This document shows positions 1-64,000 of a stretch of DNA of 64,000 nt, one piece after another. How positions within the stretch are numbered: position 1 is the stretch's first letter; every line of letters starts with the position of its first letter. Origin of the DNA: Robiginitalea aurantiaca (GTDB lineage Bacteria > Bacteroidota > Bacteroidia > Flavobacteriales > Flavobacteriaceae); NCBI RefSeq assembly GCF_030380815.1, contig NZ_JAUDUY010000001.1:372001-436000 (forward strand), given 5' to 3'. A model generated the notes under the pieces. It was not told where the DNA came from. It ran no database searches and worked only from the letters and a program-made list of their open reading frames with translations. A program made the position numbers and the translations under genes.

Positions 1-10
1 TATTCCATTT

Positions 11-74
11 TTTTGTAAAGCTTACTTGACATTTAAAAAATAATTTCTATATTTGTCAAATAAACTTTACAAAA
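11..74. promoter_or_regulatory. nested dyad operator over the first promoter
   Basis: Two inverted repeats share one centre (position 42.5): the outer arms TTTTGTAAAG (11-20) and CTTTACAAAA (65-74), and the inner arms TTGACA (26-31) and TGTCAA (54-59). All arms are perfect. The dyad covers the -33 and -7 elements of the promoter for the membrane-protein/XRE pair. Inference: a dimeric or tetrameric repressor, most simply the XRE protein at 526-729, binds here and autoregulates. Confidence 0.6.
26..55 (+). promoter_or_regulatory. Bacteroidota-type promoter for the 93-729 pair
   Basis: TTG at 26-28 and TATATTTG at 48-55 are separated by 19 nt, matching the Bacteroidota TTG/TAnnTTTG consensus. 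The ATG at 93 follows about 37 nt downstream. The elements sit inside the nested dyad. Confidence 0.7.
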
Positions 75-92
75 AGACAAAAGTAGTTTACA

Positions 93-506
93 ATGAAAAC
101 CTTCGTTATGAATACAAAATCAGCAAAAAAGAAAAATATCAGCAGGCTTGCCGTCTGGACCCTGGCCTGGACTCTTTCAACGGCCTTAGCCACCTTCGGC
201 AGCCTTTTCCTTTGGGAAGGGAATTCCCTACTGACAGCTTTGTCTATCGTATTGAACCTGGGGATTGGGATCGGGATGGTACTGGCGAACCGTCAGTTTC
301 TCGAGGACTGCGATGAACTCGAAAAAAAGGTGCAGCTCGAAGCCATGGCATTAACCCTGGGGTTTACCCTGATTGTGGGGATTGCCTATAGCATCATGGA
401 TTCAACCAATCTAATCCCTTGGGATGCGGAAATAAGTTTCCTGGTAGTATTTATGGGGTTATTCTATATGGTCGCATTGGTCTTCAACCGTAAAAGGTAT
501 TTGTAA
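93..506 (+). CDS. small integral membrane protein paired with an XRE regulator
   Basis: A 137-residue protein with four likely transmembrane segments (about residues 19-42, 46-64, 85-104 and 112-131) and a basic N-terminus and C-terminus. No enzyme motif is visible. It precedes a small XRE regulator by 19 bases, a layout common in bacteria where a membrane protein of unknown function is paired with a DNA-binding partner. The start could be the ATG at 93 or the one at 108 (MNTKSAKK). The dyad-containing promoter upstream suggests repression by the neighbour. Function is unknown. Confidence 0.75.
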   Translation: MKTFVMNTKSAKKKNISRLAVWTLAWTLSTALATFGSLFLWEGNSLLTALSIVLNLGIGIGMVLANRQFLEDCDELEKKVQLEAMALTLGFTLIVGIAYSIMDSTNLIPWDAEISFLVVFMGLFYMVALVFNRKRYL

Positions 507-525
507 CCCCTCTTAAAGCCGTAAC

Positions 526-729
526 ATGAAAAATAGAATACGGGTCCTGCGCGCGGAAAAGAAATGGACACAGGAAGATTTAGCGGATGCCATTGGGGTC
601 TCCCGACAGACGATCAACGCGATTGAAAAGGAAAAGTTCGACCCCAGTTTGCCAACGGCATTCCGGATCGCGGGTCTCTTTGAGCGAACCATTGAAGAAG
701 TTTTTCAGTTCGAAGAAAGTGATGCCTGA
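526..729 (+). CDS. XRE-family helix-turn-helix regulator
   Basis: A 67-residue protein made almost entirely of one Cro/C1-type HTH domain. The core TQEDLADAIGVSRQTINAIE at about residues 15-34 is typical, and the tail EEVFQFEE is typical of the short YozG/Xre-like subfamily. It is cytoplasmic and binds DNA as a dimer. It is the second gene after the membrane protein and most likely binds the dyad at 11-74. A hairpin terminator lies about 100 bases downstream. Confidence 0.85.
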   Translation: MKNRIRVLRAEKKWTQEDLADAIGVSRQTINAIEKEKFDPSLPTAFRIAGLFERTIEEVFQFEESDA

Positions 730-829
730 TCCTGAAATACACCTCCGGAACAGCCTCATTTGATCGCGGTAAGCACTTGAATATTTGACGTCCCCGAAGG
801 GCTGGGATCCAAAACTTAAATAGGAATAG

Positions 830-876
830 CGGATTGAAAATTGAAACGCTCTGTTTTCTTTTTCAATCCGTTTTTT
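830..876 (+). terminator. rho-independent terminator
   Basis: An 11-bp stem, CGGATTGAAAA (830-840) with TTTTCAATCCG (860-870), is followed by six T residues. It ends the XRE transcript before the nickel transporter gene. Confidence 0.75.
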
Positions 877-935
877 GAAGACGGAATTCTCATTTTATTC
901 GACTACATTAGAGGTAAGGTATGTAGTACTTCAGA

Positions 936-1634
936 ATGATTTTCGCATTTACATCGGGTTTGTTGGCTTCAATGCTCCATGTGATTTCCGGACCGGACCA
1001 CCTGGCAGCGGTCACACCTTTTGCCATAGCCCGAAAAAAAAAGGCATGGAAAATTGGCCTGATTTGGGGTTTGGCACATCTTACAGGAATGGTGGTCATC
1101 GGACTTTTATTCCTCTTGTTCAGGGAAGCAATTCCCGTAGAAGCGATCTCGGCCTATAGCGAACAACTGGTAGGCCTTGTCCTTGTACTTATTGGAATCT
1201 GGGCACTCTACTCGGTTTTTATAAAAGGGGGAATCCATTCCCATACGCATATACACGACGGGGAATCCCCCTACCTGCATAAACACCCGCACAGCCATAG
1301 CAGTACAGATACGCATTCGCACGTGCATAAACAGGAGCCAAAGAATCATCAGGCAGCCGCCTTTTCCATCGGATTTTTACACGGGCTTGCGGGGATAGCT
1401 CACTTTCTATTATTTCTGCCGGTCCTCAGTTTTGATTCCCAGGACGAAGCCGTTGTATATATCATTGGCTTTGGAACAGGGACAGTACTGGCAATGACCG
1501 TATTTACGCTGGTTCTTGGCAGGGTATCGGAATTGGCCACGAACTGGCATAATCCCCTTTTTTTCAGGGGAATCCGCGTGGCCGGGGGACTTTTTGCCAT
1601 CGTCATCGGAGTCTACTGGATGTTTAGCAATTAA
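936..1634 (+). CDS. NicO/UreH-like nickel (cobalt) membrane transporter
   Basis: A 232-residue polytopic membrane protein. The first helix carries HVISGPDH (H15, D21, H22), like the His/Asp metal signature of NiCoT/NicO transporters. A cytosolic or periplasmic loop at about residues 101-131 is very rich in histidine (HSHTHIH, HKHPHSH, HSHVH) and probably collects Ni2+. A second H-x-G-L-A-G motif begins at about residue 149. It is convergent with hypE, so it probably supplies nickel to the adjacent [NiFe] hydrogenase. It resembles proteins annotated as urease accessory UreH or sulfite exporter-like; no urease genes are nearby. Direction of transport is inferred from context. Confidence 0.75.
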   Translation: MIFAFTSGLLASMLHVISGPDHLAAVTPFAIARKKKAWKIGLIWGLAHLTGMVVIGLLFLLFREAIPVEAISAYSEQLVGLVLVLIGIWALYSVFIKGGIHSHTHIHDGESPYLHKHPHSHSSTDTHSHVHKQEPKNHQAAAFSIGFLHGLAGIAHFLLFLPVLSFDSQDEAVVYIIGFGTGTVLAMTVFTLVLGRVSELATNWHNPLFFRGIRVAGGLFAIVIGVYWMFSN

Positions 1635-2656
1635 CAAATGCGCGGTAACTGCTCGCCGATCAGGGGCGTGACGATACGCTTCCCGCCAATACTGCTCTCC
1701 ATGACCACTTTACCTGGATGATCGGGTACGATACTCCCGATGCATGCCGATCCTGAACCTTTGGGATGCGCCTGCATAAAGGCGAGTACCTCAGGGGCAA
1801 CCGCTCCATCAACTACAGCGCAGAGAATACCTTCATTGGCTACGTACAAAGGATCCAGGCCCAGGATTTCGCAGGCTGCTGCGACCTGATGGTGAATTGG
1901 AAAATCGGTCTCCCTCAAAAGTACGCCCCGCCCGCTATCCTGCGCAATTTCAGAACAAACCCCGGATACGCCACCTCTTGTTGGATCCCGAAACAGATGG
2001 ATCGCACCCCCGAAGGCTTTTAGCAGATCATCTACCAGATGGTTCAGATTGGTTGTGTCGCTTTGGATCTCCGATTCAAACTCCAGGCCTTCCCGCTCAG
2101 AGAGGATGGCCATTCCATGGGCAGCTATAGGACCACTTACCAGGATCTGATCCCCTTCCGCAATGCGCTCCATGGCGATTTGTCCGTTCGGATGGGGACT
2201 TCCAATACCGGTAGTATTGATAAAGATTTTATCTCCTTTGCCGCTTTCGACGACCTTGGTGTCGCCCGTAACGACCTGAACGCCCGCAGCATCGGCAGCG
2301 CGTTTGATGGATTCAACAATTTTAAGAAAGTCGGTTGTCAACAGGCCTTCTTCGATGATAAAGCCCAGGCTTAAATACCTGGGAATGCCCCCGCACATGG
2401 CAACATCATTCACCGTTCCATTGACCGCCAGTTCACCTATATCACCACCCCGGAAAAATATGGGAGATACTACAAAACTGTCTGTAGAAATAACAACCGG
2501 ACCCGTAAGCGGAACGATTGCCCCGTCGTGTTTTTGCTCGAGATAGGGATTCTTAAAGGTGGTAAAAACAATTTCGTCAAGTAACTCCCGCGTCATCAAT
2601 CCGCCACTGCCGTGGGCTAGTTGAATGGAATCGGGTAGGTTAGGTTTGGGACTCAT
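1631..2656 (-). CDS. hypE: hydrogenase maturation protein HypE
   Basis: A 341-residue PurM/AIR-synthase-fold protein. HypE dehydrates the thiocarbamoyl group on its C-terminal cysteine to thiocyanate, the source of the cyanide ligands of the [NiFe] site. The protein ends in PRIC, the diagnostic C-terminal tail. The N-terminal LAHGSGG motif and the ATP-site DTKVVESGK region are present. It is the last gene of the leftward hydrogenase operon, 12 bases after hypD, and its stop overlaps the end of the convergent nickel transporter by 4 bases. Confidence 0.95.
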   Translation of the reverse strand: MSPKPNLPDSIQLAHGSGGLMTRELLDEIVFTTFKNPYLEQKHDGAIVPLTGPVVISTDSFVVSPIFFRGGDIGELAVNGTVNDVAMCGGIPRYLSLGFIIEEGLLTTDFLKIVESIKRAADAAGVQVVTGDTKVVESGKGDKIFINTTGIGSPHPNGQIAMERIAEGDQILVSGPIAAHGMAILSEREGLEFESEIQSDTTNLNHLVDDLLKAFGGAIHLFRDPTRGGVSGVCSEIAQDSGRGVLLRETDFPIHHQVAAACEILGLDPLYVANEGILCAVVDGAVAPEVLAFMQAHPKGSGSACIGSIVPDHPGKVVMESSIGGKRIVTPLIGEQLPRIC

Positions 2657-2668
2657 TTTTTATGGGAT

Positions 2669-3754
2669 TTAGGTGGTGCTTGCAAAATGATAATACGCGG
2701 CACAGGCGCCCTCTGAAGAAACCATAGGGGCTCCGAGGGGGTTGCGGGGAGTACATTTTTTTCCAAAATGAGGACACTCATGTGGTTTCTTTTGTCCGGT
2801 CAGTATAGCCCCTGCCATACATTCCCCATTTTCCGTATCCCCTTTTTCTTCCAGTTGGAATCTTTCCGCCGCGTCATAACCCCGGTATTGGGGTCGAAGA
2901 ACATAGCCGCTATTGGGAATGGAGCCGATTCCCCTCCATTGACGGTCCCCGATTTCAAACACCTGATGAATCACTTTTTGAGCCGCCAGGTTTCCAGCTT
3001 CGGTTACGGCCCGCTTATATTGGTTTTCAACACGATATTCTCCTTTTTCGAGCTGGAGCACGGCTTTGTAAATGCCCTCCGCAAGATCCAGGGGTTCAAA
3101 ACCGGTGATTACAATCGGAATCTTGTATTTCGCAGCTATCGGGTGGTACTGCGAATAGCCCATAATGGCACAGACATGACCTGCGCCCAGAAAGCCGTCG
3201 ATGGCACAAAAAGGATCACCGAGAATTCCCTCCATGGCTGGTGGAACCAGTACATGGGACACCAGAATGGAATAGTTGGAAAGGCCCTCTTTTTCAGCCT
3301 GAAGCACGGAGAGCGCATTTGCAGGGGCCGTAGTTTCAAATCCAACGGCAAAGAATACGACTTCCCGCTCCGGATTTTCACGCGCAATCCGGACAGCTTC
3401 GAGGGGAGAATAAAGGATTCTCAGGTCCCCCCCTTTGGATTTGGCTTCCTGCAGGCTCAAACCGCTTCCGGGCACGCGCACCATATCGCCAAAGGAACAT
3501 AAAATAACCCCCCTTTCCATAAGGGTCACTGCCAGGTCTATTAATTCCATGGGCGTAACGCAGACCGGACAACCCGGACCGTGAATCATCTGAATCCCTT
3601 CAGGTAGTAAATCGAGCAATCCGTTACGTACAAGGCTATGTGTTTGGCCTCCGCAAATTTCCATGATGTTCCAGGGTCGTGTGACCGCTTTCTGTATTTG
3701 CTCCAATACCTTCTGGGTGGCCTCGAGATTCCGGTATTCCGTTAGATATTTCAT
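2669..3754 (-). CDS. hypD: hydrogenase maturation protein HypD
   Basis: A 361-residue [4Fe-4S] scaffold on which, with HypC, the Fe(CN)2CO unit is assembled. Visible family motifs are MEICGGQTH (near residue 32), GPGCPVCVTP (about 79-88), a central GAGHVCAIMG, and a cysteine-rich C-terminus (CPHFGKKCTPRNPLGAPMV, then GACAAYY) that holds the cluster. Length is normal. The start overlaps the hypF stop by 4 bases, so translation is coupled. Confidence 0.95.
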   Translation of the reverse strand: MKYLTEYRNLEATQKVLEQIQKAVTRPWNIMEICGGQTHSLVRNGLLDLLPEGIQMIHGPGCPVCVTPMELIDLAVTLMERGVILCSFGDMVRVPGSGLSLQEAKSKGGDLRILYSPLEAVRIARENPEREVVFFAVGFETTAPANALSVLQAEKEGLSNYSILVSHVLVPPAMEGILGDPFCAIDGFLGAGHVCAIMGYSQYHPIAAKYKIPIVITGFEPLDLAEGIYKAVLQLEKGEYRVENQYKRAVTEAGNLAAQKVIHQVFEIGDRQWRGIGSIPNSGYVLRPQYRGYDAAERFQLEEKGDTENGECMAGAILTGQKKPHECPHFGKKCTPRNPLGAPMVSSEGACAAYYHFASTT

Positions 3755-6015
3755 GAATGACAGTGTAAGTGGTACATCAGTTGCCCAAAGGGGATATTTT
3801 CATCATTAGGGCTTAGTTCACGATGGAAATAGAGTTCAAAAGTGCCGGGGTTCAGATGCCGGATCAGATGCACCAGAAGGGCATTTTGAAAAACCCCGCC
3901 ACTAAAAGCGATTTTGGCAACAGACTCCAGTTCTGCCTTCTCTAAGATAAGCTTTGCCAGCGTGAAAATAAAATCCCCGGCAACCTGACAGGTGTCCCCG
4001 CTTATCTCCAGTTGGGATTTTATTTCCCGGATCAGTTTTCTGACGGGGATATTCCCCTGGGCGTCCAGTGAAACAAGGGAATTAGCCCTCTCCATATCAT
4101 AGCCGGATGAGGCTGCCTCCAGCAACATGGCTGCTTCCCCTTCAAAGGTATTCAGGTCACAAATACCGAGCAGTGCGGATACTCCGTCAAATAACCTTCC
4201 CATTGAGGAGGTTTTCAGGGTGTTCGCAGGCTTTATTTGGGTATAGAGTTTCCACGCCTGTGGGCTAAATCTATCCTTTATGGAGCCCTCATCTCCATCG
4301 AGTAATGAAAACAGGGAGAGTTGTGGGTTTCTGGACATGGCATCACCAGCAAGCCAGTCAAAATATTCAAGTTGCCCAACACGGCTGATGCTCCCTTTGG
4401 CATACCTGAAAAACTCTCCGCCCCAAATCTGTCCGTCTTCACCATATCCTGTTCCATCCCAAACGACACCCAGTATGGGCTCGGGGGAGGAGAAAAGGTC
4501 ATTTTCACCCAAAACAGCTGAAAAATGGGCTTTATGGTGTTGGATTTGGTGGCAGGGGATCCCCAGTTCTGCCGACAAATCCTTCCCGTACTGTGTGCTG
4601 AGATAATCCGGATGGGAATCGGTAAGCAGGGCAGTGGGTTGTTTGTCAAAAAGGCTGATGAACCCGGAAACCATTTTAGTAAATCGCTCATAAACATCAT
4701 AATTTTCGAGGTTCCCCAGGTATTCGCTGATGTAGATAAAATCATTCGGAATAAACCCAATACTGCTTTTAAGTTGCGCTCCCAGGGCCATTAAACCGGT
4801 GGCTCGATCACTTTGGACAGGCTTGCTGAAGTTGGGTGCGAGTCCCCTTGCCCTTCTCAGGAGAATGGGGATCGTTCCTCCTGAGGCGAATCGCATAACA
4901 GAGTCGTCCTGTGGATGAATGATTTCAAGGTTGTGTTCGAAAAAATAATCTGCGGTCCCGGCTAGTTTTTTCCGCGCGTCCGATTCGGTAAAACAGATGG
5001 GTGCTCCGTGAATATTGCCGCTGGTCGCGATCAGGGGTTTGCGAAAGGCCCGGGACAAGAGGGAGAGGATACCGGTATAGGGCAACATCACACCCAATTG
5101 GTTTAGTCCGGGTGCAATTTCAGACAGGCGGGCATTTCCGTGGTAGTGGGTTGTGGGGAGCAGGACAATTGGGCGTTCGGGGGACTGAAGTGCCTGTCGT
5201 TCCGCATCACCAATAGGGAGGGCATCCTCCAAATGTTCCAGAGAAGGGTACAGGACCGCGAAAGGTTTCTTTGGCCGTTGCTTTTTGGCCCTTAATGCTT
5301 TAATGCTTCCAGCCGAAGTCGCATCGCAGCACAAAAGGTATCCGGAGGTGTTTTTCAGGGCAATGATCTTCCCCACAGATAGAAGCCTGGCGAGTTGTTG
5401 AAATACAGATTCATCTGTCAGAGGAATTTCAAGGCCCTGGGCGTCTGCAATCCAATAGGAAATGCCACAGGTGTGGCAACTGTTGGTCTGAGAATGAAAG
5501 CGGCGGTCGGTGGGATTCGAATATTCTTCCGTACACTGAGTACACATCGGGAAAAACTGCATGCTGGTATGCTCCCGTTCAAAGGGAAAAGTTCTGGTCA
5601 GCGCCCATCTCGGACCGCAGTTCGTACAGCTGATAAAGGGATATCCAAACCGCCTGTTTTCTGGGTTTATGAGGTCCTGAAAGCAGTCCGGGCACAGCGC
5701 AAAATCCGGGGTGAGTTGTAGGTTGAGCTGCCTGTTTTTTGACGAAGCATCAATGCTAAAGTCGGCTGCGGCTTCAAAAGGAATTTCATCAAAACTACAG
5801 TTAACGACACGGGATATGGGTGGGGCATGCAGGGTAATTCTTCGGTAAAAAGTTTCGAGTTTTTTCCGGTCTCCTGAAACCACTACTTCCACACCTGCTT
5901 CATTGTTGGATACCCTGCCGACCAGCCCAAGGGTAATGGCTTCACGATATACAAAGGGTCGGAATCCGACCCCCTGTACCCGCCCCTGGATTCGTATTCT
6001 AAAGGTGGTCTCCAA
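3751..6015 (-). CDS. hypF: carbamoyltransferase HypF
   Basis: A 754-residue multidomain enzyme that converts carbamoyl phosphate and ATP to carbamoyl-adenylate and transfers the carbamoyl to HypE. In order it shows an N-terminal acylphosphatase domain (about 1-90, GRVQGVGFRPFVYR), two zinc-finger segments (CPDC/CTNC and CTQC/CHTC, about 105-185), a YrdC-like domain (about 200-390) and a Kae1-like C-terminal domain (IQHHKAH, WDGTGYGEDG, SGGVFQN). All domains look intact. It overlaps the maturation protease gene by 17 bases. Confidence 0.95.
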   Translation of the reverse strand: METTFRIRIQGRVQGVGFRPFVYREAITLGLVGRVSNNEAGVEVVVSGDRKKLETFYRRITLHAPPISRVVNCSFDEIPFEAAADFSIDASSKNRQLNLQLTPDFALCPDCFQDLINPENRRFGYPFISCTNCGPRWALTRTFPFEREHTSMQFFPMCTQCTEEYSNPTDRRFHSQTNSCHTCGISYWIADAQGLEIPLTDESVFQQLARLLSVGKIIALKNTSGYLLCCDATSAGSIKALRAKKQRPKKPFAVLYPSLEHLEDALPIGDAERQALQSPERPIVLLPTTHYHGNARLSEIAPGLNQLGVMLPYTGILSLLSRAFRKPLIATSGNIHGAPICFTESDARKKLAGTADYFFEHNLEIIHPQDDSVMRFASGGTIPILLRRARGLAPNFSKPVQSDRATGLMALGAQLKSSIGFIPNDFIYISEYLGNLENYDVYERFTKMVSGFISLFDKQPTALLTDSHPDYLSTQYGKDLSAELGIPCHQIQHHKAHFSAVLGENDLFSSPEPILGVVWDGTGYGEDGQIWGGEFFRYAKGSISRVGQLEYFDWLAGDAMSRNPQLSLFSLLDGDEGSIKDRFSPQAWKLYTQIKPANTLKTSSMGRLFDGVSALLGICDLNTFEGEAAMLLEAASSGYDMERANSLVSLDAQGNIPVRKLIREIKSQLEISGDTCQVAGDFIFTLAKLILEKAELESVAKIAFSGGVFQNALLVHLIRHLNPGTFELYFHRELSPNDENIPFGQLMYHLHCHS

Positions 6016-6550
6016 CTGAAATCGCTTGTTTATGAAGCGTTTGTGCCAGGCTCAGGGTTTTGTCAATGGCTTCCGGAAGTGCATTCAGGACCTCAGGGGA
6101 AACCGCAACACTCATCGGATTTATATGGTCTATAGAGATTGTAATGAGATACAAATCAGGTTGATGGTCCATGAGATAAACGGCTTCGATCATGTCTTTA
6201 AGGCCTACATCATGAACACTTAGTGCTTTTGGGAAGTCAGAAGCAAATTTTGGTCGAAGCAAACTAACAGTTCCCGCCGGTTTTCCATCCATGGTGGCAT
6301 CTACAAAAATGACTGTGCCATAGGCCTGAAAGCGATCGAGTAACAGGAACCCCCCCGTTCCTCCGTCGAGGAGATCGAGGTATTCAGGGATGGGGCGCTG
6401 AGAAAGTGATTCAATAAGGCGCACCCCAATACTTTCATCCCCCATGAGATAATTGCCTACCCCGAGGACCAGGATGCTTCCTGATTTGTCTTTCTCAAAG
6501 TAAAAACTGTCACTGCTGATACCTTGGGGGGTTTCTGATGTATTTTTCAT
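5999..6550 (-). CDS. hyaD: hydrogenase large-subunit maturation endopeptidase
   Basis: A 183-residue HyaD/HybD-type aspartic-like protease that removes the C-terminal peptide of the large subunit after nickel insertion. The motif VLGVGNYLMGDESIGVR places E39. With D84 (FVDA) and H113 (SVHDVG) it matches the nickel-sensing residues known in HybD (E16, D62, H93) at similar spacing. I prefer the ATG at 6550: an upstream start at 6631 would overlap the cytochrome b gene by 56 bases and add an unconserved basic stretch. It lies between the cytochrome b gene and hypF. Confidence 0.9.
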   Translation of the reverse strand: MKNTSETPQGISSDSFYFEKDKSGSILVLGVGNYLMGDESIGVRLIESLSQRPIPEYLDLLDGGTGGFLLLDRFQAYGTVIFVDATMDGKPAGTVSLLRPKFASDFPKALSVHDVGLKDMIEAVYLMDHQPDLYLITISIDHINPMSVAVSPEVLNALPEAIDKTLSLAQTLHKQAISVGDHL

Positions 6551-6575
6551 AAGGAATTCAACGCTTAGTTTAGGT

Positions 6576-7340
6576 TCAGGAGGATGGGCTCGTTTCTGCC
6601 GGGGTGCTTTCCATTTCCTCTGAGTTTTCATTCAGGTCTTCAATATCTTCCGTGGTCAGACGATCCTCCTGCACAAATTTATAGCCTCCGAACATTGAGG
6701 ATACTTCCCCCCGGCCTTCCAGCCAGTCGTGATAAAAGACGAGGTACACGTGTATCAAAGTGAATAAAATAAAGAACCAGGTGGCCACATGGTGTATGGT
6801 ACGAACCATAAAATCCCCACCGAAAAGAGGCACTACCCAACTGAATAAGTCTGGCAACCACCACCCGGAATTATCGGCGTACAGGCCGAAACCTGTAATT
6901 ACCTGAACAACGGCCACGATAAATAAGGCCACATAGGAGAGGGCGGCCACGGAGTTATGACCCACACTGATATTACGGACATCGTTTGTTTTATCGTGCA
7001 TCAGGAGGATATCTATTTTCAGGACGTGCAGGATATTCTTGCGCATCTTTCTGCTGAAAGGCAAAAAGGCTTTCCAGTTGGCAAAGCGATTCCCGACAAA
7101 AGCCCAGTAAATACGCAGGAGCATATTAAAAAAGAAGATATAGGCTGTGGCAAAGTGAATAAAACGCACGGTCCCAAACCAATAAGACTCACTCGCCTCT
7201 GCTCCCGAAAGTATGGCAGGAGGATCTGCAATAATAAACCCTGTGGTTGCCAGGACAGTTATGCAAAGCACATTGATCCAGTGGAAAATCCTCACCGGAA
7301 GTTCCCAGACATAGACGCGTTTATAATTCTTGGATCGCAT
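6576..7340 (-). CDS. hyaC: Ni/Fe-hydrogenase b-type cytochrome subunit
   Basis: A 254-residue HyaC/HupC-family di-haem cytochrome b that anchors the hydrogenase to the membrane and passes electrons to quinone. Motifs include PVRIFHWINV (H20), RFIHFATAY, and the paired histidines in RTIHHVATWFF followed by HVYLVFYHDWLEGRGEVSSM, which is characteristic of the family. Four transmembrane helices are expected. The C-terminal tail of about 30 residues is acidic (EDIEDLNENSEE). It follows the large subunit by 12 bases. The presence of this subunit fits a respiratory uptake enzyme. Confidence 0.93.
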   Translation of the reverse strand: MRSKNYKRVYVWELPVRIFHWINVLCITVLATTGFIIADPPAILSGAEASESYWFGTVRFIHFATAYIFFFNMLLRIYWAFVGNRFANWKAFLPFSRKMRKNILHVLKIDILLMHDKTNDVRNISVGHNSVAALSYVALFIVAVVQVITGFGLYADNSGWWLPDLFSWVVPLFGGDFMVRTIHHVATWFFILFTLIHVYLVFYHDWLEGRGEVSSMFGGYKFVQEDRLTTEDIEDLNENSEEMESTPAETSPSS

Positions 7341-7352
7341 GGGATTCAGTTT

Positions 7353-9086
7353 TTAAATGTCACAGCTCGATATATTTTGCACCTGGGAAAGGTGTTTTCC
7401 ATGTTCGTCGTACAAATGCACGGCACAGGCGATACAGGGGTCAAAAGAGTGAATGGTCCGAATGATTTCCAATGGGAGTTCCGGATCGGCGACCGGAGTA
7501 TCCAGTAAGGTGGATTCATATGCGGAACGCTGACCTTTGGGGTCTCGGGGAGAAGCGTTCCAGGTAGAGGGAACCACCAACTGGTAATTCGCCGTTTTTC
7601 CATCTTCTATTCGAATCCAGTGCGCAAGGGCACCTCTGGGCGCTTCAGAGAACCCAACCCCTTTGGCGGAAGCCGGCCATGAAGTGGGCTCCCACAATTC
7701 GGTATTGGCCATCCTGGAATCGCCGTTTTTAATATTGTTGAGCAGGGTCGCATAGAAATCCTGAGTCCACTGGGCTACCAAACGGGTTTCCAAGCCTCTG
7801 GCTGCTGTCCGGCCCAGGGTTGAGAATAGGGCGTCTACAGGCACATCCAATTGTTTCAGTGCCCCATTTACCAATTCCTGAATCTCACTGTTTCCACGGG
7901 CATAGCCCACAAGAAGCCTGGCCAGGGGTCCGACTTCCATAGGCTTTCCTTTCCATCGGGGTGTCTTAATAAAACTGTACTTCTGGCTGACGTCCAGGGA
8001 TTCATAGGGCGGTTTCGGACCGCTGTAGTTGATATTGGTTTCCCCATCCCAGGGATGTCTTCCTGTTTCTGCGCCTTCGGCATAGGGATCGTACCACGAA
8101 TTGTTTACAAACTCTTCGATGTCGTCATTGCGATGGTCCACTTCGTGTACTTTGGAAAGGTCCCGGTCCAGGATGATTCCCGGAGGGAATTTAAAGTTTG
8201 AAACATCCGCATAGCCGTTCGTCGGAAAATCTCCATAGGCCATATAGTTTCCGAAGCCTCTTCCGATGCTCCCCCAATCCTTATAAAAAGAAGCGATAGC
8301 CATTAAATCCGGGAGATAGACCTGTTCCACAAATTCCTGACCTTCTTTAATCAGGCGCCCTACATAGGCCAGGCGTTCTGCATTCAGACCTCCGGGACTA
8401 TCTTCATTGATCGCACAAGCCATACCCCCGACAAGGTAGTTGGGGTGTGGGTTCTTACCGCCGAAGATCGTATGCACTTTTACAATTTCCTTTTGCCATT
8501 CAAGCGCTTCCAGATAATGTGCAACAGCAAGCAGGTTAACTTCAGGAGGCAGTTTCATCTGGGGGTGTCCCCAATACCCATTGGCGAAGATTCCCAACTG
8601 ACCACTTTCGACAAATCGTGTGATGCGCTTTTTAATGTCGGAGAAATACCCGGGAGAACTTTTTGGCCAGCTCGATATACTCTGTGCCAGCGTGGAGGTA
8701 GCTGCGGGGTCTGCTTTCAGGGCATTGACCACGTCAACCCAGTCCAGGGCGTGCAGGTGATAGAAGTGCACTACATGGTCGTGCATGTAGAGGGTGCCCT
8801 CCATAATATTGCGAACCATCTCCGCGTTTGGCGGAATATTAATTCCCAGGGCGTCTTCTACGGACCGGACCGACGCCAGGGCGTGAACCGTGGTACAAAC
8901 CCCACAGGCTCTTTGCACAAAAGCCCAGACATCTCTCGGATCTCTCCCTTTGACGATGGTCTCCAGGCCGCGAACCATTGGACTCGAACTGTAGGCGTCT
9001 GTTATTTTACCGTCTTTCACCTCAACCTCGATTCGCAAATGTCCTTCGATACGGGTGATGGGGTCTACAACTATTCTATTTGCCAT
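7353..9086 (-). CDS. hyaB: [NiFe] hydrogenase large subunit, group 1
   Basis: The 577-residue catalytic subunit. The nickel-binding L1 motif RACGVCTTVH gives C61 and C64, and the C-terminal motif DPCIACAVH gives C551, C554 and H557. It starts with the usual RIVVDPITRIEGH. The maturation protease should cut after H557 and release a 20-residue tail, about five residues longer than in E. coli HyaB. It is exported with the small subunit (hitchhiker Tat export), so it has no signal of its own. It is the second gene of the leftward operon. The call of H2-uptake, membrane-bound group 1 follows from the cytochrome b and Tat-bearing small subunit. Confidence 0.97.
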   Translation of the reverse strand: MANRIVVDPITRIEGHLRIEVEVKDGKITDAYSSSPMVRGLETIVKGRDPRDVWAFVQRACGVCTTVHALASVRSVEDALGINIPPNAEMVRNIMEGTLYMHDHVVHFYHLHALDWVDVVNALKADPAATSTLAQSISSWPKSSPGYFSDIKKRITRFVESGQLGIFANGYWGHPQMKLPPEVNLLAVAHYLEALEWQKEIVKVHTIFGGKNPHPNYLVGGMACAINEDSPGGLNAERLAYVGRLIKEGQEFVEQVYLPDLMAIASFYKDWGSIGRGFGNYMAYGDFPTNGYADVSNFKFPPGIILDRDLSKVHEVDHRNDDIEEFVNNSWYDPYAEGAETGRHPWDGETNINYSGPKPPYESLDVSQKYSFIKTPRWKGKPMEVGPLARLLVGYARGNSEIQELVNGALKQLDVPVDALFSTLGRTAARGLETRLVAQWTQDFYATLLNNIKNGDSRMANTELWEPTSWPASAKGVGFSEAPRGALAHWIRIEDGKTANYQLVVPSTWNASPRDPKGQRSAYESTLLDTPVADPELPLEIIRTIHSFDPCIACAVHLYDEHGKHLSQVQNISSCDI

Positions 9087-9107
9087 GATTGTGGATTTAT
9101 GGGAAAT

Positions 9108-10232
9108 CTATGATTCAAATTTTTTCTCATTTGCCTTGCCACGCCTGATGCGATCTGAAAGCTCTTTTCGCTTGGTGACATTTGCGGCAATGGCGTGTGC
9201 AGCCAGACCACCGGCCAGTACTCCTGCAGCCACTTTGCCAATGGTATCTGCAGAACTTTCTATGCCAAAGCCGGCCAGCCCTGTAAGGCGTTCGTAAAAG
9301 GGGCCATTGTCCCAGAAATCCTCTTCACTGCATCCAATACAACCATGTCCGGACTGTATCGGGAAACTCACCCCGTTATTCCAGCGGATGGTACCACAGG
9401 AATTATACGTCATGGGTCCCCGGCATCCTACTTTATAAAGGCAGTACCCTTCTTTGGCATTCTGGTCGTCAAAGGATTCGGCAAACAGACCCGCATCGTA
9501 ATACGGCCGCCTGTAGCAGGAATCGTGGACCCGCTTGGCATAAAAGGCCTTGGGACGTCCGATATTATCGAGTTCGGGTAAGCGATCAAAGGTGATCAGG
9601 TGGACGATAATCCCGGCCATGACCTCACCGATAGGCGGGCACCCCGGAACCTTGATAATTGGCTTGTCTTTAATAATCTTGTGTATGGGGGTCGCTTTTG
9701 TCGGATTCGGGTAGGCGGCCTGAACGCATCCATTACAGGCACAACTACCCCAGGCGATAATCGCCTTGGCTCCTTCAGCGGCTTCTATCAGAATGTCCTT
9801 AGCAGATCGACCTGCGATACAACAGTAATTCCCATCATCCCCAAGGGGCACGGAACCTTCCACACAAAGGATGTATTCCCCTTTGTGTTTTTCCATGGTG
9901 GCGTGTTTTGCCGCTTCCGCCTGATGCCCGGAGGCCGCCATAAGGGTGAGTGTATAATCCAGCGAGATTTTATCCAGAATGATATCCGAAACAATCGGGT
10001 GGTCGGAACGGATAAAGGATTCGCTGCAACAAGTACATTCCTGGAAATGTTCCCAGATGACGGGAATTCGGAATGTCGTTTCTAAAGACTTGGCCACCTG
10101 GCCAATCATTGTTGTTTCAAGCCCCATGTACGCGGCGATATAGGTCGCGAATTTCATGAAGTCCCTTCGGCTATACCCCTGTTTTATGATGCTGTCATAA
10201 TAGGTTTCCTGAGTGTTTCTTTCAAAAGCCAT
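9108..10232 (-). CDS. hyaA: [NiFe] hydrogenase small subunit, oxygen-tolerant type
   Basis: The 374-residue iron-sulfur subunit. A Tat signal (SRRDFMKFA, residues 21-29) directs export; a weakly hydrophobic segment near 329-349 followed by basic residues is the membrane anchor. The proximal cluster motif is ECTCC (C66, C68, C69), with C164, C169 and C198: the six-cysteine set that defines the 4Fe-3S cluster of oxygen-tolerant group 1d enzymes such as E. coli Hyd-1. An extra C166 lies inside SCACNGC. Medial and distal cluster residues ([27 protein letters not shown]) are present. It is the first gene of the leftward operon. Confidence 0.96.
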
Positions 10233-10379
10233 CTGATTGCCAGTTAATTAGAATTAAAAAGTGTAGGTAGTCGTACCTTAAACATATGACACCTAAAAGA
10301 GAAATAACATGATTTTTGTCAGGCTTTGTGATTTTTATTTCAACTAATATTGATAGAAATCTGTAATTCTGCCCGAACA
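10233..10379. promoter_or_regulatory. divergent hya / hyp promoter region
   Basis: This 147-base gap separates the leftward structural operon from the rightward hypA operon. Rightward, TTG (10326-10328) and TAATATTG (10345-10352), 16 nt apart, approach the consensus. Leftward, TATGTTTA (reverse of 10279-10286) is a near -7 element without a clear -33. A small inverted repeat AGGTA-N4-TACCT (10265-10278) sits just upstream of the leftward start. All are weak matches. Confidence 0.4.
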
Positions 10380-10721
10380 ATGCACGAGTTATCCATTGCG
10401 ATGGGGATCGTTAAGATCGCTGAGTCCGAGACCAGGAAGGCCGGGGCCACAAAGGTGGAGCGTATAGAACTCGAGATCGGTACCCTGGCGGGCATAGAAT
10501 TTGGGGCCCTTGACTTTGTTTGGCCGGTAGCTGTAAGGGATACAGTGCTCGAACGTGCAGAAAGACAGGTTGATGTGATTCGGGGCCAGGCGCGCTGTAT
10601 GGATTGCGATACACTTTTTGAAGTTGCTAAATATTACGATTCCTGCCCCAATTGCAGGAGTAACTTAAAAGCTATTCTGAAAGGAAAGGAATTAAGGGTA
10701 AAAGCCCTTGAAGTAGTTTAA
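10380..10721 (+). CDS. hypA: hydrogenase nickel incorporation protein HypA
   Basis: A 113-residue nickel metallochaperone that works with HypB to load Ni into the large subunit. It starts with the invariant MHELSIA, where the His and Glu bind nickel. The zinc site is the pair CMDC and CPNC (about residues 73-76 and 87-90). The true start is the ATG at 10380; a longer frame from 10350 would bury the required N-terminal Met-His. It opens the rightward accessory operon, 22 bases before hypB. Confidence 0.96.
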   Translation: MHELSIAMGIVKIAESETRKAGATKVERIELEIGTLAGIEFGALDFVWPVAVRDTVLERAERQVDVIRGQARCMDCDTLFEVAKYYDSCPNCRSNLKAILKGKELRVKALEVV

Positions 10722-10743
10722 TAGAACCTTAGAAGTATTAATT

Positions 10744-11661
10744 ATGTGCGGAACTTGCGGATGCGGCAGTGAAGAAGGAGGCGTCAGAATCCTCACGCCC
10801 GGTATGACAAATCATGGACATACACATTCTCATGATCATGATCATTCTCACGATCACGGCCATCACCATCACCATGACCACGATCATTCTCATGACCATG
10901 ATCATTCTCACGATCACGGGCATCACCATCACCATGACCACGATCATTCTCACGACCATGGCCATCACCACGATCAGGCAGGGATTACCCTGGCTCCAAA
11001 CAAGAAAATTCTGGAAGTAGAGCAGGATGTTTTACATCACAACCAGGTAATGGCTGCCCGTAACCGAGGCTATTTCGAAGCCTTGAATATTCTTCCGCTC
11101 AACCTGGTCAGTTCCCCGGGATCCGGCAAAACGTCTTTGCTGGAACGCACTTTGAAAGAGATGAAGGAGTCGCTGGATTTCTACGTAATTGAAGGAGATC
11201 AGCAAACGGTCAATGATGCAAACCGTATAGCTGCCCTGGATGTTCCGGTAATCCAGATCAATACGGGAAAAGGATGTCACCTGGAAAGTGATATGGTTTT
11301 CGAGGCTGTAAAACAGCTCCAGATGAAGCCAGATGGGGTGTTGATGATCGAAAACGTCGGCAATCTTGTATGTCCCTCAATGTTTGACCTGGGCGAAAAG
11401 AAAAGGGTTGTGATTATAAGCACAACGGAAGGGGAGGACAAACCCCTGAAATATCCGGACATGTTCCATACCTCAGACATATGCATTATCAACAAAATTG
11501 ACCTGCTTCCCTACCTCACATTCGATGTGGGGAAAGTCAAAGACTACGCCCTACAGGTAAATCCAAACCTGAAGTTTTTTGAAGTCTCGGCTACGACAGG
11601 CGAAGGAATGAATGCCTGGTACGACTGGCTCAGAACCCAGGTAAAGCCGAAAAAATCGTAA
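10744..11661 (+). CDS. hypB: hydrogenase nickel incorporation GTPase HypB, His-rich
   Basis: A 305-residue SIMIBI GTPase. The N-terminus MCGTCGCG carries the high-affinity nickel CxxCGC motif. Residues 24-77 are almost only His, Asp, Ser and Gly and probably store nickel. The GTPase domain shows the P-loop SSPGSGKT (123-130), the metal-site GKGCHLESDM, the ENVGNLVCP switch and NKIDLLPY. Length is normal for His-rich HypB. It is followed by hypC after 4 bases. The His tract is encoded by a 60-base tandem repeat. Confidence 0.97.
   Translation: MCGTCGCGSEEGGVRILTPGMTNHGHTHSHDHDHSHDHGHHHHHDHDHSHDHDHSHDHGHHHHHDHDHSHDHGHHHDQAGITLAPNKKILEVEQDVLHHNQVMAARNRGYFEALNILPLNLVSSPGSGKTSLLERTLKEMKESLDFYVIEGDQQTVNDANRIAALDVPVIQINTGKGCHLESDMVFEAVKQLQMKPDGVLMIENVGNLVCPSMFDLGEKKRVVIISTTEGEDKPLKYPDMFHTSDICIINKIDLLPYLTFDVGKVKDYALQVNPNLKFFEVSATTGEGMNAWYDWLRTQVKPKKS
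10825..10960 (+). repeat. 60-bp tandem repeat encoding the HypB histidine tract
   Basis: The bases from about 10825 to 10960 repeat with an exact period of 60 with only a few mismatches (for example 10861-10892 equals 10921-10952). Each unit encodes one round of the His/Asp-rich sequence. The near-identity at DNA level points to recent unit duplication; copy number is likely variable between strains. Confidence 0.8.
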
Positions 11662-11665
11662 ACAG

Positions 11666-11929
11666 ATGTGTCTTTCAATCCCCGGAAAACTTATTGAAAT
11701 CACACAGACCCTTGATGAAACCTTCCGTTTGGGGAAAGTTTCTTTTGACGGGGTGGTAAAAGAAGTAAACCTCACCCTGGTTCCACAGGCTGAAACAGGG
11801 GATTATGTTATGGTGCATGTAGGGGCTGCAATTGCGGTGGTCAATGAAGAAGAGGCGGTGAAAACCTTCGAGGTATTGCGACAGCTGGGGGAGCTCGATG
11901 AGCTGGACCCCGGGGATTCCTCAACATAA
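11666..11929 (+). CDS. hypC: hydrogenase assembly chaperone HypC
   Basis: An 87-residue HypC/HybG chaperone. It begins MCLSIPGKL, where Cys2 binds the Fe(CN)2CO unit, and shows the small beta-barrel motif GDYVMVHVGAAIAVVNEEEA. It partners HypD during cluster assembly and then the large-subunit precursor. It is encoded 4 bases after hypB and 11 bases before the Aat-like gene, so those genes very likely share a transcript. Confidence 0.96.
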   Translation: MCLSIPGKLIEITQTLDETFRLGKVSFDGVVKEVNLTLVPQAETGDYVMVHVGAAIAVVNEEEAVKTFEVLRQLGELDELDPGDSST

Positions 11930-11940
11930 CTCAACTTCCG

Positions 11941-12621
11941 ATGCCCTATTTTGAACTTAAAAAAGGTGAAACCGGTTTTCCCCCTGCTCATTTTGCAGAT
12001 CTGGACGGGCTTCTAGCGGTAGGAGGGGATATGAATGCAGCCCAGTTACTGAGCGGTTATCAAAGCGGCGTCTTTTACTGGCATCACCCCATGAAGCATA
12101 TCAGATGGTGGTCTCCCGATCCGCGACTTGTCCTTGAAACGGATCAAGCCCCGGAATGGGTCAAGGAGGGGAATACAATGTTTTCAACTACGGTAAACAC
12201 GAATTTTGAGGCTTTGCTCCGACTTTGTCAGAAGCGTTATAATGACAAAGATGCCATGGGACCTTCCTGGTTGTCGGAACGCATGTTTCGTATTTTCATG
12301 GAATTGTCCGAAAAGGAACTCATCCATGCCCAGGAGGTATGGCTGAACAGAACACTGGTTGGAGGTTTTTTCGGTGTTTGTCTGGGCCATCTCTGTTTTG
12401 GGGAGTACGCCCTGGGCGAGGTTCCCGGAGCGGCAGCTTTTGCCATATCGCAAGCTGTCCCGAAATTACGGGAGAAGGGAATTAAACTAATCGATATGCA
12501 GAAGGAAACCTCCAGGGATGATTCCCTGGAATACCATGAAATCTCACGTTTGGCCTATGTCGATTTCTGCAGGCAGGCCGGCGAGCGCTATAATAAGTCG
12601 GAAAAAATGGACTGTTTATGA
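11941..12621 (+). CDS. divergent leucyl/phenylalanyl-tRNA-protein transferase (Aat) homologue
   Basis: A 226-residue protein of the Aat family (GNAT-like fold), which normally adds Leu or Phe to N-terminal Lys/Arg to create N-degrons. Conserved elements are DLDGLLAVGGD (20-30), IRWWSPDPR (54-62), SWLSERM, LVGGFFGV (139-146), FGE (153-155) and LIDMQ with D185 and Q187, which match the catalytic pair of E. coli Aat (D186, Q188). However, the family FGESMFS and NASK segment is replaced by FGEYALGEVPGA, HL-SLGA by DDSLEY, and the usual SVE by AQE. So the chemistry may be retained while the substrate or tRNA contacts have changed. It lies 11 bases after hypC and overlaps the TPR gene by 4 bases. 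A link to hydrogenase assembly is inferred only from position. Confidence 0.8.
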   Translation: MPYFELKKGETGFPPAHFADLDGLLAVGGDMNAAQLLSGYQSGVFYWHHPMKHIRWWSPDPRLVLETDQAPEWVKEGNTMFSTTVNTNFEALLRLCQKRYNDKDAMGPSWLSERMFRIFMELSEKELIHAQEVWLNRTLVGGFFGVCLGHLCFGEYALGEVPGAAAFAISQAVPKLREKGIKLIDMQKETSRDDSLEYHEISRLAYVDFCRQAGERYNKSEKMDCL

Positions 12622-14369
12622 GCAACTTTGATGATACCCTACGGCGGGCAGAAGGGCTATTGCAATCCAACAGGCCTGAAGAGGCACTCCCGTATTTTGA
12701 AGTTGCTCTGGAAACTGCGACCAGCGAGGTTGTGGAGCTGCAACTTCGAAATACCATTGCGAGAATAAAGGAGTTAACCGGGGCGCGAGGAGAGGCGACT
12801 TCCGGATTCTTGCAACTTCTTGAAATGGCCAACGCTCCGGAACCGGATATCCAGGAACAACGAGCCCTTGCCCTGAATAATCTCGGCAGGCTGGCCCTGC
12901 CACAAAATCCCGATGGGGCCATCGAGTATTTCGACCAGTCGATTGAGATTTACAAAATTCGCGCAGGAGTTAACGGACATTTTTACACCCATCTTGCCCA
13001 TTCCTACATGGCAAGAGGGGAGGCGTATTATCTGAAAAAGAAATACTGGTTTTCTAAAAAGGACTACAAGGCAGCCCTGGAGTTGCATCGGGAGAACGCT
13101 GACGTATTGGGTACGGATATGGTGGCCCTGGCACATTATCAACTCGGGGCAATTTACATGGATGAATTCAATGCATACGATGCCCAAACAAATTACAGGA
13201 AAGCCCTGGATCTCTATCTTGAGGGGGTGACTGCAAATCCGTCGAAATACCGCCCATTGGTGGCTGCCTGTCTGAACAACCTCGCAGTCTCCAATATCCA
13301 GCTCGAGGAATATGAAAAGGCACTGGGGCATTATAAAAATGTTCTTGAAGAATATCAATGGCTCAGCCAGGAGAAGCCCGATGTTTTTTTACCCTATTTA
13401 GCCGCTACCTATGCCAGCCTTGGAATCGTATATTCAGACAAGATGAACAAGCCTTCTGAAGCTTTGCTCATGGGTCAGAAAGCCAAATCCCTCTACGAAA
13501 ATTTGTCTGAACAAAGTCCTGGCAAGTACTTGCATTACCTGGCTACGGCATACCACAACTCGGGAATTTATGCCCTGGAAACCGAACAGTGGAAACACGC
13601 CTCTTCAGATTTGATAAGAGCACTTGAGTTGCGGAAACGGTTAATTGACGAGGAGCCTGAAGCCTTCGGAGCAGATTATTGTGTAACCGCTTTAAACCTC
13701 CTTGAGCTGTTTCAGCGCAAGCTGGAGGTTGACAAAGACCTCCAGTATCGCGAAAGGGGATTGGAATTGCTGGCAGATTTAAAAGTGGCGCTAAAAGTGC
13801 TCCCGGAGACCCCTTCGGTTGTCAATATGAAGAACGATTTCAAGTTCTTTCAAACATACTTCAATGGAGTCGATGCCGAAGGGATTCAAACCCTCGATAC
13901 GATGGAAAAAATTCGCCTGTGGGATCAGGAGATCGACAGTACACTGGACCTGAATGAAAAGGCTGGGTATCAGGAGAAGATATTGAAAACCCTGGAGGAC
14001 TTTCAGCAAACTTTTCCCCAAAACAGGGCGCTTCGAAAACCTTTTGTGCTGGCTCTGAACAATATGGCGTGGCTTGAGCTTTGTATAGGAGGGACGGAAA
14101 TGGCGCGAAAACTACTTGTCCGGGCCAGGGCGGAGGATATGGAACTCCCTGCTTTACGCTGTAATGAGGCTCATTGTGATTTATTGGATGGGAAGGTCCG
14201 ATTGGCGATAGAAAAGTACGAGAGTTTAGCGGGTGAGAAGAATGAATCAAATGCTGATCTGCGCGGAGTAATTCAGGAGGATATCAAAAAACTGGAAGCT
14301 TGTAACCTGCTTGAAGATCATATTCTTGAGGAATTGAAAATTGCCGGGATCCTCAAGCCTCATTCCTGA
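12618..14369 (+). CDS. tetratricopeptide-repeat protein linked to the hyp operon
   Basis: A 583-residue cytoplasmic protein without signal peptide or membrane span. It is built of helical TPR-like repeats. Clear ones include LNNLGRLALPQNPDGAIEYF (about 74-93), AHYQLGAIYMDEFNAYDAQ (about 173-191), LNNLAVSNIQLEEYEKALGH (about 219-238) and YHNSGIYALETEQWKHASS (about 312-330); a last helical block with LNNMAWLELCIGG lies near 478. TPRs hold partner proteins, so it could be a scaffold or chaperone. Its start overlaps the stop of the Aat-like gene (ATGA), implying coupled translation and a joint role. The exact function is unknown. Confidence 0.85.
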   Translation: MSNFDDTLRRAEGLLQSNRPEEALPYFEVALETATSEVVELQLRNTIARIKELTGARGEATSGFLQLLEMANAPEPDIQEQRALALNNLGRLALPQNPDGAIEYFDQSIEIYKIRAGVNGHFYTHLAHSYMARGEAYYLKKKYWFSKKDYKAALELHRENADVLGTDMVALAHYQLGAIYMDEFNAYDAQTNYRKALDLYLEGVTANPSKYRPLVAACLNNLAVSNIQLEEYEKALGHYKNVLEEYQWLSQEKPDVFLPYLAATYASLGIVYSDKMNKPSEALLMGQKAKSLYENLSEQSPGKYLHYLATAYHNSGIYALETEQWKHASSDLIRALELRKRLIDEEPEAFGADYCVTALNLLELFQRKLEVDKDLQYRERGLELLADLKVALKVLPETPSVVNMKNDFKFFQTYFNGVDAEGIQTLDTMEKIRLWDQEIDSTLDLNEKAGYQEKILKTLEDFQQTFPQNRALRKPFVLALNNMAWLELCIGGTEMARKLLVRARAEDMELPALRCNEAHCDLLDGKVRLAIEKYESLAGEKNESNADLRGVIQEDIKKLEACNLLEDHILEELKIAGILKPHS

Positions 14370-14436
14370 AAACAGCTTCTTATTCGATTGGAATAATGGT
14401 GAGGCAAAAAAGCATGGGGAAACGCTGTTTTACAGT

Positions 14437-14465
14437 TTGATTTGTAACGGAGCTTTGTATCTTTA
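14437..14465 (+). promoter_or_regulatory. promoter of the RidA-like gene
   Basis: TTG (14437-14439) and TATCTTTA (14458-14465) are 18 nt apart, one mismatch from the Bacteroidota consensus, 22 bases before the ATG. This suggests the RidA-like gene is transcribed separately from the hyp operon. Confidence 0.55.
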
Positions 14466-14487
14466 AGAGCAATAAAATCAAAATCTT

Positions 14488-15051
14488 ATGAATACTCGAT
14501 TAACCCCCCTCCTTGGAATAGCGCTATTCACGGTACTGATTTCCATGGGGAGCTCACCGTTATGGGCCCAGGATACGCCTGAAGCTTCATACAATCCGGA
14601 AGCCAAACTCAAGGATATCGGAATCGAACTTCCCAAAGCTTCGAACCCGGTAGCCAATTACGTCAATGCAGTACGCGTTGGGAATCTCATTTTTCTTGCG
14701 GGAAAAGGACCCAAAAAAACCGATGGTACGTACATCACCGGGAAAGTAGGGGCAGACCTGACCGTGGAGCAGGGGTACGAGGCCGCACGTATCGCAGGTA
14801 TCAACCAGTTGGCCGTTTTGAAGGCTGAACTCGGGAACCTGAACAAAGTAAAGCGGCTGGTTAAAGTGTTGGGAATGGTAAATGCAACCCCTGATTTCGG
14901 GAATCAGCCTGAGGTCGTAAATGGATTTTCTGACCTTATGGTTGAAGTCTTCGGCGAGCGGGGGAAACACGCCCGGGCAGCTGTGGGAATGGGTTCCCTG
15001 CCCAGGGGAATTGCTGTGGAAGTGGAGATGATTGTGGAGGTTTATGACTAG
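14488..15051 (+). CDS. exported RidA/YjgF-family protein
   Basis: A 187-residue protein with an N-terminal signal peptide (hydrophobic residues 8-24, cleavage after about LWAQ) followed by a full RidA-like domain: VGNLIFLAGKGPK, a central EQGYEAARIAGINQLAVLK and the C-terminal HARAAVGMGSLPRGIAVEVEMI. RidA enzymes hydrolyse reactive enamine/imine intermediates and are usually cytosolic. The export signal makes this one unusual, so a different substrate or a binding role is possible. It has its own promoter and a strong terminator. Confidence 0.85.
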   Translation: MNTRLTPLLGIALFTVLISMGSSPLWAQDTPEASYNPEAKLKDIGIELPKASNPVANYVNAVRVGNLIFLAGKGPKKTDGTYITGKVGADLTVEQGYEAARIAGINQLAVLKAELGNLNKVKRLVKVLGMVNATPDFGNQPEVVNGFSDLMVEVFGERGKHARAAVGMGSLPRGIAVEVEMIVEVYD

Positions 15052-15074
15052 TATAACATAGTCCATTAAAAAAT

Positions 15075-15103
15075 AAAACACCCGCGCACAGCGCGGGTGT
15101 TTT
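15075..15103. terminator. bidirectional terminator between the RidA-like gene and tRNA-Arg(CCG)
   Basis: A GC-rich stem ACACCCGCGC with GCGCGGGTGT and a 3-base loop (ACA). T-rich runs follow on both strands (TTTTTGT rightwards, TTTTATTTTTT leftwards), so it can end both the RidA-like mRNA and the tRNA transcript. Confidence 0.85.
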
Positions 15104-15115
15104 TGTATTTATTCG

Positions 15116-15187
15116 TAGCCCCGCCAGGAATCGAACCTAGATCTTGGGTACCGGAAACCCACATACTATCCATTGTACTACGGAGCC
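15116..15187 (-). tRNA. tRNA-Arg (anticodon CCG)
   Basis: A 72-nt cloverleaf folds by hand. Acceptor GGCTCCG/CGGGGCT (two G-U pairs), D stem GTAC/GTAT, anticodon stem TGGGT/ACCCA with loop TTCCGGT (anticodon CCG), T arm CTAGG-TTCGATT-CCTGG and discriminator A. The CCA end is not encoded. It reads CGG codons. Confidence 0.93.
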
Positions 15188-15196
15188 AAAGGGCTG

Positions 15197-15204
15197 CAAA
15201 GATA
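15197..15204 (-). promoter_or_regulatory. -7 element of the tRNA-Arg(CCG) promoter
   Basis: On the minus strand TATCTTTG perfectly matches TAnnTTTG and ends 10 bases before the mature tRNA 5' end. No good -33 TTG is visible at the expected spacing. Confidence 0.5.
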
Positions 15205-15294
15205 GAAAGGTTTGTTAGAATTATCGCCTTGACATTCACATTATGTGATTGGGTGGGTTCAGGCTCGCATGCGCTTTAGATTTGTCGAAAATTG

Positions 15295-15320
15295 AACACC
15301 CGGGCAATTGCCCGGGTGTT
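15295..15320. terminator. hairpin terminator after tRNA-Arg(CCT)
   Basis: A near-perfect palindrome centred at 15307/15308 (ACACCCGGGCAA and its complement). It lies 15 bases after the 3' end of tRNA-Arg(CCT) on the minus strand. On the plus side it is followed by GTGTTTTTG. Confidence 0.7.
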
Positions 15321-15334
15321 TTTGTATTTATTCG

Positions 15335-15406
15335 TAGCCCCGCCAAGAATCGAACTTGGATCTAAAGTTTAGGAAACTTCTATTCTATCCATTGAACTAC
15401 AGGGCC
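15335..15406 (-). tRNA. tRNA-Arg (anticodon CCT)
   Basis: A 72-nt cloverleaf. Acceptor GGCCCTG/CGGGGCT, D stem GTTC/GAAT, anticodon stem GAAGT/ACTTT with loop TTCCTAA (anticodon CCT), T arm CCAAG-TTCGATT-CTTGG and discriminator A. CCA is not encoded. It reads AGG. A near -7 element TAAATTCG (15419-15426, minus strand) precedes it by 12 bases. Confidence 0.93.
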
Positions 15407-15475
15407 CGCAAAGGTCTGCGAATTTAAAAATACTTTTTAAAATCTTTGGTATCTTCGTTAAGAAAGGATTGCAGA

Positions 15476-15919
15476 ATGAAAACTAAGAAAAAAATAAACC
15501 TGTTTGTACCGGGCCCGATTAGCCCTGAGTTTATTGCTAACGCAATAGCAAAACACCAAAGTAAGACCCATATTGGTGCCCATGATATATTTCTGGGTCA
15601 GGTACGGGCCGATGAGATTGAAGGCAAAACTGTGGAGGCTATTGAGTACACCGCTTATGAAGCGATGGCCGTAGAGAAAATCATTGAAATACGCGAGGCG
15701 GCCTTTGAAAAATTTGAATTGAGTTGCATGCATATCTACCATAGTTTGGGTAAGGTGCCCGTTGGCGAAATCTGCCTTTTTGTGTTCGTTTCATCCCCAC
15801 ACCGCAAGGAGGTGTTTGAGGCCCTTCATCAGGTAGTGGAAGAGATCAAAAAGAAGTTGCCGGTCTTTGGTAAAGAGTGTTTTGGGAATGACGAATATTC
15901 CTGGAAAATAAACCGCTGA
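15476..15919 (+). CDS. moaE: molybdopterin synthase catalytic subunit MoaE
   Basis: A 147-residue MoaE that, with MoaD, inserts dithiolene sulfur into cPMP. Family motifs are GAHDIFLGQVR, EYTAYEAMA, HSLGKVPVGE, SSPHRKEVFEA and the C-terminal KKKLPVFGKECF, which holds the conserved catalytic lysines. I take the ATG at 15476; the frame runs 30 bases further upstream without support. A possible -7 element TATCTTCG lies at 15450-15457. moaC follows after 2 bases; moaA and moaD are not in the window. Confidence 0.93.
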   Translation: MKTKKKINLFVPGPISPEFIANAIAKHQSKTHIGAHDIFLGQVRADEIEGKTVEAIEYTAYEAMAVEKIIEIREAAFEKFELSCMHIYHSLGKVPVGEICLFVFVSSPHRKEVFEALHQVVEEIKKKLPVFGKECFGNDEYSWKINR

Positions 15920-15921
15920 AT

Positions 15922-16350
15922 ATGGTCGATATTACCCACAAAGCTGTAACGCTGAGGACTGCAATAGCTCAGGCCAGGATTGTGCTCTCGAAAAAGGAAA
16001 CCCTGGAGGCCATTGAGCAGGGTCGCGTTCCCAAGGGCGATGTTTTTGAGATGAGTAAAGCTGCCGGTTTACTCGGTGTAAAAAAAACACCCGACCTTCT
16101 TCCCGATTGCCATCCCATCCCCATTGAGGCCACCAGTATATCTTATGAGATTAACGATCTGGAGATTGTAATTACGGTTACCGTGAAGACAAATTACAAG
16201 ACAGGGGTAGAGGTTGAAGCCATGCATGGGGCCAGTGTCGTGGCACTGAATATGTACGACATGCTAAAACCCCTGGACAAGGGTATCGAAATACAATCCA
16301 TCAGATTGCTTGAGAAAAGCGGAGGCAAATCAGATATCAACAGACGATAA
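15922..16350 (+). CDS. moaC: cyclic pyranopterin monophosphate synthase MoaC
   Basis: A 142-residue MoaC, the enzyme that rearranges the MoaA product into cPMP in molybdenum cofactor synthesis. It starts MVDIT and shows KKTPDLLPDCHPIPIE, GVEVEAMHGASVVALN and MYDMLK, with the catalytic Asp/Lys. It is somewhat short at the C-terminus compared with the usual 155-160 residues. It is co-transcribed with moaE. Confidence 0.93.
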   Translation: MVDITHKAVTLRTAIAQARIVLSKKETLEAIEQGRVPKGDVFEMSKAAGLLGVKKTPDLLPDCHPIPIEATSISYEINDLEIVITVTVKTNYKTGVEVEAMHGASVVALNMYDMLKPLDKGIEIQSIRLLEKSGGKSDINRR

Positions 16351-16371
16351 AGCTAACCCAATTCAACAGGT

Positions 16372-17076
16372 TTATTTGCGAACCGACCAGATCTCGTACA
16401 TCGGTTCGCCTTTGCTGTTTTTGCCTTTGTGGTGCCAATCGTCACCTTTTCGTTCAAATTCAAAGCTGAGTTCAGCGCCTACGCGGGAATCATCCCTTGA
16501 AAAGAATTCAATAACCTCGGTATACACCCCATCAAGCGCCGCGTATTTACCCCCTCCGGTACCTCTGAAATCCATTGTCTTAACATTGTAGGCAATCCAT
16601 TGGAAGTGTCCGTTAGTCAAAAATTTGAGTGTCTTTCTGGGTACGTTGTCTCCCCTTCGTTCCTGACCAGTATCCGGGCCCCTGGTGGCGAATAGCCATA
16701 GTCCGTCCAGGGGTTGATTTACCTCTGGCTGTCTGATGTAGGGTCGTGAGGCATCCTCGTTAAGAATCAACTGGCCACTCTGAAAGCCGAAAGTCGCCCG
16801 AAATTCCCGTGCTCCGTTCTTTTCAAATTCGGAATTGAACTCAAGGGCTGCCTTAAGGCTGTCTTCTTCTACGGTATAAAACCCACCGAGGGTAGACCCA
16901 AATTTTGCAGGGTTAGAATCGTATACGGAATGTACCAAATAGGATTCCGTAATCAATAGCAGGTAATTGCGCTTCCCGTTTTCGAGGATTTCAGTAGCCT
17001 TGTAAACACCCGGGGCAATCTGGCCGAACATCAATAAGGGCAATGCCAGCAATAAAGCAGTGTAAATTTTTTTCAT
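16372..17076 (-). CDS. exported protein of unknown function
   Basis: A 234-residue protein with a clear signal peptide (MKKIYTALLLALPLLMFGQ). The mature part is rich in beta-strand with repeated N/D-G turns and two similar halves, each with a strand pair ending in an aromatic or charged motif (EFRATFGFQSGQ near 91-102; ELSFEFERKGDDWHH near 203-217). It resembles flavobacterial proteins annotated only as membrane or secreted proteins, perhaps with a lipocalin-like barrel. It is convergent with moaC. Confidence 0.75.
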   Translation of the reverse strand: MKKIYTALLLALPLLMFGQIAPGVYKATEILENGKRNYLLLITESYLVHSVYDSNPAKFGSTLGGFYTVEEDSLKAALEFNSEFEKNGAREFRATFGFQSGQLILNEDASRPYIRQPEVNQPLDGLWLFATRGPDTGQERRGDNVPRKTLKFLTNGHFQWIAYNVKTMDFRGTGGGKYAALDGVYTEVIEFFSRDDSRVGAELSFEFERKGDDWHHKGKNSKGEPMYEIWSVRK

Positions 17077-17227
17077 CTGTTCGAAAATTAAGCGTTTTGA
17101 AGTATTGCTAAAGTACAGAATTCTGCCCTTCCATCATTTTTTCTTTAAAAGAGAGGTTAATTCTATGAAATATAATGCTTTAGGCTAAATCAATATTTTT
17201 CTGAAATCTCTTTTATTCTAGCTAAAA

Positions 17228-17521
17228 ATGATTTCATTTGCATTTGTAAACCAGTTTTGTCCTGGTTTATGGCTGAGCATAATGAAAGGTGTTTTTATGT
17301 TTGGGTTACGGGGACTAAAGGAGTCATGTCCCGTAGCGGCCTTTGAAAATGGCGACCAAAATTTAGAGCTAACTCCTGGTCACTTACATCTAAAGGAATT
17401 CCGATTCAGGAACTACTTTGGACAACTATCCGCTTTTTTATCTGTGATTCTAGAACCTCTGACTCCTGAGGTAAGAAGTTTCATTGATCCCACTTTGCGC
17501 AAATTAAAACTGGAAGAATGA
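17228..17521 (+). CDS. small ORF translationally coupled to arginine decarboxylase
   Basis: A 97-residue reading frame whose TGA overlaps the ATG of the arginine decarboxylase gene (ATGA, 17518-17521). The C-terminal half (LHLKEFRFRNYFGQLSAF, then SFIDPTLRKLKLEE) looks protein-like, whereas the N-terminus is less convincing; a start at 17297 (MFGLRG) is possible. I do not recognise a family. It may be a real small protein or a leader ORF controlling decarboxylase translation. Confidence 0.45.
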   Translation: MISFAFVNQFCPGLWLSIMKGVFMFGLRGLKESCPVAAFENGDQNLELTPGHLHLKEFRFRNYFGQLSAFLSVILEPLTPEVRSFIDPTLRKLKLEE

Positions 17522-18987
17522 ACGTCAAATTCAAGGACCTGATTGAACAGACCTTTGAATTTCCTACAGAGGAGTTCTCCCTGGAAAATTCAAACCTCTT
17601 GTTCCACGGACTCAACCTGAGCGATCTGGTTGCGCAATATGGAAGTCCGTTGAAATTCACCTATTTACCGAAGATCTCCGAAAATATTGGCCGGGCCAAA
17701 AAATGGTTTGACTCAGCTATTGAGAAATATGGGTATAAAGGAAAATACTATTATTGCTATTGTACGAAGAGCTCGCATTTTCGATACGTGTTGGAAGAAG
17801 CTCTTAAGAATGACATCCATATTGAAACCTCATCGGCCTTCGATATTAAGATTGTGGAGCGGCTCAAGCGCGATGGCTTGATAGATGCGGACACCTACGT
17901 TATTTGCAATGGATTTAAGAGGGATGCCTATATTGAGAATATCGCAAACCTGATTAATGGCGGACAGCGGAATTGCATTCCCATCCTCGACAATTATGAA
18001 GAGATCGGTTTATTGACCAGCCGTGTTAAGGATCGGTTTCAGGTTGGAATTCGAATTGCTTCGGAGGAGGAGCCCAAATTTGAATTTTATACCTCTCGTT
18101 TAGGTATTGGTTATAAAGACATCGTCCCTTTTTACGATAAACACCTCAACGACAATCCAAATGTGGAGTTGAAAATGCTTCACTTTTTCATCAATACCGG
18201 AATCCGGGATACAGCCTATTACTGGAATGAACTGCTTAAGTGCCTGAAGGTATATGTCCGTTTAAAAAAGCATTGTCCCAGCCTGGACAGCTTGAATATC
18301 GGTGGGGGATTTCCAACAAAGAATTCCCTCTCTTTTGAGTACGATTACCAGTATATGGTAGATGAAATAATCAATCAGATCAACCTGGCATGTGAGGAAG
18401 CTGAGGTTGATGTCCCAAATATTTTTACAGAATTCGGGAGTTTCACTGTTGGAGAGAGCGGAGGAGCCATTTATCAGGTTCTGTATCAGAAACAACAGAA
18501 CGATCGTGAGAAATGGAACATGATCGACTCTTCTTTTATCACCACGCTGCCTGATTCCTGGGCTATCAACCGACGCTTCATCATGCTACCTGTCAACAGG
18601 TGGAACGATACCTACGAACGGGTGCTATTAGGGGGGCTTACCTGCGATAGCGATGATTATTACAACAGCCAACAGGATTTGAATGCCATCTACCTGCCGA
18701 AATTCAATCCTGCACAACCTCTTTATATTGCCTTTTTCAATACGGGTGCGTATCAGGAAACCATAGGGGGCTATGGAGGCCTTCAACACTGCCTGATCCC
18801 GTATCCCAAGCACTTGCTTATTGATAAAGACGCGGACGGGCGGTTTCACGTATCCCTTTTCAGAGACCAGCAAAGTGCAGCGGAAAACCTTGAAATCCTC
18901 GGATACGCAGCTGATAATGACACCGCGGAACACGCAGTTTATAGTGCTGAAGAATCGATTCACTCAAACAAACCCATACTAAAATGA
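17518..18987 (+). CDS. speA: arginine decarboxylase (PLP fold III)
   Basis: A 489-residue alanine-racemase-fold decarboxylase converting arginine to agmatine. The PLP lysine lies in YYCYCTKSSH (K84); the glycine-rich phosphate loop is LNIGGGFPTK (about 261-270); a GGLTCDSDD motif near 376 supplies the active-site Cys-Asp pair. It corresponds to the shorter Bacteroidota-type enzyme rather than the 630-residue E. coli SpeA. The next gene, agmatinase, overlaps by 4 bases, confirming agmatine as the product. A residual chance remains that it decarboxylates another basic amino acid. Confidence 0.88.
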   Translation: MNVKFKDLIEQTFEFPTEEFSLENSNLLFHGLNLSDLVAQYGSPLKFTYLPKISENIGRAKKWFDSAIEKYGYKGKYYYCYCTKSSHFRYVLEEALKNDIHIETSSAFDIKIVERLKRDGLIDADTYVICNGFKRDAYIENIANLINGGQRNCIPILDNYEEIGLLTSRVKDRFQVGIRIASEEEPKFEFYTSRLGIGYKDIVPFYDKHLNDNPNVELKMLHFFINTGIRDTAYYWNELLKCLKVYVRLKKHCPSLDSLNIGGGFPTKNSLSFEYDYQYMVDEIINQINLACEEAEVDVPNIFTEFGSFTVGESGGAIYQVLYQKQQNDREKWNMIDSSFITTLPDSWAINRRFIMLPVNRWNDTYERVLLGGLTCDSDDYYNSQQDLNAIYLPKFNPAQPLYIAFFNTGAYQETIGGYGGLQHCLIPYPKHLLIDKDADGRFHVSLFRDQQSAAENLEILGYAADNDTAEHAVYSAEESIHSNKPILK

Positions 18988-19931
18988 GAAGTAAAGCAAC
19001 TTTCGCGGGAATCCCTGTGGAGTTTGGTCAGTTAGAAACTGCTCAGGTAGTACTGATACCCGTTCCTTTTGACGGTACATCTACCTGGGGTAAAGGTTCA
19101 GATAAAGGTCCGGAGGCCTTTTTAGAAGCCGCTGAAAACATGGAACTTTACGATATTGAAACCGACACGGAAGTATACAAACAGGGGATACACCTCGTGG
19201 AAGCCATTTCTGGGGAGGAGGACCCTGAAGTTCTCGTCAATCGGGTTCACAAGACGGTAAAGGACTATATTAAACGGAATCACTTTGTGACCCTTTTAGG
19301 AGGTGAACACTCGGTCTCCATTGGGGCGATTCGCGCCTTTAACGAGTGTTATGATAACCTGACCGTCCTCCACATCGATGCGCATGCTGATTTGAGAAAA
19401 ACCTATATGGGTAGTGCTTATAACCATGCTTGTGCCATGCACGAGGCCTCTCAATCCACCAACCTGATTCAGGTAGGTATCCGAAGTATGGATGCCATAG
19501 AGAAAACCTACATGGATCCCGAAAAGACATTTTTTGCCCATGAATTGGCTTTGGATGAATTCTGGATGGATAAGGTGGTGGATCTTTTAACCGATCAGGT
19601 TTACATCACATTCGACCTCGATGCGCTTGATCCTTCAATTATGCCCTCAACAGGAACCCCTGAACCCGGAGGACTTCTGTGGTACGAAACGCTGGAGTTT
19701 CTTAGCAAGGTTTTTAATGAGAAGAACGTCGTAGGGTTTGACATGGTAGAACTCTGCCCGAACCCAGCCGACAAGTCCCCGGACTTCCTTGCGGCCAAAC
19801 TTTTCTACAAAATGTTGAGCTATAAATATCGGGAACAGGAATCAAAACTGGATTTTGATGATGAATCCCTGGACGACTTCGAAGACCAAAACAGAAACTT
19901 CACTTCAAAATTTGAAGACGATGCCTACTGA
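18984..19931 (+). CDS. speB: agmatinase (ureohydrolase family)
   Basis: A 315-residue binuclear Mn ureohydrolase that splits agmatine to putrescine and urea. Metal ligands are seen in GGEHS (H109), HIDAHADLR (D132, H134, D136) and TFDLDALDPS. An acidic C-terminal tail of about 30 residues (DFDDESLDDFEDQN) is unusual. The gene overlaps speA by 4 bases at its start and the deoxyhypusine-synthase-like gene by 11 bases at its end. Confidence 0.93.
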   Translation: MRSKATFAGIPVEFGQLETAQVVLIPVPFDGTSTWGKGSDKGPEAFLEAAENMELYDIETDTEVYKQGIHLVEAISGEEDPEVLVNRVHKTVKDYIKRNHFVTLLGGEHSVSIGAIRAFNECYDNLTVLHIDAHADLRKTYMGSAYNHACAMHEASQSTNLIQVGIRSMDAIEKTYMDPEKTFFAHELALDEFWMDKVVDLLTDQVYITFDLDALDPSIMPSTGTPEPGGLLWYETLEFLSKVFNEKNVVGFDMVELCPNPADKSPDFLAAKLFYKMLSYKYREQESKLDFDDESLDDFEDQNRNFTSKFEDDAY

Positions 19932-20895
19932 AGCTCCCGTATCCGAATTTATAACCCGATATTTTAAACATTTCAATGCGGCTGCCCTTCTCGATGCAGC
20001 GAGGGGTTACGAGCTTCAGTTGAACAAGGGATCCCGTATGCTTGTAAGTATGGCAGGGGCCATGAGCACAGCCGAATTGGGAAAGATTTTTTCAGAAATG
20101 ATCCGTCAGGACAAAGTGCATATCATTTCATGTACCGGGGCAAATCTGGAAGAGGATGTCATGAACCTGGTGGCACATTCGCACTATAAGCGATTGCCGA
20201 ACTACAGAGAATTGAGTCCGGAACAAGAGTGGCAGTTACTCGAAAATGGATTAAACCGGGTTACGGATACTTGTATTCCGGAGGAGGAGGCTTTTCGACG
20301 GCTTCAGAAACATATTTTTGAAATTTGGAAAGAAGCAGACCAGGCTGGTGAGCGTTATTTCCCGCACGAATTTCTCTACAAGTTACTGCTTTCAGGTGTT
20401 TTGGAACCGTATTATGAGATCGACCTCAAAGACTCCTGGATGTATGCCGCGGCAGAAAAAAACCTACCCCTTGTATGCCCGGGGTGGGAAGACAGTACCC
20501 TGGGAAATATCTTTGCCTCTTATGTCATTAAAGGGGAACTATCGCCCCAAACCATGCGTTCGGGCATCGAATACATGACCTATCTCGCAGAATGGTATAT
20601 GGCAAATTCAAAAAACGGCATTGGGTTTTTTCAAATTGGCGGGGGGATTGCGGGGGATTTCCCTATCTGCGTAGTGCCCATGCTCTACCAGGATCTGGAA
20701 CAGGAAGATACCCCTTTCTGGAGTTATTTCTGTCAAATCAGTGATAGCACAACCAGTTATGGTTCCTACTCGGGGGCTGTTCCCAATGAAAAGATTACGT
20801 GGGGGAAACTCGGGATAGATACCCCTAAATTTATCATAGAAAGCGATGCAACTATTGTTGCTCCTCTGATTTTTGCTTATCTTTTGAAGATGTGA
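19921..20895 (+). CDS. deoxyhypusine synthase-like protein
   Basis: A 324-residue member of the deoxyhypusine synthase family, NAD-dependent aminobutyl transferases. The N-terminal MAGAMSTAELG motif, FFQIGGGIAGDFPIC and the C-terminal TWGKLGID, whose K296 corresponds to the reaction lysine of eukaryotic DHS, are present. Bacteria lack eIF5A, so the acceptor should be a small amine such as putrescine or agmatine; homospermidine synthesis is a reasonable guess given the adjacent putrescine-forming genes. The start is the ATG at 19921, overlapping agmatinase; the frame runs upstream only by chance. Confidence 0.88.
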   Translation: MPTEAPVSEFITRYFKHFNAAALLDAARGYELQLNKGSRMLVSMAGAMSTAELGKIFSEMIRQDKVHIISCTGANLEEDVMNLVAHSHYKRLPNYRELSPEQEWQLLENGLNRVTDTCIPEEEAFRRLQKHIFEIWKEADQAGERYFPHEFLYKLLLSGVLEPYYEIDLKDSWMYAAAEKNLPLVCPGWEDSTLGNIFASYVIKGELSPQTMRSGIEYMTYLAEWYMANSKNGIGFFQIGGGIAGDFPICVVPMLYQDLEQEDTPFWSYFCQISDSTTSYGSYSGAVPNEKITWGKLGIDTPKFIIESDATIVAPLIFAYLLKM

Positions 20896-20897
20896 AT

Positions 20898-21200
20898 ATG
20901 GACGGTCTCAAACGTGTTATCGTAGATTTCAAAAAACTTACCCCAGAGGTACTTAAACTTCTTGTGGATGAATACCCTGATGGTTATGATGATGACCACA
21001 TCATTACCTTTCGGAATGCGCATGGGGAAAGAGTGGAAGCTGTCGAGGTTGTTACCCAGGACACCAAATACCTCGTTAAGATCAGCGCCAAGCTCGAACA
21101 TACCATGGCGAATTATAACGAGGATGATTACAGTGACTTCAGCGAAGATGACCCGGAAGCAATTCCGGATATCGACATTCCAAAAGAGGATGAGGAATAA
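20898..21200 (+). CDS. small acidic protein in the polyamine operon
   Basis: A 100-residue cytosolic protein. The N-terminal 70 residues form an alpha/beta domain (KRVIVDFKKLTPEVLKLL; later HTMANYNED), and the last 30 residues are very acidic (DDYSDFSEDDPEAIPD). No known family is recognised. The ATG lies 2 bases after the DHS-like stop; a GTG at 20892 would overlap it. Tight spacing suggests a partner of the polyamine enzymes. Its acidic tail is well suited to bind a polyamine or a basic protein, but this is inference. Confidence 0.75.
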   Translation: MDGLKRVIVDFKKLTPEVLKLLVDEYPDGYDDDHIITFRNAHGERVEAVEVVTQDTKYLVKISAKLEHTMANYNEDDYSDFSEDDPEAIPDIDIPKEDEE

Positions 21201-21416
21201 CCAGAATTCGATAGAATTGGCTCCGCATGGGTTTGTGAAGCCACAGAAGTCATGAAAAACGCCCTTGCCCTGGCAACGAAGCTTTCCTTTGGAATTCAAG
21301 GCGCGAGGTAAAGGGTTAAAGTCGACTTCCCGATTGCAGAACGTATTGTGAGTGCCTCAGGAAAAGAGGTCGTTCCGGCTGAAACCAGGATTGCGACTTC
21401 GGGTATTTATACAACC

Positions 21417-22364
21417 TTAGGAGTTTTCCTTCAGGTTTAGAAGCATTTCCCGGGCGGTCCTGTCAAGATCATAACGAGGTTCCCATCCCCAATCTTCACG
21501 GGCCTTAGAATCATCGACACTCTCCGGCCAGGAATCGGCGATCTCCTGGCGGAAGTCAGGCTCATAACTGATTTCAAAGTCAGGGATGTAGGTCCTGATA
21601 CTATTGGCCAATTCAGCAGGGGTAAAACTAATCCCGCCCAAATTATAAGAAGTCCGGACGCTTAAGGCAGTAGCCGGGGCATCCATAAGTTTCAGCGTCG
21701 CTTCAATGGCATCGGACATATACATCATAGGCAGAGCGGTATCGGCCTCCAGAAAGCAATTGTAGCTTCCCTTTTCGAGGGCCTCGTGAAAGATTTCCAC
21801 GGCGTAATCGGTAGTACCGCCTCCCGGTTTGGTTTTCCAGCTTATCAAACCCGGATACCGTATACTCCGCACATCCACCCCGAATTTTCGGTAGTAATAG
21901 GAAGCCCACCCTTCTCCCGCCTGCTTGCTGATACCATAGACGGTTGTGGGTTCCATTACAGTAGCCTGCGGGGTGTTTTTTTTAGGCGTACTCGGCCCGA
22001 AAACGGCAATACTTGAAGGCCAGAAAATCTTGGAATACAAATTTTCCCTCCCGAGTTCGAGCAGGTGTAAGAGCGAATTCATGTTCAGTTCCCATGCCCT
22101 GGCTGGAGATTTTTCCGCATTAGCACTAAGCATAGCTGCCATGAGATAGACCTCGGAAATCGGGGTTTCTTTTAAAAAATTTTGAAGGGATTCCCTATCC
22201 ATCACATCCAGCTTTACAAAAGGCCCGGACTCCATAAGTTCAGCAGTTCCCTCCCTGATATCACTTGCAATTACAGATTCCGAACCATAGCGGGCGCGAA
22301 GCGCAACTGTTAACTCGGTGCCTATTTGCCCGCAAGCCCCCAGAATCAGAATTTTTTTCGACAT
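21417..22364 (-). CDS. tdh: L-threonine 3-dehydrogenase, short-chain (epimerase-like) type
   Basis: A 315-residue extended SDR. Rossmann motif LGACGQIGTE (9-18), PSSIAVFGPSTPK (116-128) and catalytic YGISK (Y143, K147) are present. The VFGPSTPKKNTPQ, TVYGISKQAGE and SIRYPGLISWK blocks match the NAD-dependent threonine dehydrogenases known from Flavobacterium and animal mitochondria rather than UDP-glucose epimerases. It oxidises threonine to 2-amino-3-ketobutyrate. It is a single gene, divergent from the lipoprotein gene. Confidence 0.88.
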   Translation of the reverse strand: MSKKILILGACGQIGTELTVALRARYGSESVIASDIREGTAELMESGPFVKLDVMDRESLQNFLKETPISEVYLMAAMLSANAEKSPARAWELNMNSLLHLLELGRENLYSKIFWPSSIAVFGPSTPKKNTPQATVMEPTTVYGISKQAGEGWASYYYRKFGVDVRSIRYPGLISWKTKPGGGTTDYAVEIFHEALEKGSYNCFLEADTALPMMYMSDAIEATLKLMDAPATALSVRTSYNLGGISFTPAELANSIRTYIPDFEISYEPDFRQEIADSWPESVDDSKAREDWGWEPRYDLDRTAREMLLNLKENS

Positions 22365-22429
22365 AAAAACGAAGTGTTGTTATAAGTGTAGGTAAATATA
22401 ACTGTTCTTAAAATTTGTACATTAGCCTT

Positions 22430-22924
22430 ATGACCAAATTCGTTTTTTTTGGACTGTGTTTGCTCATTCTGGGGAGCTGCAGGTCTCCAGAACAATCCGG
22501 ACCGGAAGATTCATCCACAGTTCTTGAGGCGGAAATCAAGACTTTGCCCGATCTGGTTCAATTGGATCCACGTGCAAGGGAAGTCCTCGATGCCTGGCCG
22601 CAATATATGTCCCTAGAGGATCGATTGTCCGCATTGCGCGATGTTCGCAATCAGGAGCAGCTCGAATTGTTGCTTGAAGAATTGAATCAGATTTGCGAGC
22701 AGCTCGAGAAAAACGCCTTCCCGCTTCCCTTCGAAAAGCCATCGGTAAGAAGCCGGCAGAAAGTATTGCGGACCTGTCTCGGGAAATTAGAGGCGGCAAA
22801 TTACTATCGGCAGGATTATCAGGAACCCGTTTCCGAACTTATGGATGCCTATAATGCCATGCGACAGCAGTTCAATGTAATCGTAAGGAATAACCTTACC
22901 CCTGACTTATTTGAAGATGACTAA
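22430..22924 (+). CDS. lipoprotein of unknown function
   Basis: A 164-residue protein with a type II signal peptide (MTKFVFFGLCLLILGSC, lipobox LGSC, Cys17). The mature part is helical, with an LEELNQICEQLEK segment. No family is recognised. The start is the ATG at 22430. The next gene overlaps its end by 8 bases, so it probably belongs to an operon with the NTF2-like protein and trehalase. Confidence 0.8.
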   Translation: MTKFVFFGLCLLILGSCRSPEQSGPEDSSTVLEAEIKTLPDLVQLDPRAREVLDAWPQYMSLEDRLSALRDVRNQEQLELLLEELNQICEQLEKNAFPLPFEKPSVRSRQKVLRTCLGKLEAANYYRQDYQEPVSELMDAYNAMRQQFNVIVRNNLTPDLFEDD

Positions 22925-23420
22925 ACTTTTAACCCTTCTGGGTCTATTTCTTATAACGAGTGTCTGCGCTCAACAGAGCGATAAAATGGCTATTGAGAAC
23001 TTGCTTAATACATGGCATCAGGCTGCCGCCTCGGCAGATTTTGACACGTATTTCGGGTGCATGAGTACCTCTTCGGTCTTCGTGGGTACAGATGCGACGG
23101 AACACTGGGATAAGCAGGAGTTTATGGCGTTTTCCAAACCCTATTTTGATCAGGGCAAGGCCTGGGCTTTCACACCCGTCGAACGCCATATATATTTCAG
23201 TGAAACAGGTGAAGCAGCCTGGTTTGACGAGCTGCTTGATACGTGGATGCAACTTTGCAGAGGCTCAGGAGTCCTTGTAAAAGAAGGGGGTAAATGGAAA
23301 ATAGCGCATTACGTACTTTCCATGACCATACCCAATGAAGAAGTTGAGGGAGCGATCTCGCTCAAAAAGGATAAGGATAGTACTTTGAAAAAATCGCTTT
23401 TAACACGGCGTACGAATTAA
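22917..23420 (+). CDS. exported SnoaL/NTF2-like protein
   Basis: A 167-residue protein with a signal peptide (LLTLLGLFLITSVCAQ) and a cone-shaped NTF2-like fold: an N-terminal IENLLNTWHQAAASADFDTYFGCMS segment split by helices and the C-terminal GKWKIAHYVLSMTIPN strand typical of SnoaL-like domains. The role is unknown; such domains bind small ligands or act as simple isomerases and hydrolases. The ATG at 22917 is chosen because the longer frame begins with TTG. It lies 13 bases before the trehalase gene. Confidence 0.82.
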   Translation: MTKLLTLLGLFLITSVCAQQSDKMAIENLLNTWHQAAASADFDTYFGCMSTSSVFVGTDATEHWDKQEFMAFSKPYFDQGKAWAFTPVERHIYFSETGEAAWFDELLDTWMQLCRGSGVLVKEGGKWKIAHYVLSMTIPNEEVEGAISLKKDKDSTLKKSLLTRRTN

Positions 23421-23433
23421 TCCCCATTGATCT

Positions 23434-25020
23434 ATGAAAATAAGAGTGGTAATCCTTTGGTTATTCCTGACCTCAATGGCTTTAGTACAGTGCGGGACAA
23501 GGCCTGAAATAACCGATACGGCAGATACTTTTTACGAAACACAACTCTTTAAGGACGTTCAGCTTGCCCACCTGTTTGAGGACTCCAAGACTTTTGTGGA
23601 TCTTGAAAGAGACACCGATTTCAAGACATTGGCGAATCACTATCTGACTGAACGCGAACGACCGGGATTCGACCTTCAGGAATTTGTAGATGCCCATTTT
23701 AAAGAACCCTCTCAAACTGCAGTTTCTTTTAAAACCGATATGAGCAGGGATATGTATTCCCATATTAGTGCCATGTGGGATGTACTTGGCCGTGGTCCGG
23801 ATACCATAAATCCAAATTCTTCCCGTGTTCCCCTGCCTTATCCCTATATAGTTCCCGGGGGGCGTTTTAAAGAAATCTACTACTGGGACAGCTACTTTAC
23901 CATGATTGGGCTGGTATCTGATAACCAAATGGGAATCGCCAGGGACATGCTGGCTAATTTTGCACATCTGATCGATTCGATTGGATTTATCCCAAACGGT
24001 ACAAGGGATTATTACCTCACCCGATCTCAACCTCCCTTTTTCTCGCAAATGGTTACACTGCTGAGCCAAAAGGATCCCGCCCTGACCGATACGTATTTTG
24101 AACAGATCGAAAAGGAATACGAGTACTGGATGAAGGGAGAAGATTCCCTGAAAGTGGGTTCAGCTGCCAACAGCGTTGTCCGAATTGGTGAGAACATGTT
24201 TTTAAACAGGTATTGGGATAGCGCCCGAACTCCGAGACCTGAGTCTTATGGGGAAGACGTAAAGCTGGCTAATAATTTTCAGGCTGAAGCGAAAAGTGAC
24301 CTCTACATGCATTTGAGGGCGGCGGCAGCCTCCGGTTGGGATTTTAGCAGTCGCTGGTACGCCCGGGAGGGCGAATTCGCCTCTACCGAAACGGCGCATT
24401 TACTACCTGTGGATTTAAACGCTCTGCTTTATTCCATGGAACTTCAACTGGCGGAAGGTTCCCGGAAAAGAGGCGATAAGCAGGCTGCTGCTGCGTATAG
24501 TGCCCGGGCACAACGCCGTAAATCGGTTATCAATAAAACCATGTGGGATAAAGAGACCAATTTTTACAAGGACTTCAATTTTGTCAGCAATAGTCGTTGT
24601 GGGGAGCTTACCCTTGCGGGGGTCTATCCACTTTACTTTGGTATAGCCAGCAAGGCACAGGCCGCTAAGATCGCGGAACGGCTGGCAGTGGATTTTCTCA
24701 AGCCCGGAGGCCTGGTGACCACCCTTCGTTTAACAGGACAGCAGTGGGATGCTCCAAACGGGTGGGCACCCCTCCAATGGATGGCTGTTCAGGGGCTTCT
24801 AAAATATGGGTATACCGAGCAGGCCGGGGAGATCATGCAACGCTGGCTCGCCCTGAATGAAAGGGTTTACCGGGAAACCGGCAAAATGATGGAAAAGTAC
24901 AATGTTGAGGATACCACACTTTTGTCTGGTGGGGGTGAATATCCAACACAGGATGGATTCGGATGGACCAATGGAGTAGCCCTGGGCTTTCGCGACTTGT
25001 TAGCCGAAATAGAGAAATAA
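23434..25020 (+). CDS. treA: trehalase, glycoside hydrolase family 37, lipoprotein
   Basis: A 528-residue GH37 enzyme hydrolysing trehalose to glucose. Both family signatures are visible: PGGRFKEIYYWDSYFTMIGL (about 141-160) and QWDAPNGWAPLQWM (about 434-447). The catalytic Asp lies in the KSDLYMHLRAAAASGWDFSSRW region, and the glycine-rich GGGGEYPTQDGFGWTNG follows near the end. The signal ends in LVQC, a lipobox, so the enzyme is anchored in the cell envelope. Confidence 0.93.
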   Translation: MKIRVVILWLFLTSMALVQCGTRPEITDTADTFYETQLFKDVQLAHLFEDSKTFVDLERDTDFKTLANHYLTERERPGFDLQEFVDAHFKEPSQTAVSFKTDMSRDMYSHISAMWDVLGRGPDTINPNSSRVPLPYPYIVPGGRFKEIYYWDSYFTMIGLVSDNQMGIARDMLANFAHLIDSIGFIPNGTRDYYLTRSQPPFFSQMVTLLSQKDPALTDTYFEQIEKEYEYWMKGEDSLKVGSAANSVVRIGENMFLNRYWDSARTPRPESYGEDVKLANNFQAEAKSDLYMHLRAAAASGWDFSSRWYAREGEFASTETAHLLPVDLNALLYSMELQLAEGSRKRGDKQAAAAYSARAQRRKSVINKTMWDKETNFYKDFNFVSNSRCGELTLAGVYPLYFGIASKAQAAKIAERLAVDFLKPGGLVTTLRLTGQQWDAPNGWAPLQWMAVQGLLKYGYTEQAGEIMQRWLALNERVYRETGKMMEKYNVEDTTLLSGGGEYPTQDGFGWTNGVALGFRDLLAEIEK

Positions 25021-25057
25021 AAGTCATTCACGGTAACCTGTGAAAGAAGAGAGCCGC

Positions 25058-25744
25058 TTATTCTTCTGTGACCTTCCTTGATTCCAAAGCTTGTTTGCTC
25101 AGGCTGGCAAGGTTAAAATTAGGGGCCATTTTCAGGGCCTCGTCAAAACTGGCGATTGCCTCATCGATGTTATTCTTGTCAATATTGTACTGTGCGAGTC
25201 CTTTTAGGTGTACAAATGCAGCTTTTAAAGGGACTTCGTAGGGCTGCTGACGTTCGTAAAATGCGTATTTCATCTCATCGGTAGCATTCGCAATGCCATA
25301 CTCGATTTTCGAAAGCGATCCCTGACTGTCTCCGGCCTGTATCATGAGATCTGCTAATTCATAGGCTACATACGGATTTGGACCCCTTTCAAACATCAGC
25401 TTAAAATGTTCTGCGGCGCGTTTTGGCTGATTAAGGGCTTTTAGGGAAATGGCCTTTACCTGCAAGGCGAGATCTGAATCCTGGGGATTTACTTCAATCC
25501 CCGTCAGGTTCAGGGCCTGCATGTGCTGGTTGTTGTTGCTGTATACCAGGGCCAGGGTATCCCGACGTTCCTGGGAAGGATCAAGAATATTGAGATGGGT
25601 CAGTGCATTGATGACACCCTGTACATCCCCCTGCTCGAGATTCTGCTTGTAAAATGCCTGGTAATGTTTCTTAAGATCTTCCTGAGCCTGTATTCCCATA
25701 GGAATAACAAGTGCGATACAGATAACAAGAACAATTTTTTTCAT
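25058..25744 (-). CDS. exported TPR protein
   Basis: A 228-residue protein with a signal peptide (KKIVLVICIALVIPMGIQAQ). The mature part has TPR-like pairs, including an ALTHLNILDPSQERRDTLAL segment and the C-terminal AQYNIDKNNIDEAIASFDEAL at about 192-212. It resembles the many periplasmic TPR proteins of Flavobacteriia, with no specific known role. The start at 25744 (ATG) begins the signal peptide; upstream sequence lacks it. Confidence 0.82.
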   Translation of the reverse strand: MKKIVLVICIALVIPMGIQAQEDLKKHYQAFYKQNLEQGDVQGVINALTHLNILDPSQERRDTLALVYSNNNQHMQALNLTGIEVNPQDSDLALQVKAISLKALNQPKRAAEHFKLMFERGPNPYVAYELADLMIQAGDSQGSLSKIEYGIANATDEMKYAFYERQQPYEVPLKAAFVHLKGLAQYNIDKNNIDEAIASFDEALKMAPNFNLASLSKQALESRKVTEE

Positions 25745-25838
25745 GACTATTCGATTATTTCCAGAGCGCAAAACTACATTATTTTTTTAGGATAAGGGCT
25801 TTGAATGCCCTGACCTCAAGCCAAGCGTTGAATTTAGG

Positions 25839-26693
25839 TCATTCCGTGCTCTTTTGCGGATCCCCGGATCCGGAATGCAATGCTGCGGTCCAGATAGATT
25901 GTGAGAAGCGATATCCGAGGGCTTGCAGCGCCGGGCAAAGGACTTTTTTCCCTTTTGGAGGTCCAGGTAATCCGGAATAGGAGGGGGGAGCAATGCCAAA
26001 ATAGGAAGCCTCCCGGGTGTAAAAATCCCTTTTTGTAGGGTGGTCCGGGTACACTGCATTGTATGTGCCCGATTCCGAACCTGTCGAGATCAGCAGGCCC
26101 AGAATGTTGAGCAAATCCTCCAGGCGGATGAGGTTTACCCTGTCATTGCCGCCCGAATGAAATGATCTCCCGCTTAGGGTGAAAACGGGGTGACGGTCCG
26201 ATCCTAAAAGCCCTCCGGGCCTCACGATCTGGGTTTTCCTTAAGGTATTGGCAAGGAGCAGGTTTTCAATCGCAACCAGTTGTTTACCGGTTTCCGACTC
26301 CGGAAGCGGGAGGTTGGTCTCGCAGACCTCACCCGAAGTGTTCCCATAAACTGAAGTGCTGCTCACAAAAATCAGATGGGGAATCCCGGCCTCAAGAAGG
26401 TGCGCTTCCAACAGCTGGATGATTGCGACAAAATCGCCCTGACAATTAGCACGGAGCCCGGGTGGGATGTTCAATATGAGGCAGTCCAGCCCCTTGAGAA
26501 AGCTTTTGATTTCGCCTTCAATCTCTGACTCCCCCAACCGGATTTTACTTGCCTCGATCCCGCTTTTTTTCAGTGCGGTTACTTTTTCCGTGCGGGTTGT
26601 GCTTCCCCTGACCTGAAATCCTTTTTGGATTAGCCGTAAAGCCAGGGGAGTTCCCAGCCATCCACATCCAAGGACGCCAATTTGTTTACTCAA
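25839..26693 (-). CDS. NAD(P)-binding SDR-like protein (YeeZ type)
   Basis: A 284-residue atypical SDR with the N-terminal Rossmann motif IGVLGCGWLGTPLA (4-17) and LIFVSSTSVYGNTSGEV in the middle, typical of the YeeZ-like family of unclear substrate. The reading frame opens with TTG at 26693 and overlaps the peptidase stop by 8 bases. No upstream ATG is in frame, so TTG is probably the real start. Translation is coupled to the M28 peptidase gene. Confidence 0.78.
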   Translation of the reverse strand: MSKQIGVLGCGWLGTPLALRLIQKGFQVRGSTTRTEKVTALKKSGIEASKIRLGESEIEGEIKSFLKGLDCLILNIPPGLRANCQGDFVAIIQLLEAHLLEAGIPHLIFVSSTSVYGNTSGEVCETNLPLPESETGKQLVAIENLLLANTLRKTQIVRPGGLLGSDRHPVFTLSGRSFHSGGNDRVNLIRLEDLLNILGLLISTGSESGTYNAVYPDHPTKRDFYTREASYFGIAPPSYSGLPGPPKGKKVLCPALQALGYRFSQSIWTAALHSGSGDPQKSTE

Positions 26694-28971
26694 ACCGGAG
26701 TGTTTTTATCAGTACTATGGCATCGTTGAGGACAAAAGGCATTGGAATCTGATCAGCCGGACGAGGCGGAATACTGAAACCGGGACTGTTCAATAGATTG
26801 TTTGAGGCTTCGTATAGGGTCAATTCCAAAGGGGAACCTGCGGGGATCACGAGTTTAAGTACCGAAGGTGAGTTATTACTGATGTAATGCGTAAACAAGC
26901 GACTTCTACTTCGGTTTTTGAGGTAGTATTCCGAGAGGGCTGCGCCATTTACAGAAGCTTCCAACACGGGTATCTCATTGGTAAATACTTCCAGCCGATT
27001 GACATCACGCCCCGGTGATATGGTCAGACCCAGATGCCGGTTGCCATCTATCAGGGTATCCTGGTCAACAGTAATTTCAGGTGCCGGGATGGGTTTATCA
27101 GGTGCGGCCTTTGTATAGGTAAACCCTGTACTGTATTTGCTGCTGAGGGTTTTTAGTTCGTTTGGGTCAGGGGTTACGGGCTGATCCCCCAGATAGGCTT
27201 TTGTCCACTCAGAGGGGGAATTTTCATAGGTTGCCCAGTAGGCATTATCCCTATCGAGGTTTTTGACGTACAACAAACTGGTGGGTTTCGGCCGGTCTTC
27301 TGAAAACCCACTGTTGAGATGCGCTCCCATAAACAGGCCTGCAAAGACGATCAGAGCTGCCAGGGCAAATTGACTCTTTTTGGCATATTTTCCGCAAACG
27401 GGAAGGATGAGGTAAAAGATAAGGGTCATCAGCAGGCTGGTGGCAACACTCATTTTTAACCCCAGTCCGACGGGAAACATCTTCACGAACGGACTGAAAA
27501 TCCAGAGCGCAGGGATACAAAGCACCACAAGGAGATACGGATTTGGCCTCTCTTGCGAAATCAGGATCATCCATGCCAGTAAGATCCCGTAGACAGGGAT
27601 AATAAAGAAGGCTGCTCCCGGGAGGTACTGGCATAGTAAGGCACAAAGTATGAGCCATGCTAAAACCGGGGCGGCGAGCAACTCGCGTAAGGGAATTTCC
27701 CGGAAGCGCGAATACACCCAGAAACAAATCGCCAGTGCCAGGGATGCCAGCGCTGCAATATAGAAGTATCCATTGTAGGTAAAACCGTGGAGTATATCTG
27801 AATATTGGGGATAGATGCTTTTGAGCAACGGCCAGAAGTAATATCCGATTCCCCCGTTAATCAGCAAGGTGATTAGCAATGGGAGCAGGCCGGTTACCAT
27901 GCCTTTGAATCCGAGACGCTTTTTTTTGAGGCCATAGGCCAGAATGAGAAGGAACATTAAAAAAGCAACAGCCGTCATGGGCCAAATCCATTCAAATGGG
28001 TATGAAATAAGCTTGAAAATGGGAACATTGAAATAGACTTCCTCATTCAGGCTTTTCATCTGATCCAGATCGGCGTCACTAAAGTACTCGAGCAATGGCA
28101 TGAGATAGGACCCTTGATGCGCCAGGGTTTTCGGATCCAGTCGGGGTTGGATATCCATGGCCGTGTGATAGTCAAAATGATCATCAATAAAGGCGAAATT
28201 AAAGCCCTCAATATCTCCATCTTCCCGAAAAACGGTAAGATCGGTGTCGTTTGGGAGCATTTTGTAAACACTGTATGCAAGCGAATTGGCAACCGGAAAC
28301 TCAGGATTTGCCTGCTGAAACCCTTCGATCATTTTGGCATTTCCCCGGTTGGTTTCAATCAGCATATACGAAGGCCCGCCACTACCCCGGGCTTCAAAAT
28401 TGAGCACTAGACCGACATCCTTAACCCAGGGATGGGCATTGACAAATAATTCTGCTCCGTTCAGGCCGATTTCTTCGGAATCCGTAAAAAGAATAATAAT
28501 ATCGTTTGCCGGTGTCTTACCGGTAGTCCGAAAGGCGCGGATTCCCTCGAGAATTGTAGCCACCCCACTGCCTGCATCACTTGCCCCGAATGAAGAATGC
28601 GGCTGGCTGTCGTAATGGGAAAGCAGTAAAAGGGCTTTGCCTTTTCCGGTTCCCGGAATTCTGGCCAGGATATTTTGCGAAAGGCTTACCGAACCCTTAT
28701 CGCCTGCGATATATCCGCTCTGCAACTCGGGTGTGAGCCCCAGGGATTTCAGTTGTGACAGGAGGTATCGCCGGACTTTTGCATGGGCTGGAAATCCCAC
28801 AGCATGAGGTTCTTTGGAAAGTTCTGTAACGTGTTCCATGGCACGGTCCGTGGAGAAGGCCGTTTCCGGCAAATCCATATCAGGTCTGGTGGAAGGCATA
28901 CTACCTTCAAAGGACCAGTAGCTCAAGCCCAGAAGAAGTAAAAAGGTAAGGACGGCAGTTGTAGGTTTCAT
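26686..28971 (-). CDS. membrane M28 family metallopeptidase (ERMP1-like)
   Basis: A 761-residue enzyme with an N-terminal signal anchor and an M28 domain (about 50-310): SHYDSQPHSSFGASDAGSGVA carries the zinc His and Asp, and FTDSEEIGLNGAELF the general base and metal Glu. The rest has about eight or nine transmembrane helices (from residue 330 to 560) and an extracytoplasmic C-terminal domain. The same layout is found in eukaryotic Fxna/ERMP1 peptidases. It probably cleaves dipeptides or small peptides at the cell surface. It is followed by the SDR gene. Confidence 0.88.
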   Translation of the reverse strand: MKPTTAVLTFLLLLGLSYWSFEGSMPSTRPDMDLPETAFSTDRAMEHVTELSKEPHAVGFPAHAKVRRYLLSQLKSLGLTPELQSGYIAGDKGSVSLSQNILARIPGTGKGKALLLLSHYDSQPHSSFGASDAGSGVATILEGIRAFRTTGKTPANDIIILFTDSEEIGLNGAELFVNAHPWVKDVGLVLNFEARGSGGPSYMLIETNRGNAKMIEGFQQANPEFPVANSLAYSVYKMLPNDTDLTVFREDGDIEGFNFAFIDDHFDYHTAMDIQPRLDPKTLAHQGSYLMPLLEYFSDADLDQMKSLNEEVYFNVPIFKLISYPFEWIWPMTAVAFLMFLLILAYGLKKKRLGFKGMVTGLLPLLITLLINGGIGYYFWPLLKSIYPQYSDILHGFTYNGYFYIAALASLALAICFWVYSRFREIPLRELLAAPVLAWLILCALLCQYLPGAAFFIIPVYGILLAWMILISQERPNPYLLVVLCIPALWIFSPFVKMFPVGLGLKMSVATSLLMTLIFYLILPVCGKYAKKSQFALAALIVFAGLFMGAHLNSGFSEDRPKPTSLLYVKNLDRDNAYWATYENSPSEWTKAYLGDQPVTPDPNELKTLSSKYSTGFTYTKAAPDKPIPAPEITVDQDTLIDGNRHLGLTISPGRDVNRLEVFTNEIPVLEASVNGAALSEYYLKNRSRSRLFTHYISNNSPSVLKLVIPAGSPLELTLYEASNNLLNSPGFSIPPRPADQIPMPFVLNDAIVLIKTLRFE

Positions 28972-29092
28972 TGGACGACTTTAATCTTAAATGTAAGAAT
29001 TTCCGCAAGTAAGGGGTATTTCTGCACATATTTTTAGGAAATCTGGCATAATTTGGTATATTTAATTAGAACCATTCTAATAACCTAAAGTC

Positions 29093-29563
29093 ATGGGAAT
29101 AAAAAGCTTTCAAGGTCGCAGGGCCAAGGAGGGATCAAAAAAAGAGTACGATGCCCCTATTCTGGTTTCGGATTATATGTCTAAGAAACTTATAACCTTC
29201 CATCCGGAACAATCTATTCTCGAGGTTATGGAAGCTTTTGCAAAACACAGCATCTCAGGTGGTCCGGTATTGGATGACAACGGTTTTCTGGCAGGGATTA
29301 TCTCAGAGGCGGATTGTATGAAGCAAATCTCTGAGAGCAGGTATTTCAATCAGCCCATCATGGACAAGAATGTAGAGAAATTCATGACCAAGGATGTGGA
29401 GACCATACCTCACGATATGTCGATATTTGATGCAGCAGGTGTTTTTCACAAGAACAATCGAAGGCGCCTTCCGGTATTGCAGGACGGCTTGCTTGTAGGC
29501 CAGATCAGTCGGAAAGATATCGTAATTGCGGCACTCAAACTCAGTTCACATAACTGGAAATAG
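29093..29563 (+). CDS. tandem CBS-domain protein
   Basis: A 156-residue cytosolic protein. Two CBS motifs occur: about residues 24-77 (VSDYMSKKLITF, HSISGGPVLDDNG, AGIISEADC) and 97-150 (FMTKDVETIPHD, NNRRRLPVLQDG, VGQISRKDI). Together they should form one Bateman module that binds an adenine nucleotide. It stands alone, so its target is unknown. The N-terminal 20 residues are basic. A strong hairpin terminator follows. Confidence 0.88.
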   Translation: MGIKSFQGRRAKEGSKKEYDAPILVSDYMSKKLITFHPEQSILEVMEAFAKHSISGGPVLDDNGFLAGIISEADCMKQISESRYFNQPIMDKNVEKFMTKDVETIPHDMSIFDAAGVFHKNNRRRLPVLQDGLLVGQISRKDIVIAALKLSSHNWK

Positions 29564-29600
29564 AATCATACCCTGGCGCGCAGTCAGAAGGATATAAGAA

Positions 29601-29640
29601 AGCGGCCCGGAATCAATCAGTGATTCCGGGCCGCTTTTTG
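29601..29640. terminator. bidirectional terminator between the CBS and VPS10 genes
   Basis: A 15-bp stem AGCGGCCCGGAATCA/TGATTCCGGGCCGCT with loop ATCAG, then TTTTT on the plus strand and TTTCTTAT on the minus strand. It serves two convergent genes. Confidence 0.9.
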
Positions 29641-29655
29641 TCAGGTACCTGAGGT

Positions 29656-32600
29656 TTAATTCTCCCCCATGATCAGGGCAGGTAGTTCCAGTTGTCGATA
29701 CAGGGTGTTGTATTCTGACATCCCGGTATTTACAATCTGATCCCGTTCCCTTGAGAACTGGCCCCACTCCCCGAGAAGATCCGCAAGGCGTTCTTTGGCG
29801 CCCTGGGTCATTTCAGGTTCTGCAACATCGATATACGACCGGAGTTCCATCAGTTCTGCATTGAGTTGGTTGTTGAAGTTGATGACGTCCTGAAACGTTT
29901 TTTGCTTGGGCTGTATCAGGTTTTCTTCCCAGGTTGAAATGTCCTCCTGCAGGGCAGCGCCCTTTTTGAGTAATTCTTCAGCCTTCGCATTATCCTTCAA
30001 AAGGGTTTGATGCGATTCGAGTTGAGATTTAACGCTCCGCAACTGACCTACAGCTCCGTGCATGTCCCGGATCGCAGCGTCAATCTTAAGGAGGGCTTCC
30101 TGCTGAGCCGCATAAGCAGCCGGAGTTGCCTTTACTTTTGGATGAGGAAGAATCCGGAAGGTGTTTTCCGTAGTCATGCCATCCTGGGTTAACCTGGCGG
30201 TATAAGATCCGGGAGCAACCTGAGACCCTCTGTAATCCCCCATCACAAAAACATTCTCCACAGCGGGAAGCGTTTCCCTTCGAAAATCCCATACAAATCT
30301 GTTGTACCCTGGTTTTGCAGGAAGTATTTGCGGTTTAGGAGGGCCTCCGGGCCAGGACTTAAAATCCTTGACAGGCTGATTGGTATACGACCGAATGACC
30401 TGTCCCTCATTGAGAATTTCCAGGGTTACCGTTGCGGAATCAGAAACAGCGGCAAGGTAATAATCCAGGATGACACCGGATTTCGGATTTTGTCCCAGAC
30501 CCGGTGATGGATTCTCAGAATGACCTCCGGTAAAGAGATAAGTGTCACGTGGTTTTGCTAAAAATAGGGCGGCATCAGTTGCTTTTGATTGTTGCAGGAA
30601 AGAGAGATCGTCGAGAATCCAGAACGAACGCCCTGCTGTAGCGGCCACCAGGTCATTGTGGCGAAAGGTGAGATCGTTGATCGGCACAACGGGGAGGTTA
30701 AGCTGGAAAGGTTGCCAAAATCCACCCGAATCCAGGGAGACATATAATCCCGTTTCAGTTCCGGCATAAAGAAGGCCTTCCCGATTGGGATCCTCCCGAA
30801 CAACCCGCACAAAACCATGCGGATCGTTGAGGCCATTGACGATGAGTTCCCAACTCTCCCCATAGTTCCTGGTCCTGTAGACATAGGAGTTCAGATCCAT
30901 AAACTTATACCTCATTAAGGTTGCATAGGCGGTACCGGGATCGTGAGGAGAAACCTCAATACTGTTGACAATTCCTTCTTTCATTCCCGCTGGGGTTACA
31001 TTTTCCCAGGATTCCCCTCCATTGCGGGTCAAATGGATTAGACCGTCGTCACTTCCGGCCCATAATACGCCTTTTTCATGAGGGGAGGCGACCAGGTACA
31101 TCAGGGTATTGTAGTTTTCACCCCCTGCAGCCTCATTGGTAAAGGGAATCCCTCCCGGGCCTTGTTTTTCAGGATCATTCCGGGTTAGATCCGGACTGAT
31201 AACACTCCAGGATTGCCCCGCATCTTCCGACCGGAAGACCACGTTCCCGGCGTGATAAATAACAGAGGGATCGTGGGGATCTGCAATTATAGGGGCGTTC
31301 CAGTTGTAGCGGTATTTAAAGTCCTCAGGGGCATTTCCAAGGGAGAGTTCCGGATATTCCTTAATGGGTTTACCCTCCTGGGTGGCTTTTACCCATTTTT
31401 CAATAATACCCTGGTAGCAGCCCCCAAAGATAATTTCGGGGTTATCCGGATCGAAGGCGAGGTAGGCACTTTCGCACCCCGCAACGGAGAACCAGTCTTT
31501 CCAGTCTACACCCCCGTCATTGGTACGGCTGCGAATGGCTATGGCAGAATTATCCTGCTGCCCCCCATAGACATAATATGGGAATTGATTGTCTGTAATG
31601 ACTCTGTAGAATTGAGCAGTGGGCTGGTTTTGCTGCGTACTCCAGCTTTTCCCCCCGTTATTCGAAACGTTTGCGCCTCCATCGTTTGCATTGATCATCC
31701 GTTGATTGTCTTTTGGATGTATCCATAGATCGTGGTTGTCGCCATGGGGCGTGGAAAGGCGCTGAAAGGTCTTACCTCCGTCAATCGACCGGGTTACGGG
31801 TGCATTGAGCACATAGACGATTTCGGCATTCTGCGGATCTGCGAAGATCTCCATATAGTACCAGGACCGGGTAATGTTAATGCGGTCTTTGTTTACCTGT
31901 CGCCATTTTTTGCCGCCGTCATCAGACCGGTAAACCCCAGCCTTATCCCCTTCTGCTTCCAAAACCGCAAACGCAAGTCCTTCCCGGGCTCCCGAAGCCG
32001 AAATCCCGGATTTGCCCAGGACTTCCGGCAAACCCTCTTTAAGCTGCTCCCATGTGCTTCCGCCGTCCGAGGATTTGTAAAGACCAGAACCCGGTCCGCC
32101 GGATTTCATGGTCCATGGATACCTTTGGTGGTCCCACATGGCGGCATAGAGGACCAAAGGGTTGTTCGGATCCATCGAAAGGGAAGAAGCTCCCGTGGTA
32201 GCGTTAACAAAAAGGGTTTTTTCCCAGGTTTGTCCGCCGTCCATCGTGCGATAGATCCCCCGGGTTTCAGATGGACCGTACTGGGCCCCCTGTACGGAAA
32301 CATAAAAGCGGTTTTCATCCGTAGGGTGGATAATCACATCCGAAATATGCCTGCTGTCATCGAGGCCAATATGCTTCCAGGTCTTTCCCGCATCCCTGGA
32401 GAGGTAGAGTCCATCGCCCATGGAGGTCATTACCCCCCGGGCTGCATGTTCGCCCATACCAACCAAAACCACATTTGAATTGCTCTGTGAAACCGCAATG
32501 GCGCCCACCGTCCCTGTTTTGAAGAAGCCATCGGAAACATTTGTCCAATGCATACCGTCATCTGAGGTTTTCCAGATTCCGCCGCCGGTACTGCCCATAT

Positions 32601-32799
32601 AATAAGTTCCGGGCTGGTCGACTACTCCGGATACTGCTACGGATCTTCCGCCGCGAAAAGGACCAATGTTTCGCCATTTTACCCCGTTATAGAGGGTATC
32701 GGAAAGAACGGGCTGTGGTGCCTTCTGCTTTCTGCGTTGAGAATAAACAGAACCGAAGACCAACAGGATCATCAACGAGCTAAAAAGGTATTTTTTCAT
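29656..32799 (-). CDS. large exported VPS10/sortilin-like Asp-box beta-propeller protein
   Basis: A 1047-residue protein with a signal peptide (MKKYLFSSLMILLVFGSVYSQ). It has at least eleven Asp-box (BNR) motifs of the form S-x-D/N-G/A-G-x-T/S-W, from TSDDGMHW near residue 80 to SLDSGGFW near 690, forming two propellers like the sortilin VPS10 fold. The C-terminal 300 residues are beta-sandwich and then helical (LKIDAAIRDMHGAVGQLRSV). The family is widespread in Bacteroidota and annotated as glycosyl hydrolase, but no catalytic glycosidase site is evident; a peptide- or glycan-binding role is equally possible. Confidence 0.85.
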   Translation of the reverse strand: MKKYLFSSLMILLVFGSVYSQRRKQKAPQPVLSDTLYNGVKWRNIGPFRGGRSVAVSGVVDQPGTYYMGSTGGGIWKTSDDGMHWTNVSDGFFKTGTVGAIAVSQSNSNVVLVGMGEHAARGVMTSMGDGLYLSRDAGKTWKHIGLDDSRHISDVIIHPTDENRFYVSVQGAQYGPSETRGIYRTMDGGQTWEKTLFVNATTGASSLSMDPNNPLVLYAAMWDHQRYPWTMKSGGPGSGLYKSSDGGSTWEQLKEGLPEVLGKSGISASGAREGLAFAVLEAEGDKAGVYRSDDGGKKWRQVNKDRINITRSWYYMEIFADPQNAEIVYVLNAPVTRSIDGGKTFQRLSTPHGDNHDLWIHPKDNQRMINANDGGANVSNNGGKSWSTQQNQPTAQFYRVITDNQFPYYVYGGQQDNSAIAIRSRTNDGGVDWKDWFSVAGCESAYLAFDPDNPEIIFGGCYQGIIEKWVKATQEGKPIKEYPELSLGNAPEDFKYRYNWNAPIIADPHDPSVIYHAGNVVFRSEDAGQSWSVISPDLTRNDPEKQGPGGIPFTNEAAGGENYNTLMYLVASPHEKGVLWAGSDDGLIHLTRNGGESWENVTPAGMKEGIVNSIEVSPHDPGTAYATLMRYKFMDLNSYVYRTRNYGESWELIVNGLNDPHGFVRVVREDPNREGLLYAGTETGLYVSLDSGGFWQPFQLNLPVVPINDLTFRHNDLVAATAGRSFWILDDLSFLQQSKATDAALFLAKPRDTYLFTGGHSENPSPGLGQNPKSGVILDYYLAAVSDSATVTLEILNEGQVIRSYTNQPVKDFKSWPGGPPKPQILPAKPGYNRFVWDFRRETLPAVENVFVMGDYRGSQVAPGSYTARLTQDGMTTENTFRILPHPKVKATPAAYAAQQEALLKIDAAIRDMHGAVGQLRSVKSQLESHQTLLKDNAKAEELLKKGAALQEDISTWEENLIQPKQKTFQDVINFNNQLNAELMELRSYIDVAEPEMTQGAKERLADLLGEWGQFSRERDQIVNTGMSEYNTLYRQLELPALIMGEN

Positions 32800-32835
32800 T
32801 TGATTGGTACTTGAATTTAATATGCGTGTTTATAT

Positions 32836-34125
32836 TTAGTCAGCTATAGATGCAAAAACCATCTGCCTGAATTTCCACCCAGTTTGATCTCCAGAGCTCC
32901 CCTGGGTCTGTTTCATCAGGATGCCTACAAGTTGTTCTCCCGGATCCGCAAAGTACTGAGTGTTGAAGTATCCTCCCCAGTCAAAAGTACCCGGACCCCC
33001 TTCACCACCAAAAGCGACCCCACTTGGGTTGACTACGGCAAAGGCGAGATTGAAATCTTTGGAGCCGCCCTTCCAGAGTTCCCCGATCTGATTGGCCATC
33101 ATGGTTTCCACCGTTGTCCGGCTAAGGAGCCTTGTCCCGTTGTATTCCCCTTTGTTGAGCATCATTTGAAGGAAGATAAAGTAGTCTTTTGCAGTGCTCG
33201 AAAGCCCTGCTCCTCCAGAGAAAAAGCTTTTAGCACCTTTAATGGGATAATCGATGTCAAAAACATCGGTCTGGAACCTTTTCCATTGCCCATTTTCTTT
33301 GTGTTGCACAGGTACAAGCCTTGCAGCCTTCTCCTCGGGGAGGTAGAACCAGGTGTCTTCCATCCCGAGCGGATCAAAAATCCGGGTCTTAAGGAACTGA
33401 TCAAACGGCATTCCCGATACAATTTCGACGAACCTTCCCAGGACATCGAGCCCTTCGCTATAGGTCCAGCCTTTCCCGGGTTCGTGATGCAGTGGTGTGC
33501 CTGCAATTTTGGAAATATTTTCCTCCAGAGTGACTGCTTCAGCCGTGAAGGCGTCCACAACACCTGCTTTGGCAAATATTTTACGCATTCTGGGATCTCC
33601 ATCAATCATGCCATATCCAATCCCGGATGTATGGTTCAGCAGGCGGCGAATGGTAATCGGGCTAGTGGCCGGTTTGGTCGTAAAACTGCTATCACGCTCA
33701 TTAAAGGTGTCGAGCACGCCCGTACTTTTGAATTCCGGTATGTACTTGGAGATGGGGTCATCCAGGCGAAAATGGCCTTCTTCCCAGAGCATCATCACTG
33801 CCGTACTTGTAACGGCTTTGGTTTGAGATGCGATCCTGAAGATATCATCTTCCTCGAATGCCTCTCCTGTTTCAGCATTGGATTCCCCAAAGGCTTTAAG
33901 GTAAACGACTTTTCCATTTCGGGCAATAAGGGCTACCCCTCCCGGGATTTCCCCGTCTTTGATAGCGCCCTCCAACATCCGGTCAATGCGTGCCAGCCGA
34001 TCTGCAGCCAGACCTTCATTTTCAACTTCAATTGAGGCAGACGCCACAACTTCCGGCGTTTTTGCCCCTTCCCGGCAGGAGGATAGCAAAAGTACCCCTG
34101 CAAGTATAAATGTCAATGATTTCAT
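32836..34125 (-). CDS. serine hydrolase, class C beta-lactamase family, lipoprotein
   Basis: A 429-residue protein with a lipobox (MKSLTFILAGVLLLSSC, Cys17). The catalytic SxxK is S100-Q-T-K103 in FRIASQTKAVTS, and a Tyr of the YxN-like motif appears in WTYSEGLDVLGRF. Such enzymes act on D-amino-acid peptides or esters rather than only on beta-lactams. It is oriented with its neighbours in a leftward run of exported hydrolases. Confidence 0.88.
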   Translation of the reverse strand: MKSLTFILAGVLLLSSCREGAKTPEVVASASIEVENEGLAADRLARIDRMLEGAIKDGEIPGGVALIARNGKVVYLKAFGESNAETGEAFEEDDIFRIASQTKAVTSTAVMMLWEEGHFRLDDPISKYIPEFKSTGVLDTFNERDSSFTTKPATSPITIRRLLNHTSGIGYGMIDGDPRMRKIFAKAGVVDAFTAEAVTLEENISKIAGTPLHHEPGKGWTYSEGLDVLGRFVEIVSGMPFDQFLKTRIFDPLGMEDTWFYLPEEKAARLVPVQHKENGQWKRFQTDVFDIDYPIKGAKSFFSGGAGLSSTAKDYFIFLQMMLNKGEYNGTRLLSRTTVETMMANQIGELWKGGSKDFNLAFAVVNPSGVAFGGEGGPGTFDWGGYFNTQYFADPGEQLVGILMKQTQGSSGDQTGWKFRQMVFASIAD

Positions 34126-34170
34126 ACAGTATGTTGTAAAGCGGTTTCTGGAGGTTTGATTATTCCGCGA

Positions 34171-35721
34171 TTAATTTTTTCCACCTTCCCTGTTGGGCTC
34201 CCTTGGGGTCGGCCATTCGCGTTGCTCTCCAGTCCTGGGATCTATGGAAAGCACTGCCTTTTCCCTGGAGGTGTGTTCCGGATCCTCGGCAGCCATATAG
34301 GTCAAGACAGCCGTAAGAATTGCATTGTTGCGGACATCGTCGAAGACGATTTTATCGTAGGTATCCAGATTGGTATGCCAGGTGTAATTCCAGTAACTCC
34401 AGCTTAGGGATGAGAGGGAGAAAGCGGGAGCACCCTTTGCGACAAAAGAGGCGTAATCTGAGCCTCCCCTGCCCGGATTCCCGGGGAAGGTTGTTTCGAT
34501 ATGCTGTGTAATGTCTTCGGGAACCGCAGAAAGCCAACGCCCCAAATAATCGTAAGCATGCAGGAATCCCTGTCCTGAAATCCGCACGACACGACCAGTG
34601 CCATTATCCTGATTAAAAAGGGCCTGAAGATTTTCCACAACCTCAGGATGGTCTTCCACATATGCCCTGGATCCGTTGAGGCCCTGTTCTTCACTGCCCC
34701 AAAGACCTATGATTATTGTTCGGCGGGGGTTTGGGTAGACCTTTTTAAGGATACGGGCTGCCTCCATCATGGTTAATGTTCCGGTACCATTATCCGTAGC
34801 ACCGGTACCCCCGTCCCAGGAATCAAAATGTGCGGAGAGCACGATATATTCCTCCGGCAATTCGGTTCCTTTTATGGTCGCAATGGTGTTAAAAGTGGGG
34901 ACCCGACCTAACTCTTTGGACTCCGCCACTGCCCGGACTTCCGGTTGATCGCCATTTGCGGCCAGACGGTAAAGCATGCCGTAATCCTCAAGGGAAAGAT
35001 CAAGAACCGGGATTTTCTCCGTGCTTGCACTGAAAATTTTGTTAGCCCCAAAGGCTTTGGACCATCTGGATTGGATAATTCCGGCTGCCCCGGCGGCTTC
35101 CAGTGCCTCATTGATATTCCTGGATGTATATCCGGTGTTCCTTATATTCTGATTCCAATTTTTTTCCTGTGCTTCGCGTTGCTGCTTCATGTTCTCGAAG
35201 GAGGTTTCTGTGGCAAATTCCTCCCAATTGTAATCCGGACGCCCGGTCATCTGAGGCATGGACACGCAAACCCATTTTCCTTTCACCTGCGGAAGCCAGC
35301 GTACAAAAGCCAGAGAATCCGCCACTGTTGGGAGAATCACTACACCTGCGGTAATCCCTTTGGATGAGGTCGAGGGGCTCCAGGCCAACTGCCTTCCATG
35401 CAAAGTCACAACACGTGGGGCTACCAGGTCTATATGGCAGATGCCTCGTTCCCAGCCTCTCCATGTTCCCCATTGTTGATTCTCGGCCTGAATGCCCCAC
35501 TGAGAAAAGGTTTTAACCGCCCAATCATGGGCTTTTTTCATTTGCGGTGTCCCTACAAGCCGGGGCCCTACCACGTCCATGAGTTCATGCGCCAGGTTTT
35601 CCAGCTGTGAATTCTCAGTGGCTTCGTTTTGAATTTGTTGGACAATTGCCTCTGTGTTCTGGGCGTGGATCCCCTGAACGAGGAACATAAACAAGGTAAG
35701 GACCAGGAGGTAGTTTTTCAT
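34171..35721 (-). CDS. exported M28 family aminopeptidase
   Basis: A 516-residue protein with a signal peptide (MKNYLLVLTLFMFLVQGIHAQ). A PA insert lies at about 110-270, and the zinc site includes SAHFDSWDGGTGATDNGTG and GLWGSEEQGLNGSRAYVEDH. The C-terminal region GGSDYASFVAKGAPAFSL and WHTNLDTYDKI supplies the last ligands. The enzyme should release N-terminal residues outside the cytoplasm. The ATG at 35721 begins the signal peptide; 15 more upstream codons are open but unlikely. Confidence 0.9.
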   Translation of the reverse strand: MKNYLLVLTLFMFLVQGIHAQNTEAIVQQIQNEATENSQLENLAHELMDVVGPRLVGTPQMKKAHDWAVKTFSQWGIQAENQQWGTWRGWERGICHIDLVAPRVVTLHGRQLAWSPSTSSKGITAGVVILPTVADSLAFVRWLPQVKGKWVCVSMPQMTGRPDYNWEEFATETSFENMKQQREAQEKNWNQNIRNTGYTSRNINEALEAAGAAGIIQSRWSKAFGANKIFSASTEKIPVLDLSLEDYGMLYRLAANGDQPEVRAVAESKELGRVPTFNTIATIKGTELPEEYIVLSAHFDSWDGGTGATDNGTGTLTMMEAARILKKVYPNPRRTIIIGLWGSEEQGLNGSRAYVEDHPEVVENLQALFNQDNGTGRVVRISGQGFLHAYDYLGRWLSAVPEDITQHIETTFPGNPGRGGSDYASFVAKGAPAFSLSSLSWSYWNYTWHTNLDTYDKIVFDDVRNNAILTAVLTYMAAEDPEHTSREKAVLSIDPRTGEQREWPTPREPNREGGKN

Positions 35722-35842
35722 CGGTTTCGGGTTGGTTAATGCCCCTAAAGATACACAAACAGGCAATATGGATATTCATTCCCTGCTGTGGAATCGCAGG
35801 ATAGGGCCAGACCTTTGAAGCAACCTTAAAATCACAATTTTT

Positions 35843-36175
35843 ATGAATGCATTGAGAAACAAAGTCCTGTTGATTGGGAATCTCGGTCAGGATCCGGAAG
35901 TACAGGTGTTGGAGAGCGGGAGTAAGATGGCCCGATTTTCAGTAGCGACAAATGAAACCTACAGGAATGGCAAAGGAGAAAAGGTCACAGATACCCAATG
36001 GCATCAGGTTGTCGCCTGGGGAAAAACGGCTGATATCGTAGAGAGTTATTTGGTTAAGGGCAAAGAAGTCGCAGTAGAGGGAAAGCTCGTTCACAGGTCA
36101 TATGACACTGCCGAAGGCGAGCGTAAATACACGACAGAAGTGCGTTGCAGCGAATTATTGATGCTCGGCAAGTAG
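35843..36175 (+). CDS. ssb: single-stranded DNA-binding protein (short)
   Basis: A 110-residue SSB consisting of the OB fold only: LRNKVLLIGNLGQDPEVQVL at the N-terminus, FSVATNE and TQWHQVVAWGK in the core. It lacks the glycine-rich linker and acidic DDDIPF tail of replicative SSB. It is therefore probably a second copy used in recombination, competence or stress. It is transcribed alone and followed by a terminator. Confidence 0.92.
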   Translation: MNALRNKVLLIGNLGQDPEVQVLESGSKMARFSVATNETYRNGKGEKVTDTQWHQVVAWGKTADIVESYLVKGKEVAVEGKLVHRSYDTAEGERKYTTEVRCSELLMLGK

Positions 36176-36197
36176 CCACAGTCGGGCTTTGATCGAT

Positions 36198-36223
36198 AAA
36201 AAGGGCTTTTAGGCCCTTTTTTT
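36198..36223 (+). terminator. terminator after ssb
   Basis: A stem AAAAAGGGC (36198-36206) with GCCCTTTTTTT (36213-36223) around a six-base loop, ending in a T run. Confidence 0.8.
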
Positions 36224-36290
36224 ATGAATTAGGGATATGGGGTTGTAACTTCTTGAGAACGAAATCGTCATATAATCAGAACTACTCCCT

Positions 36291-36758
36291 GTGAACCCAA
36301 AATTAATCATATTGCCATTTCTGGTGTTGAGCACGGCCTTTTTCCCTGCCTGGGCTCAGGAGCGCAGCCCCGTAACAAATTGGGCTGAGTATACGGAAAT
36401 GGAATGGTTCTATATGGAACAGGCCAGCCGGGATGCAGAATATGAGCACCAACTTCGCTTTTCGCATCAGACTGACGAGATTGATTTCTGGAACGACCAG
36501 AGGAGATTCGAGCAGGAGCTCAGCCAAACGAACCTGAGGCAATACCAGGCCTACAGAAAGGCTAAAAAAATAGCCTACCTGAAACATACAGAGGTCTGTA
36601 AGGGAGCCTGTGGGCATGGGGATTACTACTTGCGTCAGGCATCGTTATATCTGCAATTTGATGCTGATGATTCGCACCCGTATATGACCTTTAGCGAGGT
36701 GAAACGGGGTAGGGGGTGGCAGGTTTCTTATTTGCCGACTCAGAACAAGCCGGATTAA
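36291..36758 (+). CDS. exported protein of unknown function
   Basis: A 155-residue protein opening with GTG and a signal peptide (KLIILPFLVLSTAFFPAWAQ). The mature part is strongly polar and helical, with many Tyr, Gln and Arg (YRKAKKIAYLKHTEVCKG), and two Cys (CKGAC). The C-terminal YMTFSEVKRGRGWQVSYLP looks like a beta hairpin. No family is recognised. It is convergent with the Cys-rich small protein. Confidence 0.65.
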   Translation: MNPKLIILPFLVLSTAFFPAWAQERSPVTNWAEYTEMEWFYMEQASRDAEYEHQLRFSHQTDEIDFWNDQRRFEQELSQTNLRQYQAYRKAKKIAYLKHTEVCKGACGHGDYYLRQASLYLQFDADDSHPYMTFSEVKRGRGWQVSYLPTQNKPD

Positions 36759-36775
36759 CAAAGGAAATCGGGCTA

Positions 36776-36991
36776 TCAGGCCACTTGATGAAAGCTCAGT
36801 TGTTGCTGCAGTTCTGCAAGCAGGTCGTTGCACGGGCATTTCTTGCAGCGCTTGCTCTCACATTTCTTAAATTTCTTACAGCATTTGGATTTACACCCTT
36901 TGGGGGTACAAAAGGTCTTTGAAAGTTCTTTAAGACGCTTCTCTTTTAGCTTCAGTTGCTTTTCCCCGGATTTCCCCTTCTTTTTCCCCAT
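36776..36991 (-). CDS. small Lys/Cys-rich protein
   Basis: A 71-residue protein. The basic N-terminus (MGKKKGKSGEKQLKLKEKRL) is followed by eight cysteines between residues 28 and 54, in CTPKGCKSKCCKKFKKC and CKKCPC, and a neutral tail. The pattern suggests a zinc or iron-sulfur binding knuckle that could bind nucleic acid. I do not recognise a named family. It lies next to ferritin, but 60 bases separate the two on the same strand, so co-transcription with ferritin is possible. Confidence 0.6.
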   Translation of the reverse strand: MGKKKGKSGEKQLKLKEKRLKELSKTFCTPKGCKSKCCKKFKKCESKRCKKCPCNDLLAELQQQLSFHQVA

Positions 36992-37053
36992 AGGAGCACA
37001 ATTACTCCTACAAATCTATTAATTTATATTTAATCTAAATAAAATTTAACACA

Positions 37054-37572
37054 TCAGGCTCCAGGCTCTCCCGCTGCGCTTTCAACGGCTATTTGCTGTA
37101 CGTCCCGATCAAAGAGGTAAAGCCCGCCTTTGTCGTTGCCAATCAGGTTTATTTTATCGAGAATTGTCCGGGCAAGTGCCTCTTCTTCAATTTGTTCCGC
37201 CACATACCATTGCAAGAAATTATGTGTTGCGTAGTCTTTTTCCTCGAGTGAAATATGGACTAAATCGTTGATGCTCTGTGACACGAATATTTCGTGCTCG
37301 AGCAATTCCTTGAACATGGACTGGAAATCCCCAAAGTCATTTTTTGGGGCATTGAGATCGGAGACAATGGCATGTCCGCCACGCTCATTAACGAACTTAA
37401 CGAGTTTGAGCATATGCATCCGCTCCTCATCGGAATGTTTGTACATAAATTGGGCAATACCCTCAAGCCCTTTTATTTCAGCCCAGGAGGCCATTGAAAG
37501 ATATACCTGAGAGGATTCAGCTTCTATTCGTATCTGGGCATTCAATGCCTTCTCTAAACGCTTATTTAACAT
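37054..37572 (-). CDS. ftnA: non-haem ferritin
   Basis: A 172-residue four-helix ferritin that oxidises and stores iron. Ferroxidase residues are seen in IEAESSQVYLSMASWAE (E17 region), HSDEERMHMLKLVKFVNERGG (Glu/His near 50-53) and EEKDYATHNFLQWYVAEQIEEEA. No haem-binding Met of bacterioferritin is evident. It is transcribed alone leftwards. Confidence 0.93.
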   Translation of the reverse strand: MLNKRLEKALNAQIRIEAESSQVYLSMASWAEIKGLEGIAQFMYKHSDEERMHMLKLVKFVNERGGHAIVSDLNAPKNDFGDFQSMFKELLEHEIFVSQSINDLVHISLEEKDYATHNFLQWYVAEQIEEEALARTILDKINLIGNDKGGLYLFDRDVQQIAVESAAGEPGA

Positions 37573-37731
37573 GGATATGATTTTTTATAAAATTACAAAA
37601 AGCTGCTGAGCTGAACTTATGATGGTGTAAAAAACTGGGAGGATTTATTGGAACAAAAAGATTTCCTGCCTGGGATTTTGGCCTCCGTGGAAAATAGCGT
37701 ATTTCGACGGTCCAGGAAGACTGTTCCGCAT

Positions 37732-38634
37732 TCAAAAATAGATTTGATTCGCCATTTGATAAGTGGCTGCGTGCGCACTGACAATGGTTCTCAGTTGAGG
37801 GGAATACCCTCCTCCCATACTGCATTGAACAGGTATTTGGTGCCTATGACTCCAGCGAAATACCATTTCATCCCTCCGGCGGCATCCTTCGAGACTGAGG
37901 CCAAGCGTTCCCAATTTGTCCGTCTCCAGAATATCCACGCCACTGAGATAGAAAATGAAATCAGGATTTACGGTATCCAGCAGAAAGCTGAGGGAGGCAC
38001 TTAGTTTTTCGAGATAGACCCTGTCCGGTGTCCCGCGGTCCAGAGCGATATCCAGATCCGAAACTTCTTTTTTGAAGGGGTAATTTGCCTTGCCATGCAT
38101 GGAAAAGGTGAAGACCTGTTCAACATTGGAAAAGATTTCAGCAGTTCCGTTTCCCTGGTGCACATCCAGGTCGAGAATTAATATACGGTTTGCAAGATTG
38201 TTAGCCAGCAGGTAGTGGGCCCCAATGGCCTGATCGTTGAGCATACAGAAGGCCTCTCCCCGGTCGGAATAGGCGTGGTGGGTACCTCCTGCGATATTCA
38301 TGGATACTCCGTATTGGAGTGCGAAATGGCAACCTTCAATGGTCCCCTGGGCAATCCTGAGTTCTCTTTGGACCAGCTCCGGACTCCAGGGGAAACCGAC
38401 TTTGCGCATCTGACGGGCCGTAAGTTCTCCCTCCCTGAGCGCCCTGACATACCCGGGATCATGAGCCCTTAGAATGTCTGCCTGGGAAGGCATGCCGGGT
38501 TCAAAAAAATTATCCGGGGTACAGGTGCCTTCATGGAGTAATTGCTGTGGCAGCAGATCGTATTTGTGCATCGGAAAACGATGGCCATCCGGCAATGGAT
38601 GTTTGTAAATGGGATGATATGCTACTTTCAGCAA
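37732..38634 (-). CDS. histone deacetylase family (acetylpolyamine-type) amidohydrolase
   Basis: A 300-residue zinc amidohydrolase of the class II/HDAC-like superfamily. Active-site motifs are GGTHHAYSDRGEAFC (H119, H120) and LDLDVHQGNGTAE (D155, D157, H159), with a later FYLSGVDILETDKLG. Bacterial members deacetylate acetylpolyamines or small acetylated molecules. It opens with TTG at 38634, 9 bases after the stop of an out-of-frame small reading frame; an in-frame stop excludes a longer start. Substrate is unproven. Confidence 0.87.
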   Translation of the reverse strand: MLKVAYHPIYKHPLPDGHRFPMHKYDLLPQQLLHEGTCTPDNFFEPGMPSQADILRAHDPGYVRALREGELTARQMRKVGFPWSPELVQRELRIAQGTIEGCHFALQYGVSMNIAGGTHHAYSDRGEAFCMLNDQAIGAHYLLANNLANRILILDLDVHQGNGTAEIFSNVEQVFTFSMHGKANYPFKKEVSDLDIALDRGTPDRVYLEKLSASLSFLLDTVNPDFIFYLSGVDILETDKLGTLGLSLEGCRRRDEMVFRWSHRHQIPVQCSMGGGYSPQLRTIVSAHAATYQMANQIYF

Positions 38635-38643
38635 GGCCTTTCT

Positions 38644-38791
38644 TTACTGGGGGTTTGAATTATTTTCTGGGGGGATCACATAAAAACTGCCGATCGCGAA
38701 GGCTATAACGCCCAGTTCTTCTCCCTTGATCAGGACAGACTTGTTCAGGTAAGCAAAGGTCGCTATCCATTGAACTCTTAACCACGGCCAT
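38644..38791 (-). pseudogene. possible frameshifted small gene between metG and HDAC
   Basis: An ATG at 38791, only 4 bases after the metG stop, opens MAVVKSSMDSDLC. A different frame then reads protein-like: YLNKSVLIKGEELGVIAF then AIGSFYVIPPE, ending at the stop just before the deacetylase. No ATG, GTG or TTG starts that second frame. One base change would join the two into a protein of about 48 residues. It could be a decayed gene, a sequencing indel or a programmed frameshift. Alternatively the frame simply ends as MAVV...PPRK at 38660. Confidence 0.25.
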
Positions 38792-38795
38792 GCTC

Positions 38796-40880
38796 TCAGG
38801 TAATCGGCGATCCATTGGCGGACGCCTCATCTTCAGGGGTGACAAAAGTGAGTTTCCCATCAGGATTTTCTGCCAGGAGCAGCATCCCCTGACTTTCCAC
38901 CCCCCTAAGGGGTCTCGGTGCCAGATTTACAAGGACCGTAACCTTTTTGCCGATTAGGGATTCAGGTTCGTAGTGTTCGGCAATACCGGAGATAATAGTC
39001 CGGGTATCCAGACCCGTATCCACTTGCATTACGATGAGTTTTTTGGTCTTTGGCATTTTTTCTGCAGAGAGAATTGTCCCAACCCTGAGGTCGAGTTTTG
39101 AAAACGTCTCGTAATCAATGGTGTCTTTTTGAGGAAGTATGGGTGAATCCGTCATTTCATTTTCTTTTTTGGTCTGCAATAGTTTGTCGAGTTGCTGCTG
39201 TACTTCGGCGTCTTCGATTTTCCGGAACAGGAGTTCGGCGGGTTCAATAATATGGCCTACAGGCAAGAGTTCGGTATTTTTCCCAAGGCTTGTCCAGGAA
39301 GGTGCATTTTCCAGGCGCGAAAAATTCAGGATACGCCTTAACTTTTCACCTGTAAAGGGGAGGAAGGGTTCAGACAAAACCGCCAGGGCAGCGGCTATTT
39401 GCATGGCAGTATTGAGGATGGCTTCCACCCGCTGCGGGTCTTGTTTAATCTTTTTCCAGGGCTCTTCATCCGCAAGGTATTTGTTGCCCAGGCGTGCGAG
39501 GCTCATCAGTTCCTGAAGGCCCTCGCGAAAACGAAACCGCTCCACGCTATCTGAGATGCGATTCGGAAAAGCGGAAAGTTCCTTCAGTACGCTCTTATCT
39601 GTTTCGTTAAGGTTATCTCCTGCAGGTACAACACCCTTAAAATATTTATGGGTTAGAACGACAACCCGATTTACAAAATTCCCAAAAATAGCGACCAGTT
39701 CATTGTTGTTCCGGGCCTGAAAGTCCTTCCATGTAAAATCATTGTCTTTGGTTTCAGGGGCATTGGCAGTGAGCACATATCTGAGGACATCCTGCATATC
39801 GGGAAAATCCAACAGGTATTCATGCAGCCAAACCGCCCAATTGCGGGAAGTGGACAGTTTTCTTCCTTCCAGATTTAAGAATTCATTTGCGGGAACATTG
39901 TCTGGTAAAATATACTCCCCATGTGCCTTGAGCATACTTGGGAAGATGATGCAATGGAATACAATATTATCCTTGCCAATAAAATGAAGCAGTCGGGTTT
40001 GTGAATCCTTCCAGTAGGGTTCCCAGTCCTTTCCTTCCCTTTCGGCCCATTCGCGCGTAGCAGAAATATATCCGATTGGGGCGTCAAACCACACATAGAG
40101 GACCTTGCCTTCCCCTCCCGGAACGGGTACGGGAATACCCCAATCCAGATCGCGGGTAACCGCACGAGGCTTTAACCCATCATCGATCCAGGACTTGCAT
40201 TGCCCATAGACATTCGGTTTCCAGTCTTTTTTATGCCCTTTGAGGATCCAGTCGGTCAAAAACCCTTCGTACTGGTCCAGGGGCAGGTACCAGTGCCGGG
40301 TTTCTTTGAGTACCGGAGAGGCGCCGGTAATGACGGATTTAGGATTGATTAAATCTGTTGCATTCAGGGAAGAACCACAATTTTCACATTGGTCTCCATA
40401 GGCTTCTTCATACCCGCATTTCGGGCAGGTACCCGTAACAAAGCGGTCTGCCAGGAATTGTTCAGCCTCCGCATCGTAGAGTTGATCCCGGGATTCCTCG
40501 AGAAAATCACCCTGGTCGTAAAGGCGTTTGAAATACTCCGATGCGGTTTTATGATGGATTTCCGAGGAGGTGCGGGAATAGTTGTCAAATGTGATTCCGA
40601 ACGTCTCGAAAGAAGTTTTGATCATGTTATGGTACTTGTCGATCAATTCTTTCGGGGAGACCCCTTCCTTTTTGGCCTTCATGGGAATGGCTGCCCCGTG
40701 TTCGTCACTTCCACAGACAAAGAGGACTTCACGGTCGGTTAAGCGAAGGAACCGACAATATATATCAGCAGGGACGTATACCCCTGCAAGGTGGCCGATG
40801 TGGATCGGGCCATTGGTATAAGGAAGGGCGGCGGTAACAGTTGTTCGTTTAAAGGAACCTTCTCGGTTGGTCATGGGCAT
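38796..40880 (-). CDS. metG: methionyl-tRNA synthetase with C-terminal tRNA-binding domain
   Basis: A 694-residue class I synthetase charging tRNA-Met. It shows [14 protein letters not shown] (HIGH motif, about 21-34), a zinc domain with [18 protein letters not shown], and [10 protein letters not shown] in place of KMSKS. The last 110 residues form an OB-fold tRNA-binding domain ([20 protein letters not shown]). Two ATGs, at 40880 and 40874, are both possible starts. Confidence 0.96.
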
Positions 40881-40943
40881 ATGCTATTGACCACAAAAAT
40901 AACCAAATTTAAAAGGGGGGTACAAGCTGGCAGGAAAAGAAAA

Positions 40944-40997
40944 GCCCTCGGGACACCGGACAGATATAAATATCAGGGGCGCCCAGTGTCCGAGGGC
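40944..40997 (-). terminator. terminator of the DUF1800/DUF1501 operon
   Basis: An imperfect stem GCCCTCGGGACAC (40944-40956) with GTGTCCGAGGGC (40986-40997), one bulge, and on the minus strand a T-rich run (TTTTCTTTTCC) after it. It lies 23 bases past the DUF1501 stop. Confidence 0.6.
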
Positions 40998-41019
40998 ATT
41001 AACTATAAGAATAACGGCC

Positions 41020-42723
41020 TTAGGATACCATTAGTGACTTGGCCATTTTCTGGTCCCTGACACTGATTCTGTAAATGTATTTACCGGTTGCCAAATGCCT
41101 TGGAACCCGATCGCGTACATTAATATCCAGGCTGCCTCCCATGAGCATTTCGTTGTATAGCGTGGCGACCTTCTGTCCCAGGATGTTAAATAAGGTAACA
41201 TCCACATGGGCTGAAAAGGGCATTTCAAGGTGAATGTGCGGATTGGACTCCGTAGGGTAAAATGGCATGTGAACAATTCCGTCTGCGGGATCTCCATCCG
41301 GGAGCGTTGGTAAAGGGTCGGGATCCGATCCTGAGGTGGGGGGTGTATGCGGTTGATCGTCATAAGCGATGTCCGGGAACTCCACGCCACTGCAATTGAA
41401 CCCTAGATTGACCGGGGTATACGGGTGATCGAGTAAATGCTGTTCCACAAGCGGGATGGGAACGCACAGCCACTCTGCCAGTACCGTGGCGTAAAGGTCG
41501 CGAAAGTCCATGGTGTATTCCAGATTTCCGCGATTATTGGGACTATCAAGAGAAGGATGTTCGCCTACAAAGGCACTTCCCTGAAGACCGGAGCCAAAAA
41601 AGAGTGTAGGAGCTGCTTTCCCGTGATCTGTCCCGTTGGAGCCATTCTCAAAAATTCGCCTGCCGAATTCTGAAAAGGTCATACTCAGGACCTTGTCATC
41701 TTGCTGGGTAAAGGTCAGGTCTTCGTAAAAATTATTGATCGCGATTGAAAGGTTGGTCATCAGGCGTTCGTGTGCCAGGGGTTGGTTCCCGTGGGTATCG
41801 AAACCACCCATGGAAATCATATAGACTTTGGTTCCGAGGTTCCCTTTGATCAGCCTGGCCAGCAGGGCCAGTTGACGTGCAAAATTATTATCCTGGTATT
41901 CCACTTCGTTCTGCCCGCGCTCATATGCATCGTGGATGACCCCGGAGTATTCGTAAGTCGTATTGGCGACCCCTCTGAGGAAGCGAATTTGATCGCTGTA
42001 CATACAATCTCCGAAGAGCTGTGGGTCCATACTATATTGTACCCCGGATTCGGCAATTTCTTCCAATTGATCAATATTGGAAGTCACAAAGGCATAGTTG
42101 GTTTCCTCCCCTTCAAAAACGAGGTTCCCGAAGTTGCCGATCTGTACCGCTGCAGGTGAAGCCGGAGGGTTAATGAGGTATTCCGGATAGATGTTTTCAA
42201 AATAGCGGCCCATCCATCCTGTATTCAACCCATTAAAACCCGTTGTTGTCAGATCTGTATTGGCGTAGATATCCGAACCGGTAAAGTGGGAGAGGCTCTG
42301 GTTTTCATATCCAACGCCGTGAACTGCCTTAAACTGCCCTTCACCCCAAAGGCTCTCAAGGGCCTGCATATAGGAGGGAATTCCGAATTCATCGGTCAGC
42401 TTGATAATTTTACTTTCCGGAATATAAATATTGGGACGTGCATTGGCATAACTGTCGTATTGCTCAATAGGTATAACCGTGCTCAGACCATCATTCCCGC
42501 CCGAGAGTCGGATGAGAATCAGGATCCCATCTCCTTCGGCATTGGCAATGGCTGAAGTCAATGGTGAAGGGGATGAGGCTGAGAGGATATTCCCTCCCAG
42601 CATCAAAGACCCCGATCCGGCAATTCCCAGGGCCTGCAGGAAAGAACGTCGACTCCAGAAGGTATGCTCCTGATCGTGATTTGCACGTTCTTTCGGCGGG
42701 ATGGGATTATGAGGATTGCACAT
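41020..42723 (-). CDS. DUF1501 exported protein with type IX sorting tail
   Basis: A 567-residue DUF1501 (sulfatase-like fold) protein. A Tat-like leader (RRSFLQALGIAGSGSLML near 26-43) is followed by the alkaline-phosphatase-like core: LIRLSGGNDGLST, GFDTHGNQPLAHERL and FSEFGRRIFENGSNGTDHGKAAP. The last 80 residues are a type A T9SS sorting domain (FNILGQKVATLYNEML, ATGKYIYRISV), so it is sent to the cell surface. It is 10 bases downstream of the DUF1800 gene; the pair is found together in many bacteria. Confidence 0.9.
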   Translation of the reverse strand: MCNPHNPIPPKERANHDQEHTFWSRRSFLQALGIAGSGSLMLGGNILSASSPSPLTSAIANAEGDGILILIRLSGGNDGLSTVIPIEQYDSYANARPNIYIPESKIIKLTDEFGIPSYMQALESLWGEGQFKAVHGVGYENQSLSHFTGSDIYANTDLTTTGFNGLNTGWMGRYFENIYPEYLINPPASPAAVQIGNFGNLVFEGEETNYAFVTSNIDQLEEIAESGVQYSMDPQLFGDCMYSDQIRFLRGVANTTYEYSGVIHDAYERGQNEVEYQDNNFARQLALLARLIKGNLGTKVYMISMGGFDTHGNQPLAHERLMTNLSIAINNFYEDLTFTQQDDKVLSMTFSEFGRRIFENGSNGTDHGKAAPTLFFGSGLQGSAFVGEHPSLDSPNNRGNLEYTMDFRDLYATVLAEWLCVPIPLVEQHLLDHPYTPVNLGFNCSGVEFPDIAYDDQPHTPPTSGSDPDPLPTLPDGDPADGIVHMPFYPTESNPHIHLEMPFSAHVDVTLFNILGQKVATLYNEMLMGGSLDINVRDRVPRHLATGKYIYRISVRDQKMAKSLMVS

Positions 42724-42733
42724 AGCAGTAGGT

Positions 42734-44242
42734 TTATTTTAACTGGAATTCAGGTTGACGGCTCAGATGCATCATGAGCAGAAATACTTGTTGTGGGGCT
42801 TCCATGCTTACGGCCAGCATCCACAGACTCAGGCCGCCATCGACGTAATCCGGACCGTAGTAATTCTCAGGGACATCCTCTATCTTAAATACAGACATGG
42901 CGTTCTCAAATTCCTGAGGGGTAAGCAGGCCCTTGGGCAAAAATTTGTCCACCAGGGCCCGTACCACGGTTTCGGGGTTACTTGTATTACTATTGGCCGC
43001 TCCCACTGCCTGCATGGCCAGGGCGCGAAATTGTTCCGGATTCTCCTGAAAGAAACCCTGGATCAGGACTTCACTGGTCAGCCAGCGTCCGATCATAAAA
43101 TTTGTATTGATCCAGCTTCGGTTACGCTGCCATCCCGCCACGTCTATCGGGTCAAAGAGCTCCTGCCCCAGCAACCTTGAAGATTCACGGGCAAAGGACA
43201 GATTTGAATCTGTGCACGTAAAACCGGATTCATTGATGAAGTTTAAATAGAGATCAAAGGGGCTTTTGATGATCACCCCAACGGCATTGTCATCGAAAAA
43301 ATGCTGACTCTTGAAGAGCTCGGACAATACAGGGGCTAGTTCAAAATTGTTCGATATAAAGGTTCCGGCCATTCCGGCAATAATGGTCTGTGCATTTCCA
43401 GCTGAATCATTGGAGTCCGGGTGCACGAAAAACTCATAGAGCTTTTGGCAAATAAACCGCGCGATTTCTTGAGGGCGCTCCTGAAACAGGATGTCGATTA
43501 CATCGGCATACCCCCAGTTCCCGGTTTGTCCGAGAATGGTTTTGGGACCAGCATCAAAAGCAGTTACATCAAAGGTTACCGGAGTCCAGCGGACTTCCCC
43601 CCGCTCCGTATATCCGGAAAGGGCTTTTGCAGTTTCGATTACGTCTTCTTCAGTATACCCGTTTCCTTCACCAAGGGTAAAGAGTTCGTATAACTCCCTT
43701 GCGTAGTTCTCATTCGGATTGCGCCCGTTGTTAAACGCCCCATCGAGATAGTAGAGCATGGCATTTGTGAGTCCTATCTCACTTACAAATGTCTTAAAAT
43801 TACCCAATGCATTCCGCTGCAGGCAATTGACGTATTCATATAAGAATGCCGGACTCTCGTAAACATCGATTTCGGTGACGAAATGGTTGGACCAGAAAAA
43901 ACTCAGGCGATCCCTTAAATTATTGGTCATCAGGCCTCGGGTGTAATCCAGTCCGAGGACATCTATCTGTGTACGAATTACACCCCGCGCCAGATCACCG
44001 TCCGAAGGATAATTATCCCGGTTCCAGGTCGCCCAATCAGGGGCTGGTATGGGAGGAAGGTTCAGGGCCCGGTCAATAAGGGAATCAACAAGCTGATCAG
44101 CGGTTTGTCCCGAGGCCTGCTCGACAGTTTGGACTGAGGCTCCGAAACCGGCTCTTCTGTAGAGGTGCTGAACCCTCAACCGATCCAGGGGAGCGGAGTA
44201 AGGAGCCAGCGGAGCCGTATTACAATTCACGAAATACTCCAT
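42734..44242 (-). CDS. DUF1800 protein
   Basis: A 502-residue member of DUF1800, which is found paired with DUF1501. Motifs include VQHLYRRAGFGAS near the N-terminus, LSFFWSNHFVT, YYLDGAFNNGRNPNENYARELYELFTLGEG and YTEEDVIETAKALSGY. The start at 44242 (MEYFVNCNTAPLAPY) fits relatives; the frame is open to 44416, but the extra N-terminus looks unconserved. No signal peptide is obvious. Function unknown; predicted link to processing or anchoring of its partner. Confidence 0.85.
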   Translation of the reverse strand: MEYFVNCNTAPLAPYSAPLDRLRVQHLYRRAGFGASVQTVEQASGQTADQLVDSLIDRALNLPPIPAPDWATWNRDNYPSDGDLARGVIRTQIDVLGLDYTRGLMTNNLRDRLSFFWSNHFVTEIDVYESPAFLYEYVNCLQRNALGNFKTFVSEIGLTNAMLYYLDGAFNNGRNPNENYARELYELFTLGEGNGYTEEDVIETAKALSGYTERGEVRWTPVTFDVTAFDAGPKTILGQTGNWGYADVIDILFQERPQEIARFICQKLYEFFVHPDSNDSAGNAQTIIAGMAGTFISNNFELAPVLSELFKSQHFFDDNAVGVIIKSPFDLYLNFINESGFTCTDSNLSFARESSRLLGQELFDPIDVAGWQRNRSWINTNFMIGRWLTSEVLIQGFFQENPEQFRALAMQAVGAANSNTSNPETVVRALVDKFLPKGLLTPQEFENAMSVFKIEDVPENYYGPDYVDGGLSLWMLAVSMEAPQQVFLLMMHLSRQPEFQLK

Positions 44243-44435
44243 CGACATAGCAGGCTTAAGCAGGTTCTTAGTGTTAGGGGCTTCTTTTAAACGCCACCCA
44301 TATGACGATAGTATTCCAACAGTGGGTTTTTCGATAAAAGGCGCGGCAAAGTTATGTGCATCGCTATGTTTTTGCGGTGAATAACAGTTTTTTTCGTTGA
44401 ACTGCACTTTTTTCATAGTTAAGCAGTCTGTTTAT

Positions 44436-44816
44436 ATGAAAATGAAAGAAAATGAGCGGGCCGCGCACTACAGGCAGGGTATGGCTGGCGAAGAGGCTGC
44501 TGCGGCCTTTCTCACAGCGCAGGGATATCAGATCTGCTTCAGGAATTTTCGTTTTCGAAAGGCGGAAATCGACATCCTTGCCCTTAAAGGCGGAATTCTG
44601 GCAGTGGTCGAAGTGAAGACCCGTACCCATGGGTTTTACGAACCTCTTTCCCATACAGTTTCCCCCTTAAAAATAAAGCGACTGGTCAAAGCGGCCGATC
44701 ATTTTGTACGTCAACGGGGCCTGGATGTGGAAGTCAGGTTCGATATCATTCAAATCTGGGGCGTGCAAGGGGGTTTTCGCCTGAAACACCTGGAGAATGC
44801 GTTCTATTATTTCTAA
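44436..44816 (+). CDS. yraN: YraN/UPF0102 nuclease-fold protein
   Basis: A 126-residue member of UPF0102, a PD-(D/E)XK fold resembling Holliday-junction resolvases. Motifs are GMAGEEAAAAFLTAQGY, FRKAEIDILALKGG and LAVVEVKTR, with the catalytic Asp, Glu and Lys. The ATG at 44436 is chosen; the frame extends 39 bases upstream into a stretch without support. Divergent from the DUF1800 gene. Confidence 0.9.
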   Translation: MKMKENERAAHYRQGMAGEEAAAAFLTAQGYQICFRNFRFRKAEIDILALKGGILAVVEVKTRTHGFYEPLSHTVSPLKIKRLVKAADHFVRQRGLDVEVRFDIIQIWGVQGGFRLKHLENAFYYF

Positions 44817-44821
44817 AATTG

Positions 44822-44849
44822 TTGTATCTGTAACTATTTGTTACATTTG
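44822..44849 (+). promoter_or_regulatory. promoter of the ACT-like gene
   Basis: TTG (44822-44824) and TACATTTG (44842-44849) are 17 nt apart, a full match to the Bacteroidota consensus, 11 bases before the ATG. The leader would be very short. Confidence 0.5.
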
Positions 44850-44860
44850 AAGGAAAAGAC

Positions 44861-45520
44861 ATGAAAACAATTGCCGGTTTTGTGGCAGAATACGTCCAGC
44901 GTAAACCCTTTCTGCAATTCGCACTCGCTCAGGGAATTATCAATCTAACCGCGTTGTCGCGTCAAATTCAACCGGAGATCGAAGCACAGCTTAAAAGGGA
45001 GGTGCGTAACGGCGCCGTTGTAATGGCGCTTACCCGACTTTCGGATCAGTTAGAATTTCGGGCGACCTACCGGGTGCTCAAAGTTATGAAGGCCATTGGG
45101 GAGATCACAGTCCGCTCTTCCCTGACCGATTACACCTTTCGGGTTTCGGATACCATATTGCAGAACCAAATGCGATTGCTGGAGGCCATCGATTCCCACC
45201 AGGATGTTTTTTACACGTCTTCCCGGGGTGTGGATGAATTGAACATTGTACTCAGTAAGCGTCTTGGGGGGGTTGTTGAGGAGTATTTCAGGGAGGAAAG
45301 GTTGACTCAGAAAGTCGAGAATCTGTCTTCGATTACCGTAAAACTACCTCCCGAAAATGTTTCGGTCCCCGGAATTTATTACTTTATTTTCCAAAGACTC
45401 GCCTGGGAAGGTATTGTACTGTACGAAGTGATTTCAACAACAAACGAGTTTACAATCCTAATAGATGAAGATCAGGTAGAGCAGGCTTTTTCTGTCATCA
45501 AGAACCTTAAATCCCTGTAA
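44861..45520 (+). CDS. protein with C-terminal ACT-like domain
   Basis: A 219-residue cytosolic protein. The N-terminal 90 residues have a helix and an arginine-rich segment (QLKREVRNGAVVMALTRLS). The last 55 residues (about 165-219) resemble the ACT domain of aspartate kinases (VPGIYYFIFQRLAWEGIVLYE, FTILIDEDQVEQAFSVIKNL), which binds amino acids. No catalytic domain is present. It may be a free-standing sensor; function not recognised. Confidence 0.7.
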   Translation: MKTIAGFVAEYVQRKPFLQFALAQGIINLTALSRQIQPEIEAQLKREVRNGAVVMALTRLSDQLEFRATYRVLKVMKAIGEITVRSSLTDYTFRVSDTILQNQMRLLEAIDSHQDVFYTSSRGVDELNIVLSKRLGGVVEEYFREERLTQKVENLSSITVKLPPENVSVPGIYYFIFQRLAWEGIVLYEVISTTNEFTILIDEDQVEQAFSVIKNLKSL

Positions 45521-45555
45521 TTTGAGCGGAAATAAGAAAGGTCCGGGAAAAGGCC

Positions 45556-47472
45556 TTATCCTTTGATGTATCCTTCGAGTTCCATAATGGCAGGAGTATC
45601 TCCTACCTTACCCCCTGCCTCGATCACCGAATTCCCATAGACTCGAATCGTCGATTTAATAAAATCCGATGCGTCTGCTTCGTAGATGTTGTCCACATAT
45701 TTCTGAGGATTCCTGTCGATATAAGGAAACCAGGTGCTGTGAATCTGAATCATGATCCGATGGCCTTTTTTAAAGGTGTGTAAAACGTCCTGAAGACGGA
45801 AATTCACATCGCTCACCTCTCCTGGCACAAAGGGTTCCGGGGTTTCAAAACTGTTGCGGAAACGCCCTCGGAAAACTTCAGAACGGACCAACTGCTGATA
45901 CCCCCCCATGACAATATTATCCGGGTTGTGGTCATATTTAGGATGATCCTGTGGATAGACATCTATGAGCTTTACGATAAAATCTGCATCAGTACCGGTC
46001 ATGGAAACTTTTAGTCTTGCCATGATTTCCCCTGCAATGGTTTCAGGATCTGCAAGCGGGGGAGTGACAAAGGTCAGTACGTCCGGCCTGCGGGAAGCCT
46101 GCCGCTGATCGTCACTCATAAAACGCCTGGGTGTAAAAGTGAGGCCCTCAGTCTGTGAGGTGTACGGAACGGGCTTGGCCGGGTCACTTATGTACTCAAA
46201 AACCGCTTTTTCATCCTGAGGCTTATTCAGGGCAAGGGTCCCGTTCGCTCCGAAATAAAGGGATACAGGAGGGATGGACTCCGGAGGCCATTGTTCAAAG
46301 CTCTTCCATTCCTTGGTGCCGGTGTCAAACATATAGGCTTCCGGCAGGGGTGTTTCATCTGTGCCTTTGAGGTGATGATTAAAGAAACGTCGCTCTACCT
46401 CTTTCTGATAATGGGTTGAAATACTATCGCCGAAATAAATGTGGTTATGCGTGGTTTTTCCGCGTTCCCTGGCCCATCCTCCATGGTCCCAGGGCCCCAT
46501 AACGATTGTATTTTGAGCTTTTGGATTTTCAGATTCGATCCGTTTGTAGATGTTTAACGGCCCGTAGAGGTCCTCTGCGTCGAACCACCCTCCCACAGTA
46601 AGTACTGCATGGTCAATTCCTTTAAGATGCGGCAGGATGTTACGCTCCTGCCAGAATGCGTCATAGTTGGGATGTGCGATAATCTGATTCCAGAAAAAAT
46701 TGTCCGAATGATAGGCTTCCGTAATGTTTTTCAGGGGCCCAAGACTCAGGTGGAAGTCGTAACCGTCCGCGGCAGGGTTATCATAAAACCGCTTGATTTT
46801 ATCCATATACCAGGGTTTTCTGGTCCGCTCTTCTTTCTGATATCCAAAGACCGCAAAGGCGGCAGTATAACTCTGAAGATAGGCGCCCTGATGGTGAAAG
46901 TCATCGAAGAAAAAATCGGATATGGGGGCCTGGGGCGAGGAAGCCTTAAGCGCGGGATGCGCATCCGGAAGGGCAGCCGCTGTATAAAATCCAGGATATG
47001 AAATCCCGTACATGCCCACTTTGCCATTGTTGTTGGGGATGTTATTTATCAGCCATTCTATGGTGTCCCAGGTGTCTGAACTCTCATCGATATCCGTTTT
47101 ATTCTCAGGGTCATTCCCGGGAATATTCGGCCGCATATTATCAAAAGTCCCATCGCTCATGTACCTGCCACGGACATCCTGGTAGACGAGGATGTAGCCG
47201 TCGCGCACCAGATAGGAGGAGGGGTATCTACTGACCTTATAATCTGTATAATTCGATGCGTTGTAACAGGTTCGGTTCATTAAAATGGGTACATCTTCAT
47301 CTGTTTCTTTCGGGGTGTAGACCACAGTAAACAATTCGACCCCGTCCCGCATTGGGATGCGGTATTCATTCAGGTCAAAATTCTGCACCATGTAAAGGGA
47401 ATCCACTTGTTGGGCATACCCGCCGGAGGTCAAAAATCCAAGGGCGAGTAATAGGTAGAAAAGTCGCATCAT
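45556..47472 (-). CDS. exported CocE/NonD family hydrolase
   Basis: A 638-residue X-Pro-peptidase/CocE-like serine hydrolase. The signal peptide is MMRLFYLLLALGFLTSGGYAQ. The nucleophile is in GISYPGFYTA (S158 here), with the Asp/His later in FVPGEVSDVNFRLQD and HGGWARE. The C-terminal 250 residues form the jelly-roll domain (VSLYFGANGTL). The ATG at 47472 starts a normal signal peptide; the longer frame begins with TTG at 47487. Likely acts on proline peptides or esters outside the cytoplasm. Confidence 0.9.
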   Translation of the reverse strand: MMRLFYLLLALGFLTSGGYAQQVDSLYMVQNFDLNEYRIPMRDGVELFTVVYTPKETDEDVPILMNRTCYNASNYTDYKVSRYPSSYLVRDGYILVYQDVRGRYMSDGTFDNMRPNIPGNDPENKTDIDESSDTWDTIEWLINNIPNNNGKVGMYGISYPGFYTAAALPDAHPALKASSPQAPISDFFFDDFHHQGAYLQSYTAAFAVFGYQKEERTRKPWYMDKIKRFYDNPAADGYDFHLSLGPLKNITEAYHSDNFFWNQIIAHPNYDAFWQERNILPHLKGIDHAVLTVGGWFDAEDLYGPLNIYKRIESENPKAQNTIVMGPWDHGGWARERGKTTHNHIYFGDSISTHYQKEVERRFFNHHLKGTDETPLPEAYMFDTGTKEWKSFEQWPPESIPPVSLYFGANGTLALNKPQDEKAVFEYISDPAKPVPYTSQTEGLTFTPRRFMSDDQRQASRRPDVLTFVTPPLADPETIAGEIMARLKVSMTGTDADFIVKLIDVYPQDHPKYDHNPDNIVMGGYQQLVRSEVFRGRFRNSFETPEPFVPGEVSDVNFRLQDVLHTFKKGHRIMIQIHSTWFPYIDRNPQKYVDNIYEADASDFIKSTIRVYGNSVIEAGGKVGDTPAIMELEGYIKG

Positions 47473-47588
47473 TATTTTTGGTTTCAAAGAAAATAAAGAT
47501 AGGTAATTCGCCTCAATTGTCAGGAGGGGTCAGGCTTATAGGGATCCCGAAGTAGCGCCAATTTGTATGAGGAAAGGATTCGTATGCT

Positions 47589-50500
47589 TCAGGCCGTGGG
47601 TACTGCAGTTTCTGAAGAAAGGGGTTCCATGATATTTAGAGCCTCCTCAATTGAGTGAATACCGGTGGCCGAAAGGAGTAGCCGGAGTCCTTTCCGGGTT
47701 TGCTTTTCTTTTAAGCGGCCTTTCCCGGGATGCTGCTGAATGTATCCAAGGATTTTACCAAAGCGTTCGGTCTGATAAAACTCCGACTGCTGATCTGCGA
47801 TAAAATACCCGATTAAGCTTCCTTTTTTCAGCACCAGTTTCTCGATCCCCAATTCGGCTGCCATCCACTTTAGACGAACCGAATCCAGTAAATCTGAAGC
47901 CTGCTCGGGAAGGTGTCCAAACCGATCCTGCAAGCGGGTCCGGAATGCCTCCAGGGCCTCGGGACCTGTAACCTCATTTAATTCGGTGTAGAGGCTTAAA
48001 CGTTCCGAAACCGAATTGACAAAGTCATCCGGGAACAGCAATTCAAAGTCCGTATCGACCTGTACCTCTTTTACATAGGGCCCGCGCGCTTTGTTCTCAT
48101 CCTGGTAGAGCTCTTTGAATTCTTCCTCCTTTAATTCATCGACGGCTTCCGCCAGGATTTTCTGATAGGTTTCGAATCCGATTTCGTTTATAAAACCACT
48201 TTGCTCACCTCCCAGTAGATCACCAGCGCCGCGAATTTCCAGATCTTTCATCGCAATGTTAAACCCGCTTCCCAACTCTGTAAACTGCTCCAGAGCTTCA
48301 ATCCGCTTTCGCGCTTCAGGCGTCATCACTTCGTATGGGGGAGTAATGAAGTAACAAAACGCTTTTTTGTTGCTTCGGCCAACGCGTCCCCGCATTTGGT
48401 GAAGATCGCTCAGGCCAAAATTATTTGCATTATTGATGAGAATGGTATTGGCATTTGTCACATCCAGCCCGCTTTCGATAATGGTGGTTGCCACCAGGAC
48501 GTCAAATCCCCCGTTCATAAAATTGAGCATGAGGGCTTCGAGTTTCCGCCCTTCCATCTGCCCGTGTCCAATGCCAATTTTTGCATCCGGAACCAGGCGC
48601 TGCAACATTCCGGCCACCTCCTTGATATTTTCGATTCGGTTATGAACGAAAAACACCTGGCCGCCCCTTTGCAGTTCATATGAAATCGCGTCGCGGATTG
48701 TGGGCTCATGAAGCCGTATTACCCGACTCTCAATGGGATAGCGATTGGGGGGTGGCGTGTTAATCACAGATAAATCGCGAGCTGCCATCAGACTGAATTG
48801 CAGTGTTCTTGGGATGGGTGTGGCCGTAAGGGTCAGTACATCTACATTTTCTTTGAGGGCTTTGAGTTTGTCTTTGACCCCAACTCCGAACTTTTGTTCT
48901 TCATCCACAATAAGCAAACCGAGATCTTTAATGGATACGGATTTACTGACGAGTTGGTGGGTGCCGATCACAATATCCAGGGACCCGCTTGAAAGTCCCT
49001 CGAGGACCTGCTTTCGCTCTTTGGCCGAGCGGAACCGGTTGAGGTAATCGACGCTGACCGGCATCTCCTTCAGGCGTTCGCTAAGGGTGCGGTAGTGCTG
49101 GAAGGCCAGAATAGTCGTTGGAACGAGAATGGCTACCTGTTTGCCATTGTCCACAGCCTTGAAAGCTGCACGGATGGCCACCTCTGTTTTTCCAAAGCCC
49201 ACATCCCCGCAAACGAGGCGATCCATAGGCTGGGCACTTTCCATATCTTTTTTGATCGCCTCGGTGGCCGTACTCTGGTCCGGGGTGTCTTCATACAGAA
49301 ATGAAGCCTCGAGTTCGTGCTGGAGGTAACTGTCGGGACCGTACTGAAAACCCTTTTTCAGACGGCGTTTGGCATAAACCTGAATCAGGTCAAAAGCAAT
49401 TTTCTTAACCCTGCTTTTTGTCTTCTGTTTCAGTTTTTTCCATGCCGCCGAACCGAGTTTGTAAATCTTGGGTTTCGCGCCGTCCTTTCCATTGTATTTT
49501 GCGATTTTATGGAGGGAGTGAATGCTGACATAGAGGATATCGCGGTCACCGTAAATCAGTTTAATGGCCTCTTGTTGTTTGCCCTCCACTTCGATTTTTT
49601 GCAGCCCCCCAAAGGTCCCGATCCCGTGATCGATATGCGTGACGTAATCTCCGACCTCCAGTTTGTTGAGTTCTTTTAGCGTAATGGACTGTTTTTTAGC
49701 GTATCCATTTCGAAGGTGGAAGCGATGATAGCGTTCAAAGATTTGGTGGTCGGTATAGCAGCAAATTCCCAAGGTCTCGGACTCAAAGCCCTGATAGAGG
49801 GGATGAACAAGGGTGGTATAGGGTAAATCCTGGCCGATTTCATCAAAAATATCGTGGAAGCGGCGGGCCTGTTGCTCACTGGCACAAAAGATAAAGTTGC
49901 GCATCCCGCTCTCCCTGTTTTCCTGGAGTGCGGCCAGCAGCAGGTCGAAATGTTTGTTAAATGCAGGTTGCGGACGTGTCGGGATATCGATTGTTACGAC
50001 GCCATCCTGAGTGTTCGTCTCAGTGCCCTCCAGGCTGATTTCACGAAATTTCCCTACGGTGTTTCGGAAGTTTTCCCCATCCAGAAAAAGCGCCTCCGGG
50101 CTGGCGTGTTCCAATACTCCGGGCAACTTTTCAAAGGCAGCTTCCGCCTTCTTAAAAAGCTGATCCAGGCGGCCATGACACAGGGCCGGATTCTTTAAAA
50201 TGACAACGGTATTCCCGGAGATGTATTCCAGGAAACTCACCCTGGATTCATGAATTAATTTGTCGGTCACATTCGGGATGACCGAAATTTTCTTTACGCG
50301 TTCGGTAGATAATTGTGTCTCGACGTCAAAACTGCGGATGCTTTCAATTTCATCTCCAAAAAATTCCAAACGATACGGCTCATCATGGGAAAACGAAAAA
50401 ACATCTAAAATCCCACCCCGAACCGAAAACTCCCCGGGTTCTGTCACAAAATCCACCCTTTTAAAGTGGTATTCAAAAAGGGTTTCATTCAGGAAATCCA

Positions 50501-51005
50501 AAGACAATGCGTCTCCGGTTGAAATCTTCAGTGTATTTTTCTCGAGTTCCTTTCGGGTGACCACCTTTTCAAAAAGGGCATCGGGGTAGGTTACAATCAG
50601 GGCAGGTTTTCTGCGGGAATTGATACGGCTCAGGACTTCTGCCCTCAAAAGGACATTGGCATTATCTGTCGCTTCGATATCATACGGACGGCGATAACTC
50701 CCGGGATAGAAGAGTACGGTTTCACGATCTAAAAGCCCTTCGAGGTCGTTGAGGTAATATGCGGCTTCCTCCTTGTCATTGAGCACCAGCAAAAAAGGCA
50801 TTTCACATGCCTTGAAATGTTCTGAGATCAGAAATGAAAGCGCAGAGCCCGTAATGCCCTCAAGGCTGATTCTGGCCTGGGACGGGGCAAGGGATTCCTG
50901 CAATTTATCAAAGGCAGGATCTTTTTTAAAACGCTCACGGATATACTCCAGGCTCAAGGATGGTAAATTTTGTGCAAAAATACGAGGCAAATCTGGCTCG
51001 GACAA
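47589..51005 (-). CDS. mfd: transcription-repair coupling factor Mfd
   Basis: A 1138-residue Mfd that removes stalled RNA polymerase and recruits UvrA. It shows a UvrB-like N-terminal module, the RNA-polymerase interaction domain (KLEVGDYVTHIDHGIGTFGG), helicase motifs (CGDVGFGKTEVAIRAAFKA, DEEQKFGVG) and the TRG motif region. The first codon of the frame is TTG at 51005, and a second TTG at 50957 is also possible; no ATG lies nearby. Confidence 0.95.
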   Translation of the reverse strand: MSEPDLPRIFAQNLPSLSLEYIRERFKKDPAFDKLQESLAPSQARISLEGITGSALSFLISEHFKACEMPFLLVLNDKEEAAYYLNDLEGLLDRETVLFYPGSYRRPYDIEATDNANVLLRAEVLSRINSRRKPALIVTYPDALFEKVVTRKELEKNTLKISTGDALSLDFLNETLFEYHFKRVDFVTEPGEFSVRGGILDVFSFSHDEPYRLEFFGDEIESIRSFDVETQLSTERVKKISVIPNVTDKLIHESRVSFLEYISGNTVVILKNPALCHGRLDQLFKKAEAAFEKLPGVLEHASPEALFLDGENFRNTVGKFREISLEGTETNTQDGVVTIDIPTRPQPAFNKHFDLLLAALQENRESGMRNFIFCASEQQARRFHDIFDEIGQDLPYTTLVHPLYQGFESETLGICCYTDHQIFERYHRFHLRNGYAKKQSITLKELNKLEVGDYVTHIDHGIGTFGGLQKIEVEGKQQEAIKLIYGDRDILYVSIHSLHKIAKYNGKDGAKPKIYKLGSAAWKKLKQKTKSRVKKIAFDLIQVYAKRRLKKGFQYGPDSYLQHELEASFLYEDTPDQSTATEAIKKDMESAQPMDRLVCGDVGFGKTEVAIRAAFKAVDNGKQVAILVPTTILAFQHYRTLSERLKEMPVSVDYLNRFRSAKERKQVLEGLSSGSLDIVIGTHQLVSKSVSIKDLGLLIVDEEQKFGVGVKDKLKALKENVDVLTLTATPIPRTLQFSLMAARDLSVINTPPPNRYPIESRVIRLHEPTIRDAISYELQRGGQVFFVHNRIENIKEVAGMLQRLVPDAKIGIGHGQMEGRKLEALMLNFMNGGFDVLVATTIIESGLDVTNANTILINNANNFGLSDLHQMRGRVGRSNKKAFCYFITPPYEVMTPEARKRIEALEQFTELGSGFNIAMKDLEIRGAGDLLGGEQSGFINEIGFETYQKILAEAVDELKEEEFKELYQDENKARGPYVKEVQVDTDFELLFPDDFVNSVSERLSLYTELNEVTGPEALEAFRTRLQDRFGHLPEQASDLLDSVRLKWMAAELGIEKLVLKKGSLIGYFIADQQSEFYQTERFGKILGYIQQHPGKGRLKEKQTRKGLRLLLSATGIHSIEEALNIMEPLSSETAVPTA

Positions 51006-51048
51006 AAGATAGACCGCAATTCGCAGGATATAACCCCCCCGTATTGTG

Positions 51049-51705
51049 TTATGAATTCTTTAAAGAAGCTGCTTCAAGAGGGAAAATGGCATCCCCTGCC
51101 AGGGCATAAATGCGATCTCCTGACCGGATCTTCATCAGGTGACTGCCGGTGAAGGCCCCGAAAGCCGGAAGGATCAATTGCCGATTTCTGAAATGGAAGC
51201 ACGGTACCCGAAGTGATTGTCTTCCTTCTCCTGTGAGACGGACGGCAGGATGGATGTGTCCTGCGATATTATACCCTTCAAAATCCTGGAGCGGATGATG
51301 TGTATAGGTAAAGGGCCCGGATTGGAGGGTAGCGCAAACCTGTATCCCTAATTTCTCGAAAGGGAGTGGCCCGAGTATGTCGTGGTTGCCCTCAATCAGA
51401 ATCAGCCTGGTGCCGCAAGTCTTGACCCAGGCCGCAAAATCATCCCATTCCCGGTTTCTGTAGGAATGAAAAAGGTCTCCTAAAAAGGCGATGGATTCGG
51501 GCTGAAACTCATCGAGCAGGTCATCGAGGCGTTCGAAATTCCTGGCTGTTGCTTTAAGGGGAACTGCCGCCCCGTGTTTGCGGAAATGGCTGATTTTTCC
51601 AAGATGAAGATCGCTGACGAGAAGTTGATCCGCTGCTTCCCTGTACAAGGCGCCCCAAGGATGCAGGTGCAACGTTTCTCCCCCGAAGTCAACAGTTTGG
51701 GTCAT
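51049..51705 (-). CDS. pdeM: ligase-associated DNA damage response endonuclease PdeM
   Basis: A 218-residue calcineurin-like metallophosphoesterase. Motifs are VSDLHLGKISHFRKHG, FLGDLFHSYRN, LIEGNHD and AGHIHPAVR, the usual dinuclear metal set. The family is encoded next to the Lhr-like helicase, ATP ligase and MBL exonuclease, as here. It is the last gene of that leftward operon, 50 bases after the helicase. Confidence 0.9.
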   Translation of the reverse strand: MTQTVDFGGETLHLHPWGALYREAADQLLVSDLHLGKISHFRKHGAAVPLKATARNFERLDDLLDEFQPESIAFLGDLFHSYRNREWDDFAAWVKTCGTRLILIEGNHDILGPLPFEKLGIQVCATLQSGPFTYTHHPLQDFEGYNIAGHIHPAVRLTGEGRQSLRVPCFHFRNRQLILPAFGAFTGSHLMKIRSGDRIYALAGDAIFPLEAASLKNS

Positions 51706-51755
51706 GGGTTCAAAGGTACCAAATCCGATTTGTGATCAAAAGATTTTCATTGCCA

Positions 51756-54230
51756 TCAGCGTGAGAGTTTCTGGGTCATTCGCCGGATTCGATCTGCCAG
51801 TTTTTCACTGGAGAGCTTTTCCCTCAGCCTGTCTGTAATGATCGGAAATGAAAATGGGGTGGGCTTTGTACAGGATTTCCATATGTGCTTCTGGGACTGT
51901 ATGCGTTCCAGGGCCAACCGAAGACGCCCTTCTTCCAACTGATGTTCAAAGGTTTCCCGGAAGGCTTGTTGAAACAGAAGATTGTCAGGCTCGTAGTCCC
52001 TGAATACCTCAAACAATAACTGAGAGCTGCTTTGAAGGTGTTTGAGCTTTATGCCCTTTTTCGGATATCCGGAAAATACAAGTCCGCTGATCACGGCGAT
52101 GTCCCTGAATTTACGACGGGCCATCTCAGTAGAATTCAGGCTCTTTTGCAGGTCGTCCATAAGGTATTCAGGTGAAAAAAGGTCATTGTCCAGAACCATT
52201 TGCATATCCAGTTCGCGGTCCGAAAGGAGTTCAAAGCCATAGTCGTTATAGGCAAGTGAAAAGGTGATCGGGGAAAGCAGGGAGATGCGGTAACTGAGCA
52301 AACTCGCCAGGGCTTCATGAACAAAGCGCCCTTCAAACGGATAGAAAATATGGTGATAGCCATCTGATGTCTTAAAGGTTTCAATCAAAAAGTCTTCAGG
52401 TCCCGGGACGATGCTTTCCTGACGCTGCCGGTCAAAAAGTTGTTTTAAGCTCCGGATTTCTTCGCTCTGATCACTGGCCGGAAGGGAGGCTGAATAAAGT
52501 TCCTGCCTCAGCAATTCTGACATCTGGGCAGAAAGTGTAAGTCGTCCTCCCATCCAACTGGGGACACGGGATGTTTTTTTATTGGATTTGCGAACCAGAA
52601 CCTGCATTTCCCGAATCCGAAGGAACTCCAGGTTTCGGCCTGCAAAGGTAAAGACATCTCCACTCTGCAACTGTGATGCAAACCACTCTTCAACCGTACC
52701 GATATAACCCCCTTTCTGATACCTGACCGTAAGGTCCGCATCCCCTACGATAGTTCCGATCTGGAAGCGGTGCCTCATGGCGACACCCCGGTTGGTGACT
52801 TTAAAACGACCGTCCTCCAGCACTTCCACTTTTTTGTATTCATCGTATGTGTTGAGGCTTTGACTGCCCAGTACCAGAAATTTCAAAAGCCATTCCCACT
52901 GGTCCCTGGTCATGGCCTGATAGCAGAAGGTCCCCTGTACTTCCATAAAAATCTGTTCGGGGAAAAAGCCATCTGAAACGGCAAGGGTAGTGAGGTATTG
53001 AACCAGGACGTCGAAACTGTTCAGGTAAGGGATGCGGTCTTCAATCCCCTCTCCTTTGACGGTTTTCTTTAAGGCGGAAGCCTCAATAAGTTCAATGGCG
53101 TGGGTTGGGAGGAAGTAAATCAGGCTTTCTTCTCCGGGCCTGTGCCCGCTGCGGCCGGCACGTTGTAAAAAACGGGCTACTCCTTTCGGCCCGCCAATCT
53201 GAATGACCCTTTCCACAGGCGCAAAGTCTACGCCGAGGTCCAGGCTGGAAGTACAAACCACTGCCTTCAGGCGGTTGTTTCGAATGGCCTGTTCCACCCA
53301 CAGACGGGTATCTTTATTTATGCTGCCGTGATGCATGGCAATTTCCCCGGCCAGTTCAGGGTAGCGTTCAAGCAGCTTCTGGAACCAAATTTCGCATTGA
53401 CTCCGGGTGTTGGTAAAGATCAGTGTCGTCTGGCTGGACCTGAGCACTTCCATTACGGAGTCCAGTAAATGCAATCCCAGATGGCCCCTCCAGGGAAACG
53501 TATCCATAGTCTCGGGCAGAATGCTTCGGACTGTAATCCGCTTATTTAAATTCGCCCTGATAAGGATGGAATTTTCCAGTGCCTCGGATCCGGGTCCGAG
53601 CAATACTTCTCTTGCCTGTTCCAGATTTCCAATCGTGGCTGAAATCCCCCAGATTTTCATTCCCGGAGAAACGCCTTTCAGGCGGGACAGTGCCAGTTCC
53701 ATTTGAACCCCCCTTTTGCTTCCCAGGAGTTCATGCCACTCATCGACCACAACCGCAAAGCACTTCCCGAAGATCCTGGCATATCCTTTTGAGGCCAATA
53801 AGAGTTGCAGGCTTTCGGGGGTGGTAATCAATAGATCCGGCATTTTTTTCCGTTGGCGGGCCCGTTCTGCCTGGGAGGTATCTCCTGTCCGGATCCCTAC
53901 TGTAAAGGGAATTCCCAAATCGGAAATAATGCGCTCTGCAGATTGCCGGATTTCCTCGGACAGGGCGCGAAGGGGCGTAATCCATACGGCTTTGAGCCCG
54001 GAGGAACTCGAGCCCGGGCGCTCCTCCTCCTTCCGAAGGTACTCCAGTAAAATTGGAAACCAGAGTGCATAGGTTTTTCCACTGCCTGTCGGAGCGTTTA
54101 ACAACCCGTTTTTATTGTTCAGAAAAGCACTCCAGGTCTGACGTTGGAAGGCAAAGGGAGTCCATCCCTGATTCCCGAACCAATCGGTAGCCTTTGAAAT
54201 CCAAATGTCGTTTTTGCTCCGCTCCGCCAT
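51756..54230 (-). CDS. ligase-associated Lhr-like DEXH helicase
   Basis: An 824-residue SF2 helicase of the Lhr type. Walker A is NAPTGSGKTYALW (40-52) and motif II is VVDEWHELLGSKRG. Motif VI is RFLQRAGRSGHRPGEE. A C-terminal Lhr winged-helix and CarD-like domain follows. It is known to occur with ATP-dependent ligase, exonuclease and PdeM as a damage response set. The ligase stop lies 2 bases before its start. Confidence 0.92.
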   Translation of the reverse strand: MAERSKNDIWISKATDWFGNQGWTPFAFQRQTWSAFLNNKNGLLNAPTGSGKTYALWFPILLEYLRKEEERPGSSSSGLKAVWITPLRALSEEIRQSAERIISDLGIPFTVGIRTGDTSQAERARQRKKMPDLLITTPESLQLLLASKGYARIFGKCFAVVVDEWHELLGSKRGVQMELALSRLKGVSPGMKIWGISATIGNLEQAREVLLGPGSEALENSILIRANLNKRITVRSILPETMDTFPWRGHLGLHLLDSVMEVLRSSQTTLIFTNTRSQCEIWFQKLLERYPELAGEIAMHHGSINKDTRLWVEQAIRNNRLKAVVCTSSLDLGVDFAPVERVIQIGGPKGVARFLQRAGRSGHRPGEESLIYFLPTHAIELIEASALKKTVKGEGIEDRIPYLNSFDVLVQYLTTLAVSDGFFPEQIFMEVQGTFCYQAMTRDQWEWLLKFLVLGSQSLNTYDEYKKVEVLEDGRFKVTNRGVAMRHRFQIGTIVGDADLTVRYQKGGYIGTVEEWFASQLQSGDVFTFAGRNLEFLRIREMQVLVRKSNKKTSRVPSWMGGRLTLSAQMSELLRQELYSASLPASDQSEEIRSLKQLFDRQRQESIVPGPEDFLIETFKTSDGYHHIFYPFEGRFVHEALASLLSYRISLLSPITFSLAYNDYGFELLSDRELDMQMVLDNDLFSPEYLMDDLQKSLNSTEMARRKFRDIAVISGLVFSGYPKKGIKLKHLQSSSQLLFEVFRDYEPDNLLFQQAFRETFEHQLEEGRLRLALERIQSQKHIWKSCTKPTPFSFPIITDRLREKLSSEKLADRIRRMTQKLSR

Positions 54231-54232
54231 AC

Positions 54233-55846
54233 TCAGGGTATCAACTGTTTAAGATCGGAAAGGGAATTGGCCTCCTCTGGAGATTTGTCTTTTCGCCAGC
54301 GCAGGATACGTGGAAACCGGGTTGCCACCCCGCTTTTATGACGCTTGGAATGGGCAATACCCTCAAAGGCGATTTCAAAGACATGGTGGGGGGTCACCGA
54401 GCGCACCGGACCAAACCGGTCCAGTGTGTTTTTTTTAATCCAGGCGTCCACTTGTCTCAGTTCTGCATCGGTGAGCCCGGAATACGCCTTGGCAAAGGTG
54501 ACCAGTTCCTGTTCCCCCTTTTCATTTTCGTCCCAGAGGGCAAAGGTATAATCGGTGAAGAGATTACTCCGGCGTCCATGGCCCCGCATGGCGTAGGTGA
54601 GTACCGCGTCTATGGTGTAGGGGTCCATTTTCCATTTCCACCAGTCCCCCTTTTTGCGACCTGTCCGATACGCGGCATCCCTGCGTTTCAGCATAAGGCC
54701 CTCTGAGTGCTTTTCCCGCGATCGCTCCCGTTCCTGTCTTGCATCATCCCACGTGGATAGGGTCAACACCTCGGACTCGTCCAGGGGGTAGTCTTTACCG
54801 GTTGCGCGAAGCTGATCCAAAAGCAGTTTCAACTTTTCCCTTCGGTAGTCAAACGGCTTGCTTCGGATGTCCTGGCCCTGCCATTCAAGCAAATCATACG
54901 CCCTTAGGATTACCGGAATATCCTTCATGAGGCGGGGGCTTACCTTTTTGCGTCCCAGGCGTTTCTGTAGGTCCTTAAAACTACCCACGGTACCGTTGGG
55001 ATAGGGCAGAAGCTCGCCATCCAGGACACTGCCATCCGGAAGTGCTTCGGTCAAAACCTGAAGTTCAGGGTACTGTTCGGTCACCAATTCTTCGCCACGA
55101 CTCCACAGGAAAAGCATTTTATTTCTGACGATGAGCTGTGCCCGTATTCCATCCCATTTATGCTCCATAATCCAATCTGAGGGCGATCCCAGACTTTCCG
55201 GTTTATCTTCCAGCGGGTACGCCAGGTAAAAGGGAAAAGGTTTGGAGTGCTGTTCTTCCTGTTGAGGTTCGAGTACCAGCTGTTTAAAGGAGATGCGGGC
55301 CGGATCCCAGTTCCCCATCAGGCGATATGCCAGTAATTCCTCGTCGATCCCAGTAGCCTGTGAAAGGGATCTGGTCATCAACTTCTGGCTGATCCCGATT
55401 CGGAAACCTCCGGTGAAGAGTTTGGTAAATACAAATCGCTGATAGTATGTCATCCCCGGCCAGTGCTGCAAGACATAGGCTTTCTTTTCGGCTTCTGAAT
55501 ACTGCTTTAAGGCAGGAAAATGACCCAGACAGGCGCTGATTGAAAGGGGAGGGTTATGGGTGGCAGTTTCCGAAGGAACGATCAGGGCTATGGTTTCGGC
55601 AAGGTCCCCCACAATATGATAACTCTCCTCAAAAAGCCAGTCGGGAATCCCGGCCAGCTCTGCAGCCCAATCCCGGAGCAGGCTCGTATTGACAGGGCGT
55701 GGCGGTCTGCGGTGTGAGAGAATGGCAATCGTCCAGACCTTATCTGAATCCGGAGCCGTGCGGAAATACTCGGCCAGGGCGGCGACTTTCGCATTGGTTC
55801 GGGTATTGGTATCGAGTTGTCTGACAAGATTTGCAAAAGCCTCCAT
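54233..55846 (-). CDS. ATP-dependent DNA ligase of the damage response cluster
   Basis: A 537-residue ATP-dependent ligase. The nucleotidyl-acceptor lysine is K230 in MEHKWDGIRAQ. Motif III DGELLPY, motif IV/V TYEGLMLKRR-like (HSEGLMLKRRDAAY) and a C-terminal OB domain are visible. It has an N-terminal DNA-binding domain of about 200 residues. It is distinct from the NAD ligase LigA used in replication. It follows the exonuclease gene by 10 bases. Confidence 0.93.
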   Translation of the reverse strand: MEAFANLVRQLDTNTRTNAKVAALAEYFRTAPDSDKVWTIAILSHRRPPRPVNTSLLRDWAAELAGIPDWLFEESYHIVGDLAETIALIVPSETATHNPPLSISACLGHFPALKQYSEAEKKAYVLQHWPGMTYYQRFVFTKLFTGGFRIGISQKLMTRSLSQATGIDEELLAYRLMGNWDPARISFKQLVLEPQQEEQHSKPFPFYLAYPLEDKPESLGSPSDWIMEHKWDGIRAQLIVRNKMLFLWSRGEELVTEQYPELQVLTEALPDGSVLDGELLPYPNGTVGSFKDLQKRLGRKKVSPRLMKDIPVILRAYDLLEWQGQDIRSKPFDYRREKLKLLLDQLRATGKDYPLDESEVLTLSTWDDARQERERSREKHSEGLMLKRRDAAYRTGRKKGDWWKWKMDPYTIDAVLTYAMRGHGRRSNLFTDYTFALWDENEKGEQELVTFAKAYSGLTDAELRQVDAWIKKNTLDRFGPVRSVTPHHVFEIAFEGIAHSKRHKSGVATRFPRILRWRKDKSPEEANSLSDLKQLIP

Positions 55847-55856
55847 ACTCGATCTT

Positions 55857-56864
55857 TTATTCGGACTTTGCTAATTCTGCTACTTCCCCCTCGTATTGGG
55901 TAGCTTCGGTTCTGGCATCAAACCCTTTTTCCCTGAGATAACGCGCAAAAATCTCTGTATATCCATGGGTGCAAATTACGCGTTCCGCCCCTGTTGCCCG
56001 GATGCTTTTAAGCAGCCCGGACCAGTCGCAATGATCGCTCAATACAAAACCCCGGTCAACTGCCCGGCGCCTGCGGGCACCCCTAAAGGCCATCCATCCG
56101 CTGGCAGAAGCTGTTTCATAAGGCGTCATTTTTCGCAGCCATGTACTTCCATGCGCACTAGGGGGTGCAAGCACCAAATTCCCCTGAAGGTCTTTTTTGG
56201 TTGTCTTCCTTGTGATAAGGCGGGTTGGGGGCAGGGTTTTGATCTGCCGGACAACCCCGGTCATGTTTTCGATGGCCCCATGGGTAAAAACAGTGCCAAT
56301 GCTTTGATCCAGGTGTGCAAGCAGGCGTTGTGCCTTACCCAGGGAATACGCAAAAAGGACAGCCGTCCTTCCTGCGGACCGGACCTCGTTCCACCAGGTG
56401 TTTATACTTTCCATTACAGCAGCCTGAGGCTCCCAGGAGAATGCAGGAAGCCCGAAGGTGCACTCGGTGATAAACGTATGGCACCGTATGGGTTCAAAAG
56501 GCGTCGAAAGCCCGTCGTCTTCAGTTTTATAGTCTCCTGAAAAAACCCAGACCTCTCCCTGGTATTCCACCCGAATCTGGGAGGCACCTACGATGTGTCC
56601 GGAAGGATGAAAGCTAAACCGGACCCCTCTTATGTGTATGGGTTCATCCCATTCGACACCCTTTGCGTTCAGGGCTCCAAGGCGATGGGTGATTATTGGG
56701 ATATTCCGTTTATGGGTGATATACTGCCCATGGCCCGGACGGCTGTGGTCTGAGTGGCCATGCGAGATCAGGGCTTTTTTGACCGGTTTCCAGGGATCCA
56801 GATAAACATCCGCTGCGGCACAGTAGATTCCCCGATCCGTGAATTCTAATAACGGTTTCCTCAT
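55857..56864 (-). CDS. ligase-associated exonuclease, metallo-beta-lactamase fold
   Basis: A 335-residue MBL/beta-CASP-like exonuclease. The metal motif ISHGHSDHSRPGH (33-45) and WVFSGDYKTEDDG are clear. It begins MRKPLLEFTDRGIYCAAADVY-like, as in the family linked to ATP ligases. It is the first gene of the leftward repair operon and probably processes DNA ends for the ligase. Confidence 0.92.
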   Translation of the reverse strand: MRKPLLEFTDRGIYCAAADVYLDPWKPVKKALISHGHSDHSRPGHGQYITHKRNIPIITHRLGALNAKGVEWDEPIHIRGVRFSFHPSGHIVGASQIRVEYQGEVWVFSGDYKTEDDGLSTPFEPIRCHTFITECTFGLPAFSWEPQAAVMESINTWWNEVRSAGRTAVLFAYSLGKAQRLLAHLDQSIGTVFTHGAIENMTGVVRQIKTLPPTRLITRKTTKKDLQGNLVLAPPSAHGSTWLRKMTPYETASASGWMAFRGARRRRAVDRGFVLSDHCDWSGLLKSIRATGAERVICTHGYTEIFARYLREKGFDARTEATQYEGEVAELAKSE

Positions 56865-56969
56865 AGCAGCCCGAAGTTACGTATTATTCACTATATCGGG
56901 GTGCTGGAGCGAAGATCAGAAGATGCTACAATAGATGTGTTTGCCTCTGGTTTAGGTACCGAAAAAAGG

Positions 56970-56977
56970 TATATTTG
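56970..56977 (+). promoter_or_regulatory. -7 element for the TerB-like gene
   Basis: TATATTTG matches TAnnTTTG perfectly and lies 15 bases upstream of the ATG. No TTG is found at the right distance. Confidence 0.45.
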
Positions 56978-56992
56978 TTTTAAAATATTCCT

Positions 56993-57415
56993 ATGCCAAT
57001 TATAGACCTATATAAAAATAGTGAGAGCCGAAGAAACCTTGCACACTTTGCGGCAATGGCTTCCCTTGCAGCTGTAGACGGAGAGATTAACCCGGAAGAA
57101 AAGGCTATTCTTGATCGGTTTGCGGACAAATTAAGCATTACTGATGCGGAGTACAAGGAGGTGATGAAGAAAGAGAATAAGTACCCGATCGAAAGCCCTT
57201 TGGATATGGAAGAGCGCCTGAAACGCCTTCACGATTTCTTCACGATTATTTTCGCGGATAACGATATCGAAGGGGATCAGATAGGAATGGTTGAGCGTTA
57301 TGCCATAGGGTTGGGATTCCCGTCGAATAAAGTCAGTGAACTTGTGGAAAAATCCACGAATATTTTCAGGGGTCGGATCCCTTTTGAAGATTATCTGTAC
57401 CTGATGGAAAAGTAG
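56993..57415 (+). CDS. TerB-like (tellurite resistance/DnaJ-type) protein
   Basis: A 140-residue helical cytosolic protein. The N-terminal ASLAAVDGEINPEEKAILDRFADKL segment (21-45) is typical of TerB/DjlA-like domains, and a second D-x-D helix pair (FADNDIEGDQIGMVERYAIGLG) follows. These domains are thought to bind calcium or metal and sit at membranes. No other ter genes are nearby. Confidence 0.82.
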   Translation: MPIIDLYKNSESRRNLAHFAAMASLAAVDGEINPEEKAILDRFADKLSITDAEYKEVMKKENKYPIESPLDMEERLKRLHDFFTIIFADNDIEGDQIGMVERYAIGLGFPSNKVSELVEKSTNIFRGRIPFEDYLYLMEK

Positions 57416-58423
57416 TTATTGTCCGGCTGCCATAAATTCCTCCGCCTTCTCTACCATTAAACGACTCCCGCAGAAAAAGGGTACCCGCTGATGAAGTTCT
57501 GTAGGCTGGATCTCCATAATCCTGCCAAAACCATCAGAGGCCTTTCCATTTGCCTGCTCGGCCAGAAAAGCCATGGGGTTGCACTCGTAGAGCAAACGGA
57601 GTTTCCCCTCAGAATTGACACTGCTTTTAGGATACATATAAATCCCTCCTTTGATCATGTTCCGGTGGAAATCGGAAACCAGCGACCCGATATACCTTGA
57701 GGTGTAGGGCCGATCCCCTTCTTCCATCTGGCAGTATTTAATATAGTCTTTTACACCCTGGGGGAAATGGATGTAATTCCCTTCATTCACCGAATAAATG
57801 TTCCCGGACTCCGGAAACTGCATGTCCGGATTCGATAAGTAAAAGGTGCCGATGGCCGGATTCAGCGTAAACCCGTTAACACCGTGACCTGTTGTATAGA
57901 CCAGCATCGTGGAGGTTCCATATACGATATACCCGGCCGCTACCTGATTGATTCCCGGTTGCAGAAAGTCCTCAAGGGTTACCGGACTGCCAATGGGTGT
58001 GACCCTTCTGTAAATTGAGAAAATAGTCCCAACCGATACATTCACATCGATATTGGATGAACCATCAAGCGGATCTATCAGGACAACATATTTGTTCTGA
58101 TGCTGATTGTCCAGACTGTTGATAGCGATAAAATCATCTTCTTCCTCAGAGGCAATCCCACAGACTATTTCCCGGTTTTTTAGCGTTTGTATAAAACGTT
58201 CATTGGCCAGTACATCCAGTTTTTGTTGATTTTCACCCTGAATATTGGTGTCGCCGGCAGCGCCGAGAATGTCGATTAACCCCGCCTTGTTTACCTCGTG
58301 GTTGACTACTTTTGCAGCCAGACGAATGGCGTTGATGAGTTTTGAAAGTTCTCCGGAGGAAAATTTAAATTCGCTCTGATTCTCGATAATAAACTCACCG
58401 AGGGTTTTTTTCTTTTGCTGCAT
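57416..58423 (-). CDS. fbp: fructose-1,6-bisphosphatase class 1
   Basis: A 335-residue class I FBPase for gluconeogenesis. The metal site is [20 protein letters not shown] with EEED (ASEEEDDFI) upstream. [29 protein letters not shown] is the substrate loop and Lys site. It is convergent with the TerB-like gene by adjacency (stop codons one base apart). Confidence 0.96.
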
Positions 58424-58535
58424 TGGCTAAGGATGGGTTTTAATCACCACAAATATCGCTTAATTTGTGAAACTAGAACGTTTTCGTTACCGTCAGAACG
58501 GACAGATTTAGGACTTATTGTTTTATTTGCAAGCT

Positions 58536-59027
58536 ATGAATGAATTTACAATACGACCGGCCCGGCCGGAAGATATGGGGGCTGTTTTGGAATTGATCCG
58601 GGAACTGGCTGTCTTTGAAAGGGAACCCCATGCCGTTGAGATCAGTAAAGCAGACCTGGAACGGGATGGTTTCGGGCCAACACCCCGATTTCAATGTTTT
58701 GTAGGGGAGGACCAGGGAAAGATACTGGCCATGGCCCTGTGTTATCCAAGATATTCAACCTGGAAGGGCTTGGTCATTCACCTTGAGGATCTGATCGTCA
58801 CAGAATCGGCCCGCGGCCGGGGACTGGGTGGTGCATTACTCACAGAGGTGATTCGATACGCTCGGGACAATGGAGCCAGACGTGCCAGTTGGGAAGTACT
58901 CGACTGGAATGATCCTGCCATCGACTTCTACAAAGCTAGAGGCGGAAGGATACTCACGGATTGGAACCTGGTACAACTCGATACCCGGGGGATTGATACT
59001 TATTTAGAACAATATGCGGATTTATAA
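58536..59027 (+). CDS. GNAT N-acetyltransferase
   Basis: A 163-residue acetyl-CoA transferase. The core motif LIVTESARGRGLGGALLTEVIRYA (about 91-114) is the pyrophosphate loop, and ASWEVLDWNDPAIDFYKARGG (about 120-140) is the usual C-terminal motif B. It resembles the spermidine/diamine acetyltransferase subgroup (SAT-like). It overlaps the aspartate kinase gene by 14 bases, so the two are probably co-transcribed. Substrate is unknown. Confidence 0.85.
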   Translation: MNEFTIRPARPEDMGAVLELIRELAVFEREPHAVEISKADLERDGFGPTPRFQCFVGEDQGKILAMALCYPRYSTWKGLVIHLEDLIVTESARGRGLGGALLTEVIRYARDNGARRASWEVLDWNDPAIDFYKARGGRILTDWNLVQLDTRGIDTYLEQYADL

Positions 59028-60267
59028 ATTTGGCGGGGCCTCCGTAAAGGATGCTGAAGGTGTCCGGAACCTGGCCCGGGTACTTCAGGCGACCGGAACA
59101 GACAAAACATTCCTAGTCGTCTCGGCCATGGGTAAAATGACCAATGCCATGGAAGCTGTTGTGGACGCATATTTTGATGAGAAGGATGCCGTTACCGCTG
59201 CACTTGAGTCCGTAGAGGCATTCCACCTTGAGATTCTTCGGGAATTGTTTCCTTCAGAAAGCCACCCCGTCTATCTTAAGCTCAAAGCGCTTTTTAATGA
59301 AGTCCGGGGCTTTCTCGCCTGGAATAAGTCGCCGAAATACGCCTTTGTCTACGATCAGGTAGTGGGGTATGGAGAATTGCTTTCCACCCTGATTATCAGT
59401 GAATACCTGAACCAGGAAGGGATCGCGAATTCCCTTCTGGATATCCGCCGCTATATAAAGACGGATGCCAATTACCGCGATGTCAGTGTAGACTGGAAAA
59501 AAACGCAGGAGGCCATATCAGGACTGGCCGGATCCAGGGAACTGTATGTAACTCAGGGTTTCCTGGGCAGTGATGAGAATAATTTCACCACGACCCTCGG
59601 CCGGGAGGGATCCGATTACACGGCTGCAATAATTGCTTATTGCCTCAATGCGGAATCCGTGACGATCTGGAAGGATGTCCCCGGGGTTTTAAATGCGGAC
59701 CCCCGCTATTTTAAGGAAACCCGATTGCTAAACCGCATTTCGTACCGGGAGGCCATAGAACTCGCTTTTTACGGGGCAACGGTCATACACCCCAAAACGC
59801 TTCAGCCTTTGCAGCGCAAGGAAATCCCATTGCATGTGAAATCCTTTATAAAGCCATCAGATCCGGGAACCCAGGTCGGTAAGGGAATGGCAATAGAACC
59901 CAGGACGCCATGCTTTATCCTTAAAAAGGACCAGGTGTTGATGAAGCTCTCATCCCTTGATTTTTCATTCATAGTTGAGGATAATATCAGTGAGATCTTT
60001 AAACTCCTCCACGATTATAAAATGAAGGTAGACCTGATCCAAAATTCGGCCATTAGCTTTTCGGTGTGTTTTGACAACAGGTTTGGCCGGCTCCCTGAAT
60101 TGCTTCAACACCTCAAGGGGAAATACCGCGTAAAACACCAGGAAGGAGTATCCCTTTATACCATAAGGCATTTTGACACCCGGGCGATCGAGTCCATTTT
60201 AAACGGGGGTGATGTATTGCTGGAACAGCGAGGTAAGGAAACTGTACAATATGTGATAAAATCCTGA
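59014..60267 (+). CDS. lysC: aspartate kinase, monofunctional
   Basis: A 417-residue aspartokinase that makes aspartyl phosphate for Lys, Thr and Met. The N-terminal KFGGASVKDAEGV motif, TTLGREGSDYTAA and the KDVPGVLNADPR motif are clear. The C-terminal part from about 300 carries ACT-like regulatory domains. No homoserine dehydrogenase is fused. The start overlaps the preceding acetyltransferase gene. Confidence 0.93.
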   Translation: MRIYKFGGASVKDAEGVRNLARVLQATGTDKTFLVVSAMGKMTNAMEAVVDAYFDEKDAVTAALESVEAFHLEILRELFPSESHPVYLKLKALFNEVRGFLAWNKSPKYAFVYDQVVGYGELLSTLIISEYLNQEGIANSLLDIRRYIKTDANYRDVSVDWKKTQEAISGLAGSRELYVTQGFLGSDENNFTTTLGREGSDYTAAIIAYCLNAESVTIWKDVPGVLNADPRYFKETRLLNRISYREAIELAFYGATVIHPKTLQPLQRKEIPLHVKSFIKPSDPGTQVGKGMAIEPRTPCFILKKDQVLMKLSSLDFSFIVEDNISEIFKLLHDYKMKVDLIQNSAISFSVCFDNRFGRLPELLQHLKGKYRVKHQEGVSLYTIRHFDTRAIESILNGGDVLLEQRGKETVQYVIKS

Positions 60268-60314
60268 TTCCGGGAGGTTCTTTTTTTATCTTTAACGATT
60301 CAATCCCATAGTGT

Positions 60315-62126
60315 ATGAGCCTGGTTACTGCTAAAGAAGTGGCGCGTGCTGTTCAGCTGGATCGTTATGGTCCCTTGGGGACCGCAATGGGGTGGACTCT
60401 TATGAAGCTTACCCGGATGAGTAGCATCAACAGGGTCTATTCAAAATATAAGCATCTTCCCGGGCCTGAGTTTCTCGATGCGATTCTGGAGTATTACGAG
60501 ATTGATTTTGAGATTCCTGAGGAGGATTTTAAGCGCCTTCCAAAGGAGGGAGCCTTTATCACCATAAGCAACCATCCCTTAGGCGGGATTGACGGGATCC
60601 TGCTTTTAAAACTCCTCCTCTCCAAAAGGGACGACTACAAGATCATTGCTAATTTCCTCTTACAGCGCATTGAGCCTTTGAGCCCGTTCATCCTCCCGGT
60701 GAATCCCTTTGAAAACCATAAGGACGTAAAGAGCTCTGTCATGGGTTTCAAAAAGGCGATGGAACACCTGGCTAATGGGCATCCGCTTGGAATATTCCCT
60801 GCCGGAGAGGTTTCCACTTACAGAGATGGCAAGCTCATCGTGGACAAACCCTGGGAAGAAGCTGCTGTAAAGCTTATCCGAAAGGCAGGTGTGCCCGTAG
60901 TTCCGATCTATTTTCACGCCCGAAACAGCCGATTATTCTATCACCTTTCCCGTTTCAATGAACTCTTCAGGACGGCAAAATTGCCGTCAGAACTGGCTAC
61001 CCAGCACAACAGGAGCATTAAGGTCAGAATCGGACAACCTATATCCCCTGAAGTACAACAGGAACAGGAAACCCTGGAGGATTTTGCCGAACTCTTAAGG
61101 CGAAAAACCTATATTTTGGCCAACGCTTACGAGAAGGAACGGCTCATAGACCAATTGCCCTCAACAATAAAGATTCCAAAGGCGCCACGCAAAATCGCTT
61201 CTGCTGTGCGAACTGAGGTTATAGAAGGAGAGATCGAAAAGCTTAGGGAAAAGGAATGCCGTTTGTTGCAGAGTAAGAACTATGAGGTTTTCCTGGCCCA
61301 GAAAAAGGACATGCCCTTTATCCTTCAGGAAATTGGAAGGCAGCGGGAGGTGACCTTTCGCGCCATAGGCGAGGGCACCAACAAATCGGTGGATCTGGAC
61401 CGATACGACGAGTATTATCACCATCTGTTCCTTTGGGATGACACCGACAAGCAGATCGTGGGGGCTTACCGTATGGGGATGGGATCGGAAATATTCCGAA
61501 AATACGGTATCGACGGGTTTTACCTTCAGGAGCTCTTTCGCCTGGAGCCGGAATTGTATCCGATGATGCAGCGTTCTATCGAAATGGGCCGTGCGTATAT
61601 CGTTTCGGAATACCAGCAACGCCCCATGCCCTTATTCCTGCTATGGAAAGGGATTGTGCATACCACCCTTAGGTTTCCTGAACACGAATACCTGATTGGG
61701 GGGGTGAGTATCAGCAACCAGTTTTCGAATTTTTCGAAATCTCTTATGATTGAGTTTATGAAGTCGCATTACTGGGATCCCTATGTAGCACAATATATCC
61801 GGCCTAAAAAAGAATTCAAGGTAAAACTCAACGATGCCGACAAAGAGTTTGTTTTTGATGAAACAAAAGCTGACCTGAATAAATTTGATAAGCTTATCGA
61901 TGAAGTCGAGCCCGGGTCTCTCCGACTTCCGGTGCTCATCAAAAAGTACATCAAGCAAAATGCCCGGGTTGTGGCTTTTAACGTAGACCCCCTCTTTAAC
62001 AATGCAGTCGATGGCCTGATGTACATAAAGATATCCGACCTTCCTGAAAGCACTGTAAAACCTGTGATGGAAGAGTTTCAGTCTGAATTGGAGCGGAAAC
62101 TGAATGAGGGAAATTCAAGCTCCTGA
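60315..62126 (+). CDS. olsF: bifunctional acyltransferase, OlsF-like (ornithine lipid synthesis)
   Basis: A 603-residue fusion. Residues about 70-270 are a PlsC-type O-acyltransferase domain: ISNHPLGGIDG (HX5D), IFPAGEVST and VPIYFHARNSR. Residues about 320-560 are a GNAT-like OlsB N-acyltransferase domain (EVTFRAIGEGTNKSVDLDRYD, GAYRMGMG, IVSEYQQRPMPLFLLWKGI). Such fusions in Flavobacterium and Serratia make ornithine or other amino-acid lipids. It is likely membrane associated. The amino acid acceptor is not determined. Confidence 0.85.
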   Translation: MSLVTAKEVARAVQLDRYGPLGTAMGWTLMKLTRMSSINRVYSKYKHLPGPEFLDAILEYYEIDFEIPEEDFKRLPKEGAFITISNHPLGGIDGILLLKLLLSKRDDYKIIANFLLQRIEPLSPFILPVNPFENHKDVKSSVMGFKKAMEHLANGHPLGIFPAGEVSTYRDGKLIVDKPWEEAAVKLIRKAGVPVVPIYFHARNSRLFYHLSRFNELFRTAKLPSELATQHNRSIKVRIGQPISPEVQQEQETLEDFAELLRRKTYILANAYEKERLIDQLPSTIKIPKAPRKIASAVRTEVIEGEIEKLREKECRLLQSKNYEVFLAQKKDMPFILQEIGRQREVTFRAIGEGTNKSVDLDRYDEYYHHLFLWDDTDKQIVGAYRMGMGSEIFRKYGIDGFYLQELFRLEPELYPMMQRSIEMGRAYIVSEYQQRPMPLFLLWKGIVHTTLRFPEHEYLIGGVSISNQFSNFSKSLMIEFMKSHYWDPYVAQYIRPKKEFKVKLNDADKEFVFDETKADLNKFDKLIDEVEPGSLRLPVLIKKYIKQNARVVAFNVDPLFNNAVDGLMYIKISDLPESTVKPVMEEFQSELERKLNEGNSSS

Positions 62127-62130
62127 CCAC

Positions 62131-62162
62131 CCCTGGTTTGCCAAACTTAAAACCAGGGTTTT
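62131..62162 (+). terminator. terminator of the acyltransferase gene
   Basis: A stem CCCTGGTTT (62131-62139) with AAACCAGGG (62150-62158), a 10-base loop, then TTTT. Its second arm overlaps the last codons of the convergent TM2-protein gene. Confidence 0.65.
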
Positions 62163-62770
62163 CTGCCTACCTGATAGGTATTGTAAAAATCCTCGTCAGA
62201 TTTTGTGAGATAGATAATGCCTTCTACCAGGCCTACCAGACAGGTAGCCCAAATCAGAAAAACACCGATTCCAACACAACTGAGAACCATCCCTATTATA
62301 GAAATGACCAGCATGATAACTCCTTCTTTCTGATAGCCGAGGATAAATTTATGGATACCTGCCCACCCCAGAACAATGGCTAAAACACCTGCCAGTATTT
62401 TCTTGTTTTCCCCCTCGGTGACAGATTTAAGACCTTCGTTGAATTCTTCAGCCGTTTTTTTGGCTTCTTCTTTGAAATCACCTGCAGTTTCTTTGGTTTC
62501 CTCCCTGAATTCTTTTGCTTTCTCTTTTGCTTTTTCGCCGAATTCCTTGGCTTTCTCTTTCGCTTCTTCCCTCAGTTCCTCAGTCTCCTCGGCAAACTCT
62601 TTGGCCTTTTCCTTGGCTTTTTCGGCAATTTTACGGGCTTTTTCTTTTGCTTCTTTACTCAGTTTAGCGGCCTCCTTGCCGGTTTCATCGGCAAATTCAC
62701 CTGCTTTTTCCGAGGCTTTGTCAAAGGCGTCCTCTGCCTTGTCGCCCAAATTATTTTTGTCTTCAGCCAT
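62147..62770 (-). CDS. coiled-coil/LEA-like repeat protein fused to TM2 domain
   Basis: A 207-residue protein. Residues 1-120 are a highly charged amphipathic helix of near 11-residue repeats (KEKAKEFAEE, EKAKEFGEKAKEKAKEFREE), like group 3 LEA or apolipoprotein-like helices. Residues about 122-195 form a TM2 domain (ILAGVLAIVLGWAGIHKFILGYQKEG, VFLIWATCLVGLVEGI). It is anchored in the membrane with the repeat region exposed. The combination suggests a stress- or membrane-linked helix. No signal peptide. Confidence 0.8.
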   Translation of the reverse strand: MAEDKNNLGDKAEDAFDKASEKAGEFADETGKEAAKLSKEAKEKARKIAEKAKEKAKEFAEETEELREEAKEKAKEFGEKAKEKAKEFREETKETAGDFKEEAKKTAEEFNEGLKSVTEGENKKILAGVLAIVLGWAGIHKFILGYQKEGVIMLVISIIGMVLSCVGIGVFLIWATCLVGLVEGIIYLTKSDEDFYNTYQVGRKPWF

Positions 62771-62824
62771 AGTAGTTTTTCCTTAGTTGCGTATCCCCTA
62801 CAAGTTAGAAAAATTAAGCTGTAT

Positions 62825-63208
62825 TTAAAAGCCCTCCTCTCTGGGCTCCCAGAGTTCTATTTTGTTTCCTTCGGGATCCATAATCCAGCCGAATTTCCCA
62901 TAGGAATAGGTCTCCATTTCCCCGATGATTTCGACTCCTTCTTCTTTGAGTACCGCTAAAAGACCCTCCAGGTCGGCCACTCTGAAGTTCATCATAAATT
63001 GCTTCTCACTTGGTTTGAAATAGGGCGTGTCCTCTTTCATCGGACTCCACTCCGTCCGTCCGGGGTTTCCGTCTGCATCCTGCCATAAGAAAGACCAGCC
63101 GTAGTCACCTGCCGGGATACCCAGATGTTTTCGATACCACTCTTTTGTTTTTTTTGGATCAGCGGTCTTAAAAAAGAACCCGCCGAGCCCTGTAACCCTG
63201 TTTTTCAT
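62825..63208 (-). CDS. VOC (glyoxalase-like) protein
   Basis: A 127-residue vicinal-oxygen-chelate domain. Beta-alpha-beta-beta-beta units are seen: LGGFFFKTADPKKTKEWYRKHLG at the start and FGWIMDPEGNKIELWEPREEG at the end, with the terminal Glu as a metal ligand. A small enzyme or binding protein of unknown substrate. Confidence 0.88.
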   Translation of the reverse strand: MKNRVTGLGGFFFKTADPKKTKEWYRKHLGIPAGDYGWSFLWQDADGNPGRTEWSPMKEDTPYFKPSEKQFMMNFRVADLEGLLAVLKEEGVEIIGEMETYSYGKFGWIMDPEGNKIELWEPREEGF

Positions 63209-63258
63209 CTGTTTCGATTTTATATCAGTTCATAATTGCATTTCACTTGCCGACTCCC

Positions 63259-64000
63259 CTATCGCCATTCAACAATAGAAACCCCCAGGCCAATGGTGAA
63301 TTGCCGGTGGTTGTAATCGATGAGGGTTTCGCCATAGCCTTCGAATACTTCCAGACGCCCCCTAAGGTAGCCATCGATTGGAAAAGACCACCCCAACCGA
63401 ATACTTCCCCTGTTATTTGCTCCGGTTCTGAGGGAATGTGTTGCCTCCATGGTAATTAGATTTTTGCCAAACTGATGGGAAACGATCGCCTCCATTCTTC
63501 CGTAGTAATCGGTGATTTTCGGATTTTCGTCATCCGTATCATTCAACCGAATCCATGGTTTGAGGTAAATTTGCCAGTATTCCCGTTCCATACCAAGGTG
63601 AAAGACAATCCGGTTCCAACTTCTGGAAAGCGGGAGGGACCGGCCATTGGATTGATGCGTCAGGGCCAACCCGGCCATTCGGATGTCAAAACCAAGGAAG
63701 GGGATGTTCATGCCATAGTTTAAGATGAGTTCAGGTTCATAGTTTGTTTCCCGAAAAGGGCGGGAGAGATCTGCGTTGTATACCTGCCAGTGCGATTTTT
63801 GGGTATAGGCAGCCCAAATGTCGAGATTGTTGAAAAACAGCCCTCGTACTATTTTCGTTTTAAAACTGATCTGAAATTTCAGTTCAGTTGAATTCAGTGC
63901 AATTGGAGTTTCAACGGAATATTCCGGATTCAGGCTCGTCGGCATTTTATTGACATCTGAGGTCCAGCGACCCAGCAGGATATAGGTAGGTTTATAGGGT
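63259..64000 (-). CDS. pldA: outer-membrane phospholipase A (OMPLA), partial
   Basis: The C-terminal 247 residues are visible; the gene continues past the right edge. The frame stays open to 64000 with YKPTYILLGRW, a typical PldA block. The catalytic His-x-Ser lies in ALTHQSNGRSLPL. The strand pattern of alternating hydrophobics and a terminal aromatic suit a beta-barrel. Enzyme hydrolyses phospholipids at the outer leaflet. The true start is outside the window. Confidence 0.88.
   Translation of the reverse strand, partial: PYKPTYILLGRWTSDVNKMPTSLNPEYSVETPIALNSTELKFQISFKTKIVRGLFFNNLDIWAAYTQKSHWQVYNADLSRPFRETNYEPELILNYGMNIPFLGFDIRMAGLALTHQSNGRSLPLSRSWNRIVFHLGMEREYWQIYLKPWIRLNDTDDENPKITDYYGRMEAIVSHQFGKNLITMEATHSLRTGANNRGSIRLGWSFPIDGYLRGRLEVFEGYGETLIDYNHRQFTIGLGVSIVEWR

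Follow-up and report, generated by a model that had tools for sequence, protein, structure and literature searches.

Two adjacent genes in the hyp cluster of Robiginitalea aurantiaca, the first encoding AatL, a divergent paralogue of leucyl/phenylalanyl-tRNA-protein transferase (Aat), and the second a TPR protein, suggest a so far undescribed pair of proteins that helps to make or control one hydrogen-consuming enzyme. That the pair is linked to the hydrogenase is very likely. AatL itself is best read as a neofunctionalised Aat paralogue that is probably no longer dependent on aminoacyl-tRNA. Aat is a housekeeping N-degron enzyme, and a search of open-licence papers turned up none that describes one of its homologues within a hydrogenase operon. 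The window is the whole stretch of DNA analysed (64,000 nucleotides), and coordinates without a contig name refer to it.

Gene order in the hyp cluster

On the forward strand, hypA (10380..10721; TIGR00100, 90.1 bits against a cut-off of 88.1), hypB (10744..11661; TIGR00073, 276 bits) and hypC (11666..11929; PF01455, 80.8 bits, and TIGR00074) are followed, after a gap of 11 bases, by the AatL ORF (11941..12621, 226 residues), which in turn overlaps by 4 bases the ORF of the TPR protein (12618..14369, forward strand, 583 residues; TPR_12, 81 bits, and no other domain). The open reading frames and the Pfam and NCBIfam profiles thus bear out a sequence-only reading of this DNA, in which hypA-hypB-hypC continued, with gaps of 11 and -4 bases, into an Aat-family protein and a 583-residue TPR protein. 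The reverse strand carries the genes for the hydrogenase small subunit (HyaA-like, 9108..10232; TIGR00391, 492.6 bits), the [NiFe]-hydrogenase large subunit (HyaB-like, 7353..9086; NF007550, 702 bits), a b-type cytochrome subunit (HyaC-like, 6576..7340; TIGR02125, 171.7 bits) and the maturation protease (HyaD-like, 5999..6631; TIGR00072, 105 bits, and PF01750). These four proteins and HypA, HypB and HypC were identified by Pfam and NCBIfam profiles; hypF (3751-6015), hypD (2669-3754) and hypE (1631-2656, with the HypE C-terminus PRIC), also on the reverse strand, were read directly as ORFs, and their order is kept in related loci.

Three other features of the region were recorded. The His-rich N-terminal region of HypB includes about 50-60 residues of repeated, His- and Asp-rich sequence of a nickel-storing type. 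Behind the TPR gene, in Robiginitalea loci only, lies a gene whose RidA/YjgF-family product seems to carry a signal peptide (14488-15051). Farther on, decarboxylase-like (Orn/Arg), arginase-family and deoxyhypusine-synthase-family genes stand in a row (17518-20895) and likely form a polyamine cluster.

Further AatL loci were read in Robiginitalea marina, R. sediminis, a Bacteroidetes MAG, a Muricauda sp., Robertkochia marina and others, and the AatLs there show 45-64% identity, except for one at 38% (locus L086). The order hypC-AatL-TPR is intact in every readable AatL locus, whether in Robiginitalea, Muricauda, Robertkochia or elsewhere. As far as the contigs reach, one strand carries hypE-hypD-hypF-hyaD-C-B-A and the opposite one hypA-hypB-hypC-AatL-TPR; contig ends cut some of the clusters, and two contigs (L033 and L201) end after AatL. 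The most divergent AatL, in L086 (genome G476, 12991-14917), is accompanied by a TPR protein cut at 416 residues, and this locus may be decaying.

Fold, residues and evolution of AatL

AatL has the Aat fold. All 14 members match PF03588 (114.6 bits for the window copy), and the AlphaFold2 model of the window protein (pLDDT 80.5) finds its best PDB match in the E. coli L/F-transferase 2dpt at a TM of 0.78, the range over 2dpt, 2dps and 2z3k being 0.75-0.78; the family assignment made from sequence therefore stands. The cut-off of the aat equivalog TIGR00667 (143.55 bits), on the other hand, is reached by none of the 14, the window copy scoring 88.1 and the best member 142.6. In a tree of Aat proteins the AatLs form one clade with support of 100/100 on a long branch (1.13 plus 0.45).

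Between the window and a second genome (G1020), identity is 67% for AatL, 66% for the TPR protein and 96% for the hydrogenase large subunit. AatL has a dN of 0.24 in this comparison, which is low against a dS of about 2.3, near saturation, and which therefore indicates purifying selection. With an open ORF in 14 of 14 loci, 42 invariant columns and this low dN, a decaying pseudogene was rejected as an explanation of the clade.

Residues were compared between the 14 AatLs and 71 canonical Aats, with E. coli numbering as the reference. In the E. coli enzyme, W49 stacks on the terminal adenosine, M144, F153, L170, F173 and I185 form the donor pocket, and E156 and Q188 anchor the acceptor side chain (PMC4964394). 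Glu155 and Asp185 of AatL (E. coli E156 and D186) do not vary in either set, while Q187 (E. coli Q188) is Gln in 12 of 14 AatLs and His in the other two. The window copy has E155, D185 and Q187, so that the retention of FGE, D185 and Q187 noted earlier holds for it, if not for every relative at Q187. W47 (E. coli W49) is kept, as is W110 (E. coli W111) in 13 of 14. Most replacements at the donor-pocket positions are hydrophobic; part of the clade has Cys for F153 and Ala for F173.

The losses are as consistent. The basic segment S-K/R-S-M-K/R (E. coli S75-R84), which we take to be a tRNA contact in the E. coli enzyme (residues 75-84), is absent from all 14 AatLs, and over the positions that match E. 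coli 69-88 the mean net charge is -1.1 in AatLs (n=14) as against +3.9 in canonical Aats (n=71). Nine residues conserved at 94-100% in canonical Aats (S157, M158, N164, S166, K167, C187, H193, L194 and G198) have been lost, S157 becoming Tyr in every AatL; F159, nearly fixed in canonical Aats, is lost as well. The alignment thus agrees with the earlier observation that the SMFS-NASK and HLxSLGA blocks are missing: SMFS, NASK, CQV and HLxSLGA are all replaced. Among the new invariants of AatL are M1-P2, F4-E5, H48, P50, K52, N101, R114, R117, Y156, K188 and C210, and these, together with the loss of the basic segment, go beyond what had been noted before. Set against the roles of the E. coli sites, the pattern indicates that AatL has kept its acceptor side and part of its donor side but has no basic segment left.

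It is on this evidence that a role close to the one proposed earlier has to be judged, in which AatL would still depend on aminoacyl-tRNA and, with a changed donor or acceptor specificity, extend a hydrogenase precursor or accessory protein by one amino acid at its N-terminus. The retained fold, the retained W47, W110 (13/14), E155, D185 and Q187 (12/14), the still mostly hydrophobic pocket and the nearest structures, which are L/F-transferases, some with bound puromycin and peptides, all speak for it. However, no AatL has the basic segment, S157, M158, F159, N164, S166, K167, H193, L194 and G198 are lost, and no member reaches the equivalog cut-off, and we consider this explanation unlikely.

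The TPR partner is modelled with confidence (pLDDT 92.9) as an all-helical superhelix in which tandem TPR repeats are confirmed, and among compact matches it resembles the peptide-binding superhelix of LGN/Pins (3sf4). Since the protein is acidic in all members, with a net charge of -0.6 to -29, it is no obvious substitute for a tRNA-binding surface, and this candidate role was not supported. Its fold suggests that it may bind peptides, and AatL and the TPR protein would pair physically.

Distribution with the hydrogenase

The large subunit of the window-type hydrogenase occurs in 31 of 397 family genomes. Profiles of AatL and the TPR protein were searched in 32 genomes, namely these 31 and one further genome (G037), and both proteins were found in 10 and neither in 22, genome kinship being only partly controlled in this count. 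AatL scored 331-377 bits and any other Aat at most 181. Across the 32 genomes the TPR protein occurs with AatL only, those without AatL showing just weak TPR matches. In 395 genomes of the phylum the AatL profile found no further member, the best other Aat scoring 187 bits, and a plasmid search gave, among the matches listed, ordinary aat only. Sampling was almost wholly within Bacteroidota.

Within the genus Robiginitalea, AatL is present in six of six species with the window-type hydrogenase and in none of four without it. On the genus tree the shortest count needs three changes, each involving hydrogenase and AatL together, and at least two of the three are forced by well supported branches. 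Three changes are likewise required for AatL on the operon tree, where one group with a single loss takes in most carriers and G476 stands outside. Canonical aat is retained in all 14 AatL genomes checked; in the source genome it lies on contig 33 (PF03588, 242 bits; TIGR00667, 201.8), which answers the question, raised with the sequence-only reading, of whether a separate aat exists, and AatL as an ordinary housekeeping gene placed here by chance was rejected on the same count. Because hydrogenase, AatL and TPR protein are gained or lost jointly within the genus, whereas canonical aat persists, the pair appears to serve the window-type hydrogenase. It is both encoded and co-inherited with that enzyme, which is the mark sought in an accessory factor.

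The association does not hold for the hydrogenase type as a whole. The 22 genomes without AatL and TPR protein carry the same hydrogenase, so the pair is not essential for maturation in general, and a general partnership with this enzyme was discarded. A suggested co-occurrence of this Aat subtype with the hydrogenase and the TPR protein was confirmed for the TPR protein (10 of 10 carriers) and, within the genus, for the hydrogenase. In AatL-minus clusters whose downstream side was read, no hydrogenase gene follows hypC. Seven AatL-minus loci (L087, L088, L089, L091, L096, L097 and L098) have a second hydrogenase large subunit of about 485 residues between hypA and hypB.

The pair might also be carried in the cluster for some other purpose, with no functional tie to the hydrogenase. 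The 22 hydrogenase genomes that manage without it and the lack of a co-varying client column are in keeping with this; however, AatL was never seen away from a hyp cluster in any of four overlapping genome sets (199 from the family, 32 selected, 10 from the genus and 395 from the phylum), and by the shortest count one genus shows three joint gains or losses of AatL and the hydrogenase, which makes such independence quite improbable. One genome, G037, has AatL-TPR on a 4.2 kb contig that breaks inside hypB, and no hydrogenase large subunit was found in it. This is the unclear case for the outcome that was to overturn the sequence-only reading, a genome lacking another aat together with relatives that have the same substitutions but lack hydrogenase genes; neither half was found.

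A single-contig Robiginitalea genome (G1015), presumably that of R. biformata, has a divergent PF00374 enzyme at C1:254723-256264 and no AatL. An early suspicion that the window hydrogenase belongs to group 1l, as for R. biformata, was dropped on account of this different large subunit and the missing AatL. A group 1l hydrogenase has been reported in R. biformata, with no substantial H2 uptake in culture (PMC10305171).

Proposed role and comparison with known systems

We tentatively favour, at a little below even confidence, the reading that AatL-TPR is a dedicated, dispensable and tRNA-independent accessory pair that acts on a peptide of the hydrogenase or of a Hyp component in part of the Flavobacteriaceae. 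The pair would aid the biogenesis of one [NiFe]-hydrogenase type in its assembly, folding or quality control. AatL would have kept the fold, the acceptor-side residues (E155 and mostly Q187) and D185 while losing the putative tRNA-docking surface and donor-site residues, so that it would no longer draw an amino acid from tRNA. Its old acceptor cleft would then bind one of the hydrogenase subunits or Hyp factors by the N-terminus or by an exposed peptide, and the TPR superhelix would hold the remainder of the extended client peptide. AatL could be either a holding factor or a transferase whose donor, at the remodelled site (H48, K52, R114, R117 and K188), is small and not a tRNA. It is possible, at somewhat below even odds, that this amounts to a new class of hydrogenase-biogenesis factor, in which a tRNA-independent Aat fold, helped by a TPR scaffold, would bind a hydrogenase component at its N-terminus or modify it there, with another donor or without any.

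Five points count against the accessory-pair reading. First, 22 genomes have the same hydrogenase but neither AatL nor the TPR protein. Second, the two proteins diverge far more rapidly than the hydrogenase does. Third, W49, W111 and some of the hydrophobic pocket for the donor persist, as would suit a kept aminoacyl donor. Fourth, G037 has AatL-TPR with no large subunit found. Fifth, setting the proteins of AatL-plus clusters against those of AatL-minus ones, residue by residue, brought out no client: no column in any Hyp protein tracks the presence of AatL, and the few discriminating HyaA and HyaB columns probably follow phylogeny. Of the earlier proposal that a repurposed peptidyl or aminoacyl transferase acts, with a TPR partner, on a hydrogenase precursor or accessory factor, what survives is an Aat paralogue that is tied to the hydrogenase cluster, goes with an obligate TPR partner and is additional to a canonical aat in the same genome. 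Its continued activity as such a transferase is not supported, given the loss of the basic segment, of several family-invariant residues and of an equivalog score, and no client on the hydrogenase side and no tracking Hyp column emerged.

AatL-TPR could alternatively be an N-degron-like factor of quality control or turnover that passes exposed N-termini of unassembled hydrogenase proteins to ClpS and a protease; it would then set the enzyme level rather than maturation. This matches the ancestral role of Aat and the dispensable, fast-evolving character of the pair, and ClpS, found in four of four AatL genomes tested, leaves room for it. However, ClpS also serves the housekeeping aat of the same genomes and is therefore no specific link to AatL; we regard the turnover role as distinctly unlikely.

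If the accessory-pair reading is true, the Aat fold can serve another use, as a paralogue without the basic segment that has a fixed partner and is tied to one hydrogenase, and aerobic hydrogen oxidation in marine Bacteroidota has an undescribed accessory module. The role is directly testable, because the pair is small, always found together and absent from close relatives.

Compared to known systems, AatL-TPR shares features with four. First, with Aat (PF03588, TIGR00667; E. coli 2cxa, 2dps, 2dpt and 2z3k), AatL shares the fold (TM 0.78), W49, W111 (13/14), WWSPDPR, E156, D186 and mostly Q188. In contrast to Aat, it is without the basic segment, has SMFS, NASK, CQV and HLxSLGA replaced and H48, K52, R114, R117, Y156, K188 and C210 newly invariant, scores under the equivalog cut-off, and is an extra copy beside canonical aat, encoded in the hyp cluster. 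Second, FemABX/GNAT transferases (FemX, VipF and others) have a distant fold likeness to AatL (TM about 0.4), with a weak PF13480 match in two of 14 members, whereas AatL is an Aat by sequence and by full-length fold. Third, the TPR partner is like the LGN/Pins TPR superhelix (3sf4; TM about 0.8 by target length), but has no sequence relation to it beyond the TPR repeats and is about 200 residues longer. Fourth, HypA-F and the HyaD-type protease share a gene cluster with AatL-TPR, which is gained or lost with the hydrogenase in one genus; unlike them, AatL-TPR has no homology to these factors and is missing from most clusters of the same hydrogenase.
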